A stretch of DNA of 64,000 bases from Crocinitomicaceae bacterium (GTDB taxonomy: Bacteria; Bacteroidota; Bacteroidia; Flavobacteriales_D; Crocinitomicaceae): positions 1 to 64,000 of the forward strand of contig JAGYIR010000006.1 in NCBI GenBank assembly GCA_018402525.1, written 5' to 3'. Under the pieces are notes generated by a model, which ran no database searches, was not told where the DNA came from, and saw nothing but the letters and a program-made list of their open reading frames with translations. Within the stretch, counting starts at the first letter, position 1. Each line of letters opens with the position of its first letter. The translations under genes and the position numbers were made by a program. Positions 1-64,000 of this stretch are shown here, in pieces.

Positions 1-68
1 ACTGGGGGCATAAATCGCGCTGTCCATTTCTCATGTTAATCGATTTTTTTCATCAATAATAAATTATT

Positions 69-1058
69 ATGACAACTATTAAACACCTAACCTTCACACT
101 TCTTTTTATTAATTCATGGAGTCTTTTTGCTCAGAAATCCAAAGCAACTGAACCTGATTTTTATTATTCAGTTGAAAGTAATATTAAAAACACTGGATAT
201 TTCAGTCTGCAAATAGACCCAATTGCGGCTGGAATCATTGGGAATCATGTCATTTCTGGAATTGGAGCGCAGGGACGAATTTCTAATTTATTCGAGAAAT
301 TTTCATTGGACCTAGGTTATAATTTTAATTATTTCGATTATTCAATCGATCAAAACAAAATAGGATATGAAAGCTTTGATATTGATCAAAAAAGTTCATC
401 GAATTTAGAAGCATCCATAGGTTTTACGTTTATGCAAGAAAGGAAAAATGAACAGGTTGTTGTGCAATTAAAAAAAACATCACTGGTAGAAACGGTTTCT
501 TTTCTTCCAGCCGATGTTGTTAAAAGCTACATTATCAGAGCTGGCTACATGAACTATGGAATGTTTTTAAGAGGAGAAGCAACTGCTGATGATGAAGCGA
601 ATGGATTTTTCTATGCTGCCGACCATTATAATATTTTTCAGAATGTCAATGTAATTAGTTTGGGTATTGTCAGAAAAAAGTCAATTGATACAAAGTACAA
701 AACTGATAAGTACGGCGACAAGCGTGAAAATAGGGATCATGAAATATATTTTGATGTACTGTTCAATATTGGAAACGAATTCCCTCAAATTAACCGGTTG
801 ATGTACAATGACCCAACCTATCCGAATGAGCCATCTGACAAGCTAGTGGTTCCCTATAATGAGCAGAATGCTTTTAGAGAACAATTTGTTAAACTGCCAG
901 TAGGAATAAAAGTTGGAGCCCGTTTAAATTCCCTTACAAAATGGGGATTCAATGGGAAACTAGAAGCAGGTTTTTACCCAGGTTCTTATTCAAGTCTTGT
1001 TTCTGCCTTCGGTATCAAATTTGGAATTGGTTTCCGCTTTTTAAATAAATTTAATTAA
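69..1058 (+). CDS. Secreted beta-barrel-like protein, function unknown
   Basis: The 329-residue product starts with a signal peptide (residues 1-21, ending 'SWSLFAQ'). The rest has alternating polar and hydrophobic stretches, many aromatic residues and a C-terminus ending in Phe-rich strands ('FGIGFRFLNKFN'), which resembles small Bacteroidetes outer-membrane beta-barrels. I recognise no named family. It is followed after 7 bases by a small lipoprotein gene, so the two are probably co-transcribed and both act in the outer envelope. The beta-barrel call is an inference from composition; a soluble periplasmic protein is possible. Confidence 0.7.
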   Translation: MTTIKHLTFTLLFINSWSLFAQKSKATEPDFYYSVESNIKNTGYFSLQIDPIAAGIIGNHVISGIGAQGRISNLFEKFSLDLGYNFNYFDYSIDQNKIGYESFDIDQKSSSNLEASIGFTFMQERKNEQVVVQLKKTSLVETVSFLPADVVKSYIIRAGYMNYGMFLRGEATADDEANGFFYAADHYNIFQNVNVISLGIVRKKSIDTKYKTDKYGDKRENRDHEIYFDVLFNIGNEFPQINRLMYNDPTYPNEPSDKLVVPYNEQNAFREQFVKLPVGIKVGARLNSLTKWGFNGKLEAGFYPGSYSSLVSAFGIKFGIGFRFLNKFN

Positions 1059-1065
1059 AAGTCAA

Positions 1066-1599
1066 ATGAAAAATATTCTTTTTGCAATCATCGTGTTGTC
1101 TGGTTTTTATTCCTGTGAGATAGAAAAATTAACGCCTGAGGACGTTGTTTTAAACGATCCAACTTGGAATGATCCGACGGCAGAAACAGACCCAAATTCT
1201 ATCATAGTACCATGCACGCTTGTGTCAAATGTGGTGCGATTTAACAATCAAAACTACGGCGTAACGGCATCGGAAGTGAATTCACCATTTGCTCAGGAAG
1301 GCCTGTTTGGTGCAAACTATTCAGTTTCGGCAGATGTAACATTGGGTTATGACGTGGAATTCTATTTCAATGGGGCTCCGACTTCTGGCTACTATACAAC
1401 GTATAATGGTTCTAACGTTGGTGCATCGCAAGTCATGATGAGAACTTTTGTTAGCGGCTCATTTTATTATAATGATCCCGGAGCAACATTGTACGTGCAA
1501 AAGTATACTGATTCGCTGGTGTTGACTTATTGCAATGTTTCATTCACAAATGGAATCACAATAAATAATAATCGCGGCAAGGTCGTTGTCGAACTATAA
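1066..1599 (+). CDS. Small lipoprotein, function unknown
   Basis: The 177-residue product has a short hydrophobic signal and a relaxed lipobox ending 'LSGFYSC' (Cys17), followed by an acidic, Asn/Thr-rich stretch, so it is probably a lipidated envelope protein. The mature part is rich in Tyr, Asn and Val, as in a beta-sandwich, with two further Cys (near residues 50 and 156) that could form a disulfide. No family is recognised. It lies 7 bases after the beta-barrel-like gene and probably works with it. Confidence 0.65.
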   Translation: MKNILFAIIVLSGFYSCEIEKLTPEDVVLNDPTWNDPTAETDPNSIIVPCTLVSNVVRFNNQNYGVTASEVNSPFAQEGLFGANYSVSADVTLGYDVEFYFNGAPTSGYYTTYNGSNVGASQVMMRTFVSGSFYYNDPGATLYVQKYTDSLVLTYCNVSFTNGITINNNRGKVVVEL

Positions 1600-1693
1600 T
1601 TTTAAAGTGTTCTGAAAGCGTTAGAACGAACAAAAGTGATGCTGAAAAATAATGCAATCAGCATTCGTAGTATATAACAATTTAACTAAGGAT

Positions 1694-1714
1694 TTGGCGT
1701 TAACATTGTTTTGT
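1694..1714 (+). promoter_or_regulatory. Promoter-like element shared with htrA
   Basis: This 21-base element begins TTGGCGTTAACATTG and matches 19 of 21 bases of an element at 26695-26715 in front of htrA. The distance to the start codon is nearly the same in both places (28 bases to TTG 1743 here, 27 to the htrA ATG). Its TAACATTG differs by one base from the Bacteroidetes -7 box TAnnTTTG. A shared envelope-stress promoter is an inference. Confidence 0.4.
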
Positions 1715-1742
1715 GTGTATTATTAGATCAAAAGAAAATCTA

Positions 1743-3189
1743 TTGAAGCGGCTGTATTACTTTAGTCTAAAATCCTTTATTGGGCCTTTCATCGTTACAT
1801 TTGCCATTTCGATGTTTATTCTTGGTGATGCAATTTTTCTGGAAATACATCGACGATTTAATGGGCAAGGGACTCTCAATCGCGGTGATTGTCGAACTTT
1901 TAATCTATGTTTCCGCCAGTTTAATACCACTCGCCTTGCCTCTAGCTATCTTGTTATCGTCCATTATGACGGTTGGTAATTTAGCGGAACACAACGAATT
2001 GACAGCGCTCAAATCAAGCGGATTGTCACTATACCGAATTTTGCGACCGTTGACGTCCATCGTACTGGTCATTGCACTTGGCACCTTTCTCTTTGCGAAC
2101 TATGTCATACCCGTTGCCAATCTAAAATGGCACTCACTCATTTACGATATTCAAAACACGAAAATTTCGACAATTATCAAACCTGGAGCGTACAGCAAAG
2201 AATTGGAAGGTTATGCAATCAAAGTAGATGAGGGAACTGAGAACGAATTCAAAGGGGTGCTTATTCACGACCACACGGATGCAGCTCAAGTAAAAACCAT
2301 TCGCGCCAAAGAAGGAAAAATCTATAAATCAGTAAGTGGAAAAGAATTGTTCTTTGAATTGAAGGATGGAACTGTCATGGAAGAACTTGCCCCACTTCCC
2401 CCCTCTTTCAGTAATGATGGTGTAGCTCACAAATCGAACAATCGACCATCTCGGAGATCAAGTTTTGAGCAAGCCACTTATAAAATTGATTTATCCGGTT
2501 TCGACTTAAGTCGAAGTCAAGAAGACCTATTTAAAGACAAATACGAAATGTTAAATGTGTTTCAAATCAACGATGCCCTGGACTCCATTCGCCGAAGCAG
2601 CGCAGACATTATCGGAAATTTCTTGCTGAGCGTTAAAAACGATCACCCTTACTTTATGGCGTACAACTATCAGAAAAATGATAAAAATAAAGACAATAGC
2701 CACAAAATATTCGCACCGGACACGACAATCAATTTTAGCAAACTATCGACAGACGATAAAATCACTGGAATTCTTGTTGCCCAAACACGCTTGCGGAACA
2801 AAGCCAAAAACTTAGATTCACAGTATGATTTTTTAAATGTCGTTGAACGAGGTAACGACAAGTACTTGATTGAATTCCACCGAAAATTTGCGCTCACTTT
2901 TGCTATAATCGTTCTGTTCTTCGTTGGGGCGCCTCTTGGGGCAATCGTTCGAAAAGGAGGGTTTGGAGCACCCGTGGTCATCGCAGCGCTGCTCTTTATG
3001 GTTTACTTCGTATTGATTACAATTGGTGATAATTTAGCTCAGAATGATACCGTTTCACCATTTATAGGCATGTGGTTTCCTTCTATGGTGCTTTTACCTG
3101 TTGCCGTTTGGTTAATGCGATCAGCTGCGGCTGACATTCCTCTGTTTAGTTTTCCAATTATTTCGAAACTTTTCAAGCGCAAAAAGTGA
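1743..3189 (+). CDS. LptF/LptG-family LPS-transport permease, one-base frameshift
   Basis: This is a YjgP/YjgQ permease, the membrane component that with LptB powers extraction of lipopolysaccharide from the inner membrane. The first helix ('LKSFIGPFIVTFAISMFIL') is read in one frame from TTG 1743 and the rest ('VMQFFWKYIDDLMGKGL' onward to 3189) in another. Removing one G at 1824/1825 joins them into the usual family N-terminus. The rest looks intact: helices 2-3, a periplasmic beta-jellyroll region (about residues 130-360) and three C-terminal helices. An unbroken reading from TTG 1780 would replace helix 1 with an unrelated sequence and is unlikely. The gene overlaps the next glycosyltransferase by 4 bases. 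Either a sequencing error or a real mutation; loss would be surprising unless a second copy exists. Confidence 0.85.
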
Positions 3190-4364
3190 AGATTCTCTAC
3201 GTTACACATAAACCAATATACCCTAAAGTAGACGGTGGTTGCGTGGCAATGGACAACTTCTTGCGCATGCTTACCGCTTCAAATCACAGCGTTAAGCACA
3301 TAACGGTTTCAACAGTAAAACATCCGTTTGATGAATTAAATTATCCTGCTGAACTACGAAAACTTGTTTCCCCAGAAGCTGTTGAAGTTGATACCCGAAT
3401 TAAATCTTTTCAAGCCCTTTTAGCGCTTTTTTTGAAAAAATCGTACAACGTGCGTCGTTTTGAGTCGGTAGAAATGAGAAAACGAATTACAGCTCTTCTA
3501 CATGAACAATCCTACGACTGCGTAATTCTCGAAAGTCTGTATACTTCAGTTTTTTTGGAGGATATGCGCTGCGCATTCAAAGGAAAAGTCTACTTGAGAA
3601 CACATAACGTTGAGTTCCATATATGGAAGAATCTCGCTACCAATTGCCAGCATTTTTTGAAAAGATTATACCTCACAAAGCTCTCGAAGGACTTAAAACG
3701 TTATGAATTACGAATTTTAAACGCTGTAGACGGAATTATCTCAATTTCAAGAGATGATACCTCTACTTTTCAATCTTTAGGCGTTAAAACGCAGATAACA
3801 ACCATCTCATTGGGATTTTCAATGGAAGAAACACACTCCAACAATTACACAGGAGCAAATTTCTTTCATTTAGGCGCACTAAATTGGGAACCCAACCGTG
3901 AAGCTGTCGATAGGTTGGTTGCGTTATTTCCAAAGATTAAAGAAGTGATTCCTGATACACAGTTGCATATTATTGGAGACGGAAGTGAGAAATTAGCCGT
4001 TACAGAAAACAACATTCACTTAGACGGATTTGTAACCGATCTTGCTTCACATTGTCAATCAATTGGAATACTTGTAACTCCGATTACATCAGGGTCTGGA
4101 ATTCGAATCAAGATCCTAGAAATGATGGCGCTTGGAATCCCAGTCATAACGACTATAACTGGCGCACAAGGAATTGATTATTCATCAACTGATTGTCTCG
4201 TGATTGCCGATACCAACGAAGACATTGTTACGGCTTGCAAACAACTAGCGACTTCAGAAAAACTAAGGAAAACTATTGGAACCCAAGCAAGAACTTACAT
4301 CAGTGAACACCATCAATTTGAAACGAACAGAAAGCAATTAAATGAGTTCATTGAACGAAACTAA
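3186..4364 (+). CDS. GT-B glycosyltransferase (family 4 type)
   Basis: The 392-residue protein has the two-domain layout of family-4 glycosyltransferases: an N-terminal acceptor domain starting 'KILYVTHKPIYPKVDGG' and a C-terminal Rossmann domain with 'FFHLGALNWEPNREAVDRL' and the donor-binding segment 'SGIRIKILEMMALGIPVITT' (about residues 300-320). It should transfer a sugar from a nucleotide donor at the cytoplasmic face in surface polysaccharide assembly. The GTG start overlaps the permease stop (GTGA), and the gene end overlaps the next glycosyltransferase by 23 bases, so the three genes are translated as a unit. Sugar and acceptor cannot be told from sequence. Confidence 0.85.
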   Translation: MKILYVTHKPIYPKVDGGCVAMDNFLRMLTASNHSVKHITVSTVKHPFDELNYPAELRKLVSPEAVEVDTRIKSFQALLALFLKKSYNVRRFESVEMRKRITALLHEQSYDCVILESLYTSVFLEDMRCAFKGKVYLRTHNVEFHIWKNLATNCQHFLKRLYLTKLSKDLKRYELRILNAVDGIISISRDDTSTFQSLGVKTQITTISLGFSMEETHSNNYTGANFFHLGALNWEPNREAVDRLVALFPKIKEVIPDTQLHIIGDGSEKLAVTENNIHLDGFVTDLASHCQSIGILVTPITSGSGIRIKILEMMALGIPVITTITGAQGIDYSSTDCLVIADTNEDIVTACKQLATSEKLRKTIGTQARTYISEHHQFETNRKQLNEFIERN

Positions 4365-5538
4365 AGAACAACTCTTGGTGATTCTATCACGCTTCCCTTT
4401 CCCGCTGGACAAGGGCGATAAATTGCGTGCATTTCATCAGATCAAAGAATTGAGTAAGAAATATAGTGTTACACTTGTTGCGCTAAGTTCTCATTGTGTT
4501 CCAAACGAATCGTTGAAAAAACTCCAACCATATTGCGAAAGCATCGAAGTGGTTCGTCTAACTGCATGGTCGAAACTGTTTCATCTAACGAAGTGCTTTT
4601 TCAGTAATCAACCATTTCAAGTTGGATATTTTTACTCCATAAAAGGTCAACGATTAATTAAACAATTAATTCAAGTTAATGAATTTAAACACATTTACTG
4701 TCAATTAATTAGAACTTCTGAATACGTGAAAAACATTCACCACATTACCAAAACGATTGATTACATGGACGCCTTGAGCATGGGGATCAAACGACGCATC
4801 GAAGAACAACCTTTTTACGCAAAATGGTTGTTTCGCATGGAAGCAAAGCGACTTGTTGCCTACGAGCGAAATATATTTGACTATTTCGAGAATAAAACGA
4901 TTATCAGCGAACAGGACCGAAAATTGATTGTGCATCCGGATGCATTAAAAATCAATTGTGTTCCAAATGGAATTGATGAGCGGTTTTTTGAAGATGTAGA
5001 ACACACAAATGCTTACGATTTTGTTTTTGTTGGCAACATGAACTACCCTCCTAACATTAAAGCAGTTCACTCCATTGCGAATACCATTTTACCGCATTTT
5101 AAAGCGTCAAAACTATTGATTTCCGGAGCAACACCGCACGCTTCAGTCTTGCATCTAGCTAAAAACAATGCAAACATTGACATCACAGGATGGGTGGATG
5201 ACATTCGTTTGTCGTATGTGAGTGGTCAACTATTCGTTGCTCCAATGCATATTGGAACTGGGATGCAAAACAAACTCTTGGAAGCGATGGCACTTGGAAT
5301 TCCATGCGTCACTACTCCCCTTGCCAGCAATGCGATTGAAGCCATTCATGGTGAACACATTATGGTGGCTAACTCGGATGAAGAGTTTATTGCGTGTATA
5401 GAACAATTGCGCTCAAATCCTGAAATGGCAAAAGAAATCGGTCGAAATGCGTCGAATTTTGTCCACAAAAAGTACAGCTGGAAGAAATCCGTGTCTCTCC
5501 TTATTGAATCCATTGAGCAGACGAAAGAGTTTCAATGA
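4342..5538 (+). CDS. GT-B glycosyltransferase (TIGR03087-like)
   Basis: The 398-residue protein begins 'LLVILSRFPFPLDKGDKLRA', the N-terminus typical of the sugar-transferase group first described with PEP-CTERM/exopolysaccharide clusters (TIGR03087-like), and has the C-terminal donor site 'GTGMQNKLLEAMALGIPCVT'. It is a paralogue of the gene before it in fold but not closely similar in sequence. It is the third gene of the permease-GT-GT unit. No exosortase is in view, so a PEP-CTERM role is not supported. Probable role: cell-surface glycan synthesis. Confidence 0.82.
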   Translation: MSSLNETKEQLLVILSRFPFPLDKGDKLRAFHQIKELSKKYSVTLVALSSHCVPNESLKKLQPYCESIEVVRLTAWSKLFHLTKCFFSNQPFQVGYFYSIKGQRLIKQLIQVNEFKHIYCQLIRTSEYVKNIHHITKTIDYMDALSMGIKRRIEEQPFYAKWLFRMEAKRLVAYERNIFDYFENKTIISEQDRKLIVHPDALKINCVPNGIDERFFEDVEHTNAYDFVFVGNMNYPPNIKAVHSIANTILPHFKASKLLISGATPHASVLHLAKNNANIDITGWVDDIRLSYVSGQLFVAPMHIGTGMQNKLLEAMALGIPCVTTPLASNAIEAIHGEHIMVANSDEEFIACIEQLRSNPEMAKEIGRNASNFVHKKYSWKKSVSLLIESIEQTKEFQ

Positions 5539-5606
5539 TTCGACATATTTAGAATTAATTCAATGGATTTTACAACGCTATTTGGACATTAGTCATTAAT
5601 TTCAAG

Positions 5607-5614
5607 TAATTTTG
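5607..5614 (+). promoter_or_regulatory. -7 box of ribBA promoter
   Basis: TAATTTTG fits the Bacteroidetes -7 consensus TAnnTTTG, with a TTTG at 5581-5584 as a possible -33 element. It sits 19 bases before the ribBA ATG. Confidence 0.5.
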
Positions 5615-5633
5615 CAGAAAAATAGACGATTAG

Positions 5634-6848
5634 ATGGAGTTTACGCTAAATACAATAGAAGAGGCGATTGAGGAGATTAAAAATGGTAAGATCATTATCG
5701 TTGTTGATGATGAGAACCGTGAGAATGAGGGAGATTTTGTAGCAGCAGCAAGGAGTGTAACACCTGAGATGATCAATTTTATGGTGACGCACGGTCGAGG
5801 TTTGGTCTGCGCTCCATTGGTGGAAGATCGTTGCGATGAGCTAGGTTTGACGTTGATGGTTCACTCCAATTCAGCAGCTTACGAAACGCCTTTTACGGTA
5901 TCAGTCGATTTAAACGGACACGGTTGTACGACAGGAATTAGTGCCAGCGATAGATCTAAAACAATCAAAGCGCTTATCGACCCGACTATTCGACCAGAAG
6001 AATTAGGGAAACCGGGACATATTTTTCCATTGCGCGCAAAGAAAGGTGGTGTTTTGCGTCGTGCGGGACATACAGAAGCAGCAATTGATTTAGCACGTTT
6101 AGCGGGATTTGAGCCAGCGGGTGTGATTGTGGAGATTTTGAACGAAGATGGATCGATGGCGCGTTTACCTCAGTTAGTGGAGATTGCTAAACGCTTCGAC
6201 TTAAAAATTGTTTCAATTGAAGATTTGATTGAATACCGTATCAAAACAGAATCACTGATTGAAAAGATTATCGATATCAAACTCCCAACAAAAATGGGCG
6301 ATTTTGATTTACACCTTTTCAAGGATAAAAATTCAGAACAAGAACATTTGGCCTTGGTGAAGGGAACCTGGAAGGAAGATGAGCCTGTATTGGCACGAGT
6401 GCATTCATCGTGCATGACGGGTGATATCTTCGGTTCTTGTCGCTGCGATTGTGGTCCACAACTTGAAAAGGCCATGGAAATGATCGAAACGGAAGGTCGC
6501 GGAATCATTGTCTACATGAATCAAGAAGGTCGTGGAATTGGTTTAACAAACAAACTCAAGGCGTACAAATTGCAAGAAGAAGGCTACGACACATTGGAAG
6601 CAAACATCAAACTTGGATTTAAGGGAGATGAGCGTGATTACGGGATTGGTGCGCAAATCATTCGTGCATTGGGCGTTACGAAAATGCGTTTGATGTCTAA
6701 CAACCCGCAAAAAAGAACAGGACTTGTAGGCTACGGTTTGGAAATCATCGAAAACGTGCCATTAGAAATTGAAAGCAACAAGCACAACGAATTGTATTTA
6801 AAGACAAAGCGTGATAAAATGGGGCATTCACTGAAATTGAATAAATAA
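5634..6848 (+). CDS. ribBA: 3,4-dihydroxy-2-butanone-4-phosphate synthase / GTP cyclohydrolase II
   Basis: This 404-residue bifunctional enzyme supplies both precursors of riboflavin. The N-terminal RibB domain (about 1-200) makes the four-carbon unit from ribulose 5-phosphate and shows the acidic loop '[11 protein letters not shown]' (residues 25-35) and '[17 protein letters not shown]'. The C-terminal RibA domain (about 205-400) opens GTP and shows the zinc-site cysteines '[15 protein letters not shown]' (about 260-273) and 'QEGRGIGL'. Length and motifs are complete. The stop codon shares one base with the ATG of the downstream ABC ATPase gene, so the two are probably co-translated although their functions are unrelated. 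Confidence 0.96.
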
Positions 6849-7501
6849 TGTTACACTGCTCAGGTATTACTAAATCGTACGGTGAACTTCAAATTTTGAA
6901 GGGAATTGATTTAGAAATCAAAACAGGTGAAATCGTATCAATTGTTGGTTCGTCTGGAGCTGGAAAAACAACATTATTGCAAATTCTTGGAACTTTAGAC
7001 ACTCCCGACAAAGGAGAAGTGTTGATTGATGGTGTAAATCCTTTCAAGTTATCTTCTAAGCAATTATCAGGGTTTCGGAATCAGCAGATTGGATTCATTT
7101 TCCAATTTCATCAGTTATTACCAGAATTCACGGCAATTGAAAACATCATTATCCCCGCATTAATCAAAGGCGTTTCTCAAACAGACGCAAAAAAGAATGC
7201 GCAAAAATTATTGGAGATTTTGGGATTAACCGCTCGTGCAAATCATAAACCAAATGAACTGTCCGGTGGTGAACAACAACGTATTGCTGTTGCTCGCTCA
7301 TTGATTAACCGCCCGAAAATTGTTTTTGCAGACGAACCTTCAGGAAATTTAGACAGTCAGAATTCGACAGAATTGCACGAATTGTTCTTCAAACTGCGCG
7401 GTGAATTCAATCAAACGTTTGTAATTGTCACGCATAACGAGTCTTTGGCGGAAATGACCGATAGAAAAATCATCATGCGTGACGGTATTATTTCCAACTG
7501 A
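6848..7501 (+). CDS. ABC transporter ATP-binding protein, LolD type
   Basis: The 217-residue ATPase has Walker A '[12 protein letters not shown]' (about 34-45), the signature '[15 protein letters not shown]', Walker B '[12 protein letters not shown]' and the switch His in 'VIVTHNE'. Size and sequence match the LolD/MacB/FtsE group, most likely the ATPase of the lipoprotein-releasing complex. No permease lies next to it; the neighbours are ribBA and a decayed gene, so the LolCE partner must be elsewhere. The ATG overlaps the ribBA stop. Confidence 0.88.
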
Positions 7502-7676
7502 AAGTAAATCGTACTTCAGCTGAGAGTTGTTTCAGATGGAAACTGTCTCCAAGGTAAATTTACCATTCTCCAGGTTCTTTTCCGTAGGATTGTAGTGTAT
7601 CCTTCAGCGCTTTCATCCATAAAGTTGCATCTACCTCTCGTGAATTGACAATATCTCCAGTTATGATGGCTATCAT
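7500..7676 (-). pseudogene. Remnant of a SatD-like gene
   Basis: Read on the minus strand from ATG 7676, the sequence gives 'MIAIITGDIVNSREVDATLW', continuing to residue 38 ('YGKEPGEW'), then a TAA codon at 7560-7562, then in the same frame 'IYLGDSFHLK'. Bacteroidetes SatD-family proteins typically start MIAxITGDIxNSR and carry a W-E-I-Y-R-G-D-S-F-Q-L segment at this place, so the TAA replaces the expected Glu codon. The similarity fades after about residue 50, and the frame ends at the stop of the ABC ATPase gene, so at least three quarters of the gene is gone. The family assignment is from memory of the motif. Confidence 0.6.
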
Positions 7677-7705
7677 GCGTTCCTTTTTTGTCGAAATATA
7701 ACAGT

Positions 7706-7740
7706 TTACATTGAAACGACCAATTACATTGAAACGACCA
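7706..7740. repeat. Two direct copies of a 17-base repeat
   Basis: TTACATTGAAACGACCA occurs at 7706-7722 and again at 7724-7740, separated by one A (period 18). It lies just upstream of the SatD-like remnant, where a promoter's upstream region would be expected, and next to the palindrome array. Confidence 0.85.
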
Positions 7741-7744
7741 AAAA

Positions 7745-7820
7745 TATCGGCTTAAAACCCGATAATGAATAATATCGGCTTAAAAACCGATAATACAGAA
7801 TATCGGATTAACTACCGATA
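7745..7820. repeat. Array of three TATCGG-N8-CCGATA palindromes
   Basis: Three 20-base palindromes, at 7745-7764, 7773-7792 and 7801-7820, each have arms TATCGG and CCGATA around an 8-base AT-rich centre. The starts are exactly 28 bases apart, and the intervening bases are also partly conserved (AAT on both sides). The regular spacing and dyad symmetry suggest an operator for a dimeric DNA-binding protein controlling the leftward (decayed SatD-like) gene or the rightward TerB/DnaJ gene. They could also form short hairpins. Confidence 0.8.
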
Positions 7821-7887
7821 ATAGCTCACTCTATCGTGAACAATTTTTTTATTTCCGTCAAACCTGTAGATTTACGAAAAAAAGTTC

Positions 7888-8694
7888 ATGCCATTTTACA
7901 TGCACCTGCTCCAGTATTCTTATCATAACGAACAAGAAGACTCGGATGATTTTATTTGGATGTTCTTTTTTTTGCTTCCGTTTATTGGATTTGGACTTCA
8001 TTACGCTTACCTAAGATTTTACAAGTACAAAGACGAATCCATTGTTTTTAGTCCCGACCTTCCCTATTCTAAAGACCATCTGCTCGAAGCGTATATTTGT
8101 CTAGCTGCAGAATTGATCCGAAGCGACACCAAAAACTCCAGAGAAAAAGTTATGTACATGAACCGCTACTTTAAAAGTTACTTTCCAAATGATCATTACA
8201 ATTTCACAGAGTCCCTTAATCAAGCCTACAGAAATGGAAACGATTTTACGAATACTCTTAAATGGCTCAAGTTCAAGCTCCCGAAACATGAACAGCGGGT
8301 GCAAATCATCTATTTTTTGACAGGACTTTCCTTTATCGATGGTAGCATCAACAACAAGGAGCTAAATTTATTGAACCATTTTTGTCAGCTGATTGGCGTA
8401 ACACAAAAGGAGTTCAACAGTATTTTAGGCATGCATCAAAACTATGAGGAAAAATCTCAACGTGCAAAAAAGGCTGCACCGCCTAGAAAAAATTTGGTTC
8501 AGCAAAGTGCGCAAATCTTAGGTGTTTCGGAAAAAGCAACCATGGAGGAAGTCAAAAAGGCCTACCGAAAACTTGTTAAACTCCACCATCCTGATCGCTT
8601 TCATAATGAAAGCGAAGAACAACAACAAATCGCGCAGGAGCGCTTTCTAAAAATTCAAAAAGCTTACGAAACCTTTGAGGTATATTTAGGTTGA
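7888..8694 (+). CDS. Membrane-anchored TerB/DnaJ-domain protein (DjlA-like)
   Basis: The 268-residue protein has one N-terminal membrane segment (about 23-42, 'FIWMFFFLLPFIGFGLHYAY'), a central helical TerB-like region (about 60-185) and a C-terminal J domain (about 205-267) with the HPD tripeptide in 'KLHHPDRFH'. This is the DjlA layout: a membrane-bound co-chaperone that stimulates DnaK ATPase. The stop is just before a TIGR02757 gene whose first possible start overlaps it by 4 bases. Substrate unknown. The start ATG 7888 is preceded only by AT-rich sequence and the palindrome array. Confidence 0.85.
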   Translation: MPFYMHLLQYSYHNEQEDSDDFIWMFFFLLPFIGFGLHYAYLRFYKYKDESIVFSPDLPYSKDHLLEAYICLAAELIRSDTKNSREKVMYMNRYFKSYFPNDHYNFTESLNQAYRNGNDFTNTLKWLKFKLPKHEQRVQIIYFLTGLSFIDGSINNKELNLLNHFCQLIGVTQKEFNSILGMHQNYEEKSQRAKKAAPPRKNLVQQSAQILGVSEKATMEEVKKAYRKLVKLHHPDRFHNESEEQQQIAQERFLKIQKAYETFEVYLG

Positions 8695-8708
8695 TAGTTG
8701 CGAACGAA

Positions 8709-9458
8709 ATGACGAAAATAGAATTAATAGAATACCTTGATTTTAAAGCGCAACAGTACAACACAAGTGCGTTCATTGAAAGTGATCCCATTCAATTACC
8801 TCATCGTTTTAAACGAAAGGAAGACATTGAAATTGTCGCTTTTCTTGTCTCCACCATCGCTTGGGGCAACAGAACAATGATTATTAAAAGTGGTGAGCGA
8901 TTGCTGGATATCATGGAACACGAACCATACGAGTTCATTGAGAATTATACTGGATCGGCTCATTTGAATTTTGTGCACCGAACATTCAATGGGGTTGATT
9001 TAGATTTTTTCTTTCGGAGCTTGAATAATCTCTACTCGACTGGTGGATTGGAAAAAGCATTTTCAGCGCACCCCGAAATTGAAGGCATCAAAGGAAAAAT
9101 TATTCACTTTCGAGAGCAGTTTGTCGCCGTTCCACATGAGGCTCGCAGTGAGAAACATATTTCAAATCCAGCGAAAAATTCAGCATCAAAAAGAATCAAC
9201 ATGTTTTTGCGTTGGATGGTGCGGAACGATCGACAAGGGGTTGATTTTGGAATTTGGAAAAGTATCTCTCCTGCTGAATTGTATGTCCCACTCGATGTAC
9301 ACACATCAAAAAATGCACGCGCGTTGGGACTCATCACCCGAAAACAAGACGACTGGAAAGCACTCGAAGAATTGATGCATCATTTAAAAGAGTTTGATCC
9401 AAGCGATCCTTCAAAGTATGATTTTGCACTGTTTGGAATTGGAGCCTTTGAAAAGTAG
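8709..9458 (+). CDS. TIGR02757 (DUF2400) family protein
   Basis: The 249-residue product from ATG 8709 ('MTKIELIEYLDFKAQQYN') matches the conserved TIGR02757 family, including 'FLVSTIAWGNRTMIIKSGER', 'RLNMFLRWMVR'-like segment (here 'KRINMFLRWMVRNDRQGVD') and 'PLDVHTSKNARALGL'. The last two resemble the helix-hairpin-helix glycosylase fold, but no biochemical function is established to my knowledge. An upstream in-frame TTG (8691) overlapping the previous gene is less likely because the conserved region begins at the ATG. Confidence 0.88.
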   Translation: MTKIELIEYLDFKAQQYNTSAFIESDPIQLPHRFKRKEDIEIVAFLVSTIAWGNRTMIIKSGERLLDIMEHEPYEFIENYTGSAHLNFVHRTFNGVDLDFFFRSLNNLYSTGGLEKAFSAHPEIEGIKGKIIHFREQFVAVPHEARSEKHISNPAKNSASKRINMFLRWMVRNDRQGVDFGIWKSISPAELYVPLDVHTSKNARALGLITRKQDDWKALEELMHHLKEFDPSDPSKYDFALFGIGAFEK

Positions 9459-9612
9459 ATAGATGTTTTGAATTTTTGAATCATTCTACGTATTTCATAA
9501 AAATTTATGCTTTGCTTGCTGATTTCAACCTAAATTCGCACCTTGGATGAATAATTTCATTACACTTTAAAATTTAGTTAACACTCAGTTATTAAACTTC
9601 TAGTTAATTCGC

Positions 9613-11694
9613 ATGTATCGTCCTAAAAATTCAATGGAAAATCAATCAGACACGTTACTGATAAATCGTGAAAAAAGTTGGCTATCGTTCAACGAGCGTG
9701 TTTTACAAGAGGCAATGGATAGAAGTAATCCTCTGCTCGAGCGCCTGCGCTTCTTGGGCATTTTCTCTAATAATCGTGATGAGTTTTTTCGTGTTCGAGT
9801 TGCAACAGTGAGAAGAATGACTGAACTCGGCAAGAAAACACGTCAGCAATTGTACGATGCCCCAGATGAGCTATTAAAGCAAATCAATCAAATCACGCTG
9901 CGTCAAGGAAAACAATTCGATGCTGCGTACAATGACGTAATTAAGGAACTCAAGGCCGAGAACATTCACATCGTAAATGAGCGACAACTTAGCGAATCAC
10001 AAGAAAAAATAGTACTTTCTTATTTCAAGGAAACCGTTCGACCCAACCTTGTTCCTATCATGTTGACATCGAAAATGTCACCAGAGCTTACCGATAAAGC
10101 ATCTTACTTAAGTATTAAACTCTACAATAAGTCTGGACAAGAAGATACTAAATATGCACTTATCGAAATTCCTACTTCGGTTATTTCTCGGTTTTTCATT
10201 CTTCCAGAAAACAGAGGGCACAAATACGTCATTTACCTCGATGATGTAATTCGCCTCGGACTATCTCAGATATTTGGAATTTTTGACTTCGACGCAATTG
10301 AATCTTATGCGTTTAAACTCACTCGGGATGCCGAGCTAGATATTGACGACGATTTGGACGAATCACTGATGGAAAAGCTGTCCAAAAGTATCAACAAACG
10401 TAAATCTGGAGAGCCAGTTCGGTTTGTCTACGACAAGACAATGCCTGATGACTTAAAAGAATACCTCATGGATCGATTAGGCCTGAAAGTTCAACAGAAC
10501 ATCATTCCCAGCGGACGATACAACAACCAAAAGGACTTAATAAGTTTTCCGGCTATTGGTAAAAAAACATTGGCTTACAAGAAACAACCACCCAGTAGAC
10601 ATCCGGATTTACATAGTCAAAAGAGTTTATTGGATGTAATTGTCAAAAAAGACATTTTACTCCACTACCCTTACCAAGCATTTAGTCATACTATCGATAT
10701 CCTTAGAGAAGCGGCCATCGACCCAGCCGTAAGTGCTATCATGATTAATTTGTATCGAATTGCCGACAATTCTAAAATCATCAACGCGCTGATTAATGCT
10801 TCTAAAAATGGAAAGGAAGTCACTGCGGTTGTTGAGTTGCGTGCACGATTTGACGAAGAGTACAATATTTTCTGCTCTAAACTTCTACAAGAAAACGGTG
10901 TGAAAGTCATTTTTGGTGTGGAGGGTTTAAAAGTTCACTCCAAATTGATTCTCATTCAACGAAAACACGGAAATTCCAAGGTTTCAATTGCACATGTAGG
11001 CTCGGGCAATTTTCATGAAGGGAATGCAAAGATATACACCGACCTTTCGTTATGGACCGTTGATACACGAATTTCAAGTGAAGTTGAAAAAGTTTTTGAT
11101 TTCTTCAATTTCAACTACAAACCAGGTACTTACACCGATTTAATTGTCTCTCCTTTCAATCCTCGTCAACGTTGGATTGAATTAATTGATCGCGAAATTA
11201 AACATGTTGAACAAGGTAAAACTGGTCACATCATTCTAAAATTGAATAATTTGGTCGATGAAGAACTGATCCTAAAGCTATACGAGGCAAGTCAATCTGG
11301 TGTCAAAATTCAATTGATCATTCGTGGAATTTGTTCTCTGATCGCTGGAAAAAAGGGATTAAGCGAAAATATTGAAGTTAGAAGTATTTTGGACCGGTAC
11401 TTGGAACATGCACGTGTACTTATTTTTTCGAATGGCGGTGATGAACAGATTTACATCGGTTCTGCGGACTGGATGGGACGAAACATGGATCTTCGTCTAG
11501 AAGTGATGGCCCCCATTTTCAATAAGGAAATCAAGAAGAACATTCGAAAACTCATTAATATTCAGCTGAACGACAATACGAAAGCACGTATTATTGATGA
11601 AGAATTGAATAACACGTACTGGAAAAGCGATGGACCAAAGATTCAAGCGCAAAAATCAATTTACTTACATTACAAACGCTTGATAAAAGACTAA
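9613..11694 (+). CDS. ppk1: Polyphosphate kinase 1
   Basis: This 693-residue enzyme polymerises the gamma-phosphate of ATP into inorganic polyphosphate. The four-part PPK1 layout is present: the N domain starting 'LLINREKSWLSFNERVLQEA', the head domain, and two phospholipase-D-like catalytic domains. The autophosphorylated His lies in 'GLKVHSKLILI' (about residue 442), followed by 'HVGSGNFHEGNAKIYTDL', and the second domain ends with 'YIGSADWMGRNMDLRLEV'. The start may instead be Met8 ('MENQSDTL'). Directly downstream is the exopolyphosphatase gene, giving a synthesis/breakdown pair. Confidence 0.96.
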   Translation: MYRPKNSMENQSDTLLINREKSWLSFNERVLQEAMDRSNPLLERLRFLGIFSNNRDEFFRVRVATVRRMTELGKKTRQQLYDAPDELLKQINQITLRQGKQFDAAYNDVIKELKAENIHIVNERQLSESQEKIVLSYFKETVRPNLVPIMLTSKMSPELTDKASYLSIKLYNKSGQEDTKYALIEIPTSVISRFFILPENRGHKYVIYLDDVIRLGLSQIFGIFDFDAIESYAFKLTRDAELDIDDDLDESLMEKLSKSINKRKSGEPVRFVYDKTMPDDLKEYLMDRLGLKVQQNIIPSGRYNNQKDLISFPAIGKKTLAYKKQPPSRHPDLHSQKSLLDVIVKKDILLHYPYQAFSHTIDILREAAIDPAVSAIMINLYRIADNSKIINALINASKNGKEVTAVVELRARFDEEYNIFCSKLLQENGVKVIFGVEGLKVHSKLILIQRKHGNSKVSIAHVGSGNFHEGNAKIYTDLSLWTVDTRISSEVEKVFDFFNFNYKPGTYTDLIVSPFNPRQRWIELIDREIKHVEQGKTGHIILKLNNLVDEELILKLYEASQSGVKIQLIIRGICSLIAGKKGLSENIEVRSILDRYLEHARVLIFSNGGDEQIYIGSADWMGRNMDLRLEVMAPIFNKEIKKNIRKLINIQLNDNTKARIIDEELNNTYWKSDGPKIQAQKSIYLHYKRLIKD

Positions 11695-11789
11695 CGTTGA
11701 CCAAAAATTGTTTAAAACTCGTCCATTTTCGTTATAACTCACGATTCATTTAACCCCATTTTTCGCTAATAAAAACCTATACTTGTGCC

Positions 11790-12683
11790 ATGTTGAGATA
11801 TGCGGCGATAGATATTGGTTCGAATGCTGTTCGAATGTTGTTTGAACAGATTTACGAAACCGAAAGTGGTACAATTTTTAAGAAAATGTCCCTTGTTCGT
11901 CTTCCTATTCGTTTAGGAGATGATGCATTTTTGAAGGGCGAAATCACAAAATCAAAAGAAGAAAAATTGGTGCATATGGCTCATGCCTTCAACCATTTGT
12001 GTTCCATTTTTGAAGTGCAAAATTATTTAGCCTCTGCTACTTCAGCGATGCGGGATTCAAAGAACGGCGGTAGAATCATCGATCGCATCAACCAAGAAGT
12101 TGGTGTGAAAATTGAAATTATCCCAGGTGATGTCGAAGCTGAAGTGTTGTACGAAAGTATCTTCAATACTGGAAAAATTGATGACGACAAAACGTACATG
12201 CTAATTGATGTCGGTGGAGGCAGTACTGAAATCAACATTTTTGCGAGTGGAGAACGAAAAGAATGGAAATCGTTTAACATAGGAACAATTCGCCTCAAAG
12301 AAGGGATTCAAAATGAGCAGGAATGGGAAGTATTTAGTAAATGGTTGCAAGACAAATCAGCGTTGTATAAACCTGAGTACATGATTGGAACTGGTGGAAA
12401 CATCAATAAAATCTATAAGTTGTGTGGATTGATGGACTGGCAAATGTTGCACCAACGTCAAATTCATGAAAAAATCGAATTCTTAAAACAATTTACACCA
12501 GAACAATTGATCAGTCAGTTCGACATCCGCGACGATAGAGCCGATGTCATTGTACACGGTGCAAGCATCTACCTGCGTGCCATGCAAGAAGCAAATATCG
12601 AAGAAATGATTGTTCCAAAAGTAGGACTAGCGGATGGTTTAATTCGACGCGCCTATTTTTCCAATAAACAGAACAAGAATTAA
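11790..12683 (+). CDS. ppx: Ppx/GppA exopolyphosphatase family protein
   Basis: The 297-residue protein is the short, single-unit form of Ppx/GppA phosphatases, with the ASKHA ATPase-fold motifs 'AAIDIGSNAVRML' (phosphate 1, residues 5-17) and 'YMLIDVGGGSTEI' (phosphate 2, about 130-143). It should remove terminal phosphates from polyphosphate and possibly from pppGpp. It lacks the C-terminal HD-like domain of E. coli Ppx, as is usual in Bacteroidetes. It lies 95 bases after ppk1 on the same strand. Confidence 0.93.
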   Translation: MLRYAAIDIGSNAVRMLFEQIYETESGTIFKKMSLVRLPIRLGDDAFLKGEITKSKEEKLVHMAHAFNHLCSIFEVQNYLASATSAMRDSKNGGRIIDRINQEVGVKIEIIPGDVEAEVLYESIFNTGKIDDDKTYMLIDVGGGSTEINIFASGERKEWKSFNIGTIRLKEGIQNEQEWEVFSKWLQDKSALYKPEYMIGTGGNINKIYKLCGLMDWQMLHQRQIHEKIEFLKQFTPEQLISQFDIRDDRADVIVHGASIYLRAMQEANIEEMIVPKVGLADGLIRRAYFSNKQNKN

Positions 12684-12748
12684 TAACTTGAGTTCGATTT
12701 ATGTATATTAGCAACTCAATTGGTTGGACGAAAATAAATTAATCGCAC

Positions 12749-14782
12749 ATGAAATTTTTGTATCCTGAATTTCTTTGGGCATTTACACTGCTAGTCGTTC
12801 CAATTATTATTCACCTGTTCAACTTTAAGCGCTACAAAACGCTTTATTTTTCGAGTCTGACATTTGTAAAACACGTGGATCAGAAAACTAAATCGACCCA
12901 AACACTTAAACACCTGCTCATCCTCGCTAGTCGTTTGCTCGCCTTTATTTTTTTAGTACTAGCTTTTGCTCAACCCTACTTCTCTTCGGATGAAAAAGTA
13001 ACAAGTCCAGACAATCAAATCATTGCCTTCTACCTCGATAATTCATTCTCTATGCAAGCGCGAGGTGCCGAAGGTGAACTATTGTCTGAGGCTCGTGAAA
13101 ACGCACGATCGATTATTAAAAAATCACCTTTGGATACGCGGTTTTTTATTGGAACGAATGATTTCAAAGGAAGTGAAGAACGACTGCTTTCGCGCATTGA
13201 AGCATTTGAGAAACTCGATGCCATTGATTATTCCCCGATTACACGATCAATTGATGAAGTTGTAGAATGGCAAAATGACCTATTCATGCAAGAAGAATTG
13301 AAGAAAAGCACTATTCAGTACGTGCTATTTTCGGATTTTCAGCGAATTCACCCGCTTTCTGTGTCCAAAGAGAAATTGAAAAACCTAGCCCTCTACCCTG
13401 TTCATCTGCGTCCAGAAAATGAGAACAACTTATTCATTGACTCGGTCTGGTTTACTTCACCTATTCATAAAATAAACACGAACAACGAATTAAACATCCG
13501 AGTTGGTAATAACAGCAGTACAACCGTTGAAAACAGTGAAGTTCAAATTCAAATTGGCGAATACAAAAAAACGATATTTGTTGAGCTACCAGCCAACCAA
13601 AAGACAATAACGAGCGTAAGTTTTGCGGATAAAACGAAAGGAATTAAAAAAGGACGCATTCACATCGTAGACGATCACGTTTGGTTTGATGATACGCATT
13701 ACATTTCTTACGAAGTAAAACAAAACACCAGCGTATTTCTGTTGAATGGTGAAGACGCTGTCGACAATATTGAAACAGTTCTTGGGTTAGATGATTACTA
13801 CATCGTGAACACCAAAGCAATCACACAAATTACCAAAGACGATTTCAATGGAAAAGACATTGTTTTTATAAATGGAGCGAATCAACTTTCGACTGGAATT
13901 TCTCGCTATTTAACTGATTTCTCAGAAACAGGTGGCTCGATCGTTTTGTTTCCGGGGACTGCACCGGTGATAGGTGATTGGAATCGACTTCTCTCTGCGC
14001 TTCAACTTGCGACCATAAGTGATCCAATAAGCGCTGGGACAAAAATCAGTAAGCTTAATTTTGATGATCCATTCTTCAAAGGAGTTTTCGAAACCAAGCC
14101 AGATCGCTTAAATCTGCCAAGCGTGTCAACGGTTTATCACACTGCTGCTAGTTCAACTGCTGTGCCTTTAATCGAACTACAAAATGGAAGTTCAATGTTC
14201 AGTTACAATACTGTTGGAGGTAACAACTTTGTCTTCTATGGTTCGTTGGATAGTCGCTTCGGAAATTTCACGAAAGATGCGCTATTTTCAACTATTATTT
14301 TGCGAACAAGTGAACTAAGCCAACGTTCTTCACCGCTTTCAATGGTTATCGGTGATGAATCCCGCTACCCTATTTACGCAGAAATTAATGATGATTCACC
14401 TATTCACATCAAGAATGAATCGGTCGATTTCATCCCACCGTTCTTTCAGATTTCTGGGACAAATTACCTGTCTTTAAGCGGCGTGGCCACAACCGAAGCG
14501 CTACAAGCAGAAAATTATGATTTGTTCAATGGTGAAGTAATCGGGGCAATCAGTCTGAACTACAATGGAAAAGAATCTTTGCTGGCGACATACGATGAAT
14601 CTGAAATCACAGAACACTTTAAATCAAGGGGAATAGAAAATATTGCTTACACGGAAATTGGAAAATCATCCCAACTATCCGTAGTCGATATTAACAAACC
14701 TTTTAGCTATTGGAAAATTTGTATCATTTTTACACTTATTTTTGTGGCAATAGAAATGCTACTTATCCGCTTTTTAAAATGA
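12749..14782 (+). CDS. BatA-domain membrane protein
   Basis: The 677-residue protein opens with the BatA/TIGR02226 N-terminus 'MKFLYPEFLWAFTLLVVPII' and two helices (about 5-25 and 55-75), then a vWA-like region ('IIAFYLDNSFSMQARG', a degenerate MIDAS DxSxS), a long periplasmic stretch with a second Rossmann-like part, and a final membrane helix near 655-675. Proteins of this type are common in Bacteroidetes; they are thought to take part in cell-envelope or aerotolerance functions, without a defined activity. It is followed after 7 bases by a dihydroorotase-like gene. Confidence 0.88.
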   Translation: MKFLYPEFLWAFTLLVVPIIIHLFNFKRYKTLYFSSLTFVKHVDQKTKSTQTLKHLLILASRLLAFIFLVLAFAQPYFSSDEKVTSPDNQIIAFYLDNSFSMQARGAEGELLSEARENARSIIKKSPLDTRFFIGTNDFKGSEERLLSRIEAFEKLDAIDYSPITRSIDEVVEWQNDLFMQEELKKSTIQYVLFSDFQRIHPLSVSKEKLKNLALYPVHLRPENENNLFIDSVWFTSPIHKINTNNELNIRVGNNSSTTVENSEVQIQIGEYKKTIFVELPANQKTITSVSFADKTKGIKKGRIHIVDDHVWFDDTHYISYEVKQNTSVFLLNGEDAVDNIETVLGLDDYYIVNTKAITQITKDDFNGKDIVFINGANQLSTGISRYLTDFSETGGSIVLFPGTAPVIGDWNRLLSALQLATISDPISAGTKISKLNFDDPFFKGVFETKPDRLNLPSVSTVYHTAASSTAVPLIELQNGSSMFSYNTVGGNNFVFYGSLDSRFGNFTKDALFSTIILRTSELSQRSSPLSMVIGDESRYPIYAEINDDSPIHIKNESVDFIPPFFQISGTNYLSLSGVATTEALQAENYDLFNGEVIGAISLNYNGKESLLATYDESEITEHFKSRGIENIAYTEIGKSSQLSVVDINKPFSYWKICIIFTLIFVAIEMLLIRFLK

Positions 14783-14789
14783 CCGTTGA

Positions 14790-16049
14790 ATGAAAACCCT
14801 TATAAAACAGGCAACAATCGTCGATAAGAACTCCCCTTTCCATAGAAAGAAAATGGATGTTTTGATTGAAGATCGTAAGATAATTTCTATCCAAGACAAG
14901 ATTTCTGACAAAGACGCGAAAGAAATAGCTTTCAATAATTTACACTTGTCAACTGGCTGGGTAGATCTTAAATCGCACTTCTGTGATCCTGGAATGGAAC
15001 ACATGGAAACTGTTGAATCGGGGTTAGACGCTGCTGCTGCTGGAGGATATACGCACGTTGCAGTTCTTCCAAGTACTCAACCAGTCATCGATGGGAAAAG
15101 TCAAGTAGAATACCTGTATCGAAAAGCGGAAAATCACGCCACTTCCATTCACCCAATTGGTGCAATGACTGTAGGTATGAAAGGTGAAAATCTGTCCGAA
15201 ATGTACGACATGAACCAATCAGGTGTTCAATTGTTTTCAGATGATTTAGCACCGATCAGCGCAGGGATTTTGTACCGCGCCTTATTGTATTCAAAGAATT
15301 TTAACGCCAGAATCATTGCATTCCCCCACAACCACTCAATGACAGGAAAAGGAATGGTGAACGAAGGAATGGCATCTACGTTGACAGGTTTAAAACCGGA
15401 TCCGTCCATCGCCGAAATCATCGAAATTGAGCGCAACATTCGACTAGCAGAATATACAGGAGGGAATCTCCACATTACAGGCGTTTCCACTGAAGAAGGC
15501 GTGCGATTAATTCGAAATGCGAAGAATAACAAATTGAACATCACAGCAGATGTGCATGTAGCGAACCTAGTCTACACCGAAAATCATGTGTTAGGCTTCG
15601 ATTCCAACTTCAAATTGATGCCGCCGCTCCGTTTCGAAACCGATAGAGTGGCTTTGTGGAACGGGATAAAAGACGGAACAATTGATTGTATCGTGTCAGA
15701 TCACCGCCCACACGACAAAGAAGAAAAAGACCTTGAGTTTGATTTAGCAGAATTTGGAACGATCAATCTGCAAACATGTTTTGCCTCACTCAGAAGCACA
15801 AAGGAATATGATTTGGACACCGTTATCGAAGCAATAAGTAATGGTGCTCGCAGGGTAATGGGACTTGAGCCAATGACAATTGCTGAAAATCAATCTGCAG
15901 ATATAACCCTCTTCTCCCCTGATGAAAAATGGCAGTTTTCTAAAAATGAGGTTTTCTCTAAATCGTTTAACTCACCATTAATTGACAAGGAATTGACTGG
16001 AAAAGTGCATGGAGTTATCAATAATGCTAAATTAGCAATCAAAGAATAA
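14790..16049 (+). CDS. Dihydroorotase-like protein lacking metal ligands
   Basis: The 419-residue protein has the full length and order of class I dihydroorotase/amidohydrolase, including '[21 protein letters not shown]', '[23 protein letters not shown]' (split here for length: the His and the FDSNFK part lie about 250-272) and '[11 protein letters not shown]'. In active enzymes the first metal site reads DxHxHxRxPG; here the equivalent segment is '[10 protein letters not shown]' (about 58-67), so the first His is Lys and the substrate Arg is Cys. This matches the second, probably inactive dihydroorotase paralogue seen in flavobacteria. In other bacteria such pseudo-DHOases act as partners of aspartate carbamoyltransferase; that role here is an inference. 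Confidence 0.85.
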
Positions 16050-16060
16050 CGAATTACTCC

Positions 16061-16621
16061 ATGGCCAAACGGAATTTCATCAAACAGTTCTTTAAGGATA
16101 AAAAAATGGTAGGTGCGGTTGCACCGAGCACAAAATTTTTGTGCCACAAAATGCTAGAAAATATAGATTTTTCCAAAACAAAAACAATCGTTGAACTTGG
16201 ACCTGGAACTGGGGTTTTCACGGATGTCATTATTGAACGTATGAGCAATGACTCCAGATTAATCGTTCTTGAGTTAAATGATAATTTTTACGAAACTCTA
16301 AATAAACGTATCAATGACTCAAGGGTTCAAATCATACATGATTCAGCCGAGTTCATCCAAAAATACTTGGATACAATTCAACCGGATCTAAAAGCAGATG
16401 TTATTATTTCTTCCCTCCCGCTAATGGTCTTTCCTGAAGAGTTGAGAAACAATGTGGTGAAGTCATCCCACGATGCTCTCAAAAAAAATGGAAAATACAT
16501 TCAGTTTCAATACTCCTTGCAATCAAAACGACTACTGGAATCAATTTACAAGAGCGTTACTGTGAAATTCACCGTAAAAAACTTTCCCCCTGCTTTTGTC
16601 TACACCTGCATTAAGGCTTAG
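16061..16621 (+). CDS. SAM-dependent methyltransferase, phospholipid N-methyltransferase type
   Basis: The 186-residue protein has a class I Rossmann methyltransferase core: 'GAVAPSTKFLCHKML' near the N-terminus, motif I 'TIVELGPGTGVFTDVI' (about 47-62), acidic motif 'LIVLELNDNF' and motif IV 'DVIISSLPLMVFP'. The short N-terminus and the 'VGAVAPST' segment are typical of the PmtA/KsgA-related phospholipid N-methyltransferase group; an rRNA target is less likely. It follows the dihydroorotase-like gene after 11 bases in the same operon. Confidence 0.8.
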   Translation: MAKRNFIKQFFKDKKMVGAVAPSTKFLCHKMLENIDFSKTKTIVELGPGTGVFTDVIIERMSNDSRLIVLELNDNFYETLNKRINDSRVQIIHDSAEFIQKYLDTIQPDLKADVIISSLPLMVFPEELRNNVVKSSHDALKKNGKYIQFQYSLQSKRLLESIYKSVTVKFTVKNFPPAFVYTCIKA

Positions 16622-16737
16622 CGATACTTCTCAGTACAACTCATACCGTTCACACCGTCAAGACTACTGTTTACTAGTTCTTTCTGGATTTGGTATATTA
16701 TTTGCCTAACTTGAACTATAACTTAAAATGAACAGTC

Positions 16738-16884
16738 ATGATAACTCCAAAAGAAATTGACAGAATTCTTGCACAAAGAAGTTTCAATCAAAAAACGAAA
16801 GGATTTGGTTTTGATGCAGCTATCGCTGGACTAGGCGTCGGAACAGGCGCTAAAAACACGAAGAAAAAACGAGCTACTAAGTAG
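16738..16884 (+). CDS. Possible 48-residue basic small protein
   Basis: An ATG at 16738 opens a 48-codon frame with an amphipathic start ('MITPKEIDRILAQRSF'), a Gly/Ala-rich middle ('AAIAGLGVGTGAK') and a Lys/Arg-rich end ('KKKRATK'). A TAnnTTTG-like stretch lies about 40 bases upstream at 16697-16704. The codon use is ordinary for this genome. There is no recognised family, and homologues would be needed to confirm it. Confidence 0.4.
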   Translation: MITPKEIDRILAQRSFNQKTKGFGFDAAIAGLGVGTGAKNTKKKRATK

Positions 16885-16950
16885 TGCTCAGAGAATCAAG
16901 AAAGATTTTAAATCCTTGAACTTTCTATCTTTCAAACTTTCAACTGAGAA

Positions 16951-19377
16951 CTACTCCCCACCACCATCATCCCCAGACGGCAATCTAGTCGCTTTCTCCT
17001 TTTGATCTAAATTTCCGAACTTGTAAGAAATCGACACGTAAAACCTACGCGTCAACCATTTATATGTCATGTCTTGTCGCGCATCCAATTGATCCAACTC
17101 CATTTCAAACATTTGAGTATTAAACACATCTGTAATGCGCATACCAACGGACAAGGTTTTTTTCTTCAGTAAACGCTTGTCTACAGCTAAATTCAACGAT
17201 CCTCTTGGTTTAATGACTCCCTGAGGAGTGATTCTTCTTGCGTAGTAATTTCCATTCAACTGAAAAGTTGCCGAATTCTTCCAAAAATCAACCGACATAA
17301 TGTATTTAGCTCCCCAATTAAATCCATCGTTATTCCAGTCTGTCGTTGGATCATTGTTCGTATAGTCAATATAGTTACCATTGACAGAAAATGTATTCTT
17401 CATCCACTTGAATGGCTTGTAAATAGTAATAACCTCAAAGCCAGTACTTTCACTTTTATCAATATTATCAAAGGTCACCACCGCCGTATTGTTAGGATAA
17501 AATATTCGAACTCTATTTATAACATCGTTTGTTATGCGGTGAAAAACGCTCGTGGAAAAAATCAGTTTCTTGCCGGTATACGAATAACCCAAATCAAAGG
17601 AGTGAATGTACTCTGGCTGCAATTCTGGATTTCCAGTTCTCAAGTTAAATGGATCCGCAAAACTCGTAAATGGATTTAACTGTCCTGAACGAGCACGATT
17701 GATTCGCTTACTGTAGCTCAAACTGAATTGCGATATTTTGCTAGCATCGTACTTTAGATGTGCAGAGGGAAACAAGTTAAAGTAGGAGTTCGTAATCTTT
17801 TTGTCTGATGAGATTAAATTTGGGACTTGTTCAGCATATTCCCCACGTACTCCAACTTGGTATTTGAACTTACCCAATTCCTGCCCAAAAACACCATAAA
17901 CACTATAGACTGATTCATTGTAGCTGTAATCAAAATTGGCCAGGGTATCTTCGAGAAACGAATCCGAAATTGTGTCACGAGATTCTGAATAAGTAGAAGT
18001 GAAGTCACTCCTAACGATCGCCTTTGCTCCCGTTTCAAACCGCGCTCTAATTCTCTCCATGATGTAACTTACATCGGTTTGAACAGTTGTAATGCGCTCG
18101 GTTGAATTATTGTCCAACCGTTGGTTCAAATCTTCCCAACCCAATGGGGTGTCATCTAGATTCAAATACTCCTCGTCATAAAATCCCTGTTCATTGCTCC
18201 TTTCAAATGATTGATTAGCATTGAACGACCACTCACCTTTAGCATCTTTAAACGTTCTCAAGTAATTCAAGTTGAAATCTAGGTTTGAGTTTTTTCTCGG
18301 ATCAAATGACGATCTATTCCAACGCCTCTCAAGATCACCGTTCGAATCATACAACCTATTTTCAAGATCACCTTGGCGTTCACGACGCCCGGTATTGGCC
18401 GTGGCAGAAATACCAATAACGTTTCTATCGTTGATGTAAAAGTCACTTCCAATCAAAATTGTGTGAGAAGATCTCAAGTCATCTCCTCCTCTCGACTGAA
18501 CCAGTCGTGAAGTCGAATCACCAACGATACCACGTTCAAGTTCACTTTCAAAATTCCTGTATCCTTCGTAATAATCCAGCGAATAATTAAAATTGAGGTT
18601 GATGCGTTTGTTCCGGTAACTTACACCGAAATTTCCTTGGTATAAATCCTCAGTGGCAGCAGTTGCCGAAACCATTCCATTAAACCCTTTAAGTTTATTC
18701 TTCTTCAAAACGATATTGATAATTCCCGAAGTGCCATCCGGATCGTAGCGCGCAGAGGGGTTGGTAACTACCTCAATCCGTTCTATTGAGTTCGCAGGAA
18801 GCGAATTTAAAAGTGATTGTCCGTCGTTAGCAGCTAAGGTACTTGGACGACCATCGATTAAAATTGTCACGTTTCCATCTCCCCGCAAGCTAATGTTACC
18901 ATCTTGATCAACAGTAATTGAAGGAATGTTATTCAAAATATCGTTGACACTTCCTCCTTTGGAAGTGAGATCATCCTCAACAGAGTATACCTTTTTATCT
19001 ATTCCTGCCTTGAGCACATCCAGTGAACCTGCCGCCACGACTTCATCCAAATTGATGGTTTGATCCAGTTTCATTTGTACAGTGCCCAAATCTGTGTTTT
19101 TACTTTTCCCTAGATCTACAAGTTGGTCGACTGTCTCAAGGCTCGAATACGTGATACGAACTAGATAAGTTGCCTGTGCAATGTTGTCAATAATAAAATT
19201 TCCGTCAATATCAGAATAAGCTCCCGAAACGACTGAAGAATCACTCGGACGCATCGCACGGATCGAGGCATATTCAATGGGATTATTTTCACTATCGACG
19301 ATCGTTCCTTTTATCGATTGACTGTAACTAAAATGACTTAAAACCGAAATTATTATGGCTAAAACACTACCTTTCAT
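16951..19377 (-). CDS. TonB-dependent outer-membrane receptor-like protein
   Basis: The 808-residue protein has a signal peptide (1-19), a carboxypeptidase-regulatory-like beta-sandwich (about 20-105, 'IKGTIVDSENNPIEYASIRA'), a plug ('GSVNDILNNIPSITVDQDGN', 'ILIDGRPSTL', 'SIERIEVVTNPSARYDPDG') and a long beta-barrel. The 'NPSARYDPDGTSGIINIVLK' plug is typical of the Bacteroidetes outer-membrane beta-barrel family whose substrates are mostly unknown. Its start is one base after the osmC stop in a marR-osmC-receptor unit, so it is probably controlled by the MarR protein. The mature end is Gly/Asp-rich. Confidence 0.9.
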   Translation of the reverse strand: MKGSVLAIIISVLSHFSYSQSIKGTIVDSENNPIEYASIRAMRPSDSSVVSGAYSDIDGNFIIDNIAQATYLVRITYSSLETVDQLVDLGKSKNTDLGTVQMKLDQTINLDEVVAAGSLDVLKAGIDKKVYSVEDDLTSKGGSVNDILNNIPSITVDQDGNISLRGDGNVTILIDGRPSTLAANDGQSLLNSLPANSIERIEVVTNPSARYDPDGTSGIINIVLKKNKLKGFNGMVSATAATEDLYQGNFGVSYRNKRINLNFNYSLDYYEGYRNFESELERGIVGDSTSRLVQSRGGDDLRSSHTILIGSDFYINDRNVIGISATANTGRRERQGDLENRLYDSNGDLERRWNRSSFDPRKNSNLDFNLNYLRTFKDAKGEWSFNANQSFERSNEQGFYDEEYLNLDDTPLGWEDLNQRLDNNSTERITTVQTDVSYIMERIRARFETGAKAIVRSDFTSTYSESRDTISDSFLEDTLANFDYSYNESVYSVYGVFGQELGKFKYQVGVRGEYAEQVPNLISSDKKITNSYFNLFPSAHLKYDASKISQFSLSYSKRINRARSGQLNPFTSFADPFNLRTGNPELQPEYIHSFDLGYSYTGKKLIFSTSVFHRITNDVINRVRIFYPNNTAVVTFDNIDKSESTGFEVITIYKPFKWMKNTFSVNGNYIDYTNNDPTTDWNNDGFNWGAKYIMSVDFWKNSATFQLNGNYYARRITPQGVIKPRGSLNLAVDKRLLKKKTLSVGMRITDVFNTQMFEMELDQLDARQDMTYKWLTRRFYVSISYKFGNLDQKEKATRLPSGDDGGGE

Positions 19378-19378
19378 A

Positions 19379-19759
19379 CTAATCTACCAACTTAATTTCG
19401 ATGGAATTCTCCAACATTTTCGCTACAGGACATCTTGCCGAGATTGCAATCAATCGCTGCGTTTGAGTTTCATCTAAATCCCCATCAATTGCGATTGATT
19501 TCTCCACAACTGTTCTCTCAGCCCTCTCTCCCATTCTTAAAGTAATCTGGACATCTTTCACATCCCACCCTTTGCGATTGGCGTACATTTTAATTGTTAT
19601 AATCTTACAGCTTATGAGCGCTGAAAGCAATAGTTCTGTCGGTTTTGGACCTAAATCATGACCTTCTGCCTCAAGCGGCTCATCAGATATCCAACGATGA
19701 GATCTTGCTTTATTATCGACGGTGTACTGTTCGTTCAATTGACCACTTACCTCTATCAT
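19379..19759 (-). CDS. OsmC/Ohr family peroxiredoxin-like protein
   Basis: The 126-residue protein has the OsmC fold with both reactive cysteines in their family settings: 'ALISCKIITIKMYANRKG' (about residue 52) and 'ISARCPVAKML' (about residue 110). Such proteins reduce organic hydroperoxides with a dithiol. The 'EGHDLGPKPTELLLSAL' segment is the usual YhfA/OsmC signature. Its ATG overlaps the stop of the marR gene by 4 bases, which points to translational coupling and to peroxide- or envelope-stress control. Confidence 0.9.
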   Translation of the reverse strand: MIEVSGQLNEQYTVDNKARSHRWISDEPLEAEGHDLGPKPTELLLSALISCKIITIKMYANRKGWDVKDVQITLRMGERAERTVVEKSIAIDGDLDETQTQRLIAISARCPVAKMLENSIEIKLVD

Positions 19760-20202
19760 ACTTTTCTTAATTTGTCCAACAAGTCACTCAATTGATCTGC
19801 CTCTTCATTACTTAAACCAGTTGCCATTAAATCCTCTTGAAATAACTTCCCGTCAATTTGCGCCAAAACATCTAAACCTCGCTCTGTAATTTCTACAAAA
19901 ACAATACGTTTATCTTCGGAGCAGCGCGTACGTTGAATCAACCCCTTTTCGATAAGTTTATCCATTAAGCGGGTGGTATTCGGAGACTTTTCAATCATAC
20001 GTTCTTTAATCACCTGAACTGACAAATGTGTATTCGCCCCTCTTAATATTCGAAGTACATTGAATTGAGGCATTGAAAGACCAAAATCTGCCATGAAATT
20101 GTTCTGGCGATTGCTTACAAAATTGGACGTCACACGTAAATTGACCAGCACACGTTGTTGCGGCGTTTTAAACTTTACATTTAACAAATCTTCAATTTTC
20201 AT
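19756..20202 (-). CDS. MarR-family transcriptional regulator
   Basis: From ATG 20202 the product is 148 residues with a winged helix-turn-helix (about 35-105): 'LSMPQFNVLRILRGA', recognition helix 'IEKSPNTTRLMDKLIEKGLI' and wing 'RTRCSEDKRIVFVEIT'. It has no N-terminal Cys like OhrR; its only Cys is in the wing. It heads the marR-osmC-TonB receptor unit and probably represses it. A longer frame to 20226 exists, but a -7 box lies inside that extension, four bases before ATG 20202, so the shorter start is preferred. Confidence 0.88.
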   Translation of the reverse strand: MKIEDLLNVKFKTPQQRVLVNLRVTSNFVSNRQNNFMADFGLSMPQFNVLRILRGANTHLSVQVIKERMIEKSPNTTRLMDKLIEKGLIQRTRCSEDKRIVFVEITERGLDVLAQIDGKLFQEDLMATGLSNEEADQLSDLLDKLRKV

Positions 20203-20206
20203 TTGG

Positions 20207-20214
20207 CAAATATA
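20207..20214 (-). promoter_or_regulatory. -7 box of marR operon, four bases before ATG
   Basis: On the minus strand TATATTTG fits TAnnTTTG exactly and ends 4 bases before ATG 20202. With the usual box-to-start distance, transcription would begin at or next to the A of the ATG, giving a leaderless mRNA. The same geometry is seen at dapF and rimO. Confidence 0.5.
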
Positions 20215-20292
20215 GGTAATTACCATGGTAAGGGATTCTAATAAATGTTAAGAATTCCCTAAATTATGGGACTAGCTAATTCCTTGAAATTG

Positions 20293-22776
20293 CTACATCC
20301 ACTTCAAAATGAAATCATCGAGATCAGGCACTTCATGAAATGTAATGGGAATCAAAACCTCTCCTGGAAGCATTGAAAAAAAATTGTACTCGAAAGTCAC
20401 TCCAAATTTTAACGATGAGACCCACAGATTATCGACGAACTGAGTTGTTGAAACTCTTAAGACTGCTGTTTTGTTTACTTGATCAATGGATTCAATGGAC
20501 AAAGCCAGATCGCTTTCTACTGCCTTTTCATAATCGCTTACTTTGTGAACAAAGGTTCGCACAAACGACATTCCAGAAGCATCATTCCATGTAAATTGAA
20601 TGACACAGTTTTTAGTCAATGCCTGCACTTTCTCTTCCTGCGAAAAATCAATTAAAAAATTACCTGCACCGTTGAATTGATGCTCCGTCGTAAACTGATG
20701 TTGCTCGACTCCATTGAAATCATTGATTGAAACGTTGACCTTACAATTGAAATCAGCAGATAAATCGTTTACCACGTAAAAATCACGTTGAATGAGATCA
20801 TGATATTTCGCTACCACTGCAACATCGCGGTAATCTTGTTGAACCTCATAGTGCAATGCCTTCCAGTTCCAATTGTAATCGATACTCGACCAGGTGGGAG
20901 CTGGCCAACAATCATTGACTTGCCAATAAAGCGTACCACCGCATCTTGGTGCATCAATTCGGTGACCTGCGACTGCCATGCTGACTGCCTTCGCTTGTGT
21001 CAATTGCGAATAATAAACCATGTCCTCAAAAGATTCAGGCTTTCCATACAAACGCTTCGCATGTTTAAGAATCATGTCGTTGCCCACGTAGCTTTTTTGG
21101 TGGTGTTTCATTACGTCGGAGCTGATGTCCCAATCGGTTTTTTCTGAAAATGTCAGTAGTGTTGAGTATTCAGGAAAACTTTGAAACCCATACTCAGCAT
21201 TAAAACGACCTATTTTCTTTCCAAAATCTTCCAGCGGATCTTTCCCGTGCCACACGCCCCAGTAGTGTTGCGAACCATGGTTGTAAAATTCATCCTTCCC
21301 CCAATTGCTCAAGGGTGATGTATGGATATATGGAATGGTTGAATAATCTTCGACTACCGATGGTGCCAACTCCTTGAACACTTTGTCGTAAGAGCGTTCA
21401 ATTTCCTTCGCACTTTTACCGTACAATCCATATTTAATCTGGAACCCCCAATTTCCCCATGCCACTTCAACTTCGTTGTTTCCGTTGAATAAAACCACAC
21501 TCGGATGCGCAGCAATTCTTGGAACTTGGTAATTGAACTCTTTTGTGATGTTGCAAATAAAATCGTCATCTCCTGGGTACATCGCACAGGCAAACATAAA
21601 ATCCTGCCAGACCATGATTCCAAGTTCATCACATTTATTAAAAAACACCTCATCTGGATAATAACCACCACCCCATACGCGCACCATGTTGAAATTGGAA
21701 GCGGCCATCGTTTCGACCATTTTTTCAATGGATTCATCGGTGATACGTGCTGGAAAAATATCTTGCGGAATATAGTCACCACCCTTGCAAAAAATCGTTT
21801 GACCGTTGATTTTAAAATAGTAGCTCGTTCCCCATTCGTCTTTCTCTTGAATCAACTCCGAAGTCTTAATTCCAAACTTTAGATTAAATGAATTAATCAC
21901 TTGATTACCTACTGCTTCAGATACAATTAATTCATCTTCATACAAGTAAGCTTCACCATGGCCCTTTGGCCACCAAAGCTGCGGATTCTCTATTTCTACA
22001 CGACGAATAAAACGGTTCTTTTTTCGCTTGACAGTTTCCTTTCCAAACAGTTTACTCTCCCATTCTACGGCATCAATCTCCGAATTCGAAAGCATCACTT
22101 CAAACTCGACAATCGCCTTGTTTTTATCTATAGAAATAACTCGTGTCGTTTTTGATACAACACTGCCGAGATGAGAAAATTTAATCTGAGCAGGCTTGTT
22201 TAATCCCACTGTATTCATGCGCAGTGCCCAGTCCCATCCGAACTGATATTGTGGTTTTCGCGTATACGGAGCAATAGCGATTTCATGATTATCATTAGGA
22301 GCAGGAAGGTGATAACTGGCATTCTCGTACATTTCCTTGTGATAAAGCACAGGCGGTGTAAAAACAATGGTCAATTCATTGATTCCAAGTTTAAGATGAT
22401 TTTTTAGTCGAATTAAGTGAGGAACAAATGCGTTTTCTGCAGTACAAATCAATGAATCATTGAGAAAAACCGCCGCATAGGTGTCAAGTGAAGGGAATTC
22501 AAGTTCAATAAATTCACTGGCAAGTTCTTCCTCGGATAGGACAAAAATCGATTTAAATTCCCACTGATAATCTTCAATCCATCCAAATTTATCTTCGTTC
22601 TTCCCAACGAATGGATCAGGTAATTCACCCGTTGCAATCAGCGCTTCCTGAACAGAACCTTTTGCGCCCAAATCAAACCATTGATTTTTAATAGGATGAA
22701 AAATACTCCATGTCAATTCCTTCTGTGCATTCGCCATACAGCTCAATCCGACCATAATTATCAAAAGTATACGCAT
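20293..22776 (-). CDS. Beta-mannosidase, glycoside hydrolase family 2
   Basis: This 827-residue GH2 enzyme has a signal peptide (1-17), an N-terminal sugar-binding beta-sandwich, the immunoglobulin-like domain and a TIM barrel starting near 'FCKGGDYIPQDIFPARI'. It shows 'MVRVWGGGYYPDEVFF', the acid/base Glu in 'VLFNGNNEVEVAWGNWG' (about 432) and the nucleophile Glu in 'RFNAEYGFQSFPE' (about 525). It should release terminal beta-mannose, such as that of the Man-beta-GlcNAc core, in the periplasm. It is 3 bases after the glycosylasparaginase gene and is the last gene of a six-gene run. Confidence 0.93.
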   Translation of the reverse strand: MRILLIIMVGLSCMANAQKELTWSIFHPIKNQWFDLGAKGSVQEALIATGELPDPFVGKNEDKFGWIEDYQWEFKSIFVLSEEELASEFIELEFPSLDTYAAVFLNDSLICTAENAFVPHLIRLKNHLKLGINELTIVFTPPVLYHKEMYENASYHLPAPNDNHEIAIAPYTRKPQYQFGWDWALRMNTVGLNKPAQIKFSHLGSVVSKTTRVISIDKNKAIVEFEVMLSNSEIDAVEWESKLFGKETVKRKKNRFIRRVEIENPQLWWPKGHGEAYLYEDELIVSEAVGNQVINSFNLKFGIKTSELIQEKDEWGTSYYFKINGQTIFCKGGDYIPQDIFPARITDESIEKMVETMAASNFNMVRVWGGGYYPDEVFFNKCDELGIMVWQDFMFACAMYPGDDDFICNITKEFNYQVPRIAAHPSVVLFNGNNEVEVAWGNWGFQIKYGLYGKSAKEIERSYDKVFKELAPSVVEDYSTIPYIHTSPLSNWGKDEFYNHGSQHYWGVWHGKDPLEDFGKKIGRFNAEYGFQSFPEYSTLLTFSEKTDWDISSDVMKHHQKSYVGNDMILKHAKRLYGKPESFEDMVYYSQLTQAKAVSMAVAGHRIDAPRCGGTLYWQVNDCWPAPTWSSIDYNWNWKALHYEVQQDYRDVAVVAKYHDLIQRDFYVVNDLSADFNCKVNVSINDFNGVEQHQFTTEHQFNGAGNFLIDFSQEEKVQALTKNCVIQFTWNDASGMSFVRTFVHKVSDYEKAVESDLALSIESIDQVNKTAVLRVSTTQFVDNLWVSSLKFGVTFEYNFFSMLPGEVLIPITFHEVPDLDDFILKWM

Positions 22777-22779
22777 CGA

Positions 22780-23781
22780 TTAATCCCAATTTCGGTTAAA
22801 TTCAGCATCCACCATGGATGTCTTTCCATTCTCGGTCAATGCAAAATTGAAGCCATTGTAGACTGAATAACCGCCGTAATTTCCGTTTTTGTCCAGTGCT
22901 AGAAACCCAACTTGCAATCCCGTTAAATCATGATGCTTAGCTATAATCCGCTCACAGGCCAACCTACATGCTTCCTTAGGTGATTTCCCTTGACGCATCA
23001 ACTCTACAACGGTGTGACTTCCGGCAATTCGTATAACTGCTTCGCCCAACCCAGTAGCACATGCGGCTCCGACTTCATTATCGACAAATAATCCAGCTCC
23101 AATGATAGGCGAATCTCCAAGTCGACCAGGTAATTTATACCCCCAACCACTTGTTGTGCAAGCACCGCTTAAATTTCCATCTGCATCCAGTGCCAACATT
23201 CCAATCGTATCATGGTTCTCATGGTTAATAACTGGTTTTTCGAAAAGTGTCTTGTTCTCCTTTTTCCATTCCTTCCAATCTTCCTTCACTTCTTTTAGAG
23301 GTGTTTTTACTTTCGGGAAACCATAGGCTTTTGCAAAATCTTCTGCCCCCCTTCCAACAAGCATCACGTGAGGTGTATTTTCCATCACCATTCGTGCGAC
23401 AGAAATTGGGTGTTCATATCCTTCGAGATAACCCACAGCTCCGCATCGTGATTTTTCATCCATGATACACGCATCTAAGGTTAAGTTACCATCTCTATCA
23501 GGTCGACCGCCAATTCCCACGCTTCTATTCGTGACATCGGACTCGGTTGTTCTAACCCCTTGCTCAACTGCATCTAATGCTTTTCCGCCAGTAATCAGCA
23601 CCTTCCAAGCGTTTTCGTTTGCAGCAATCCCATGCTCCCAAGTTGACACGACAATTGGACCCTTTGATTTTCCCTCAAATGAGTTTTCAATCAAGCTCGC
23701 CGCCTTCGTCGGTTTAACAATGCTTAATGCAGCTCCGAAAAGACCCAATTTGAAAAATGTTCTTCGTTTTAATTCAGTCAT
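22780..23781 (-). CDS. N4-(beta-N-acetylglucosaminyl)-L-asparaginase
   Basis: The 333-residue protein belongs to the Ntn-hydrolase glycosylasparaginases, which cut the GlcNAc-Asn bond. The self-cleavage site is 'NHDTIGMLALD' (Thr about 192), which becomes the N-terminal nucleophile, followed by 'GACTTSGWGYKLPGRLGDSP' and 'GAACATGLGEAVIR'. The N-terminus 'KRRTFFKLGLFGAAL' is a twin-arginine signal, so it is exported folded. It abuts mltG without a gap and precedes the beta-mannosidase by 3 bases; together the last two act on the N-glycan core. Confidence 0.94.
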   Translation of the reverse strand: MTELKRRTFFKLGLFGAALSIVKPTKAASLIENSFEGKSKGPIVVSTWEHGIAANENAWKVLITGGKALDAVEQGVRTTESDVTNRSVGIGGRPDRDGNLTLDACIMDEKSRCGAVGYLEGYEHPISVARMVMENTPHVMLVGRGAEDFAKAYGFPKVKTPLKEVKEDWKEWKKENKTLFEKPVINHENHDTIGMLALDADGNLSGACTTSGWGYKLPGRLGDSPIIGAGLFVDNEVGAACATGLGEAVIRIAGSHTVVELMRQGKSPKEACRLACERIIAKHHDLTGLQVGFLALDKNGNYGGYSVYNGFNFALTENGKTSMVDAEFNRNWD

Positions 23782-24849
23782 CTAATTGTTTTTAGCTCTC
23801 AAATATTCTCTTAACCATACACGGTAAACAGCAACATTACGCTCGTGTTCCCCATTTGTCATAGCAAAATTATGCCCCTGTCCACCTGGTTTACCACACA
23901 TAAACAGGTAATTCACATCTGCCGGGTTAAGCACAGCGTCTATCACCGCTGCTGGTGGAATGCAAATGGGACCAGGAGGAAGTCCGGCATATTTATATGT
24001 ATTGTAAGGACAATCAATCGCTTTGTGCACATTTAATAGGCGCTCTACCCCATCTAACTTATCTCCCCAACAAAATTTAAACGTGGGATCTGACTGTAAC
24101 ATCATGCCTTGATTAATTCGATTTAAGTACAACTTTGCAATAATTGGCCATTCTTCGCTCATCTGTGATTGTTCCGAATAGACTATACTTGCCACGGTCA
24201 CTGCCTGTGATGGTGAGTTCAATCCAATCGATTTGAGTTTCGCATAACGCTCTGCTGTCCAAAATTCTTTAAACCGTTCTGCCATAAATGCGACAAAGCC
24301 TTCAGCGTCTGTATCAAAATACATTTCGTAATCGTATGGAAGAAACATCGCTGGAATTTGTTCAATCGTAAAACCATACTTTTTCTGTGCAGTTTCACTT
24401 TTAATGTACTCCACAATGGAAGCACTATCAGCCAAAATACACTTACTAATGTTAGAGCCTATATCCTCGAGGGTGCGACATCGGTTAAACACTACATTCA
24501 CCTTCACCTCCGCATTCCCTTGTCCTTCGGTATTTTTAACGAAACCATTAACGAGATTTGACAACTGAGTTCCAGATAGAATGACATATTTTCCAGCAGC
24601 AAAATCAGTAGAATCGATTTCATTATCTTCAACAAAGGATCTGAATTCCTCACCATTTTCCAAAACACCGTTGGCAATTAATGTTTCTATCAAGGAGTAT
24701 AGCGTTGGTGTTTCTCGAAGCACTAATTTAACCTCTGCTGCATTCACTGTTCTCGAATCCTTCTTGAAAAATTGAAGAATACGTTCACGTTGGAAAAATC
24801 CAACGACCAAAGTAACTATGACGAAAAGTACACCTATTTTTTTAGCCAT
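23782..24849 (-). CDS. mltG: MltG-type endolytic transglycosylase
   Basis: The 355-residue protein has one N-terminal membrane helix (about 4-20), a LysM-like part and a YceG/MltG catalytic domain with 'VASIVYSEQSQMSEEWPIIA' and 'LYLNRINQGMMLQSDPTFKF', plus 'YKYAGLPPGPICIPP' and the C-terminal 'GHNFAMTNGEHERNVAVYR'. It should cut nascent peptidoglycan and stop glycan elongation. In E. coli the catalytic segment reads SIVEKE; here it is SIVYSE, so the first Glu of that motif is Tyr, which may be a lineage variant. It overlaps the GNAT gene by 16 bases. Confidence 0.92.
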   Translation of the reverse strand: MAKKIGVLFVIVTLVVGFFQRERILQFFKKDSRTVNAAEVKLVLRETPTLYSLIETLIANGVLENGEEFRSFVEDNEIDSTDFAAGKYVILSGTQLSNLVNGFVKNTEGQGNAEVKVNVVFNRCRTLEDIGSNISKCILADSASIVEYIKSETAQKKYGFTIEQIPAMFLPYDYEMYFDTDAEGFVAFMAERFKEFWTAERYAKLKSIGLNSPSQAVTVASIVYSEQSQMSEEWPIIAKLYLNRINQGMMLQSDPTFKFCWGDKLDGVERLLNVHKAIDCPYNTYKYAGLPPGPICIPPAAVIDAVLNPADVNYLFMCGKPGGQGHNFAMTNGEHERNVAVYRVWLREYLRAKNN

Positions 24850-25346
24850 TTCTCATAAATTAAGGCTTCAAGATACACACCTTCGTTGAGAAATTTATCA
24901 TCAGTGATGCCAATTTTTCTAAATCCTTGTTTTTCAAAGAGACGAACACTCGCATGATTGTGTGGATGTATGATGCATGTAAGTCGATTTAATCCCAATT
25001 TCAATGCTTCCTGTTCAATGAGATTCAACGCAATAGAAGCAATTCCCTTCCCTCGATTTGTCGGTTCTGCAACAAGAACACCAACAGATGCTTCGTTTTT
25101 ATCAAAGTCAATCTCGAACAAATCAACTGTTCCAATTAACTCATCGGTAGGAGTAGTACAAATAATCCATCGTGCCTGTTTCGCATGGCTCACATCTCTC
25201 AATTCTTCGATTAAGCGCACAATATCGTACAGTGCATATTCGCTTTTATTGTCACTTGCATCCCAGTTCGCAGGATTATTCTCCCAGTGCATCACACTTA
25301 GAGCATCAGGAATATCAATTGGACGAATGTAGACGGAAAAACTCAT
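24834..25346 (-). CDS. GNAT-family N-acetyltransferase
   Basis: The 170-residue protein shows the RimJ/RimL-like GNAT pattern: 'SVYIRPIDIPDALSVMHWEN' at the start, the acetyl-CoA loop 'VLVAEPTNRGKGIASIALNL' (about 95-114) and 'LNRLTCIIHPHNHASVRLFE' followed by 'KQGFRKIG'. It acetylates an amine, substrate unknown. It overlaps the upstream hypothetical gene by 4 bases and mltG by 16 bases. Confidence 0.9.
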   Translation of the reverse strand: MSFSVYIRPIDIPDALSVMHWENNPANWDASDNKSEYALYDIVRLIEELRDVSHAKQARWIICTTPTDELIGTVDLFEIDFDKNEASVGVLVAEPTNRGKGIASIALNLIEQEALKLGLNRLTCIIHPHNHASVRLFEKQGFRKIGITDDKFLNEGVYLEALIYEKWLKK

Positions 25347-25855
25347 GTCTTATTAACTAAATCCGACAAACGACGATGGATATCTTCCAATGTATAAGAA
25401 CTAATCTGCCTAAAGTCTTCTGGAAGATAAAACCCAGTGACTTGCTGAAGCTGATTTCGATCTTTCAAAACAGTAAGGAGTTCAGTTAACTGCGATGATT
25501 CAGTCGAACCTAGGATTTGTTTTATTGGCTCTAAACATGTAATTTGTTGGGGAACTGTCTTGGAATACCTAAAGAATTCTTCTTCAACGCTACTGTTCTC
25601 TATGTTAATATCGAGTTGAATTGCTAATGTTGGAATCTTCTTTTTGTGAATGACTGCGATAATTGAATCGATCGGAACGTTCACATCTCTCCCGTTCGCT
25701 TTTAGACTGAAATAATGGCTGTTTATCGAAAATCCAATATGCGGTGGAATTTTATCTGCATGCCAAACCCACAATTGCGCCTTATCAGTATCAAGAAACG
25801 CAGATGCACTGTCGATTATTTTTCCGAAGTGGAATTCAGATTTCAACACTTCCAT
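25343..25855 (-). CDS. Conserved-looking hypothetical protein between dapF and GNAT
   Basis: From ATG 25855 ('MEVLKSEFHFGKIIDSASA') the product is 170 residues with no signal peptide or membrane helix. I recognise no domain; a basic, beta-rich first half ('FSLKANGRDVNVPIDSII') is followed by a helical second half. The gene overlaps the end of dapF by 20 bases and the start of the GNAT gene by 4, so it is certainly part of the operon. An earlier start at 25924 would run deep inside dapF and is unlikely. Confidence 0.7.
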   Translation of the reverse strand: MEVLKSEFHFGKIIDSASAFLDTDKAQLWVWHADKIPPHIGFSINSHYFSLKANGRDVNVPIDSIIAVIHKKKIPTLAIQLDINIENSSVEEEFFRYSKTVPQQITCLEPIKQILGSTESSQLTELLTVLKDRNQLQQVTGFYLPEDFRQISSYTLEDIHRRLSDLVNKT

Positions 25856-26609
25856 CAAATACTTTTTTTGCGGGACCAGAAAGCCAAATCTGATCAAATC
25901 CTTGCCCGTTCGCCTTCGCCTCAACAGACAGTGTTCCTCCTTTCGTTTGAACTATCACCTTGTTATTTGTATTCATCAATTCCATTTGTAACAATGCACA
26001 TGCTGTTACACCTGTTCCACATGACAAAGTTTCGTCTTCGACTCCACGCTCATACGTCTGAACAACTATTTCCGAAGGCGAAACAACCTGAACAAGATTC
26101 ACGTTCACACCCTTTTCTTTAAACTCCTCTGAATACCTGATTTGCTTTCCGTAATCGACGATATCAATCTTCTCTCCTGATGCTGTAAATCGCACAAAAT
26201 GTGGTGAGCCTGTATCTAATAAATAATTCTCGTCTCTTTTTTCAATTCGAGTCACAGGTAACATTTCTAATCGTACGATGTCATTTTCGACAGTCGCTTT
26301 ATGCGCACCATCGATTGCCAAAAAGTGTGTTTCCTCAATAACTAGATTTAAGGCTCTTGCAAAAACCACGGAACATCGTGCTCCATTCCCACAAAAGCTC
26401 TGTGATCCATCGGCATTGAAATATTCTACTTCAAAATCGTATTCTTCATGCTTAGACAACTTTATCAACCCATCGGCTCCGATTCCCAATTTTCGATCAC
26501 ACAATTGTTGAATCTGCTCGATTGTCAAATCGATATAATCTCCATTCATATTGTCCAACATGATGAAGTCATTGCCTGTGCCTTGATATTTAGAAAACAT
26601 AATTTTCAT
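25836..26609 (-). CDS. dapF: Diaminopimelate epimerase
   Basis: The 257-residue enzyme interconverts LL- and meso-diaminopimelate for peptidoglycan and lysine. Both catalytic cysteines are in place: 'SFCGNGARCSVVFA' (about 72) and 'ETLSCGTGVTACAL' (about 205), with the N-terminus 'MKIMFSKYQGTGNDFIMLDN'. The start at 26609 is chosen because the family begins there and a -7 box ends 4 bases upstream; a frame extends to 26678 but lies beyond the box. It leads the six-gene minus-strand run. Confidence 0.95.
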   Translation of the reverse strand: MKIMFSKYQGTGNDFIMLDNMNGDYIDLTIEQIQQLCDRKLGIGADGLIKLSKHEEYDFEVEYFNADGSQSFCGNGARCSVVFARALNLVIEETHFLAIDGAHKATVENDIVRLEMLPVTRIEKRDENYLLDTGSPHFVRFTASGEKIDIVDYGKQIRYSEEFKEKGVNVNLVQVVSPSEIVVQTYERGVEDETLSCGTGVTACALLQMELMNTNNKVIVQTKGGTLSVEAKANGQGFDQIWLSGPAKKVFDGSVEI

Positions 26610-26613
26610 AGAG

Positions 26614-26621
26614 CAAAGGTA
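26614..26621 (-). promoter_or_regulatory. -7 box of dapF operon, four bases before ATG
   Basis: TACCTTTG on the minus strand matches TAnnTTTG and is separated from ATG 26609 by 4 bases, predicting a leaderless transcript. Confidence 0.5.
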
Positions 26622-26694
26622 CATTAATCTAATCAAAGAAATCAAGCCCTGCTTAACAATCTTTAACACCCGAACCATATAACTTTTTGCTGTT

Positions 26695-26715
26695 TTGGCG
26701 TTAATATTGTGTTGT
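26695..26715 (+). promoter_or_regulatory. Promoter-like element in front of htrA
   Basis: This 21-base element (TTGGCGTTAATATTG at its start) matches 19 of 21 bases of the element at 1694-1714 in front of the LptF/LptG-type permease, and ends 27 bases before the htrA ATG. Confidence 0.4.
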
Positions 26716-26742
26716 TAGAAAATCAAAAAATATTTTAGGCAT

Positions 26743-28215
26743 ATGAAGACGAACATGAAGTTATTTGGATTTGGTCTTTTGGGAGGCATGCTTCCCTTGA
26801 CTATTTTTATGTTATTTCAGCAAGCTCCTGAAGCTCGAAATGTAGATTCTACTTCTAACGGAACAGATTACAATGCGCGTTCCGTTTCTTTGAATACATC
26901 GGGTGGATTACCAACAGAAAATTTTGTCGAAGCATCTGAGAACAGCTTAAACTCTGTAGTTCATGTTACTACTAAAGTTGAAACTACCTCTTTTCAGCGT
27001 GATATTTTCTCAGAGTTTTTCTACGGTCCTGGGGCTGGCGGGAGAGAATTTAAACAATTCGGTTCTGGATCAGGTTCTGGAGTGATTATTTCCGAAGACG
27101 GTTACATCGTAACGAATAATCACGTAATTGACAACGCAAAAGAAATTCAAGTCACTTTGAATGACAACCGAAAATACGACGCGGTGATTATTGGATCTGA
27201 TCCGTCAACGGACATTGCTGTATTAAAAATCAAAGAAAAAGGATTGCAAGCCATTCCCATTGGAAACAGTGACAACTTGAGAATTGGAGAATGGGTACTT
27301 GCCGTAGGGAACCCTTTCAATTTGACATCTACCGTAACAGCGGGAATTGTTTCAGCGAAAGCACGGAACATTAATTTATTGAGCAATCCATCGAGTCAGA
27401 ATACTGTTCCAATTGAGTCGTTTATCCAAACCGATGCTGCTGTAAATCCAGGAAATAGCGGAGGAGCTTTGGTTAATACAAAAGGAGAATTGGTTGGGAT
27501 CAATACAGCCATCGCCTCTCAAACTGGGAGTTATTCTGGTTACTCGTTTGCCGTCCCAGTGAACTTGGTTCAAAAGGTAATGCTAGATTTAATCGATTAC
27601 GGCGTTGTTCAACGTGGATTCCTCGGCGTTCAAATTTCGGATATCACGCAAGAATTGAAGGAGGAGAAAAATCTACCAAATGTAAAAGGTGTTTACATTG
27701 CTGATGTAGTTGAAAGTGGAAGTGCAGATAAAGCAGGATTGAAAAGTGGTGATGTCATCTTAAAAATTGGGAACAAGGATGTCAACTCTGTCGCAAGTGT
27801 ACAAGAAGAAGTTGGAAAAAGACGTCCTGGCGATAAATTATTGGTCACAGTGCGCAACTCTAAAGGAAACGAAGAAATTGTGGATATCGTGCTTCGAAAC
27901 AAGGACGGAGAGACTAAATTGGTATCGAAGGAAGAAATCAAGAAAAATGTCGCTTTGGGTGCAACCTTTAGAGAATTAACAAGTAAAGAGAAAAAGGAGT
28001 TAAACATTGACCATGGCGTAAAAATTCAAACCCTTAACGCTGGTAAGCTCAAATCGCTCGGTTTATCGGAAGGGATGATTGTAACTAAAATCAACAATGA
28101 AATTATAAAGAGCGTTGAACAATTAACAACTAAATTAAATGGCCCAAGCAACGGCGTCTTGTTAGAAATAATGAGTGAGAGTGGAAGAAAGGATTATGTC
28201 GGATTTGGATTATAG
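26743..28215 (+). CDS. htrA: Do-family periplasmic serine protease (DegP/HtrA)
   Basis: The 490-residue protein has an N-terminal signal/anchor helix (about 6-25), a trypsin-like domain and two PDZ domains (about 280-375 and 395-485). The catalytic triad is visible: His in 'IVTNNHVIDNA' (about 127), Asp in 'DPSTDIAVLKI' (about 156) and Ser in 'NPGNSGGALVN' (about 237). It degrades or refolds damaged envelope proteins. It stands alone between the divergent dapF operon and rpoD, with its own promoter-like element. Confidence 0.95.
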   Translation: MKTNMKLFGFGLLGGMLPLTIFMLFQQAPEARNVDSTSNGTDYNARSVSLNTSGGLPTENFVEASENSLNSVVHVTTKVETTSFQRDIFSEFFYGPGAGGREFKQFGSGSGSGVIISEDGYIVTNNHVIDNAKEIQVTLNDNRKYDAVIIGSDPSTDIAVLKIKEKGLQAIPIGNSDNLRIGEWVLAVGNPFNLTSTVTAGIVSAKARNINLLSNPSSQNTVPIESFIQTDAAVNPGNSGGALVNTKGELVGINTAIASQTGSYSGYSFAVPVNLVQKVMLDLIDYGVVQRGFLGVQISDITQELKEEKNLPNVKGVYIADVVESGSADKAGLKSGDVILKIGNKDVNSVASVQEEVGKRRPGDKLLVTVRNSKGNEEIVDIVLRNKDGETKLVSKEEIKKNVALGATFRELTSKEKKELNIDHGVKIQTLNAGKLKSLGLSEGMIVTKINNEIIKSVEQLTTKLNGPSNGVLLEIMSESGRKDYVGFGL

Positions 28216-28226
28216 CACGATCCAAC

Positions 28227-28302
28227 ATACTGTTTTCCGAAAAACAAAGAAGGATATTAAGAAACTATTAATTTAAGTATTCTTTTTTTTGGAAAACAGT
28301 AT
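28227..28302. repeat. 12-bp inverted repeat between htrA and rpoD
   Basis: The arms ATACTGTTTTCC (28227-28238) and GGAAAACAGTAT (28291-28302) are perfect complements separated by 52 AT-rich bases. The right arm overlaps the -33 region of the rpoD promoter. It could end the htrA transcript, or be an operator controlling rpoD. Confidence 0.7.
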
Positions 28303-28312
28303 CTTTTCATCG

Positions 28313-28320
28313 TATCTTTG
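28313..28320 (+). promoter_or_regulatory. -7 box of rpoD promoter
   Basis: TATCTTTG followed by CAG is an exact match to TAnnTTTG; a TTTG at 28288-28291, 21 bases upstream, is a plausible -33 element. The mRNA would have a leader of about 45 bases containing GGGAGG at 28348-28354, which lies rather far (13 bases) from the ATG. Confidence 0.6.
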
Positions 28321-28367
28321 CAGTCGCCTTAGGGCAAAACTAATAATTGGGGAGGACCAAAAATTCT

Positions 28368-29234
28368 ATGAGACAACTTAAAATTACGAAGTCGATTACC
28401 AACCGTGAAAGTCAGTCACTAGACAAGTACTTACAGGACATTGGTAAAGAAGAGTTGATTACTGCGGAGGAAGAAGTAGAATTGGCACAAAGGATCAAGC
28501 AAGGAGACCAACAGGCACTTGAAAAATTAACCAGAGCCAATCTTCGTTTCGTCGTATCTGTTGCAAAACAGTATCAAAATCAGGGTTTAACATTACCCGA
28601 CCTTATCAACGAAGGGAATTTAGGTCTTATTAAGGCAGCGCAAAAATTTGATGAAACACGTGGATTCAAATTCATCTCGTATGCTGTTTGGTGGATTCGT
28701 CAATCAATCTTGCAAGCATTAGCTGAGCAAGCGCGTATTGTGCGTTTACCATTGAACCAAGTAGGATCTTTGAATAAAATTAACAAGGCATTTTCTCGCC
28801 TGGAGCAAGAATTCGAAAGGCCACCATCAGCGGAAGAATTAGCTGAAGCGTTGGAGGTACCAGAGGATAAAATTAAAGAGAGTTTGAATGTTTCTGGTCG
28901 TCACGTATCTATGGACGCACCATTATCTACTTCGGAAGATGGTGGTACATTGATGGATGTGATGGCGAACAATGATTCACCAAAAGCCGATCATGCGCTT
29001 ATGGCTGAATCGTTGCAAAAGGAAATTGAACGCTCATTAAGTACTTTAACTGATAAAGAGCGTGAAATCATTCGTTTGTTCTTCGGAATTGGAATGAATC
29101 ACGGTTTGACACTTGAAGAGATTGGAGCTAAATTTAATTTAACACGTGAACGCGTTCGTCAAATTAAAGAAAAGGCAATCCGCCGTTTGAGACACACTTC
29201 AAGAAATAAACTTTTAAAGGCTTATTTAGGATAA
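28368..29234 (+). CDS. rpoD: Primary RNA polymerase sigma factor
   Basis: The 288-residue protein is the short Bacteroidetes primary sigma factor. Region 1.2 starts '[20 protein letters not shown]', region 2 holds '[19 protein letters not shown]' and '[19 protein letters not shown]', and region 4 has '[20 protein letters not shown]'. Region 1.1 is absent, as is normal in this phylum, and it should recognise the TTTG/TAnnTTTG promoters seen here. The ATG at 28368 is chosen over an in-frame TTG 21 bases upstream, because the conserved family sequence starts there. Confidence 0.96.
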
Positions 29235-29243
29235 ACACCTGGA

Positions 29244-29277
29244 AAGCTGTCAGCCTTGGGCTGGCAGCTTTTTTTTT
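29244..29277 (+). terminator. Rho-independent terminator of rpoD
   Basis: A 12-bp stem (29244-29255 with 29259-29270, one G-U pair) with a 3-base loop is followed by a run of T. Confidence 0.9.
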
Positions 29278-29312
29278 ACATTGAATTTTAACAATCATAT
29301 ATATTATCAAAC

Positions 29313-30764
29313 ATGGATACAGCGTTGGGCTACGAAACAGAACTAAAGTCTCATATTGAACGTGAGCGTGCAGCAGTAAGTTTATCAGGTAAAGTGGGAG
29401 AATTACTTTACGACAAAGGAATTGAATTGGTGTTGTTCAGAAATCACCTAATGGACATCACAATCTCTGAAATTCTCAATTTGCACGAATATTCCAGAAC
29501 AGTGGTAAACAAGCCAGTAGATATTTTTACTACGTCTGATTTGGCAGAAGAATTAATGAAGTTAGATTTAGCTCCAGCGAAAATCGACATTGGAAAATTA
29601 GCAAGCGAGTACATTTCAGAAAAAGGAAACTATGCTTCCAAGGCAGATTTCTTGATGAACAAATTAAAAGGATTCGAAACTGGAAATGGAATTCCTTTTG
29701 AACCTAGAGATGTGATTTTGTACGGATTTGGTCGTATCGGACGTTTAGCCGCTCGTGAGTTGATCAAACAAGCAGGAAAAGGTCAACAATTGAGACTCCG
29801 TGCGATTGTGACGCGAAGCAATTCGGAAGCAGACATGATTAAACGTGCCTCTTTACTGAAGAACGATTCTGTCCACGGTGCATTTAAAGGAAGTGTAGAA
29901 GTTGATTTAGAAAACGAATCAATCATTCTCAACGGTCAAATCGTTAAAATGATATGTGCTAAAAATCCAGAAGATGTTGACTATACGGCTTATGGAATTA
30001 ATAATGCACTCGTGATTGACAACACAGGTGTCTTTACAACAAAAGAGGCATTGTCGAGACACTTGAAATCAAAAGGAACTTCACGTGTTTTGTTAACCGC
30101 TCCAGGAAAAGAAATTCCAAATGTTGTTTATGGTATCAATCAGGATGACATTGATTTGGCAAATGAGCGCATCTATTCTGCGGCATCTTGTACAACCAAT
30201 GCAATTTCTCCTGTTCTAAAAGTTGTGAACGACAAGTTGGGTGTGATAAAAGGACACATTGAAACAGTTCACGCATATACGAATGATCAAAACTTGTTGG
30301 ACAACATGCACAACAAACCACGAAGAGGTCGTTCTGCAGCAATCAACATGGTAATTACATCTACTGGTGCAGGAAATGCAGTAACCAAAGTTATTCCAGA
30401 GCTTAAAGATAAATTGACAGCAAACGCTGTTCGTGTACCTACTCCAAACGGATCTTTAGCTATTCTTAGTTTAGAAGTTGAAAAAGGTACTACTGTTGAT
30501 GAGCTAAACGAGATGATGAAAGACGCAGCACTAAATGGAGATTTAGTGAATCAGATTTATTATGCAAATGATCCAGAGCTGGTATCAAGTGATATTATTG
30601 GAAATGTTTGCTGTTCAGTATTCGATTCAAACGCTACTATCGTTTCTAAAGATGGTAAAAACGTTGTAATTTACGCGTGGTACGATAATGAGTTTGGATA
30701 CACAAAACAAGTAATTCGTCTTGCGAAATATGTTACAAAGGTTAGAAGAGCAATTTACTATTAA
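29313..30764 (+). CDS. gap: Glyceraldehyde-3-phosphate dehydrogenase, N-terminally extended form
   Basis: The 483-residue enzyme oxidises glyceraldehyde 3-phosphate in glycolysis or runs in reverse in gluconeogenesis. Residues from about 133 form a normal GAPDH: 'GFGRIGRLAARELI' (NAD-binding), catalytic Cys in 'IYSAASCTTNAISPVLKVV' (about 292), 'NMVITSTGAGNAVTKVIPEL' and 'WYDNEFGYTKQVIRL'. The first 130 residues are a helical extension absent from standard 330-residue enzymes; long forms of this kind occur in Bacteroidetes and some other phyla. Flanking terminators make it a single-gene unit. Confidence 0.94.
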   Translation: MDTALGYETELKSHIERERAAVSLSGKVGELLYDKGIELVLFRNHLMDITISEILNLHEYSRTVVNKPVDIFTTSDLAEELMKLDLAPAKIDIGKLASEYISEKGNYASKADFLMNKLKGFETGNGIPFEPRDVILYGFGRIGRLAARELIKQAGKGQQLRLRAIVTRSNSEADMIKRASLLKNDSVHGAFKGSVEVDLENESIILNGQIVKMICAKNPEDVDYTAYGINNALVIDNTGVFTTKEALSRHLKSKGTSRVLLTAPGKEIPNVVYGINQDDIDLANERIYSAASCTTNAISPVLKVVNDKLGVIKGHIETVHAYTNDQNLLDNMHNKPRRGRSAAINMVITSTGAGNAVTKVIPELKDKLTANAVRVPTPNGSLAILSLEVEKGTTVDELNEMMKDAALNGDLVNQIYYANDPELVSSDIIGNVCCSVFDSNATIVSKDGKNVVIYAWYDNEFGYTKQVIRLAKYVTKVRRAIYY

Positions 30765-30780
30765 TCCCTCTATAAAAAAC

Positions 30781-30820
30781 AAAAACGGGTTCGCTTAATT
30801 TTAATAGTGAACCCGTTTTT
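30781..30820. terminator. Bidirectional terminator between gap and mini-lipoprotein gene
   Basis: A 12-base stem (30781-30792 with 30809-30820) around a 16-base AT-rich loop begins with A5 and ends with T-run, so it can act in both directions. It directly abuts the stop codon of the convergent mini-lipoprotein gene. Confidence 0.85.
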
Positions 30821-31039
30821 TTATTCCTCTCTACAGTCGACGTCGTAAGTAACGCCTCCTGAAACATATCCGGTAGACTCAACGACATTGATTTCATTTC
30901 CACAAAGCTCACCCAATGACTCTTCTCCTGCCGATCCATTGTAATAGCAATACTTGCAATCATCATCTTTTGTACAAGACATAATTGAAAAGGTCAGGAC
31001 GACTGCACCTAATCCTATGATATTTCTAAAATTTTTCAT
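30821..31039 (-). CDS. Cys-rich mini-lipoprotein, copy 3
   Basis: The 72-residue product has a lipoprotein signal ending 'FSIMSC' and a 50-residue mature part with four further Cys: 'DDCKYCYYNG', 'LGELCGNEI' and 'VDCREE'. It is the most diverged of three tandem paralogues: the spacing of Cys is kept, but the His residues that follow them in the other two copies are lost, so the CXXCH becomes CXXCY. It shares the start 'MKNFRN' with copy 2. Family not recognised; see the finding on this locus. Confidence 0.75.
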   Translation of the reverse strand: MKNFRNIIGLGAVVLTFSIMSCTKDDDCKYCYYNGSAGEESLGELCGNEINVVESTGYVSGGVTYDVDCREE

Positions 31040-31131
31040 CTTATTAATTCGGTTGATTATATTTTTAAATCACAATACGAAGATTAAAATACGAAGATTT
31101 TTACTAGAATCAGACGTTTGTTCAAAAAAAA

Positions 31132-31347
31132 TTAATGCCGGTGACAGTGAACTTCATAGTTCGTTCCATCAACATCCACTCCAGTGGCCATTAGGTCTTC
31201 TACTTCGTTACCACATTTTTTTCCTAATGACACATCGCCATTCGGTCCTTCATAATGACACGCATGGCAGTCGAATTTCATACACGAAGAAAGCGCTGCC
31301 ATCCCAATCAACACGGTTAATCCTACTAAATTTCTAAAATTTTTCAT
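31132..31347 (-). CDS. Cys/His-rich mini-lipoprotein, copy 2
   Basis: The 71-residue product has a lipobox 'AALSSC' and a mature part with 'DCHACHYEGPNG', 'LGKKCGNEVEDL' and the end 'YEVHCHRH'. CHACH fits the CXXCH pattern of c-type haem attachment, and the C-terminal C-H-x-H could bind a metal. The intergenic sequence upstream (31348-31430) is clearly homologous to that upstream of copy 3, so gene and upstream region were duplicated together. Function unknown. Confidence 0.78.
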   Translation of the reverse strand: MKNFRNLVGLTVLIGMAALSSCMKFDCHACHYEGPNGDVSLGKKCGNEVEDLMATGVDVDGTNYEVHCHRH

Positions 31348-31432
31348 CTTCTTAATTGGGTTTATTTCATTTTCTTAATCGCAATGAGACGATTAAAATA
31401 GAAAGATTTTTCCTCGAAATGAGAATTTGAAT

Positions 31433-31464
31433 AAAAAAAGGCGCACATTCTCATGCACGCCCCC
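31433..31464 (-). terminator. Terminator after mini-lipoprotein copy 1
   Basis: On the minus strand an imperfect GC-rich stem (GGGCGTGCA with TGTGCGCC around a 6-base loop) is followed by T7. It separates copy 1, and any read-through from the TonB receptor, from copies 2 and 3. Confidence 0.75.
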
Positions 31465-31487
31465 TTATTACTAAACAAAAAAACTAT

Positions 31488-31703
31488 TTAATGTTCGTGA
31501 CAGTGAACTTCGTAATTCGTTCCGCCAACATTGATTCCTGAAGCTTCAAGGTCTTCAAGATCATCTCCGCATTTCTCACCTAGTTCAACTTCCCCACTTG
31601 GTCCGTCATAATGACATTCGTGGCACTCATCTTTCTTACATGAAGAAAACGCGACCATCGCAACCAACGCGGTCATTCCTAAAATTGCATTTACTTTTTT
31701 CAT
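31488..31703 (-). CDS. Cys/His-rich mini-lipoprotein, copy 1
   Basis: The 71-residue product has a lipobox 'VAFSSC', then 'DECHECHYDGPSG', 'LGEKCGDDLEDL' and the end 'YEVHCHEH'. The four mature Cys and five His are concentrated in two clusters, as in a metal- or haem-binding site, and the rest is acidic. It starts 27 bases after the TonB receptor stop, so it is the copy most likely to be co-transcribed with the receptor. It is the likely parent of the tandem family. Confidence 0.8.
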   Translation of the reverse strand: MKKVNAILGMTALVAMVAFSSCKKDECHECHYDGPSGEVELGEKCGDDLEDLEASGINVGGTNYEVHCHEH

Positions 31704-31730
31704 TTGATTTGTTTTTATGATTATTACTTA

Positions 31731-33959
31731 TTATTTACTTGTTTTTAACTTCCCGTTTATGGTATATCCAATATTGATATAAAAGCTTCTGCCTGGGTGT
31801 TGAAGATCAATGTTCTTCAATCCGGACAAATGGTTGATGTAAGCTGTATTCAATATATTTTTAACACCTAAAGAAATTCTAATTGGTGTTTCTAACGCAT
31901 ACAGAAAATCCATTCCAACATTCCATAGATGATAATCGGGTGATGTTATTTCATACGCAGACACCTGATTCTGATGAAAATAATATTGATGCTGAACGGT
32001 AATCTGTTCCATTTTAAATTTCCCTTTGTTTTTCAAATTAAATTTCAAAAAACTATTGATTCGTGCTTGTGGCATCAAGGCAACACTCCTTCCTGTCAGC
32101 TCCTCTCCCCTGATATATGAATAGGAACTTTCAAGATGCAACCAATGCGCAAAGTGCGGATGGTAGTGAAAACCGACATCCAGACCATACAATTGAACCA
32201 ATTCCGCTTGTTTGTATTCGAAAACGGATGCACCATCTATTATTGAATCAACTGACTGGATTTGAATGTAATTGCTGATGTAGTTATAAAAGGGATTCAC
32301 TATAAACTCAATATGTTCGCCATGCATCTCATAACTTGCGTCAATTTGAGTCGCGTATTCTGGTTGCAAGTCACGGTCACCTATTTCGTAGCGAAACGAT
32401 CCATGGTGAATTCCATCGGAGAACAATTCAGACAGATGTGGCGGACGATAACCCGTTGAAACATTCAATCGCCAAGTATGATCGTCACTCGAATGTGTTC
32501 CACCAACAGAGAAATTGGGACTTTGGTAATTCTTTTTAAAATTCATTGAACCAACATCTAGCGTACGGATGTCATAGCGAGCGCCGAATTGAAGGTTCCA
32601 TTTATTCTTCGAAAAGTAGGCAATACTGTATAATCCGTTGTCGTATTGGTTAAAATCTGGAATCAAACGCATTTCTGCCTTTGCACTGTTTCGATTCACT
32701 TGCACCATTCCTTGTAAACCAGAAATCAACTGCCAATGTTCTCCAAATACTGCTTTGAATCGAAGATTATATAACGAAGTATTTAACGTCATGTGTAATC
32801 CCGGGATGGTGACTTTCTCTTCAAATTCTGACAAATCATTCAGCGTGTGCCCTACCAAAATCCCAAGTTCGTTCTTTCCAATAAAAAACTTGTTGTCAAA
32901 TGAAACAATATGATTTTGAATCACTTGTGCTGGGATTGTATTACTTCTGCTCTGTTCATTGACCTGAAAACTGAGTGGATCAATAATAGAGTCATGTGTA
33001 TGTCCCGGAATTCCATTTCTGTTATTCGAATAAATGTAGCGCACATGAGAAGCCCAGTTCTTTTTACTAATGCCCACTCCCAACTTCACTCCTTGGTTCT
33101 TGAAACGAGAATTCTGGGCATATCTTCCATTCGGCAGTTGATAATCGGCGTTGTTGGCATACAGTCCTGCTATATTTAATCGAAAAATTCCTTTAGAAAC
33201 CTTGTACGACAGCGAGCTTGTTGTTCCCATACTCACTGTTTCGAATAGAGAGTTCACCTCAATTTCATGGGTGTTTTGTTGCGCATAAGGTGCATCAATT
33301 AGATATACCACCCCACCAAATGCATCGCCTCCGTACAGTAAAGAGGACGGACCTTTAATAACTTCTACGCTTTCTATTCCCAACTGAGTGACTGCCATTC
33401 CATGATCTCCTCCCCACTGTTGGTTTTCGACCCGCATTCCGTTTAACAGAGTCAACACTCGTACTCCTTGCATTCCACGAATTACAGGTTTTGAAATTCC
33501 AACGCCTATCGATGCTTGTTGAACGCCATTTATGTTGGAAATTGCTTCACTTAAACTGGACGATTGTATCGCATTTAATTCCTTTACCTTTAAATGATCG
33601 ATACGAAACGCATTGCTTTTAGCTAATCCTCCTGAAGGACTTGAAACAATAACATCTTCAAAATCGAGATGATGCTCCACCAAATTCAGCATAACAGTAT
33701 CTCCTCTCCTTGCTTTTACAAAACGACTTTCGTACAGCGGGTGAGAAATACGAATGGTAAACTCATTTGGCAGTGAATTCGAAAATTCAAAATAGCCGGC
33801 ACTATCGGTATACGTACCGACATGTACTTCAACGATAAAAATTGAAGCTTTGTAAAGTCCTTCCTTTTGGTTGGCATCTACAATTCGACCCGACAAATCT
33901 TGTCCGATCGTATGATTCACAGCCAAAAAGGCGAGAATCACTCCTATAAGTTGTTTCAT
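31731..33959 (-). CDS. TonB-dependent receptor, probable metal or metallophore uptake
   Basis: The 742-residue protein has a signal peptide (1-19), a short carboxypeptidase-regulatory-like domain (about 22-95), a plug with 'SKPVIRGMQGVRVLTLLNGM' and 'NQQWGGDHGMAVTQLGIESV', and a 22-strand-type barrel ending in an aromatic residue region. The 'QWGGDHG' plug segment is, as I remember it, seen in receptors of the ZnuD/zinc-copper group, and several extracellular loops are His-rich ('GIPGHTHDSI', 'FHYHPHFAHWLH'). The upstream gene encodes a His-rich export and the downstream genes Cys/His mini-lipoproteins, which supports a metal role. Substrate unproven. Confidence 0.9.
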   Translation of the reverse strand: MKQLIGVILAFLAVNHTIGQDLSGRIVDANQKEGLYKASIFIVEVHVGTYTDSAGYFEFSNSLPNEFTIRISHPLYESRFVKARRGDTVMLNLVEHHLDFEDVIVSSPSGGLAKSNAFRIDHLKVKELNAIQSSSLSEAISNINGVQQASIGVGISKPVIRGMQGVRVLTLLNGMRVENQQWGGDHGMAVTQLGIESVEVIKGPSSLLYGGDAFGGVVYLIDAPYAQQNTHEIEVNSLFETVSMGTTSSLSYKVSKGIFRLNIAGLYANNADYQLPNGRYAQNSRFKNQGVKLGVGISKKNWASHVRYIYSNNRNGIPGHTHDSIIDPLSFQVNEQSRSNTIPAQVIQNHIVSFDNKFFIGKNELGILVGHTLNDLSEFEEKVTIPGLHMTLNTSLYNLRFKAVFGEHWQLISGLQGMVQVNRNSAKAEMRLIPDFNQYDNGLYSIAYFSKNKWNLQFGARYDIRTLDVGSMNFKKNYQSPNFSVGGTHSSDDHTWRLNVSTGYRPPHLSELFSDGIHHGSFRYEIGDRDLQPEYATQIDASYEMHGEHIEFIVNPFYNYISNYIQIQSVDSIIDGASVFEYKQAELVQLYGLDVGFHYHPHFAHWLHLESSYSYIRGEELTGRSVALMPQARINSFLKFNLKNKGKFKMEQITVQHQYYFHQNQVSAYEITSPDYHLWNVGMDFLYALETPIRISLGVKNILNTAYINHLSGLKNIDLQHPGRSFYINIGYTINGKLKTSK

Positions 33960-34029
33960 TAAATGCTTGATTTTTTTTCGAACCTAATTGGGTCGCTTTC
34001 TGCTCCCTATCAAAGCTTCGCTTTTCTTG

Positions 34030-34100
34030 TTAATATTCATTGTACACCAATTTGGCAAACGGTTTTGTGTGAAAGGTCACACTCTATCTATGAATATTAA
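34030..34100. repeat. 11-bp inverted repeat between His-rich gene and TonB receptor
   Basis: TTAATATTCAT (34030-34040) and ATGAATATTAA (34090-34100) are perfect complements around 49 bases, and the right arm contains the stop codon of the His-rich gene. Within the loop there is a second small dyad, GTGTGA-AAGG-TCACAC. The arrangement could be an operator or an attenuator for the receptor gene. Confidence 0.6.
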
Positions 34101-34450
34101 GCCGTGGGAGGTCCCCTGAGCGAATAAGCCGTGAAATCAGTCTGATTGGTACAGTCAAACTCTGGATCTACTAAGGTAGAATTAATAAACTTTGCAAACG
34201 ATTCAAGTTTTACAACTGGAATCTCAAAAACATCTAAGTCGAACTCACAAATAAAACAACTTTCATTTTCTGACTCAAACGATGCTAAATGATGCTCTTC
34301 TGAATGGTCAGAATCCTGTTCGTGTGAATGATGTTCTGAATGATCGTGTTGTTCTACTGAATGATCATGTTCACAATCGTGCACAATACTTCTAGGGACG
34401 TTTAAAAAAACGAGGCAAAAAAGAAGTGTAAATGCAAAAATCTGTTTCAT
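34097..34450 (-). CDS. His-rich exported protein upstream of the TonB receptor
   Basis: From ATG 34450 the product is 117 residues: a signal peptide ('MKQIFAFTLLFCLVFLNVPR'), a His/Asp/Glu-rich segment ('HDCEHDHSVEQHDHSEHHSH', about 24-43) that must bind divalent metal, a Cys-x-x-Cys pair ('CFICEFDL') and a C-terminal 'SLRGPPTA'. His-rich proteins ending in RGPP often precede metal-uptake receptors in Bacteroidetes as I remember them. A frame extending to 34483 overlaps the adjacent pseudogene and lacks a good signal; the shorter start is preferred. A -7-like box TAGTTTTG lies just upstream. Confidence 0.78.
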   Translation of the reverse strand: MKQIFAFTLLFCLVFLNVPRSIVHDCEHDHSVEQHDHSEHHSHEQDSDHSEEHHLASFESENESCFICEFDLDVFEIPVVKLESFAKFINSTLVDPEFDCTNQTDFTAYSLRGPPTA

Positions 34451-34476
34451 GTGTTTTACAAAACTATAAAAATTTG

Positions 34477-35184
34477 CTAACATTTCGCAAATTTCTTTTT
34501 CTTACCAAGACGATTCAGGCCCGCAACCTTATCTATATAGGTTACAATTTCAGGAGTTTTGCAAGAAGTTTCTCCCATAAACACCTCTACTTTTCCGATG
34601 CGCTTTCCCGCCTCACGACACGCATCAGTTAATTCAGGAACAGCACATCCAAGAGCTATCAGGTAACCATTCATGCAATATTTCAAATGATTTTCACTTG
34701 AGTGAATTTCCTTCTCTACTCTATCGATCATTTTTCTATGAAAGTCTATTTCGAGCAAATCATTTGAAACAATTCCGAGATAAGCACTCATTGCACACCA
34801 AGCAATATGCTGAAAAACAATGTTCTTATGATTTATCCAATTTGAACAAATCTACATACACAAGGGGCTTTCAGCAATATTTCAGGCTACCGCATAATCA
34901 GAAATCATATTCCATGTTGCACCGCTTGCCCAGAGCTCAAAATCAGCAATTGAAAATTCTTTGGGATCCGCAATTAAACCAGCCAAGTATTGTGCATCAG
35001 AATTACCTGTTGCATACAAATCCATTGCTAACGAATGATTGCCTTTTAGTTTCTTTTCAAGTGGTTTTAAATCTCCTACCTTAACACCAAAAAAGTCATC
35101 AGGTGCTCCATGTCTCTTAAAGGTTTTACGTGTTTGCTCTGAGCCCTTGCTTTCAAGGTACTCCATTACTTCAGATAAAGTCAT
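34477..35184 (-). pseudogene. AlkD-like DNA alkylation repair gene with two in-frame stops
   Basis: Reading from ATG 35184 to 34477 in one frame gives a full-length (about 235 codons) HEAT-repeat DNA alkylation repair protein of the AlkD group: 'KVGDLKPLEKKLKGNHSLAM', 'NSDAQYLAGLIADPKEF', 'MISDYAVA', then 'GYLIALGCAVPELTDACREA' and the C-terminal 'TSCKTPEIVTYIDKVAGL'. The frame is broken by TGA at 34882-34884 (where the family has Trp) and TAG at 34852-34854, with no indel. The gene would remove alkylated bases from DNA. It follows a lipoprotein gene after 2 bases. Two substitutions make a sequencing error unlikely and a recent pseudogene likely. Confidence 0.88.
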
Positions 35185-35186
35185 GC

Positions 35187-35639
35187 TTATTTAATTCCTG
35201 CTGCTTTTAAGCACTTTTTCACTTTCTTTTCGTGCGCTATGCGCTCCTCAGGTGTGACATTTGGACTTTGTGCTAAAAACGCTTTACATTTTGAATCAAT
35301 TACATCAAATCGATCCGATAACCTATCGAATTCCTTATCAGAAACTGGTTTTGCAAAAGCCTTATTTATTGAATCATTCTTAACTACGCATGTACAAAAG
35401 TCCCATTGTTCGCCATGTATCCTTTCAATTTTGGCTAAACTTTGTTTGAACTCAGTTTGATTTTTTTTGTCAACCGTAGACATATCATAATCAGAAATGA
35501 TCTGCTTATCCAATGTGTCTTTTAAATCATTATCAACCGTTAATGAATCGGTTTCATTCGTTAAATTATCATCATTGTTAACATCAGTTGTACAACTAAT
35601 TGCTGCGAATAACGTTATAAAGAATAGAAGTTTGTTCAT
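35187..35639 (-). CDS. Acidic lipoprotein, function unknown
   Basis: The 150-residue product has a lipobox 'FAAISC' (Cys16), an Asp/Asn/Thr-rich linker, and a helical second half with 'WDFCTCVVKNDSINKAFAKP', 'DSKCKAFLAQSPNVTPEERI' and 'KVKKCLKAAG'. The four Cys in the C-terminal half probably form two disulfides. Similar small lipoproteins are frequent in Flavobacteriales, but I know no function. It lies 2 bases upstream of the broken AlkD-like gene. Confidence 0.72.
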   Translation of the reverse strand: MNKLLFFITLFAAISCTTDVNNDDNLTNETDSLTVDNDLKDTLDKQIISDYDMSTVDKKNQTEFKQSLAKIERIHGEQWDFCTCVVKNDSINKAFAKPVSDKEFDRLSDRFDVIDSKCKAFLAQSPNVTPEERIAHEKKVKKCLKAAGIK

Positions 35640-35727
35640 CGAAATCTTTCTTTGGCAGATTTTTTGATTTATTAGAGTTCAATTATACGAACTTATTTGT
35701 AAACTAAGTCAATAAAAAAACAAGAAA

Positions 35728-36405
35728 ATGTATAGAATTATCATAGTCCTACTTTCAGTTATCCTTTTTAGACCAGCATTTACTCAAGTCACTGCATCCG
35801 TAGAAAAGGAGCAGCAAATCAAAGAGATGCGAGTCGACATCAACTTTAACCAGAAATACAAACGTCAGCTTCGTCTTTTAAAGCGCACTTACCCTATGGC
35901 AATAAAGGCCAAAGAATTAATCAACGAATACGAATCTGATTTGGCGGATATTTCACGACGTAGAAAGCAAAAAAAATACAGCAAGCAGGCACATCAACAG
36001 TTAAAGGATGAATTTGTTTACAATATTCGAGACCTATACACAAGCGAAGGAGATTTGCTCATGAAACTCGTGCATCGAGAAACAGGGATGACGGTCAATG
36101 AAATAATAAAAAATTACCGTGGAAGTCTTCAAACTGGCATGTATACTGGACTTGCCAAAATTTGGGGCAACGACCTAAATGCCACGTATGATCCCCTAGG
36201 TGACGATTGGATCACAGAAATTGTCATTCAGGACATTGAAAGTGGCAGAATTAAATTCGATAAAACCATGAAAAAAATGGACAAGGCTGCTTACAAGGAA
36301 AGCATGGATGAATACCATGAATCACGCAAGGAATCAAAGGCGCGCATGAAGCAGGTGAAAAAAGATAATCGCGCCGCAAAAAAAGCAGCTGCTCGAAACA
36401 ACTAA
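35728..36405 (+). CDS. DUF4294-domain protein
   Basis: The 225-residue protein has a signal peptide (1-20) and the DUF4294 core: 'YPMAIKAKELINEYESDLAD', 'RRKQKKYSKQAHQQLKDEFV', 'GDLLMKLVHRETGMTVNEII' and 'NDLNATYDPLGDDWITEIVI'. It is a Bacteroidetes-specific family without known function, probably periplasmic. The C-terminus is a Lys/Arg/Ala-rich tail. It converges with the dehydrogenase gene, with a one-base gap. Confidence 0.88.
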   Translation: MYRIIIVLLSVILFRPAFTQVTASVEKEQQIKEMRVDINFNQKYKRQLRLLKRTYPMAIKAKELINEYESDLADISRRRKQKKYSKQAHQQLKDEFVYNIRDLYTSEGDLLMKLVHRETGMTVNEIIKNYRGSLQTGMYTGLAKIWGNDLNATYDPLGDDWITEIVIQDIESGRIKFDKTMKKMDKAAYKESMDEYHESRKESKARMKQVKKDNRAAKKAAARNN

Positions 36406-36406
36406 T

Positions 36407-37327
36407 TTAGTTATATGTCGAGATGACGTTCGCAGATGTGGAAAGTTGATGCCATTCGTTCTCATCCAACTCAATCACCTCTCCAAGCTCGACACCATTC
36501 TTAGTTAAGCGAGCAGGTAAACTCATAAACATATCACTGCAATCCAATTTTTGGATGTATTCATCTGGCAAAAGGACGCCTAAAGGTTTTACTACCCCAG
36601 TGTCAAACATGATTTGACGCATAATATAAGCTGCACAATCGGCGGCTCCGTATATGCTGGCACCTTGCGTTTTCTTGATTTCACTCGCTGCGGTTATTGT
36701 CTGTTGTAAACAAATTTGAATTTCCTCATAAGTAAAATAGTCAAGCAAACGTTGACCGCTTACATATGACAAAGAATGTGCAACTACAATTGAAGCGCCG
36801 TGTTCACCAATTAAAATTGCATTTATGTCTTGCTGTGAAGGTTTCAATTGTTGCAAATAATAATTCATGCGCAATGAATCCAGTAATGTCCCTGTGCCTA
36901 TTACTTTTGAAGCAGAAAGTCCTGTTGCCTTGTGCGTGTGATACGCAACATTGTCCACCGGGTTTGTAATGACAATCACCTTCGCATCAACTTTGGGTTG
37001 GTAATTCTTAAACATGGAGTAGGACAAGGTGCAGTTTATCTCAGACAAATCAAGCCGTGATCCTCCTGGAGGAACACCAGCACCCGCACTGTGAAATATG
37101 TATTCAGAGATGTTTAATAATTCCTCGGAGTTCATAACAAGTTTATGTCTCGTAGTCAAACGGGCTGCATGACCTAAATCTAAAAAACTTCCTTTCACAT
37201 TCGGACTTGGGTCCATGACATTTATAGTAAATGTACAATCAGACATATTGATCAATAAATGTGCTATGCTGCGACCAACATTTCCAAATCCAAAAATTGT
37301 AACGATTGTTCGAGATGAAAACTCCAT
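36407..37327 (-). CDS. Lactate/malate dehydrogenase family protein
   Basis: The 306-residue enzyme has the NAD-binding 'TIFGFGNVGRSIAHLL', the substrate-loop Arg pattern 'GAGVPPGGSRLDL' (about 84-96), 'VIVITNPVDNVAYHTHKATG', 'VIGTGTLLDSLRMNYYL' and the catalytic His in 'AILIGEHGASIVV' (about 185). The GTGTLLDS segment favours L-lactate dehydrogenase over malate dehydrogenase. It should interconvert lactate and pyruvate or a similar 2-hydroxyacid pair. It is divergent from arsS and stands alone. Confidence 0.85.
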   Translation of the reverse strand: MEFSSRTIVTIFGFGNVGRSIAHLLINMSDCTFTINVMDPSPNVKGSFLDLGHAARLTTRHKLVMNSEELLNISEYIFHSAGAGVPPGGSRLDLSEINCTLSYSMFKNYQPKVDAKVIVITNPVDNVAYHTHKATGLSASKVIGTGTLLDSLRMNYYLQQLKPSQQDINAILIGEHGASIVVAHSLSYVSGQRLLDYFTYEEIQICLQQTITAASEIKKTQGASIYGAADCAAYIMRQIMFDTGVVKPLGVLLPDEYIQKLDCSDMFMSLPARLTKNGVELGEVIELDENEWHQLSTSANVISTYN

Positions 37328-37456
37328 TGGATATAGTTAATAATTCAATTCAAAGATAACCGAACTAAACTTTCTAAGTTATAATGAAAGGAATATTTAC
37401 TACAAGTGTCTAAACAGAACCACTCAATGAAATAAAATGATTTACTTTGAATGTAA

Positions 37457-38509
37457 ATGAGCAAGGAAATGATAAAATCGCTAAAAGCAACAAAGAATCC
37501 AATCGGCGAATCCGCTAGACAACTTGAATTAATATCGCAAACGGATGTATTGCCCTTTGGAATGCGCTTGGATAAACTAGGAAAACTACCGCTCAAACCC
37601 ACTCACATTTCAACACTTCAAGTAAATTTAGGCAAGATGTGTAATCAAGTGTGCGATCATTGTCACGTCGATGCAGGTCCTGACCGAAAAGAAATAATGA
37701 CAAAGGAAACGATGCTTGCTTGTCTGAACGTCCTAAAAGATCCTTCAATCACAACGGTTGATTTAACAGGGGGAGCGCCAGAAATGAATCCAGAATTTCG
37801 TTGGTTTGTCGAGAAATTGTCTGCCCTTGGAAAGAAAATAATTGTCCGCTGTAATTTAACGATCATCGTCGCGAACAAAAAATACAACAATCTCCCTGAT
37901 TTTTTTAAGAAGCATAATGTGGAAATCGTATCATCTCTCCCCTGCTACACCGCAGAAAACACTGATAAACAGCGCGGGGATGGTGTTTTTAAGAAGAGTA
38001 TTCAAGCGCTCCAAATGCTTAATAAAGTTGGTTACGGTATTCCAGCCTCAGGATTGACATTGAACTTGGTCTATAACCCGGGGGGTGCATCTTTACCACC
38101 GAATCAACTAGCACTTGAGAATGACTATAAAACTCGATTGAAAGAAGATTTTGGTATCGAATTCAATAACCTGTTCACCATTACAAATATGCCCATCAGT
38201 CGATTTTTAGATTATTTGGTTAAATCCGAAAATTATGAACCGTACATGACGAAACTCTCCGAAACATTCAATCCAGAAGCGGTTGACTCAGTCATGTGTC
38301 GCGAGATTATTTCTGTGGGCTGGGACGGCTTTTTATACGACTGTGATTTCAACCAAATGCTCGATTTAAAAGTCGTAAGTGAACATGCGCACATCAGCTC
38401 CTTTAACAAAAGCCGGTTGGAAGAACGATCGATCGTATTAAATCAACACTGCTACGGCTGTACGGCAGGTTCTGGCTCTGGTTGTGGAGGTTCCTTGGTG
38501 GAGCAATAA
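37457..38509 (+). CDS. arsS: ArsS-family radical SAM protein
   Basis: The 350-residue protein matches ArsS, which adds the 5'-deoxyadenosyl group to arsenic in arsenosugar synthesis. The SAM-cluster Cys are in 'GKMCNQVCDHCHVDAGPDR' (about 62-75), followed by 'TTVDLTGGAPEMNPEFRWF', 'RGDGVFKKSIQALQML', and the C-terminal DUF3641 domain with 'SVGWDGFLYDCDFNQML' and 'CYGCTAGSGSGCGG'. Some members of the family are selenoproteins in the last segment; here all these positions are ordinary Cys codons. No arsM or other ars gene is adjacent. Confidence 0.92.
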   Translation: MSKEMIKSLKATKNPIGESARQLELISQTDVLPFGMRLDKLGKLPLKPTHISTLQVNLGKMCNQVCDHCHVDAGPDRKEIMTKETMLACLNVLKDPSITTVDLTGGAPEMNPEFRWFVEKLSALGKKIIVRCNLTIIVANKKYNNLPDFFKKHNVEIVSSLPCYTAENTDKQRGDGVFKKSIQALQMLNKVGYGIPASGLTLNLVYNPGGASLPPNQLALENDYKTRLKEDFGIEFNNLFTITNMPISRFLDYLVKSENYEPYMTKLSETFNPEAVDSVMCREIISVGWDGFLYDCDFNQMLDLKVVSEHAHISSFNKSRLEERSIVLNQHCYGCTAGSGSGCGGSLVEQ

Positions 38510-38860
38510 GATGGACATACTAAAAGAAAAAAGATTAACTCCGTTGCTGCTGCCGGGTTTAAGACTTGATTTTCTTCTATTTCTAAGTCTCGGTCATCGG
38601 ATTTTGAGTCTCGGTCATCGAGCCTGCCGAGATGTCGAGATGCCAAAAAACCACGAATACGAATAGAATAGGAGAATAAGAAGGATGAAGCTTTGCCCCG
38701 AATGGGAAGTTCGGAAGGGCGAGAAGAAAAAGCGACAGCTTTTGACCGCCAAAGGCAGCAACGCAGTTAATACTGAGACCTGGACGGGAAGTCCAGAAAG
38801 CCGAAGGACAGAACCACACCTCTCAGGGAATACAATGTGATCCCTGAGAGGGAGATGCTT
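38510..38860. other. Gene-free structured region after arsS (possible ncRNA)
   Basis: No credible gene is present. The + strand is purine-rich and holds several stems: CCGAA/TTCGG (38698-38702, 38710-38714) inside a GCC/GGC clamp; CTGGAC/GTCCAG with a GGGAA loop (38780-38785, 38791-38796); and a perfect 10-bp stem CCTCTCAGGG/CCCTGAGAGG (38819-38828, 38842-38851). AGTCTCGGTCATCG is repeated directly near 38590-38625. Both small stems carry a GGGAAGT loop. A transcribed structured RNA or a REP-like intergenic element are both possible. Confidence 0.4.
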
Positions 38861-38870
38861 CAAAAAAGGG

Positions 38871-38896
38871 CTTTTGCTACACAAAAGCATTTTTTT
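38871..38896 (+). terminator. Possible rho-independent terminator
   Basis: GCTTTTG, a short loop and CAAAAGC are followed by A and T7, a simple terminator on the + strand after the structured region. Confidence 0.55.
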
Positions 38897-38952
38897 GTAT
38901 GGTTTTAAAAAATCTCAAATGAATTTGGCTTTTTTAAAACCATACAAAAAAA
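38890..38952. repeat. Perfect 23-bp inverted repeat
   Basis: The arms 38890-38912 and 38930-38952 are perfect reverse complements (23 of 23) around a 17-base loop. Each begins or ends in a T7/A7 tract around the core GTATGGTTTTAAAA. It can act as a terminator in both directions, and is longer than any other stem in the window. Confidence 0.85.
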
Positions 38953-38998
38953 GGACCCATCGTTAGATGGGTCCTTTTTTGGCGGAGAAAGAGGGATT
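38946..38998 (-). repeat. Duplicated tRNA-Ser 3' end plus terminator hairpin
   Basis: The stem GGACCCATC/GATGGGTCC (38953-38961, 38966-38974) and the 18 bases 38981-38998 repeat the terminator and 3' end of the tRNA-Ser gene at 39080-39126. The 4-base loop is GTTA here and TAAC there, i.e. inverted, while the tRNA piece is in the same orientation. The 74 bases between the two copies (38999-39072) have a tRNA-like GTCGAACCC and CATCTCCGC, which suggests a degenerate second tRNA gene. Confidence 0.6.
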
Positions 38999-39079
38999 AT
39001 TCCGCTGCGCTCCATGCTTTCGTCGTGCCTCCTCAGGTCGAACCCTTGGGGTTCTCATCCCATCTCCGCAATAAAAAAA

Positions 39080-39107
39080 GGACCCATCTAACGATGGGTC
39101 CTTTTTT
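39080..39107 (-). terminator. Terminator of tRNA-Ser
   Basis: Reading on the minus strand, the 9-bp stem GGACCCATC/GATGGGTCC directly follows the tRNA CCA end after a short A-run and is followed by T7 (39073-39079). Confidence 0.8.
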
Positions 39108-39194
39108 GGCGGAGAAAGAGGGATTCGAACCCCCGGTACCTTGCGGTACGCCGGTTTTCAAGACCGGTGCATTCGACCACTCTGCCATTTCTCC
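39107..39194 (-). tRNA. tRNA-Ser (anticodon UGA)
   Basis: The minus strand folds as a class II tRNA: acceptor GGAGAAA/TTTCTCC, discriminator G, encoded CCA (39107-39109), anticodon stem CCGGT/ACCGG with loop CTTGAAA (anticodon TGA), a long variable arm (GTACC GCAA GGTAC) and T loop TTCGAAT. The long variable arm and UGA anticodon identify serine. Confidence 0.97.
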
Positions 39195-39371
39195 GCGCCA
39201 AAAGTACTAATATCTTAATTAGTGGCAATGCGTAGCACTCAATTTTTTCGAATATTTTTAATTCAACATACTTAATAACCTGTTAACAATGCATTTAAAG
39301 CGAAAAAGAATACCGATGACTCAATTAAGCGGTATTTCAACCCGTTTAAAACTGCTTTTTTGTATTTTTAC

Positions 39372-40835
39372 ATGAAATACACAGATATAATGAGAATTTC
39401 ACTTTTATTCTTCTTTGTTTTAGCACTTGTATTCTCGAGTGTTGCACAAAAAAATGAGTTGCGTGCTTATTTAGATAGTAAACAATTCTATGCTCCCGGC
39501 ATTGGTAATTATATTGAGTTGCAATTGCAGTTTGTTGGACGTTCATTGAACTATATTGGCGAAGACAATGGATTAAAAGGTGAATTAATGGTCAAATTGT
39601 CGATTGTAAGCGACACTGGAATAGTGGCAAGTGATGCATATCGACTTGCCTCTCCACTTATGAGAGATAGTATCATCGATGATTTTTACGATATCAAACG
39701 CTTCGGGTTAAAACCTGGAGAGTATACGCTGTCCATCGAACTTGCGGACATTAACAGCAAGAGAGATCCGTTGAAAGCGTCTCAAACGATTATCATTGAT
39801 GATTTGAGTAAAGCCATCGCCATTTCAGATATTCAAGTTGCTGAATATGCGTTTAAGGGGGATGAAAATTCTGTTTTTTACAAATCTGGATATGAAATTA
39901 TCCCACGACTTTCTACCTTTTATCCAAAACAACTGTCTAGTATTCCAATTTACCTAGAAATCTACAATTCACAATTGCTAGAGGATGACGTATTCGGACT
40001 GAAACAAGCCGTTGTGAATGCAGAAACCGGCAAGGAATTAGAAAATCTAACTGTCTTCTCGAAGCATCAAACAAGCGATGTTGTCCCTGTGCTCAGAGAG
40101 ATTGACATTTCACTGGTTGAAACAGGTAAATATATCCTAGAGTTTACAGTTATAAACAAGAATATGAGGGAATTATCTACTCAGTCGTATGAATTTGAGA
40201 GAAGCAATGATGTAGAAATTAATATTTCAAGCACTGATATAATTCTTGACCCTTCATTTCAGGCTTCAATTACTCAGGACAGTGTGGGGTATTTCTTAGA
40301 GTCTCTTATTCCTATTTCAGGTCCAAATGAAGTCAAAAATATCATTGGAATCACAAAAACGAAGAACGAACAAAATGCACGAAAATATATTCAGTTGTAC
40401 TGGACAAAAACAAGTCCAGACGACGCATACGAAAGTTGGATGAAATACAAAGCTCAAGTGCAATTGGTGGAAAGATTGTACCGCACTAATTTTCAACAGG
40501 GATTTGAAACCGATAGAGGTCGTGTCTACTTGCAATATGGCTCACCTACGCAAATTATTGACCGTGAGTTTTCTGCAAATGAATATCCATATGAAATTTG
40601 GCAGTATGACAAAATCGGTGTGTTCAGCAATAAGCGTTTTGTATTTTACAACCCTGACCTGACAAACAATGCATACAGGTTATTGCATTCTGACATGATC
40701 GGAGAGCTCAAAAACCCATCATGGCCGCACGAATTAAACAAAAGGAACACAGTTAAGAACAATGCTGATGATCCCAACGGTAACATTGAATACGGTGCCG
40801 GAAGAAACAGTAGGGACGATTTTAGACAATACTAA
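39372..40835 (+). CDS. GWxTD-domain secreted protein
   Basis: From ATG 39372 the product is 487 residues (an alternative ATG at 39390 gives a neater signal peptide, 'MRISLLFFFVLALVFSSVAQ'). The C-terminal part holds the GWxTD-domain pattern: 'YIQLYWTKTSPDDAYESWMK', 'YKAQVQLVERLYRTNFQQGF', 'TDRGRVYLQYGSPTQIIDRE' and 'YEIWQYDKI'. The domain is common in Bacteroidetes and Acidobacteria, with no known biochemical role. The segment that names the family appears as 'YWTK', so the GWxTD core is partly diverged. A glycosyltransferase gene follows after 15 bases. Confidence 0.85.
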   Translation: MKYTDIMRISLLFFFVLALVFSSVAQKNELRAYLDSKQFYAPGIGNYIELQLQFVGRSLNYIGEDNGLKGELMVKLSIVSDTGIVASDAYRLASPLMRDSIIDDFYDIKRFGLKPGEYTLSIELADINSKRDPLKASQTIIIDDLSKAIAISDIQVAEYAFKGDENSVFYKSGYEIIPRLSTFYPKQLSSIPIYLEIYNSQLLEDDVFGLKQAVVNAETGKELENLTVFSKHQTSDVVPVLREIDISLVETGKYILEFTVINKNMRELSTQSYEFERSNDVEINISSTDIILDPSFQASITQDSVGYFLESLIPISGPNEVKNIIGITKTKNEQNARKYIQLYWTKTSPDDAYESWMKYKAQVQLVERLYRTNFQQGFETDRGRVYLQYGSPTQIIDREFSANEYPYEIWQYDKIGVFSNKRFVFYNPDLTNNAYRLLHSDMIGELKNPSWPHELNKRNTVKNNADDPNGNIEYGAGRNSRDDFRQY

Positions 40836-40850
40836 AACATCGATTTATCA

Positions 40851-41879
40851 ATGTCCACTAGCACGATTGCCGTTGTCATCCTTAATTGGAACGGAAAAAA
40901 ATACCTTGAACAGTTTCTACCCAATGTCATCGCCTACTCTGGAAACGCACAGATCATTGTCGCCGATAATGCCTCTACAGACGATTCTGTCGCATTTTTA
41001 GAACAAGAATTTCCATCTGTTCGAATTATTCAAAATGCTCAAAACGGTGGTTTTTCCAAAGGATATAACGATGCGCTGAAACACGTCAATGCTGAACTCT
41101 ATATGCTCCTCAATAGCGATATTGAAGTCACACCGAACTGGCTGGAACCATTACTAAAAGTGATGGATGAACCACGTGTTGCTGGCTGTCAACCAAAAGT
41201 ATTGGCCTACCATGACAAAAGCTCTTTTGAACATGCAGGTGCCTCAGGCGGATATCTAGATAATAATTATTTTCCTTTTTGCCGGGGCCGAATTTTCAAC
41301 GATGCTGAAAAGGACCTCGGTCAATACGACGGAACAACTGAAGTTTTTTGGGCGTCAGGTGCATGTCTGCTAATTCGTTCATCACTTTTTCATCAAGCTG
41401 GTGGTTTCGACGAAGACTTTTTCGCACACATGGAGGAAATTGATCTTTGCTGGCGTTTAAAAAAGCAAAATCATGCTTTCATGGTGTGCCCTGAATCGCA
41501 CGTTTACCATATCGGAGGAGGGACACTTCCCTATTCTTCTCCTCAAAAAGTCTACTTGAACTTTCGAAACAGTATCGCAATGATTTTCAAGAACCATGAA
41601 GGACCTATATTTTTCAAACTTTTTTGGCGCCTGACATTAGAAGGCGCAGCAGCAATGAAATTTTTAATGACTGGTGAGTTCAAACAGTTTTACGCTGTTT
41701 TCAGGGCACACATGTGGTTTCATTTGAATACGTTAAAGTTATTTAAAAAACGGAAAGCGGTGAAAAAAGAATCGACTACCTTCAATCCTGCTGGACTTTA
41801 CAGTGGAAATATCCTATGGGATTATTTTTTCAAAGGCGTAAAAACCTATGCTAAACTGAATCAGCGCTTGTTTAAATAG
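40851..41879 (+). CDS. Family 2 glycosyltransferase
   Basis: The 342-residue protein has a GT-A fold: 'IAVVILNWNGKKYLEQFLPN' at the start, 'IIVADNASTDDSVAFL', the metal-binding DxD-like 'LLNSDIEVTPNWLEPLLKVM' (about 86-105), and 'GGFDEDFFAHMEEIDLCWRL' (catalytic ED, about 185-204). This is the rhamnosyl/WbbL-like subgroup. It transfers a sugar to a growing surface glycan. Its last 19 bases overlap the convergent aroQ gene. Confidence 0.9.
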   Translation: MSTSTIAVVILNWNGKKYLEQFLPNVIAYSGNAQIIVADNASTDDSVAFLEQEFPSVRIIQNAQNGGFSKGYNDALKHVNAELYMLLNSDIEVTPNWLEPLLKVMDEPRVAGCQPKVLAYHDKSSFEHAGASGGYLDNNYFPFCRGRIFNDAEKDLGQYDGTTEVFWASGACLLIRSSLFHQAGGFDEDFFAHMEEIDLCWRLKKQNHAFMVCPESHVYHIGGGTLPYSSPQKVYLNFRNSIAMIFKNHEGPIFFKLFWRLTLEGAAAMKFLMTGEFKQFYAVFRAHMWFHLNTLKLFKKRKAVKKESTTFNPAGLYSGNILWDYFFKGVKTYAKLNQRLFK

Positions 41880-42283
41880 TTTTCGAAGAAATCTACTGCT
41901 AAATCATAGGATTGTAATCCAAATCCAAAAATACAGCCTATTGCTACAGGCGAAATAAGTGAGGTGTGACGAAACTCTTCTCGCGCAGCGATGTTTGAAA
42001 TGTGCACCTCGACAACGGGAACTTTTATCGCATTAATACAATCGTGTAGCGCGACACTTGTATGCGTATAACCACCAGCATTGAGAATAATTCCATCGTG
42101 TGTCGATGACTGTAACGTATTGATCAATTCTCCTTCCACGTTGGATTGAAAATACTCCAAACTACACGATTTCTGTGTTTTCAACGTTTCAAAATAAGAA
42201 TCAAACGTTAGTTTGCCGTATATTTCTTCTTCGCGTTGACCAATTAAATTTAAATTTGGTCCATTAACAATTAATAGTCTCAT
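41861..42283 (-). CDS. aroQ: 3-dehydroquinate dehydratase, type II
   Basis: The 140-residue enzyme converts 3-dehydroquinate to 3-dehydroshikimate in aromatic amino-acid synthesis. It begins 'MRLLIVNGPNLNLIGQREEE' and shows 'GIILNAGGYTHTSVALHDCI' and 'VPVVEVHISNIAAREEFR' with the active-site His and the Arg/Tyr loop ('GQREEEIYG'). Length is normal. The start codon is separated by only 2 bases from the start of the divergent xerD gene. Confidence 0.96.
   Translation of the reverse strand: MRLLIVNGPNLNLIGQREEEIYGKLTFDSYFETLKTQKSCSLEYFQSNVEGELINTLQSSTHDGIILNAGGYTHTSVALHDCINAIKVPVVEVHISNIAAREEFRHTSLISPVAIGCIFGFGLQSYDLAVDFFENYLNKR
42251..42258 (+). promoter_or_regulatory. -7 box of xerD inside aroQ
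   Basis: TAAATTTG matches TAnnTTTG and lies inside the 5' end of aroQ, 28 bases before the xerD ATG, the only place a promoter for xerD can be since the two start codons are 2 bases apart. Confidence 0.45.
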
Positions 42284-42285
42284 AC

Positions 42286-43188
42286 ATGTCCGATTGGAGT
42301 CGCTATATTAAGGATTTTGTTTCATTCTTGAAAATTGAAAAGGGATTGGCAGGAAATTCAATCGATGCCTACCTCAATGATGTAAAGAAATTGGAAGATT
42401 TTGCCGTCGGATTATCGCTTCAACCTACGGAAATACGCTACGAGCACCTGAAGTTATTTATTGGAGAACTGTACGATTTGGGATTAAGCGCACGCAGTCA
42501 ATCACGTATCATCAGTGGAATCAAGCAGTTTTTTCTTTTCTTGCTCTTGGAAGAAGAAATTAAAGTTGATCCGAGTAAATTGTTAGAATCGCCAAAAATT
42601 GGTCGAAAATTGCCCGAAGTATTGGAAGTCGAAGAAATTGATGCGCTGATTGAAGCGATTGATTTAAGTAAGCCTGAGGGACATCGCAATAAAGCGATAT
42701 TGGAAACATTGTACAGTTGTGGACTTCGAGTGTCTGAATTGGTCAACCTAAAGTTCGAAGATCTCTTTTTCAATGAAGGATTCGTTCGAATTACTGGAAA
42801 AGGGAATAAGCAACGATTAGTGCCTGTGAGTCCAAGTGTAGAAAAAGAAATTGACATCTATTGCACGCAAATTCGCAACCACATGCGGATAAAACGTGGA
42901 CAAGAAAGCTATGTTTTTTTGAACAGAAGAGGATCACAACTCACGCGCGTCATGATTTTTACCATTATTAAAAATTTAGCGAATGAAATTGGTTTAAAGA
43001 AGACGATTTCCCCTCACACCTTCCGTCATTCCTTTGCAACACATTTGCTGGAAGGAGGAGCGAATTTACGCGCCATTCAAGAAATGTTGGGACATGAATC
43101 CATTCTGACAACTGAAATCTACACGCACCTAGATCAAGGAATGTTGAAAGAGGCCATTACTTCGTTTCATCCTAGGAATATGAGGTGA
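42286..43188 (+). CDS. xerD: Tyrosine recombinase XerD/XerC
   Basis: The 300-residue recombinase has the SAM-like core-binding domain (about 1-90, 'YIKDFVSFLKIEKGLAGNSI') and the catalytic domain with Arg in 'LYSCGLRVSELVNL' (about 148), Lys in 'ITGKGNKQRLVPV', 'SPHTFRHSFATHLLEGGANL' (His/Arg about 243-246), 'GHESILTTEIYTHL' with nucleophile Tyr (about 279). It matches the Xer proteins that resolve chromosome dimers. No dif site is visible in the window. Single-copy integrase activity cannot be excluded, but nothing mobile is nearby. Confidence 0.94.
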   Translation: MSDWSRYIKDFVSFLKIEKGLAGNSIDAYLNDVKKLEDFAVGLSLQPTEIRYEHLKLFIGELYDLGLSARSQSRIISGIKQFFLFLLLEEEIKVDPSKLLESPKIGRKLPEVLEVEEIDALIEAIDLSKPEGHRNKAILETLYSCGLRVSELVNLKFEDLFFNEGFVRITGKGNKQRLVPVSPSVEKEIDIYCTQIRNHMRIKRGQESYVFLNRRGSQLTRVMIFTIIKNLANEIGLKKTISPHTFRHSFATHLLEGGANLRAIQEMLGHESILTTEIYTHLDQGMLKEAITSFHPRNMR

Positions 43189-43196
43189 TGGTATTT

Positions 43197-44900
43197 CTAC
43201 CATCCTCCTCCTCCACCGCCACCACCGCCGCCGCCAGAGAATCCTCCACCTCCACTACCAGAACCTGAAGAACTTGGTGGTGTCGAAGCAGACGAAATTG
43301 TGGTGTTTAAGCTTTCTGTAAATGAATTTAAGTGGACGAGTGACATTCCGTACATGTAAGGCATGTGGTTGGTGTACCCTTCTTCAATCATTACAACATT
43401 GAATTGATTTTTCCATTGATCGGCTACGCCCAAAGCAATTGCATATGGAAGATTTTTTTCATAATGCGTGAAGTCCATCGTTGGTGGATTCATTGTATCG
43501 ATGCGCAATTTATCTGCATACTGCATGTACATTTCAAATCCAGCGATTTCATCCATCTTTCTTCTTCCTTCCGCTGTAGGCTGCTCATACAAGCGCGCAA
43601 AAATGACGTTTTTCCCAATTAACACAACTGTTGTTAATATGATGACGGGAATAGAGCCTCCTAAATATTGATAGGCGATAATTCCTGCAGCCAAAGCAAG
43701 AAGTGGCAAAATGTATTGTCTAGCTTTTAGATGATTGTTTCTCAAAAAATATTTTTTATCCTGCTGAGCATCAATACTACTAGTTAGATTGTCCAATGCG
43801 GTCTTCAACTTAGCACTATACTTATTACTGGAAATTACTAAAGTATCTTTGTTCCCCATTAAATCTTTTAAAAATCCAGCTTCTACAGCGTTTAAAGGCT
43901 CAATTTCTTCGTTTTTTTCTTTCAACGTAATGTGGTAAGAAGAATTTTTAGATGCTGGATTCTGAACTTGAATTGTGATATAGCCTTTCACCGCCAATCC
44001 AATCAACTGCGCACCAAACATCGTTTTGTTCATTCTCCCTCCCTTTTTGAGGTAAACACATTCCGCCGGGGAAAAGCCTTCTGGTGGGTAAAATCGTGGG
44101 ATGATAGTCCCTGGTTTTGGATCGATACCGTATTTCACCCACATATACGTGTTGTAGATCAAGCCCATAAGAAGCGCTAAAATTCCAATGACCCAAAGGA
44201 TGTAGGAACGCACCCAAAACCAAAACTGTTCAGCAAATGTTGGATAAATTAAATGCCCCTTTTCCCATGCCACGGCTACTGTCATGTTTTCACCTGCTGT
44301 TAGCACATAATCGCTTTTGTAATAAACCGAGTTACCGTCGACTTTTGTAGTGAAGTTCTTCTCAGTCGAACCAAAAAGCCCTGTGTAACCATCGTAACGA
44401 ACCAATTTTGCTCCTTCTGGAAAGATTATGCGCGCAGAAATTGTATCGATGGTAAAATCCCAACCATTCCCATTGATGTTCCAGTAGATCTCGTCAAAAT
44501 CTTCAAAAAAGCCGAGAACGTGATCGACTCTGTAATGCAGTTGGTACGTGTAATATCCAGGATTTAAGTAGACATCTTTGTCACCGGCATAAATGCGAAT
44601 TCCGTTGCTCATCCACTCAGTATGGTAAGGTTCGGGTTCGCCATCACGACGCACTTCTAACAGTTCAAATCCAACGTGTACATTTCCACCACCATATTCA
44701 TAAGACAATGGTAAATCACGGAAAATTCCTCGCTCTATTCTTCGTCCATCTGCATATACTTTGATGGTTTCTATCACTTCCAGCTCACAATTTTCTTGTA
44801 CAAGAATATCACTGTGATACGAAATGATATGTTCATAATCGCCATATTGCGATATTGCACTAAAACTGACAAACGCGAAAACTAGAAAAATGTACTTCAT
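43197..44900 (-). CDS. DUF2207-domain membrane protein
   Basis: The 567-residue protein has a signal peptide (1-17), an N-terminal beta-rich DUF2207 domain (about 20-220, 'YEHIISYHSDILVQENCELE'), a membrane helix near 230-250, a cytoplasmic part ('PPEGFSPAECVYLKKGGRMN'), two close helices near 395-425 and a Gly-rich C-terminus (about 540-567). It is the usual partner of LemA; its gene is 4 bases after the lemA-like gene. The function of the pair is not known; a role in envelope stress has been proposed for relatives. Confidence 0.9.
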   Translation of the reverse strand: MKYIFLVFAFVSFSAISQYGDYEHIISYHSDILVQENCELEVIETIKVYADGRRIERGIFRDLPLSYEYGGGNVHVGFELLEVRRDGEPEPYHTEWMSNGIRIYAGDKDVYLNPGYYTYQLHYRVDHVLGFFEDFDEIYWNINGNGWDFTIDTISARIIFPEGAKLVRYDGYTGLFGSTEKNFTTKVDGNSVYYKSDYVLTAGENMTVAVAWEKGHLIYPTFAEQFWFWVRSYILWVIGILALLMGLIYNTYMWVKYGIDPKPGTIIPRFYPPEGFSPAECVYLKKGGRMNKTMFGAQLIGLAVKGYITIQVQNPASKNSSYHITLKEKNEEIEPLNAVEAGFLKDLMGNKDTLVISSNKYSAKLKTALDNLTSSIDAQQDKKYFLRNNHLKARQYILPLLALAAGIIAYQYLGGSIPVIILTTVVLIGKNVIFARLYEQPTAEGRRKMDEIAGFEMYMQYADKLRIDTMNPPTMDFTHYEKNLPYAIALGVADQWKNQFNVVMIEEGYTNHMPYMYGMSLVHLNSFTESLNTTISSASTPPSSSGSGSGGGGFSGGGGGGGGGGGW

Positions 44901-44904
44901 TGTC

Positions 44905-45453
44905 TTATGATTTTAAATCAACTTCTGGTGCGATTTTTTGATGTTCATCAATCTCGTAAAAAGGTGCTTTTTTAAAACCAAAAATTCCGGCAAACAAAAT
45001 GGCTGGGAAGACTTCCATTTTCGTGTTTAGATCTCGTGTTGCACCGTTGTAATAACGTCGAGCCATGGCAAGTTCATCTTCTACCAAAGACAAACTGTCC
45101 ATTAGTTTTAAAAATTGCGTGTTCGATTTCAAATCAGGATAATCTTCCATATGAATTCTAAAACCTCTCAATGCTGACGTTATAGAGGAATCATTGGCCG
45201 CCATCTCGTCCACGGTATTCCCTGAAGCAGATCGCGAAGCCACAATTTTACTCAAGGTTTCAGCTTCATAGGAATTGTATCCTTTAACCGCTTCGATTAA
45301 ATTGGGAATCAACTCAAAACGCTTCTGGAGGTGGACATCAATTCCACTGTACGCTTCATTGACTACGTTTTTCGCATTGACAAGACGGTTGTAAATCGAC
45401 CAGGCTAAAATACCGACGATAATTAAACAACCTAGGAGAATATATACTGCCAT
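44905..45453 (-). CDS. LemA-family protein
   Basis: From ATG 45453 the 182-residue product has an N-terminal membrane helix ('VYILLGCLIIVGILAWSIYN') and the LemA four-helix region: 'NAKNVVNEAYSGIDVHLQKR', 'FELIPNLIEAVKGYNSYEAE' and 'MARRYYNGATRDLNTKMEVF'. The longer frame to 45495 adds a charged stretch before the helix and is less likely. LemA proteins are membrane-anchored, of unknown function, and here paired with DUF2207. Confidence 0.9.
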   Translation of the reverse strand: MAVYILLGCLIIVGILAWSIYNRLVNAKNVVNEAYSGIDVHLQKRFELIPNLIEAVKGYNSYEAETLSKIVASRSASGNTVDEMAANDSSITSALRGFRIHMEDYPDLKSNTQFLKLMDSLSLVEDELAMARRYYNGATRDLNTKMEVFPAILFAGIFGFKKAPFYEIDEHQKIAPEVDLKS

Positions 45454-45510
45454 TGTTTTTTTGTCTAAATATACAAACAATGCGTTTTTATTCAATAAAA
45501 GCTCAGAAAA

Positions 45511-46827
45511 CTACTTTTCGATCACTTTCCCGTACAAATCGTAATGATCTGCACTCGTGATTTCAACATCGGCAAAATCGCCAATACGCACAAAATAATC
45601 GGCTTTTTTCACGAGTACTTCGTTGTCTACTTCTGGTGAATCAAATTCCGTTCTACCGATGAAATAATCACCTTCTACTCGATCAAATAATACTTTGAAT
45701 GTTTTCCCCACTTTTGCTTGGTTCAGCTCATAACTGATGCCCGATTGCAGTTCCATTATTCGATCTGCACGTTCACGTTTAACATCTTCTGGTACATCGT
45801 CCTCAAAATTGTGTGCGTGCGTATTTTCTTCGTGTGAATAGGTAAAAATTCCCAATCGCTCAAAACGTGACCGTTCGACCCAATCGTACATTTCTTGAAA
45901 ATCTTCTTCAGTTTCTCCTGGATAACCAGCAATCAACGTCGTTCGAATCGCAATTCCTGGGACTTTCGCTCTGATTTCTGTGATCAATTCTTCGGTTTTC
46001 TCTCTGGTAATTCCGCGACGCATCGCTTGTAAAATACGCGTTGATCCGTGTTGCAAAGGAATATCCAAGTAATTGCACACATTGCTGCGCTTGTTCATCA
46101 CCTCCAAGACATCCATTGGGAATCCACTCGGAAATGCGTAATGTAATTTTATCCATTCAATACCTTCGACATCCGCCAATTTATCTAGCAGTTCAGCCAA
46201 AGCACGTTTTTTGTAGATATCTAATCCGTAATAGGTCAAATCTTGCGCGATCAACATCAGTTCTTTTACCCCTTTCACTGCCAATCCTTGTGCTTGCTTC
46301 ACCAATTCCTCGATTGGCGTAGAAACATGTTTTCCACGCATAATAGGAATGGCACAAAACGAACACGGACGATCACAACCTTCCGCAATTTTGAAATAGG
46401 CATAGTGATTTGGCGTTGTCAACAAACGTTCACCAATCAATTCGTGCTTGTAATCTGCTTTCAACGTTTTTAGCAAACGAGGAAGCTCACGTGTACCAAA
46501 AAAGGCATCGACTTCTGGAATTTCTTTCTCCAATTCATCTCTGTAACGCTCTGACAGACAACCTGTCACGTACACTTTTGAAACCAACCCCTCTGATTTT
46601 GCATCGGCATAACGAATGATGGTATCAATCGATTCCTGCTTCGCATTGTCAATAAATCCACACGTGTTGATGATGACAATTTCCGCATCATCGTGTTGCG
46701 ATTCATGTTCAACCTCAAACTTATTTCCTTTCAGCTGCGCCATCATGACCTCAGAATCAAAGATGTTCTTCGAGCAACCCAAGGTAATCACGTTGACCTT
46801 GTTTTTCTTCAGCGTTTTTGTTTTCAT
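45511..46827 (-). CDS. rimO: Ribosomal protein S12 methylthiotransferase
   Basis: The 438-residue radical SAM enzyme adds a methylthio group to Asp88 of ribosomal protein S12. The N-terminal MTTase domain has cysteines in 'VITLGCSKNIFDSEVMM' (about 18), 'IVIINTCGFIDNAKQES' (about 54) and 'VTGCLSERYRD' (about 88); the second cluster is 'EGCDRPCSFCAIPIMRGKH' (about 152-160); a TRAM domain closes the protein ('YELNQAKVGKTFKVLFDRVE'). Motifs favour RimO over MiaB. A -7 box lies 4 bases before the ATG. Confidence 0.95.
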   Translation of the reverse strand: MKTKTLKKNKVNVITLGCSKNIFDSEVMMAQLKGNKFEVEHESQHDDAEIVIINTCGFIDNAKQESIDTIIRYADAKSEGLVSKVYVTGCLSERYRDELEKEIPEVDAFFGTRELPRLLKTLKADYKHELIGERLLTTPNHYAYFKIAEGCDRPCSFCAIPIMRGKHVSTPIEELVKQAQGLAVKGVKELMLIAQDLTYYGLDIYKKRALAELLDKLADVEGIEWIKLHYAFPSGFPMDVLEVMNKRSNVCNYLDIPLQHGSTRILQAMRRGITREKTEELITEIRAKVPGIAIRTTLIAGYPGETEEDFQEMYDWVERSRFERLGIFTYSHEENTHAHNFEDDVPEDVKRERADRIMELQSGISYELNQAKVGKTFKVLFDRVEGDYFIGRTEFDSPEVDNEVLVKKADYFVRIGDFADVEITSADHYDLYGKVIEK

Positions 46828-46831
46828 GGTG

Positions 46832-46839
46832 CAAAGGTA
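46832..46839 (-). promoter_or_regulatory. -7 box of rimO, four bases before ATG
   Basis: TACCTTTG on the minus strand matches TAnnTTTG and ends 4 bases before ATG 46827, the same geometry as at dapF and marR. Confidence 0.5.
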
Positions 46840-46950
46840 CTGTTAAGAGTTCAAAGTTCAAGGAGTTCAACAGTTCAAAGGCTCGTTTTTTTTGAAACGT
46901 CTTAATATCAATACAAACGTCAAATGCCTTGAACTGCCAAAATCATGAAT

Positions 46951-47199
46951 TTAACCTACAAACTCATCGTAGGCATCGTCAATAAATTTGGCAAGTGCAT
47001 GATCGCGCGATGTAATTGCCTTTTTATCGTGTGACATGAGTTCAACCTTCATTTGCTTGGCTTTAAAAATGCAAACGTTGGGATGATGGTCTGTTTTATC
47101 GGCGTGTACAGCTACGATTTGCAGAAATTGCGTCAATTGTGTCAAATCATTGAAAGAAAATTCCTTTACTAACTTATCATTTTCTATTAACCAGCTCAT
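46951..47199 (-). CDS. Pterin-4a-carbinolamine dehydratase family protein
   Basis: The 82-residue protein is slightly shorter than typical members (about 95-110) but holds the family core: 'FNDLTQLTQFLQIVAVHADK', the active-site 'DHHPNV' (His-His about 38-39) and 'LTSHDKKAITSRDHALAKFI' in the form 'ELMSHDKKAITSRDHALAKF'. It recycles pterin cofactor or, in bacteria without aromatic hydroxylases, acts as a moonlighting dimerisation protein. It is monocistronic; the 228 bases upstream hold nothing obvious. Confidence 0.85.
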   Translation of the reverse strand: MSWLIENDKLVKEFSFNDLTQLTQFLQIVAVHADKTDHHPNVCIFKAKQMKVELMSHDKKAITSRDHALAKFIDDAYDEFVG

Positions 47200-47426
47200 A
47201 ATTCCTCTATTTTAATGATAATTTAACGATTGAATCAAACGGTTCTTCAAAGTGATTGATAACAGAATAAAAACGTTGAATCTCTTATTTCTAAAGATAG
47301 TGTTTAAAACGACATGTACATCGAACTCCTTTTTCGTGGTTTCATTTTAAGAGATGAGAGAAACTCTCTATATTGAATACGCAATCCCTGCACCGAAAAT
47401 TTCAACTTCATTTTCTTGAATGAGTA

Positions 47427-47720
47427 CTATTTCAATTTAGCAGGATCATATCGGTTGTTCCAGAAAAATAGGATTTCAATGCGGTTAGTGCCAACTTCAT
47501 AAAACATAGTGCTATGCGGATGGATTACTGCACGATGAACATGTTTCAACCCACGAAGATTCATTTTTGGATAAAGTTGAGGATATTTTTCAATCGCATC
47601 GATGACAGAAAATGTTTCCTCCAGAAAAGCAATTGCTTCCTTTTCTGTAAAACGATGATGAATATTTTCTACAATTTCAGCGAAGGTCAAATCAGCCTCT
47701 TCTGACCAAATAGCTTTCAT
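47427..47720 (-). CDS. RelE/ParE-family toxin
   Basis: The 97-residue protein matches the ParE/RelE fold: 'AIWSEEADLTFAEIVENIHH' at the N-terminus, 'AIEKYPQLYPKMNLRGLKHV' in the middle and the end 'IEILFFWNNRYDPAKL', which is the usual ending in Bacteroidetes members. Such toxins poison gyrase (ParE) or cut mRNA on ribosomes (RelE). Its start directly abuts the antitoxin stop (one base shared), with antitoxin first, the normal order for ParDE. Confidence 0.88.
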   Translation of the reverse strand: MKAIWSEEADLTFAEIVENIHHRFTEKEAIAFLEETFSVIDAIEKYPQLYPKMNLRGLKHVHRAVIHPHSTMFYEVGTNRIEILFFWNNRYDPAKLK

Positions 47721-47965
47721 TAGATCTTGGCGTTGGGAAACCTCTTTTGATAACGAGCCTTCATCTCATCGTTAGAAACGAATTTACCAGTGGAAATTTG
47801 ACTCTTCCCTCTTTTTATACCATCAACAACTTCAGATGGAAGTTCTTCTGACTTACTAGAAGACGGTTGACTAAGCAGATTCAATATCTTTGTCAATGTA
47901 GACTCATCCACTGAACCACTAAGGAGTTCAATAATTGCTGATTTTTTAATATCCAACGTGCTCAT
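47720..47965 (-). CDS. Antitoxin of the ParE-type pair
   Basis: The 81-residue protein is short and acidic/basic mixed, with a helical N-terminus ('MSTLDIKKSAIIELLSGSVD') and a C-terminus ('GKFVSNDEMKARYQKRFPNA') of the kind that wraps the toxin. I do not recognise a DNA-binding ribbon-helix-helix with certainty; the antitoxin role rests on its position, one base upstream of the toxin. It probably autoregulates the pair. Confidence 0.75.
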   Translation of the reverse strand: MSTLDIKKSAIIELLSGSVDESTLTKILNLLSQPSSSKSEELPSEVVDGIKRGKSQISTGKFVSNDEMKARYQKRFPNAKI

Positions 47966-48137
47966 AACCCAAATATAAGAAATTTGAACTTAATTTTAGA
48001 TAGCAAAAGTAATTTATCATCATGTAGTTCCATTTTTTTACTGCCTGCGCCTAAAATGACATTATTGAATTCATTATCTTCTTGCAACCTATCAACAATG
48101 GTATTATATTTGGGAGGTAACAACACAAAAAGAACGT

Positions 48138-48599
48138 ATGAAAACAATCGCATTTTTATTTATAGGACTTCTGGTTTTTTCCTGCGGGACAAAGAACAAC
48201 GAAGTAAAAAGCACCGAAAAAACAGAAACCATGGATCAAACAAAACCTGAAGCGAATATTAAGATAAAGGCTCGTATTGGAATGTTTGACCCTTCCAGCG
48301 ATTTTGAGATTAAATCGATCAAGGTGAAAGAAAATACAATGTTTGTCGATATTACTTATGTTGGAGGATGTGGTGTTCACGAATTTGACATGGTTGGAAA
48401 TCTTGCAATTATGAAATCAATGCCACCTCAACGCAAGGTAAAAATCATTCACACTGCAAAAAGTGAACTATGTAAATCAATTGTCAGCAAGACACTCGAA
48501 ATTGACATTACCGACATGGCAAACGACAAAACTCCCGGAAGTGTCATCTACCTTCTTCTTGAAGGTTGGGAAGAGCGCATTGAATTTACTTTTGAATAA
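48138..48599 (+). CDS. Lipoprotein, function unknown
   Basis: The 153-residue product has a lipobox 'LLVFSC' (Cys16), a short charged linker and a compact beta-rich domain with 'NTMFVDITYVGGCGVHEFDM' and 'KSELCKSIVSKTLEIDITDM'; the two Cys probably form a disulfide. The YxGGCxxHEF pattern recurs in Bacteroidetes lipoproteins of unknown role, as I recall. elbB follows after 18 bases on the same strand and may be co-transcribed. Confidence 0.75.
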   Translation: MKTIAFLFIGLLVFSCGTKNNEVKSTEKTETMDQTKPEANIKIKARIGMFDPSSDFEIKSIKVKENTMFVDITYVGGCGVHEFDMVGNLAIMKSMPPQRKVKIIHTAKSELCKSIVSKTLEIDITDMANDKTPGSVIYLLLEGWEERIEFTFE

Positions 48600-48617
48600 T
48601 GTTAAAACGAATTAGAA

Positions 48618-49298
48618 ATGAAAATTGGTGTCTTATTATCGGGATGCGGCGTTTACGATGGCGCAGAAATTCACGAATCTGTGCTTACTCTGCTCTCCAT
48701 CGATGAAATTGGCGCAGAAGGGGTCTGTATTTCGGTGAACAAACCGCAACATCATGTTGTCAATCATTTGACAGGCGAAGAAATGCCTGAATCTCGCAAT
48801 ATGATGGTTGAAAGCGCGCGCATTGCCCGTGGAAATGTCACAAATATTTTGGATGTGAACCCTGCGGATATTGATGCACTTGTGATTCCTGGTGGATTTG
48901 GAAGTGCGAAAAACTTCACGGATTGGGCATTCAATGGTCCAGACGGCACTATTCTACCTGAAGTGAAATTATTGCTTGTCAATCTATACAACATCGGAAA
49001 ACCAATCGCAGCGTTGTGTGTAAGTCCCGTAGTGTTAGCTAAGGCGATTGAAGATTCAAACCTGTCTGCCAAAATGACCATCGGATCGGACAAAGAAGGA
49101 TCACCCTACGATATCGGTGGATTCTCACAAGGACTGGAAACGTTGGGTACTTCGACGCAAATGAAAACGGTTCGAGAAATTTTAGTCGATCCGGAGAATA
49201 AGTTTGTCACGGCACCTTGTTACATGATGGATGCGTCTATTTCTGATGTTCGGAAGAATATTCGCTCGGCTATCGAAGCGTTGAGGGATTTGGTGTAA
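48618..49298 (+). CDS. elbB: ElbB-type glyoxalase / DJ-1 family protein
   Basis: The 226-residue protein matches ElbB of the DJ-1/PfpI superfamily: 'IGVLLSGCGVYDGAEIHESV' at the start, 'INKPQHHVVNHLTGEEMPES' in the form 'VNKPQHHVVNHLTGEEMPES', 'DALVIPGGFGSAKNFTDWAF' and the nucleophile Cys in 'KPIAALCVSPVVLAKAI' (about 134). Family members are glyoxalases and have been linked to isoprenoid yield in E. coli. Complete length. Confidence 0.92.
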   Translation: MKIGVLLSGCGVYDGAEIHESVLTLLSIDEIGAEGVCISVNKPQHHVVNHLTGEEMPESRNMMVESARIARGNVTNILDVNPADIDALVIPGGFGSAKNFTDWAFNGPDGTILPEVKLLLVNLYNIGKPIAALCVSPVVLAKAIEDSNLSAKMTIGSDKEGSPYDIGGFSQGLETLGTSTQMKTVREILVDPENKFVTAPCYMMDASISDVRKNIRSAIEALRDLV

Positions 49299-49359
49299 AT
49301 GTTCAAGGGGTAAAAGTTTAAAATAGCACGCTGCCCTTTTAACTTTTGAACTCTTGAGC

Positions 49360-49385
49360 TTTCCTGCCTGTCGTCAGACAGGAAA
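49360..49385. terminator. Hairpin after elbB
   Basis: TTTCCTGCCTG (49360-49370) pairs with CAGACAGGAAA (49375-49385), one mismatch, around a TCGT loop. It lacks a clean T-run, so it may be a REP-like element rather than a terminator. Confidence 0.5.
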
Positions 49386-49481
49386 CTTCTTCAATTTAAT
49401 ATGACCAAAATGTTAACAATATTTTTCATGAATTGTTAGCAACTCAACACAGTTTTTCAATAAATCTATGACATAAACCGT

Positions 49482-49489
49482 TAGCTTTG
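49482..49489 (+). promoter_or_regulatory. -7 box of pckA promoter
   Basis: TAGCTTTG matches TAnnTTTG and lies 35 bases before the pckA ATG. Confidence 0.5.
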
Positions 49490-49524
49490 TAATAACAATC
49501 AAGCATTAGCTAAAAAAAATTATT

Positions 49525-51138
49525 ATGGACGTATTTGGTAAGAAAAGCAACAATGCCAACTTAAACGAATCAATCGGATTAACAAATTTAGGAAATCAAT
49601 TTTGGAATCTCTCTCCATCGGAACTTATTGAAGACACGATTATCAACGGTCAAGGAATGTTGACTGACACAGGAGCTATTGCTGTGGAAACAGGTGAATT
49701 TACTGGTCGCTCTCCAAAGGATCGGTTTATTGTGTGTGATGAAAAAACTGAAAACGCGGTTTGGTGGGGTAATATCAACGTGAAATTTTCTCCAGAAAAA
49801 TTTGATGCCCTTTACAATCGCATGAAGGCTTACATGAGCGGTAGAGACGTTTATGTGCGTGACGCTTATGCATGTGCAGATGAAAATCACCGTTTAAATC
49901 TACGTGTAGTCACTGAATTCCCTTGGTCGAATCACTTTGCACACAACATGTTCTTGCGACCAACGGATGAAGAAATTGACACTTTTAGTCCTGAGTGGCA
50001 CGTAGTATGTGCTCCTGGATTTATGGCTGATCCAGAAATTGATGGAACACGACAACATAACTTCGCGGTACTTAATTTCACACGTAAAATGATCATCATT
50101 GGTGGTACTGGTTATACAGGTGAGATTAAAAAAGGAGTTTTCTCAGCATTGAACTTCATTTTACCACACGAAAAGAACGTTCTTTCTATGCACTGTTCTG
50201 CAAACATTGGAAAAGACGGTGATACAGCTGTTTTCTTTGGTTTGTCAGGAACTGGAAAAACGACATTGTCTTCAGATCCAAACAGAAGATTGATTGGGGA
50301 TGATGAACACGGTTGGTCAAACGATACGGTTTTTAACTTTGAAGGTGGATGCTACGCGAAGACAATCGATTTAACACGTGAAAACGAGCCTCAAATTTTT
50401 GATGCAATTAAATATGGTGCCATTTTGGAGAACATTGGATTCTACGAAGGTAGTTCAACTCCAAATTATGAGGATGTAACAATTACGCAAAACACGCGTG
50501 TTTCTTACCCCATTCACCACATTGATAATATTGTTGTACCATCGAAAGGTGCAGCTCCGAAAAATATTTTCTTTTTAACGTGTGATGCATTTGGTGTACT
50601 TCCTCCGATTTCAAAACTGTCGAGAGAACAAGCAATGTACCACTTTATGTCAGGTTATACAGCGAAGGTTGCCGGAACTGAAATGGGTGTTACAGAACCT
50701 GAAACGACTTTTTCAGCTGGATTTGGTGCTGCTTTCTTACCACTTCACCCTGCAAAATATGCAGAGTTGTTAGGAAACAAATTAGAAGGCACTGATATTA
50801 AAGTTTGGTTGATCAACACAGGTTGGTCTGGTGGTGCTTACGGTGTTGGTAAGCGTATGAAGCTTTCTTTCACACGTGCTATGATTACAGCTGCAATGAA
50901 CGGAAAACTAGACAATGTGAGCTACGAGAAGTTGCCAATATTTGAACTAGAGTATCCAACAACATGTGAAGATGTTCCATCTGAAATATTGAATCCACGT
51001 GGTACTTGGGCTGACAAAGCGTCGTATGATGAAACAGCGAATAATTTGGCCAATCAGTTTGTGAGAAACTTCGAAAAATTTGCTGAGGAAACGAGCGCCG
51101 CAATTTTATCTGCTGCACCAAAGGTGATGGTGAAGTAA
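49525..51138 (+). CDS. pckA: Phosphoenolpyruvate carboxykinase (ATP)
   Basis: The 537-residue enzyme converts oxaloacetate and ATP to phosphoenolpyruvate, the first step of gluconeogenesis. Motifs in order: 'TGRSPKDRFIVCDE' (about 60-73), Walker A 'FFGLSGTGKTTLSSDPNR' (about 236-253), Walker B-like 'IGDDEHGWSNDTVFNFEGG' and 'NTGWSGGAYGVGKRMKL'. The length and P-loop identify the ATP-dependent class. It has its own promoter and terminator. With gap it marks active gluconeogenesis from amino acids. Confidence 0.97.
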   Translation: MDVFGKKSNNANLNESIGLTNLGNQFWNLSPSELIEDTIINGQGMLTDTGAIAVETGEFTGRSPKDRFIVCDEKTENAVWWGNINVKFSPEKFDALYNRMKAYMSGRDVYVRDAYACADENHRLNLRVVTEFPWSNHFAHNMFLRPTDEEIDTFSPEWHVVCAPGFMADPEIDGTRQHNFAVLNFTRKMIIIGGTGYTGEIKKGVFSALNFILPHEKNVLSMHCSANIGKDGDTAVFFGLSGTGKTTLSSDPNRRLIGDDEHGWSNDTVFNFEGGCYAKTIDLTRENEPQIFDAIKYGAILENIGFYEGSSTPNYEDVTITQNTRVSYPIHHIDNIVVPSKGAAPKNIFFLTCDAFGVLPPISKLSREQAMYHFMSGYTAKVAGTEMGVTEPETTFSAGFGAAFLPLHPAKYAELLGNKLEGTDIKVWLINTGWSGGAYGVGKRMKLSFTRAMITAAMNGKLDNVSYEKLPIFELEYPTTCEDVPSEILNPRGTWADKASYDETANNLANQFVRNFEKFAEETSAAILSAAPKVMVK

Positions 51139-51162
51139 AGATTAAATTTATTAGAAAACCTT

Positions 51163-51199
51163 AAAGCTCTCAATTCATTGGATTGGGAGCTTTTTTTTT
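51163..51199 (+). terminator. Rho-independent terminator of pckA
   Basis: A 12-bp stem (51163-51174 with 51182-51193, one G-U pair) with a short loop is followed by T-run. Confidence 0.9.
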
Positions 51200-51296
51200 C
51201 GGATTCACTTTGGCAATTCAAAACTACTCAATCCAACTTGGCACACCAATTGTTAATGTCTGTTAAATTATATTTTATTGAAACAAAAAACTTTCA

Positions 51297-51304
51297 TAAG
51301 TTTG
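51297..51304 (+). promoter_or_regulatory. -7 box of lipoprotein gene promoter
   Basis: TAAGTTTG followed by CAG matches TAnnTTTG, 24 bases before the lipoprotein ATG. Confidence 0.5.
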
Positions 51305-51328
51305 CAGTACTAATTAAAACCAATTGCT

Positions 51329-52006
51329 ATGAAAAATATCATTTTTCCATTATTTCTTGCGCTTGCACTTGTTAGTTGTGATAAGGAAGATTCTGAAGAT
51401 GTAAATCAGGACAAAATTTATACAGATTATGAAATGTTCTACAACGAGAACACCGATAAAACAACCGTTGTTGCGCGCTTTAGATTTGGTGGACCGACAG
51501 GAACATTGCTCGAGTTGAGCTCTGGTGCAACTGTGACGTTCAATGGAGACAATCTTGCCTACAACGGATGGTACGGTGGACACACCAAAGAATATGCAGG
51601 TCAACTTGCATCAGGAACCTTTGTCTACATCGACGTAGATGGAAATTCTTTCACAAACGCTACACCATCCTACAATCCAATCGCCTTTGATCCTGGATTT
51701 GATACAATCGTAAAATCACAAGCCAACACCTTGACATGGCTAGGTAGCCAGCTTGATCCAAACGAAGCCGTTGCTGTTTTCGTTGGAACGTGGACTTGGG
51801 GACAAGATGCGCTGTTTTATCAAGATTTAGATGGTGCAACGAACATTATCATGGGAATCAATCAATTGAGCAATTTAGCAGAAGGTACATCGACCGTTTA
51901 CATGGATCGCTACACTGCCGTTAATGTTTCTCAAGGTACAAGTGAAGGTGGTCGCATTAGAAGTAAGTACCGAGCGATCAACCAACAAGTTTTGGTATTA
52001 CCATAA
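51329..52006 (+). CDS. Secreted lipoprotein, function unknown
   Basis: The 225-residue product has a lipobox 'LALVSC' (Cys16) followed by an acidic linker. The mature part is beta-rich, with 'VARFRFGGPTGTLLELSSGA', 'YNGWYGGHTKEYAGQLASG' and 'YMDRYTAVNVSQGTSEGGRI'; the Gly/aromatic pattern suggests an immunoglobulin-like or beta-sandwich fold. No family recognised. Flanking terminators make it a single-gene unit. Confidence 0.78.
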   Translation: MKNIIFPLFLALALVSCDKEDSEDVNQDKIYTDYEMFYNENTDKTTVVARFRFGGPTGTLLELSSGATVTFNGDNLAYNGWYGGHTKEYAGQLASGTFVYIDVDGNSFTNATPSYNPIAFDPGFDTIVKSQANTLTWLGSQLDPNEAVAVFVGTWTWGQDALFYQDLDGATNIIMGINQLSNLAEGTSTVYMDRYTAVNVSQGTSEGGRIRSKYRAINQQVLVLP

Positions 52007-52027
52007 ATTAATCTGAACCATATTCAT

Positions 52028-52063
52028 ATGCCATTCGTCGTGAATTGATGAATGGCATTTTTT
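52028..52063 (+). terminator. Terminator after the lipoprotein gene
   Basis: ATGCCATTC (52028-52036) pairs perfectly with GAATGGCAT (52050-52058) and is followed by T6. Confidence 0.8.
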
Positions 52064-52084
52064 ATTGTTGGAAACTCCAATTAT

Positions 52085-53008
52085 TTAGAGATGCCTCATT
52101 AAATAACAGTACATATCCACCATGGACTGAATATCACGCTTAAAGACCTTTTCGTCTGGTGTGTGGACATGATCTTCCGGCGCACCAATGAAACACCAGT
52201 CAATCGGGTAATCTGATTTTTGCAACATTCCGCCATCGCTACCTCCTGCTGATTCAACTTCAAGTTGAAATTGAACTCCAGACTCCTTGGCTAGACCAAT
52301 GATTTTATCCAAATATGATTTTCGAGGAAGTCCGTGATCACGCATCGAAATCGCTACTCCTCCTCCATGCTCGACACCTGATGTCACCCACGTAATATCT
52401 GCAATTAGTGCTTGATACACGCCATAATTATCAATCAAATATTTTGCGCAGAAACCAACGGAATTGCCACCATGTTCTTCATAAGTAGAAAAGACAATCG
52501 CACCATTTTTAAGTGTTTCAGCGACTTTCAATGCCGCCCAAACACCTAAACGGTTGTCCATGTAGGGCGATTGAACATATTCATCTGTTTCTCTAAAATT
52601 TGGTTTAAATGTCAGCAAAGTACCACGATCAATTTCGCGGTCAAAAACATATTTCATCGTGGAGTTTCCTTCTTCGTCTTCAATCACCATTAACTCCGTT
52701 TCAATCTCGCCCTGTGAATCGCTTCCAACCAGTTGAGTTCCATCGATAATGCGAGGACCACCGACTTTTATCAATTCTTTGTCGTATCCCGTAGAAAAAC
52801 CAATGCTGTCCATGTGCGCATAAATTGCTGTTGTTGGTTTTCCAAAAACGAGAATCACACAATCTTGAAATCCTCTTCCCTCAATAATTTGAGGTTGTGT
52901 TTTAAACGTGCTTTGGTTCTGTTTAACGTAATTCAAAATGAAGTCCTTCATCTTTCCTTCGTCACTTGCCGCAGCACGGACCTCCACTAATTGCTTTAAT
53001 AATTCCAC
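52085..53008 (-). CDS. M42-family metal-dependent aminopeptidase
   Basis: The 307-residue protein shows the M42/M18-like metal ligands: 'AIYAHMDSIGFSTGYD' (His about 80), 'SPYMDNRLGVWAALKV' (Asp about 149), 'FSTYEEHGGNSVGFCA' (catalytic Glu and ligand Glu about 176-177), 'ALIADITWVTSG' (Asp about 200) and 'GAPEDHVHTPDE' (His about 285). It should trim N-terminal residues from short peptides in the cytoplasm. It is shorter than typical members (about 350) in the PDZ-like insert. A TACCTTTG box lies upstream (53040-53047). Confidence 0.88.
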   Translation of the reverse strand: MELLKQLVEVRAAASDEGKMKDFILNYVKQNQSTFKTQPQIIEGRGFQDCVILVFGKPTTAIYAHMDSIGFSTGYDKELIKVGGPRIIDGTQLVGSDSQGEIETELMVIEDEEGNSTMKYVFDREIDRGTLLTFKPNFRETDEYVQSPYMDNRLGVWAALKVAETLKNGAIVFSTYEEHGGNSVGFCAKYLIDNYGVYQALIADITWVTSGVEHGGGVAISMRDHGLPRKSYLDKIIGLAKESGVQFQLEVESAGGSDGGMLQKSDYPIDWCFIGAPEDHVHTPDEKVFKRDIQSMVDMYCYLMRHL

Positions 53009-53083
53009 TGATGCTCGTTTTATTAATTCATACTAAAATCAAAGGTAAACTTGTCAATCGAAAAAGCAGCAATTGTTCGCCAT

Positions 53084-54163
53084 TTAATTCGTAGCAGTCA
53101 ACACCGTTCTCCAACGATCGAGTTGATGAAAGATGCCATACGTGAAATTCGTTGAGTGTAATACCGATATTTTTTGATTACTTCGCTCTTTCACCTGCTC
53201 TAGGTAGACAGGATCGTTATAAAAAGATGAGTACACATTAACGCCAGAAGAAACAACTTCGCCTTCTCCTTTTATATAACCCAATTCCTTTAAGTGGAGT
53301 ATCACTTTATCTTTCAGCGCATGCTCACCTATTGCCTTTGCTTCATTTTCAAATACTCCGACGCATAAGAGATATTGGCTGTCATCAATTTCATTTTCGA
53401 CTTGACTTGTCATATCGCTAACACGATGGATGAGTTCATTTTCAAAAACACGTTCGTAGCTAAACTTTCTCACCTCAAAATCTTCCAAAAGTAGATGTAA
53501 ATGAATATAGTCAACTGGCTTCACGTTAAATTCAAGAGGTTTTTTGTTGAGAACAATGGAATCGACAGTACTCAAAGAAGTCATGGTCAATCGATCTGAC
53601 ACAATTCTAGTTCCGTCGTGAAGGTCAACCTTTAAATATTCGTCGTTCTGGATAGACTTCACTCGTTGATTAAAAATTATTTGAATGTTGTACTCCTCAA
53701 TTAACCGATGTATCGCCTGCTCAATATCCTTGGCGCCGTTCACTGGATATAGGTACTTTGAAGGACGCAATGACCAGCGGAAATCAGGTTGATGTACCGA
53801 AGCCTTTAGGTGCTTAAAATTAAGCGTTCTAAGATTTCTTACGACTCCTTTCAAAGTTGCAATGTTCATTTTCCAATCGTACGGGATGCGAACTAACTTC
53901 CTTTTGATTTTGGGAGAGGGTGTCAAAGGTTGAAGCTTCAGTTTCATGAACTCTTCCAAGAAATCATAGGCCGGTAGAGAAACATCCCACACATGACAGC
54001 CCACCTCAACATTCGGCATTCCATCGTATTGAATTGTACCCCAAGCCCCACCAGGTCGGTCGCGCTCTTCGATAATCAACACTTCTTTTCCCCTAGATAT
54101 TTGGTAACATGCCTCAATAATAGAGATAGGACCAGCTCCAATGATCACATGATCGATTTTCAT
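53084..54163 (-). CDS. FAD/NAD(P)-binding protein (amine-oxidase/UGM-like)
   Basis: From ATG 54163 ('MKIDHVIIGAGPISIIEA') the 359-residue protein begins directly with the dinucleotide-binding beta-alpha-beta. 'EVLIIEERDRPGGAWGTIQY' carries the second FAD contact, and the body resembles NAD(P)-binding oxidoreductases near protoporphyrinogen oxidase or UDP-galactopyranose mutase. The substrate is unknown. An ATG at 54196 next to the YigZ stop gives a longer N-terminus and is possible. It is co-oriented with YigZ, touching it, and probably co-transcribed. Confidence 0.75.
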   Translation of the reverse strand: MKIDHVIIGAGPISIIEACYQISRGKEVLIIEERDRPGGAWGTIQYDGMPNVEVGCHVWDVSLPAYDFLEEFMKLKLQPLTPSPKIKRKLVRIPYDWKMNIATLKGVVRNLRTLNFKHLKASVHQPDFRWSLRPSKYLYPVNGAKDIEQAIHRLIEEYNIQIIFNQRVKSIQNDEYLKVDLHDGTRIVSDRLTMTSLSTVDSIVLNKKPLEFNVKPVDYIHLHLLLEDFEVRKFSYERVFENELIHRVSDMTSQVENEIDDSQYLLCVGVFENEAKAIGEHALKDKVILHLKELGYIKGEGEVVSSGVNVYSSFYNDPVYLEQVKERSNQKISVLHSTNFTYGIFHQLDRWRTVLTATN

Positions 54164-54196
54164 TTCTTCATTTAATTTGTGACCGTGCTTATTCAT

Positions 54197-54805
54197 CTAA
54201 TAGGTTCCCAATTCTGTTATTTCAAGTGAATCAAACGACTTTAGTTCATGTTTTATTCCATCAGACGACTCTTGAGGTAAATTGATCGTTACAGTACAAT
54301 CAGTTTCAAAGTTCTTTGTTTTCACTTCCAAATTGTTCTTTTTAAGAAAATTCATAATGTGCGGCATATCCTCATAACCAAAGTTCAATTGCACCCAATC
54401 GTACATTTCCAATTCGACAGTCGTTGCATTCGAAAGCGCTTCTTTAGCTGCAGTTCGATAGGCGTTTATTAATCCACCAACACCGAGTTTTGTTCCTCCG
54501 TAGTAGCGCACAACACCGATGAGCGTATTTGTCAATTCAAACGAATCGATTTGTCCAAGAATTGGAGCTCCTGCAGAATTATTGGGTTCACCGTCGTCGT
54601 TTGCACGGTAGGAATTATCGTCCATTCCGAATCGATATGCATAACAAAGATGACGTGCTTGATTATGCTCTTTTTTCCATTCACTTAAGAAATCATTCGC
54701 TTCCGGTTCAGTGTAGCATGGGACAGCAATACCGATAAACTTGGAACCTTTTTCTTTGTACATCCCTTCTGATCGCTCCTTTACCGTTCTATATTTTACT
54801 TTCAC
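54197..54805 (-). CDS. IMPACT/YigZ-family protein
   Basis: The 202-residue protein has the YigZ N-terminal domain ('KGSKFIGIAVPCYTEPEAND', 'QARHLCYAYRFGMDDNSYRA', 'DDGEPNNSAGAPILGQIDSF', 'GVVRYYGGTKLGVGGLINAY') and the C-terminal ferredoxin-like domain ('MYDWVQLNFGYEDMPHIMNF'). Eukaryotic IMPACT modulates eIF2-kinase activation; the bacterial function is unknown. Complete length. Confidence 0.92.
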   Translation of the reverse strand: MKVKYRTVKERSEGMYKEKGSKFIGIAVPCYTEPEANDFLSEWKKEHNQARHLCYAYRFGMDDNSYRANDDGEPNNSAGAPILGQIDSFELTNTLIGVVRYYGGTKLGVGGLINAYRTAAKEALSNATTVELEMYDWVQLNFGYEDMPHIMNFLKKNNLEVKTKNFETDCTVTINLPQESSDGIKHELKSFDSLEITELGTY

Positions 54806-54881
54806 GTAAGTGTAAAATTAAAATCCCTTCGTACGTTCTTTGAGGCACGAAGGGATTTATTCTTTAGTTCATTAGTTGGAT

Positions 54882-55799
54882 TTACTTATCCATATCATCT
54901 TTTAACTTTCCACCTACAAATGTACCAGCGATAATTTGATCTTGAAATTCTTTCATTCCACCTGGTGAGTGCGGCATTAAAATCGATGAATTTTTAGAAT
55001 TCGCTCCGATATCTTTGATTGTATCAAAATACTGCGTCATCAATACGAATTGCATAATTTCTTCGTGCGTAACTGTATCCAATGATTTCTTGAAATCTTC
55101 TACCGACTCTTTAAATCCGCGCACAATCTCCAACCGTTGACGTGCAATACCTTCACCAGAAAGTCTTTTTGATTCCGCTTCTGCTTCCGCTTCCTTGATG
55201 ATTTTAATTTTATTTCCTTCCCCTTCTTCCAATGCTGCTTCACGATCTCTTTTCGCTGCATTGATTCTGTTCATGGCGTCCTTCACTTTATGATCAGGAT
55301 CAATATCTGTAATCAAAGCCTTAATGATTTGGAAACCGTAGGCATTCATGCTTTCATGAATATTTTTTTGCACGGCAATCGCAATATCCTCCTTCTTTGC
55401 AAAAACATCATCTAGTTCAAGTTTTGGAACTTCGGCACGTACATCATCAAATACATAAGAAGAAATCTGATTACGGGGATTGTCCATAGAGTAATATGCT
55501 TCCTTTACTTGATCGCTTCCGACTTTAAATTGCACGGACACTTGTAAGTTTACGAATACATTGTCCAACGTCTTCGTTTCTACCGTCACATCTAGTTGCT
55601 GCACCCTTAAATTTATCACCGCCGCTTTTCTGTCAACGAATGGGATAATGAATCCCAATCCTGGTCGCGCGATTTTTACAAATTTTCCAAATCGTTCTAT
55701 CACGTAGGCAGTTTGCTCTGTTACCATGATGACACTTTTAAAAATAAGTATTAGCAATACAAAGCCTAATACGATGGGCATTATCATTGATTCTTCCAT
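54882..55799 (-). CDS. SPFH/band-7 membrane protein (stomatin/QmcA type)
   Basis: The 305-residue protein has an N-terminal membrane helix ('MPIVLGFVLLILIFKSVIMV'), the SPFH domain (about 28-190, 'TAYVIERFGKFVKIARPGLG', 'RVQQLDVTVETKTLDNVFVN') and a coiled-coil region ('NRINAAKRDREAALEEGEGN', 'EAEAESKRLSGEGIARQRLE'). Such proteins form large rings in membrane microdomains and often hold FtsH-type proteases. It is a single-gene unit between yigZ and dnaA. Confidence 0.92.
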   Translation of the reverse strand: MEESMIMPIVLGFVLLILIFKSVIMVTEQTAYVIERFGKFVKIARPGLGFIIPFVDRKAAVINLRVQQLDVTVETKTLDNVFVNLQVSVQFKVGSDQVKEAYYSMDNPRNQISSYVFDDVRAEVPKLELDDVFAKKEDIAIAVQKNIHESMNAYGFQIIKALITDIDPDHKVKDAMNRINAAKRDREAALEEGEGNKIKIIKEAEAEAESKRLSGEGIARQRLEIVRGFKESVEDFKKSLDTVTHEEIMQFVLMTQYFDTIKDIGANSKNSSILMPHSPGGMKEFQDQIIAGTFVGGKLKDDMDK

Positions 55800-55888
55800 A
55801 GGTTGTTGTTTTAGTTAATGTTCAAAAGGTACGTTTTTTTTTTTATTCTAAATAAAAAAGCCATCGACCGAAGTTGATGGCTTACAAT

Positions 55889-57319
55889 TTATTGTATCGT
55901 TAATTTCTTCTCCAAATCTTCAAGATACGCTCTAAACTGCTTATCGGTCTCTGATAAATTAGTGACTGTTCTGCAAGCGTGCAATACCGTTGCGTGATCT
56001 TTGCCACCACAGTGCGCTCCAATATTTGCCAAAGAAGATTTTGTCATTTTCTTTGAGAAATACATAGAAATCTGACGTGCTTGAACCACTTCTCTCTTTC
56101 TTGTTTTTGATTTCAAAATCTCCAACGGTAAATCGAAGTAATCGCACACCACTTTTTGAATGTATTCAATCGAAACTTCGCGCGCTGTGTTTTTCACGAA
56201 CTTATCAACCATTTGCTTCGCCAATTCAATCGTAATCGCCTTTTTGTTCAATGAAGCCTGTGCAAGCAAAGTATTCAACGCACCTTCCATCTCTCTCACA
56301 TTCGTATTGATTGAATATGCAAGGTACTCCGTAACGTCCTTCGGAAGTTCGATGCCGTTTCCGTACATTTTCTTTTCAAGAATCGCCATACGTGTTTCCA
56401 AATCTGGTGCGCTCAAATCGGCAGAAAGTCCCCATTTGAATCGTGACAACAAACGTTGCTCCATTCCTTGCATCTCTACAGGTGGTTTATCGCTCGTTAG
56501 AATGATTTGTTTTCCATTTTGATGTAAGTGATTGAACACATGGAAGAAAACATCCTGTGTCTTCTCTTTCCCAGAGAAAAACTGAACATCATCTATAATT
56601 AAAACGTCTATCATTTGATAGAAATGAATAAAATCGTTGGTTGTTTGGTTCTTGATGGCATCAATGAATTGGTGCGCAAATTTTTCAGAACCTACATAAA
56701 GGACTGTTTTGTTAGGGAATTGATCTTTGATTGAAATTCCTATGGCATGTGCCAAGTGTGTTTTTCCTAAACCAACTCCTCCGTATATCAATAATGGATT
56801 AAATGCTGTACCTCCTGGTTTATTAGCCACAGCATAACCTGATGCACGTGCCAAGCGGTTACAATCTCCTTCTACAAAATTATCGAATGAATACGATGGA
56901 TTTAAATTCGAATCCACATTCACTTTCTTCAATCCTGGAATAATAAATGGATTGCGAATTTGATTTTCACTAACATCCAACGGAACAGACACAGGTGCAT
57001 TTTTGAGCGACTTTTTATTCAGCGCTGGCAATTTAACTGTGTATGGTGTAGAATTAGTAGTGTTATTCTCCATAATAATGCTGTACTCCAATCTTCCTTC
57101 CGATCCCAACTCCTTTTGGATTACTTTCTTCAAAAGCGTAATATAGTTTTCCTCTAACCATTCGTAAAAAAAATGAGATGGCACTTGAATAGTCAAAATA
57201 CTATCTTCAAGTTTTACAGGGGTTATTGGCTCAAACCACGTTTTAAATGCTTGTAAAGAGACGTTATCCCTAATTATCTTAGCGCAAGACCCCCATACTT
57301 CATCGTGATTTTTACTCAT
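55889..57319 (-). CDS. dnaA: Chromosomal replication initiator DnaA
   Basis: From ATG 57319 ('MSKNHDEVWGSCAKIIRDNV') the 476-residue protein has domain I ('FKTWFEPITPVKLEDSILTI'), a linker, the AAA+ domain with Walker A 'YGGVGLGKTHLAHAIG' and Walker B 'DVLIIDDVQFFSGKEK', and domain IV with the DnaA-box signature 'CGGKDHATVLHACRTV'. It opens the origin. An earlier in-frame start at 57367 is possible but adds a non-conserved basic tail. No dnaN follows, which is common in Bacteroidetes where dnaA stands alone. Confidence 0.96.
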   Translation of the reverse strand: MSKNHDEVWGSCAKIIRDNVSLQAFKTWFEPITPVKLEDSILTIQVPSHFFYEWLEENYITLLKKVIQKELGSEGRLEYSIIMENNTTNSTPYTVKLPALNKKSLKNAPVSVPLDVSENQIRNPFIIPGLKKVNVDSNLNPSYSFDNFVEGDCNRLARASGYAVANKPGGTAFNPLLIYGGVGLGKTHLAHAIGISIKDQFPNKTVLYVGSEKFAHQFIDAIKNQTTNDFIHFYQMIDVLIIDDVQFFSGKEKTQDVFFHVFNHLHQNGKQIILTSDKPPVEMQGMEQRLLSRFKWGLSADLSAPDLETRMAILEKKMYGNGIELPKDVTEYLAYSINTNVREMEGALNTLLAQASLNKKAITIELAKQMVDKFVKNTAREVSIEYIQKVVCDYFDLPLEILKSKTRKREVVQARQISMYFSKKMTKSSLANIGAHCGGKDHATVLHACRTVTNLSETDKQFRAYLEDLEKKLTIQ

Positions 57320-57367
57320 CTTATTCGTTTGTTTTGTTTCTGGTTTACGCCGAAATTCTATATCCAA

Positions 57368-57665
57368 AGGATCGTTTTTCAGCTCAGTTAAGTTGTTGTT
57401 TTATTCTGATGACAAATATTTACATAAAAAAGTTAAAAAAAAAGCCAAATACCTGTTGATTTTTAAAAAAGTTTTACTTCTAAAAATTTTAACAAATGAA
57501 CACTAAATTAACAGAAAGACAACAATTTATGAATGTAACAAATTAATTATCAATCTTTAAAGAATACCAACTTAATTCTAAATCTAACAACGATTCTAAG
57601 ATAAAACTAAATATTCAACCACCAATCATTTCTTATCACTATTTTTGATTTTAGACTTATAAACA
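57368..57665. other. AT-rich gap upstream of dnaA (possible oriC, unproven)
   Basis: This 298-base stretch is very AT-rich with runs of A and T. I found no TTATCCACA box on either strand, only weak TTATCA-type matches near 57547 and 57633. It probably holds the divergent promoters of dnaA and the thioesterase gene; an origin role is possible but unsupported. Confidence 0.2.
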
Positions 57666-58085
57666 ATGAAACTATCATTTGAGCATTCGACAACGCTTCG
57701 TGTTCGCTACGGCGAAACAGATCAAATGGGCTATTGCTACTATGGTAATTACGCTCAATATTTTGAGGTTGGACGGGTCGAAGCCCTTCGAGCAATTGGC
57801 ATGAGCTACAAAAGTCTAGAAGAAAGGGGGGTCATGCTGCCTGTCTCTGAATTTAGTGTGAAATACAAGTCCCCAGCAAAATATGATGATGCATTGACAA
57901 TCACAACTAAGGTCTCCTCTATCAAAGGTCCACGAATCGTTTTTGATTACACCATTACCAACGAGCAAGGAACACTTATTTCTGAAGCCACGACAACTCT
58001 CGTATTTGTCAACAAAGATACAATGCGACCGACATCAGCACCGGAAGATTTCCTGGATGTGGTAAAACCGTACGAAGTCAATTAG
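57666..58085 (+). CDS. Hotdog-fold acyl-CoA thioesterase
   Basis: The 139-residue protein shows the 4-hydroxybenzoyl-CoA thioesterase/YbgC pattern: 'LRVRYGETDQMGYCYYGNYA' (catalytic Asp of the ETDQMG segment, about 19) and 'EVGRVEALRAIGMSYKSLEE'. It hydrolyses acyl-CoA or acyl-carrier thioesters. In E. coli relatives sit with the Tol-Pal genes; here it stands alone, converging with the 2-oxoacid dehydrogenase gene with a 4-base overlap. Confidence 0.88.
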   Translation: MKLSFEHSTTLRVRYGETDQMGYCYYGNYAQYFEVGRVEALRAIGMSYKSLEERGVMLPVSEFSVKYKSPAKYDDALTITTKVSSIKGPRIVFDYTITNEQGTLISEATTTLVFVNKDTMRPTSAPEDFLDVVKPYEVN

Positions 58086-60082
58086 TACTTCATCAATTCT
58101 TCAATCGCCTTATCTAGCCTGTCCTTAGGTAAAAATTGTTGCTCTAAGTCAGCCGCAAACGGAACAGGAGTATCCAAGGAAGCAACACGTTTTACTGGTG
58201 CATCAAGTGATTCAAAACAGTGTTCAGAAATCAACGCGACAATCTCACCGCCAATACCACCTGTCATGCAATCTTCATGTAAAACCAATGCCTTTCCAGT
58301 TTTTCTGACAGATGCAAAAATTGCTTCTTTATCTAGCGGTAACAATGTTCTTAAATCAATGATTTCAATCGAACAATCAGCATGTTTTTCGGCATATTCC
58401 TTCGCCCAGTGAACACCAAGTCCATAGGTAATGATGGAAATATCTGCACCTTCTTTTACTGTTTTAGCTTTGCCAATTTCAACGGTATAATAAGCATCTG
58501 GAACTTCTTCACGGATACTTCGGTACAAGAACTTATGTTCAAACACCATCACCGGATTGGGATCTTCTATGGCAGCTGCCAATAAACCTTTTGCTTCATA
58601 AGGTGTTGATGGATAGACGATTTTAAGTCCTGGTGTGTGAAAAAACCACGCTTCATTGCTTTGTGAGTGAAACGGTCCTGCCGCTGCTCCTGCTCCCGTA
58701 GGCATGCGAACAACAACGTCGGCATTTTGTCCCCAACGCCAGTGTAATTTCGCTAAATTATTGACAATCTGGTTAAATCCGCAGGTCACAAAATCCGCAA
58801 ATTGCATTTCAACCACCGCTTTCATTCCCGCAATTGACAAACCTAATCCTGCTCCTACAATCGCTGATTCACAAATCGGTGTGTTACGAACACGTTCCTT
58901 TCCAAATTGATCTACAAATCCCTCTGTGATTTTGAACACTCCACCATATTCCGCAATATCCTGACCCATAATGATTAGATCATTGTACCTCTCCATCGAT
59001 TGGCGCAAACCATCTTGAATCGCATCAATAAAACGCTTTTCACTTGTTTTACCTTCTCCTTTTATTACGACTTGCTCATAAGGAGCATACACATCCTTCA
59101 ATTCTTCTGCTTCATCTGGCGTGATCAATTCTTCTGCAAACGCGATATCCAATCCGTCTTGGATTTCCTTTTTGATTTCTGCAGTGAATTGCTCTTTGAC
59201 CGCCTCCGTTAAGATCCCTTCATCCATCAGAAATTTCTCATAATTCGTGATTGGATCAAACTCCTCCCACTCGTCTTGAATTCCTTCTGGATAATATTTG
59301 GTTCCTGAAGCCTCTTCATGCCCTCTCATGCGAAATGTCATGAATTCCAATAAAACCGGTTTCGGGCTCTTGCGTTGTTCTTTCGCAATTTTTCGAATTG
59401 CAGTAATTACTTCCAGAATATTATTTCCATTGACCTGAACCGCTTCCATGCCGTAACCGATGCCTTTATCAATAAACTGTGCACAACGAAACTGCTCGTT
59501 GGAAGGTGTTGAAAGTCCCCAACAATTATTTTCTATACCAAATATAACGGGCAAATCCCAAACAGAAGCGACGTTCAATGCCTCGTGAAAATCACCTTCA
59601 CTCGCTCCACCATCTCCAGTAAAAACAATGGTAGACGTTTTTAAATCTTTGATTTTTGATGCCAATGCTACCCCACTTGCCAACGCTAATTGCGGTCCAA
59701 GATGAGAAATCATCCCCACAATATTATATTCTTGCGTACCAAAGTGAAAAGAACGATCTCTTCCTTTGGTAAAACCTGACATCTTGCCTTGAAACTGTGC
59801 AAAAAGTCTACTCAAGGGAATATCACGAGTGGTAAAAACCCCCAAGTTTCTGTGCATCGGAAAAATGTACTCGTTGCGTTCCATAGCATACGCTGAACCG
59901 ACAGAAACCGCCTCTTGTCCCCAACCAGAAAACCATTTCGAAATTTTTCCTTGACGCAAGAGAATCAACATCTTCTCTTCAATCAGACGAGGTTTCAGGA
60001 TCTTCTTGTAAATCGACACTAATTCATCGTTCTCAAATCCTTCTTTCGAGTATACTATTTTTCGCTTATCCAAGACTGCCAT
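58082..60082 (-). CDS. 2-oxoacid dehydrogenase E1, fused alpha and beta subunits
   Basis: From ATG 60082 ('MAVLDKRKIVYSKEG') the 666-residue protein joins both E1 subunits of a branched-chain-type 2-oxoacid dehydrogenase. The alpha half (about 1-330) has the thiamine-diphosphate motif 'VFTGDGGASEGDFHEALNVA' ending 'FGIENN'; the beta half (from about 340) has 'ERYNDLIIMGQDIAEYGGVF' and 'RVRNTPICESAIVGAGLGLS'. It decarboxylates a 2-oxoacid and passes the acyl group to E2 lipoyl. Fused forms are common in Bacteroidetes. E2 and E3 genes are not adjacent. An upstream ATG at 60115 is less likely. Confidence 0.93.
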   Translation of the reverse strand: MAVLDKRKIVYSKEGFENDELVSIYKKILKPRLIEEKMLILLRQGKISKWFSGWGQEAVSVGSAYAMERNEYIFPMHRNLGVFTTRDIPLSRLFAQFQGKMSGFTKGRDRSFHFGTQEYNIVGMISHLGPQLALASGVALASKIKDLKTSTIVFTGDGGASEGDFHEALNVASVWDLPVIFGIENNCWGLSTPSNEQFRCAQFIDKGIGYGMEAVQVNGNNILEVITAIRKIAKEQRKSPKPVLLEFMTFRMRGHEEASGTKYYPEGIQDEWEEFDPITNYEKFLMDEGILTEAVKEQFTAEIKKEIQDGLDIAFAEELITPDEAEELKDVYAPYEQVVIKGEGKTSEKRFIDAIQDGLRQSMERYNDLIIMGQDIAEYGGVFKITEGFVDQFGKERVRNTPICESAIVGAGLGLSIAGMKAVVEMQFADFVTCGFNQIVNNLAKLHWRWGQNADVVVRMPTGAGAAAGPFHSQSNEAWFFHTPGLKIVYPSTPYEAKGLLAAAIEDPNPVMVFEHKFLYRSIREEVPDAYYTVEIGKAKTVKEGADISIITYGLGVHWAKEYAEKHADCSIEIIDLRTLLPLDKEAIFASVRKTGKALVLHEDCMTGGIGGEIVALISEHCFESLDAPVKRVASLDTPVPFAADLEQQFLPKDRLDKAIEELMKY

Positions 60083-60146
60083 ATAATTGTTGTAAAGAAG
60101 TAACAAATCTAACAATTAGATTAAATCAATGTGAAATTTTGGTAAT

Positions 60147-60180
60147 AAAAAAAGGCCCTCCGAACAACGAAGAGCCTTTT
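60147..60180 (-). terminator. Terminator of gdhA
   Basis: On the minus strand AAAAGGCTCT-CG and CG-AGGGCCTTTT pair with small mismatches around a 5-base loop, followed by T-run. It follows the gdhA stop and precedes the start of the E1 gene. Confidence 0.8.
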
Positions 60181-60197
60181 GCTATATACTTTTGAGA

Positions 60198-61556
<1,359 letters not shown>

Positions 61557-61576
61557 TTAAGTTTTTTTAATCGCAA

Positions 61577-61584
61577 CAAATGTA
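61577..61584 (-). promoter_or_regulatory. -7 box of gdhA promoter
   Basis: TACATTTG on the minus strand matches TAnnTTTG and lies 23 bases before the gdhA ATG. Confidence 0.5.
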
Positions 61585-61694
61585 AATATTTTTTGAATCA
61601 CGTTGCATTTTTTTGAACCTATATTTGGACTTCTAACTTTAATATTATTAACAATTTATTTATGAGTTGTTTTTATTTAAAACATAATTCATTG

Positions 61695-61702
61695 TAATTT
61701 TG
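61695..61702 (+). promoter_or_regulatory. Candidate -7 box of the surface-protein gene
   Basis: TAATTTTG matches TAnnTTTG 113 bases before the ATG at 61816, predicting a long leader of about 110 bases. Confidence 0.35.
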
Positions 61703-61815
61703 TTTTAATCACTTGAGAATGGGACTAGAAAAATTTATTTTATTCAATTTCTACTTTCAAGCAACTTAATACTATCAGTGTCGTCTATACAACGAAAACA
61801 AAAACAACTTAAAGC

Positions 61816-64000
61816 ATGAAGCTTAATATTAAATTAGCACTAGTCTCCATCTCTTTATCAGCGGTAACATTCGGTCAAACTATTTGTTTGGGGGATGATA
61901 TAACAGTTTGTACTGGTACTCCCGTTACAATTGAAAATTGTGGGGGTGGGATTCTACCTGGATTCACGGGGATTTCCTTAACCAACCCAACCTTTGTAAA
62001 TCTATGGGATGACGTATGGTCAGGTGCTGTTAACATTGGTTTTAACTTTAACTTTTATGGAAACAACTTCAATCAATGTGTGATCGGTTCAAATGGTTTA
62101 CTTTCCTTTAACATGGCAAATGCTGGTGGCTATTGCCCATGGGCGTTGGGAGGTGTAGGTCCACTTCCTAGTGCTGGTTTTGCTGCGGCACACAACACCG
62201 CAATGATTGCTTATCAAGATATGAACCCAGGTATGGGTGGAGAGATTATGTACCAAACCTTGGGTACTGCACCGAATAGAATTTTTGTAGTTCTCTATGA
62301 AAACATTCCTATGTTTTCTAGTGGTGAATGCAACTACATGGCAATTATTCTGAAAGAGACATCGAATGAAATTGAATACCACATTGCTAATAAACCAATG
62401 GCCGCAGGCTGGAATGGCGGTTTGGCTATTCAGGGCACAGAAAATAATGGTGGTACTCTTGCACACATTACCCCTGGTAGAAATAATACACAATGGGCTG
62501 CCTTCCAAGACGCACGCTTGTTTACTCCAACAAGTCCTTCAAATACAAATGCATACACGATTAGTACAATTCCTTATGTTGTTGTGGTAAATGCTTCATC
62601 TACTCTGGGTTGGGAAAATACAAATGGACAGACTTATCCATACAACGGAGGTATTTTGAATATTCCGAGTGTCCAAGCAGGAACAACGGGTTATTTCTTG
62701 ACTTTGGCTGGAGGCGCATGTGGCGTTGGTATTGGTGCTGTTTCTGACACTTCTTTTGTAACAGGGGTTTCTTCTGCAGTTGGAGCCTCTTCTACTCCAG
62801 ATATTTGCTCTTCTGGAGCTGGAACAGTAACGGCAAACCCTTTGGCTGGAACACCACCTTATATTTATAGTTGGCCAGCACTCGGGGCAAATACACAATC
62901 TGTGAGTGGAGTCAGCGGCGGTAACTACCAGGTTACTATGACTGACGGAATGGGTTGTACGTCAACCGCAATAGTTAACGTAGGTGATACACCAGCTAAT
63001 TTCCAAGGTTCAACAACTGTTGTTTCATGTCCTGGAGGTAGTGATGGTACAGCTTTTGCCGAAATGGTTCCTCAACTAGGAAATGTGACATACCAATGGA
63101 ATGATCCTGCCATGCAGACTACTCAAACTGCTACGGGATTAACAGCTGGACAATACACTTGTACGATTACATCTGACATAGGTTGCTCTGGTGACGTTGT
63201 TGTTGATGTTACAGAAATACCAGGAATGATTGGTAATATTGTTGATCAATCTGATGTTACTTGTAACAGTGGGAATGATGGAATGATTGAAGTAGAAGTA
63301 ATTCAAGGCACTGCGCCATATTACTATTCATGGGATAATTCAGCCTCTACTTCGAACATCGCTAATGATTTAATGGTTGGACCACATACAGTTACCATTA
63401 CGGATGCGAATGGTTGTGTTATCGATATTAATGGTGTTCTTGGCCAACCAGCGGCACTAAATATCACATTTTTAACTGGTTCTACGCAAATTTGTCCTGA
63501 AGATGACATTTTACTTGAAGTAACTGGTGCGGGTGGATCATCACCGCATACATTTACATGGTATCAAGAAGGCGCAGTGATAGGAACTGGAAATAGTATT
63601 ACTGTTGATCCTGAAGTGACAAATACGAATTATTGTGTTGAGCTTTCCGAAGCGTGCGGATCTCCTACCGATCAAGAATGTACAATGATCTACTTCCCTA
63701 CTCCTATTGTACCAATGGCAATGCCGGACGAGGTTGAAAAATGTGTCCCCGCTACGTTTGAATTTTTTAATACTTCAAGCAACGGAGGTGAAATAGCAAC
63801 AACGTTTTGGGAGTTTGGCGACAATCCAAACCACAACGCAATGGTAGTCGGAAATGATTCGACGTCACACTACTATAGCCAAGATGGATTACAAACAATT
63901 ATTATGACTGTCACTTCCATTTATGGATGTGTTTACACTGATACACTTGTCAATCTAATTGACGTAAAACCAAGTCCAGTGGCAGATTTCTCATTCTCAA
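61816..64000 (+). CDS. Large secreted repeat protein with SprB and PKD domains (partial)
   Basis: The frame is open from ATG 61816 to the window end (728 codons, no stop). It begins with a signal peptide ('MKLNIKLALVSISLSAVTFG'), then a beta-rich head domain (about 22-270), SprB-type repeats ('SGNDGMIEVEVIQGTAPYYY', 'YYSWDNSASTSNIANDLMVG', 'ITDANGCVIDINGVLG') and a PKD domain ('TTFWEFGDNPNHNAMVVGND'). Proteins built this way are adhesins or gliding-linked exports of the type IX secretion system and usually end in a gliding-motility C-terminal domain, which here must lie beyond the window. Cys are frequent and regularly placed in the repeats. Confidence 0.9.
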   Translation, partial: MKLNIKLALVSISLSAVTFGQTICLGDDITVCTGTPVTIENCGGGILPGFTGISLTNPTFVNLWDDVWSGAVNIGFNFNFYGNNFNQCVIGSNGLLSFNMANAGGYCPWALGGVGPLPSAGFAAAHNTAMIAYQDMNPGMGGEIMYQTLGTAPNRIFVVLYENIPMFSSGECNYMAIILKETSNEIEYHIANKPMAAGWNGGLAIQGTENNGGTLAHITPGRNNTQWAAFQDARLFTPTSPSNTNAYTISTIPYVVVVNASSTLGWENTNGQTYPYNGGILNIPSVQAGTTGYFLTLAGGACGVGIGAVSDTSFVTGVSSAVGASSTPDICSSGAGTVTANPLAGTPPYIYSWPALGANTQSVSGVSGGNYQVTMTDGMGCTSTAIVNVGDTPANFQGSTTVVSCPGGSDGTAFAEMVPQLGNVTYQWNDPAMQTTQTATGLTAGQYTCTITSDIGCSGDVVVDVTEIPGMIGNIVDQSDVTCNSGNDGMIEVEVIQGTAPYYYSWDNSASTSNIANDLMVGPHTVTITDANGCVIDINGVLGQPAALNITFLTGSTQICPEDDILLEVTGAGGSSPHTFTWYQEGAVIGTGNSITVDPEVTNTNYCVELSEACGSPTDQECTMIYFPTPIVPMAMPDEVEKCVPATFEFFNTSSNGGEIATTFWEFGDNPNHNAMVVGNDSTSHYYSQDGLQTIIMTVTSIYGCVYTDTLVNLIDVKPSPVADFSFS

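Follow-up and report, generated by a model that had tools for sequence, protein, structure and literature searches.

The locus studied here is found on the minus strand of the window, by which we mean the whole 64-kb stretch of DNA that was analysed. A gene for a small His-rich protein is followed by that of a TonB-dependent receptor and then by three genes for small lipoproteins, named here copies 1, 2 and 3; the last of them faces a convergent GAPDH-like gene. The positions of all features are presented in Table 1. The inverted repeat between copy 3 and the GAPDH-like gene is probably a two-way terminator, and a terminator-like stem is found 3' of copy 1 (31458-31441); such matches number 3, against 3.3 expected from shuffled sequence. 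The inverted repeat 5' of copy 2 is partly retained 5' of copy 3 and is possibly an operator of another kind. Two ORFs of the minus strand (34882-35184 and 34477-34791), adjoining the start of the His-rich gene, correspond to the two ends of one protein, which is a single ORF of 235 amino acids near the receptor in L140 and apparently also in L041 and L180; the pair (34477-35184) reads as either a broken gene or a sequencing error.

Table 1. Features of the receptor–lipoprotein locus, with positions in the window
Feature	Position	Strand	Description
GAPDH-like gene, convergent to copy 3	29313-30764		Identity from sequence inspection
Inverted repeat at the junction of copy 3 and the GAPDH-like gene	30776..30825		20-nt arms, 85% complementary
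Lipoprotein copy 3	30821..31039	-	72 aa, tandem paralogue; four Cys present, His absent
Region 5' of copy 3	31040..31131	-	Homologous to the region 5' of copy 2
Lipoprotein copy 2	31132..31347	-	71 aa, tandem paralogue, CHACHY...C...VHCHRH
Region 5' of copy 2	31348..31487	-	Inverted repeat TTTTAATCG-N8-CGATTAAGA, one mismatch
Lipoprotein copy 1	31488..31703	-	71 aa, CHECHY...C...VHCHEH; counterpart of the receptor-linked family
TonB-dependent receptor, ZnuD-like	31731..33959	-	Pfam barrel and plug, ZnuD (4rdr) match, residue mapping, model
Small His-rich protein	34097..34483	-	Signal-like start, C-terminal RGPPTA; similar protein 5' of the receptor in some relatives

The preliminary description of this DNA had reported three lipoproteins of 71-72 residues with the common layout lipobox-CxxC-C-C, and the ORFs confirm it: all three lie on the minus strand and have a lipobox ending in SC at residue 22. 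The motifs were also read correctly, CHECH...CHEH in copy 1, CHACH...CHRH in copy 2 and CKYCY...DCREE in copy 3, which has not one His. With copy 1 as the tblastn query against its own genome, copy 2 is matched with 58% identity (3.7e-28) and copy 3 with 41% (5.5e-14), and on this comparison the three copies are homologous beyond chance; they are the only strong matches in that genome. The coding DNA of copies 1 and 2 matches at 72% across 202 nt. The DNA 5' of copies 2 and 3 matches at 86% across 56 nt, reaching the ORF start, and at 79% across 48 nt, which bears out the earlier proposal that gene and promoter were duplicated together; copy 1 shows no upstream match of this kind. The stop of the receptor gene and the start of copy 1 are 27 bp apart and copy 1 looks co-transcribed with the receptor, while copies 2 and 3 each have an upstream region of their own.

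With lipoprotein copy 1 as query, 62 of the 150 family genomes sampled gave a match; with a 30-row profile it was 153 of the 399 from the order, by which chance ORFs are ruled out. Across the phylum the 30-row profile matched five of 395 genomes, and the only two strong matches are both from Crocinitomicaceae, so a phylum-wide family is ruled out as well. The pairing with the receptor is conserved in several families and extends to one genome beyond the order but within the class (L118); Crocinitomix algicola (L040) is among the named relatives with the lipoprotein. No family or chain above cut-off was found for the lipoprotein in Pfam, NCBIfam or the PDB, and its profile retrieved no PDB chain at E 0.1 or better; BtuG/HmuY-type lids are presumably among those chains and would be covered by this result. 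The predicted structure has a mean pLDDT of 74, with 86-91 in the four ten-residue blocks of residues 31-70. It matched no fold in the PDB (Foldseek best E 0.64, VIA-align best Z 2.7), and the absent match does not show that the fold is new.

For the pairing we used 132 matching ORFs, 85 of them distinct by their last 50 residues, from source loci that favour the best matches. These comprise 73 with CxxCH and a C-terminal HC, 11 with neither motif and one with CxxCH without HC (L099), which has no receptor nearby. The homologues are not confined to places far from receptors: among the 72 CxxCH/HC homologues that have 300 bp or more of DNA upstream, 68 lie on the same strand within 300 bp behind a receptor of the window's type, an adjacency like that of BtuG/HmuY-type lids. 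In these 68 pairs the median gap is 3 bp, and nine overlap by 4 bp. The four unpaired genes are copy 2 of the window, two identical additional tandem copies (L104 and L097), whose loci have the first copy directly behind the receptor, and G110, where an insert of 717 bp separates the two genes. As a control, none of the 11 relatives with neither His motif lies directly behind a receptor (Fisher p 2.4e-10, uncorrected for kinship). In 27 sampled genomes, a receptor match with E below 1e-100 is found in all seven with the lipoprotein and in three of the 20 without it. Three related receptors (G144, G040 and G114) have no lipoprotein gene behind them, so the lipoprotein is dispensable. Tandem amplification is recurrent: L097 has three copies, L104 two identical ones and L098 a doubled receptor-lipoprotein unit.

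There is also a difference in the conservation of Cys and His. Of the 73 CxxCH/HC members, 69 contain CxxCHY, 70 contain VHC and 71 have a terminal His. Two of the 11 motif-less relatives are further tandem copies at receptor loci (copy 3 of the window and copy 2 of L041), the other nine being located elsewhere. In eight of the 11 the mature part is free of His, and in three it contains one or two. The arrangement CxxC, C, C is kept in eight of the 11 and is looser in L004, L005 and L074. Since the motif-less relatives sit elsewhere or as extra tandem copies, most of them with four Cys, the Cys look like a shared scaffold, and the His, which go with the receptor, look like the zinc feature. 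The preliminary description had taken the loss of all His in copy 3 as a sign of a changed ligand; the His are indeed absent, and loss of the ligand describes the copy better, with no His left. Copy 3 is probably a His-free derivative whose metal role has gone too, and such copies may be structural partners or decaying paralogues. In a tree of 21 rows, copy 3 groups weakly (94/96, unstarred) with copy 2 of L041 and L096, two other copies without CxxCH; only one of the 18 inner branches is starred, and dating copy 3 from a tree this weak was abandoned.

The receptor contains the barrel and plug of a TonB-dependent receptor (PF00593, 2.6e-30; PF07715, 8.5e-19). Its best PDB sequence match is ZnuD (4rdr, 2.2e-19) and its top NCBIfam model is also ZnuD; because the score of 125 bits is far under the cut-off of 950 bits, we name it ZnuD-like and not ZnuD. 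The AlphaFold model (mean pLDDT 71) has the fold of a TonB receptor. In structural comparison BtuB scores higher (Z 34.1) than ZnuD (Z 31.1), and the ZnuD alignment, with 20% identity across 564 residues, has the highest identity among the matches listed; the OprC copper receptors share the same fold. In the available text on ZnuD (PMC4557270), zinc is held by D99, H100, E340 and H499, with loop-3 sites that include H241 and H243. D99, H100, H241, H243 and H499 align with D185, H186, H320, H322 and H518 of the receptor, where D185-H186 lie in the plug and H320 and H322 in a loop (GIPGH320TH322D); three of the four high-affinity ligands (D99, H100 and H499) are compared here, as E340 falls beyond the aligned stretches. 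A further His cluster, HYHPHFAHWLH, occupies residues 598-608.

These positions were compared in 98 distinct receptors, 64 linked to the lipoprotein and 33 unlinked, with that of the window kept separate. D185, H186, H320, H322 and H518 are identical in all 64 linked receptors. In the 33 unlinked ones, H186 is present in all and H518 in 32, D185 in five (the residue is usually Glu, in 27) and the HxH pair of the loop in four. The four with the pair are L138 and L151, where the lipoprotein has been lost, L172, where the two genes are in fact linked across the 717-bp insert, and L147, whose lipoprotein is a different one. At L140, another locus that has lost the lipoprotein, both loop-3 His positions are Glu. 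All His of the HYHPHxxHxxH turn are invariant in the linked receptors. In the unlinked ones H600 is kept in 31 of 33 and H602 in 27, while H605 (64/64 linked) is found in 11 and H598 (64/64 linked) in 21. The turn is predicted to be periplasmic, opposite the H518 loop; its HxHPH core, which is absent from ZnuD in the sequence alignment, is possibly a zinc exit site. The presence of the lipoprotein thus appears to be tied more to the outer loop than to the inner turn, and the outer face is preferred because the loop-3 His pair tracks the lipoprotein more closely than H600 and H602 do. This argument is weakened by common descent, which confounds correlations between residues, and by H605 and H598, which point the opposite way. 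Concerning topology, C-X-K-(D/E)2 is described in the available text of PMC5080379 as a surface export signal of C. canimorsus. Copies 1 and 3 carry it and copy 2 does not; as it is present in 14 of the 73 homologues, its use as proof of topology was dropped.

The small His-rich protein in front of the receptor belongs to no family above cut-off in Pfam or NCBIfam. Small His-rich proteins ending in R-G/A-P-P are found 5' of such receptors in numerous genomes of the class (L124, L125, L128-L131, L135 and L156-L159), also where the lipoprotein is absent. On this arrangement, the His-rich protein may be a second, unnamed partner of the receptor.

Upstream DNA was compared in 40 lipoprotein-bearing genomes, picked for diversity and flank. 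In 22 of the 40 loci the receptor is preceded, at a distance of at most 500 bp, by a divergent Fur-family gene, with a His-rich gene in between at L174; six of the 40 have a His-rich gene in front, and L174 is the only one of the six with operator and Fur gene. The palindrome TGCAACAnTGTTGCA is found with up to two mismatches at 21 of the 22 loci with the Fur-family gene, at five of the 18 without it and in none of 40 control stretches taken from within the receptor gene. When L118, L122, L123, L147 and L152 are added to the 22, 26 of the 27 Fur-receptor regions have the palindrome at this threshold, often twice; the sole exception is L195, where the region is shortened by an over-long ORF start. 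With up to one mismatch, 16 genomes chosen among those bearing the Fur-family gene have 42 sites, 22 of them at the receptor, against four for a reversed-pattern control. The other sites fall into 19 regions. A CobW/COG0523 gene is found behind the site in two of these, a methyltransferase-ZIP operon in three (two of the three ZIP proteins were scanned), a MerC gene in two and a carbonic anhydrase gene in one; another site lies between a DtxR-type gene and a different TonB receptor, and another before a short His-rich protein. Six of the remaining nine are intragenic (L236, L238-L242) and three have no recognised zinc gene adjacent (L225, L234 and L237); these nine look like chance or unexplained sites. 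The MerC-domain proteins directly after the palindrome (L226:2197-2598 and L231:2142-2546) are candidate zinc transporters or chaperones.

ZIP, COG0523 and TonB receptor genes are established Zur targets according to the available text of PMC6103462. With the regulator profile, E. coli Zur is the first PDB match (1.8e-11) and Fur the second (7.2e-10). The best NCBIfam model is Zur for three of seven regulators, PerR for two, Fur for one and none for one, and in another scan of four regulators Zur for three and Fur for one, all far below the cut-offs. The regulators lean to Zur, not cleanly, and individual proteins cannot be clearly assigned to Zur, PerR or Fur; the zinc reading draws on the operator's regulon more than on the regulator's name.

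At the window's own receptor operon a Zur operator was sought in three ways and was not found. The palindrome TGCAACAnTGTTGCA with up to three mismatches has five matches in the 64 kb, against 5.5 expected, and none at the locus; it is also absent within three mismatches from the two stretches tested; and a weight matrix run over 30764-36000 scored at best 5.2, compared with at least 18.0 for all 41 training sites. A Pfam search of the organism's own genome gave one Fur-family gene, which is Fur-like. That this is the only one is ruled out by a second, Zur-like gene (Pfam 4.1e-4; 20.9 bits, below the cut-off of 23.1). It lies on contig C10 around 127843 (L273), at a great distance from the window, and is divergent from a short ORF and a CobW gene of the ZigA-type GTPases. 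The DNA separating the Zur-like and ZigA-type genes carries two operator-like sites, TGCAACACAATTGCA and TGCAATAATGTTGCA. The Zur-like protein has 67% identity to its receptor-adjacent counterpart in L174 and 59% to the one in L118. Among NCBIfam models, Zur fits it best (9.2e-9; 35 bits, cut-off 167), and the best model of the CobW protein is the zinc metallochaperone ZigA (2.2e-163; 544 bits, cut-off 600). Of the 11 core sites with one mismatch inspected in the genome, most lie inside ORFs, and only the Zur/ZigA one precedes a recognised zinc gene. By these matches the regulator, its operator and a part of the regulon are present in the organism's genome, but the promoter of the receptor operon shows no operator. 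The Zur-like gene strengthens the zinc reading, but not the control of the window's operon by Zur; as it supports no such control, we left the odds given below unchanged.

Taking these data together, the three small lipoproteins are probably dedicated zinc-handling helpers and not haem proteins. In the reading that we prefer, to which we assign a probability of about 0.55, copy 1 would be the dedicated lipoprotein partner of a ZnuD-like, zinc-importing receptor, in a lipoprotein-assisted zinc uptake similar to that of BtuG-BtuB. The lipoprotein would be lipid-anchored at the outer membrane, and its four invariant Cys would form two disulphides that hold a domain of about 50 residues (beta-hairpin, helix, beta). 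Its conserved His (CxxC-H, V-H-C and the terminal H) would bind Zn(II), most likely on the outer face by loop 3 (G-x-P-x-H-x-H), and the protein, lying above like a lid, would hand the zinc to the pocket of D185, H186 and H518, from which TonB energy would free it towards the periplasmic His cluster H598-H608. Copy 2 is an additional His-bearing copy. In many relatives the unit would be under the divergent Zur-like repressor and so would be made at zinc shortage. Concerning its origin, we suggest tentatively that a disulphide-bonded micro-lipoprotein of about 50 residues, from the abundant pool of small Cys-rich and His-poor lipoproteins of Bacteroidota, gained the His set and became a zinc-capturing lid on a ZnuD-like receptor, controlled by Zur in many lineages; this would be a new and minimal form of transport aided by a lipoprotein.

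The side of the membrane is the point on which a rather unlikely alternative differs: the lipoprotein would face the periplasm, take zinc at the HYHPHxxHxxH exit of the receptor and pass it to an inner-membrane importer. The 59 of 73 homologues without C-X-K-(D/E)2 agree with a periplasmic acceptor, as do the invariant His cluster, placed opposite the H518 loop from the strand order of the model, and H605 and H598, which are commoner in linked receptors; however, copies 1 and 3 fit the C. canimorsus surface signal, H600 and H602 persist in most unlinked receptors, whereas the loop-3 His pair is kept in 4/33 of these and in 64/64 linked ones. Whether the lipoprotein binds metal at all is the question raised by another reading, in which it is a structural or gating accessory, or a sensor, and itself metal-free. 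Its tiny size, its loss with the receptor retained (G144, G040 and G114) and the copies without His motifs at receptor loci (window copy 3 and L041 copy 2) are in keeping with an accessory. We regard this as unlikely in view of the near-invariance of CHY, VHC and the terminal His (69, 70 and 71 of 73) and of the position of the motif-less relatives, elsewhere or as extra tandem copies; also, the CxC-type lipoprotein behind the G002 receptor (L147) is His-enriched, although the relatives of it that are listed have mostly none or one His.

The cargo leaves room for two further readings. His/Cys sets bind copper too, the OprC copper receptors share the fold and no Zur operator was detected at the window's operon, all of which would be compatible with the same machine importing copper, nickel/cobalt or a metallophore instead of free zinc. 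We give this little credence, since the receptor has the ZnuD-type ligand set and the operator of the relatives is common to ZIP and COG0523 genes. The preliminary description had proposed a surface metal-relay or haem-binding system together with the receptor, with CxxCH attaching c-type haem; the corresponding model is a mono-haem c-type lipoprotein with the C-terminal His as distal ligand. The metal system tied to a receptor stands, given the conserved pairing, the ZnuD-like receptor, the Fur/Zur gene and ZIP/CobW regulon of the relatives and the Zur/ZigA locus of the organism's own genome. The haem part was dropped as the leading idea. Copies 1 and 2 have CxxCH, as do the 73 homologues, a class defined by that motif, but the Cys are accounted for without haem: CxxCH-less relatives, copy 3 included, keep the CxxC pair and the two other Cys where the His are lost, which fits disulphides. 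The neighbours and the regulon are of the zinc type, no cytochrome family was found for the copies in Pfam or NCBIfam, and nothing in the data asks for haem, so that a haem c protein is highly unlikely.

Several known systems resemble the one described here. ZnuD of Neisseria (PDB 4rdr/4rdt/4rvw) is the best sequence match of the receptor, with five zinc-site residues aligned; at about 20% identity, the window's receptor differs from it in an extra CarboxypepD-like N-terminal domain, the HxHPH turn and the lipoprotein gene behind it, and the available text on ZnuD mentions no lipoprotein partner (PMC4557270). The working principle, a receptor with a dedicated substrate-binding lipoprotein, is that of BtuG-BtuB for vitamin B12 in Bacteroides, and lipoprotein-lidded transport is shown for BtuB-BtuG in the available text of PMC10404256. 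Compared with BtuG, the lipoprotein has no sequence match to a solved protein, consists of one His/Cys domain of about 50 residues and has a presumed metal-ion cargo. In Bacteroidota, HmuY-HmuR combines a small haem lipoprotein with a neighbouring TonB receptor; the lipoprotein of the window differs in having no sequence match to a solved protein and in its zinc-type neighbourhood. The relatives' Fur-family regulator, palindromic operator and ZIP, COG0523 and TonB receptor targets are like those of Zur regulons, whereas TGCAACAnTGTTGCA is unlike the E. coli consensus as given in the available text of PMC6103462 and is undetected at the window's operon.

The lipoprotein is also similar in size, lipobox, Cys content (CxC or CxxC, C, C) and tandem duplication to other small Cys-rich lipoproteins of Bacteroidota, of which we collected examples in the organism's own genome (L004, L005) and in L109-L111 and L243-L262; those have mostly few or no His and, except in L147, were not found beside this receptor. 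The examples of its own genome, on contigs C4 and C7, are further tandem pairs, are His-free and were weaker tblastn matches; a CxC-type query matched 48 of 199 genomes of the order. At L147 a CxC-type lipoprotein with extra His (3896-4129; CDCHKDF...GTHH) replaces the CxxCH lipoprotein; the receptor in front of it is ZnuD-like and accompanied by a divergent Zur-like gene. At L244 a His-enriched CxC lipoprotein (1501-1749; HGSHHHDE) is found by Zur-like and DtxR-like genes, with the start of a possible TonB receptor nearby. Both may represent separate recruitment on a CxC-type scaffold.

Outer-membrane zinc import in Bacteroidota seems to be little described, and, in the text available, none of the open-licence literature matches listed treats a receptor paired with a lipoprotein for zinc in that phylum. 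If the preferred reading, zinc uptake by the receptor with copy 1 as its partner, is true, receptor, partner lipoprotein, regulator and operator become testable together. Transport with a lipoprotein lid would then extend beyond vitamins to a bare metal ion, and a role could be given to one group among the numerous tiny Cys-rich lipoproteins that these genomes encode.
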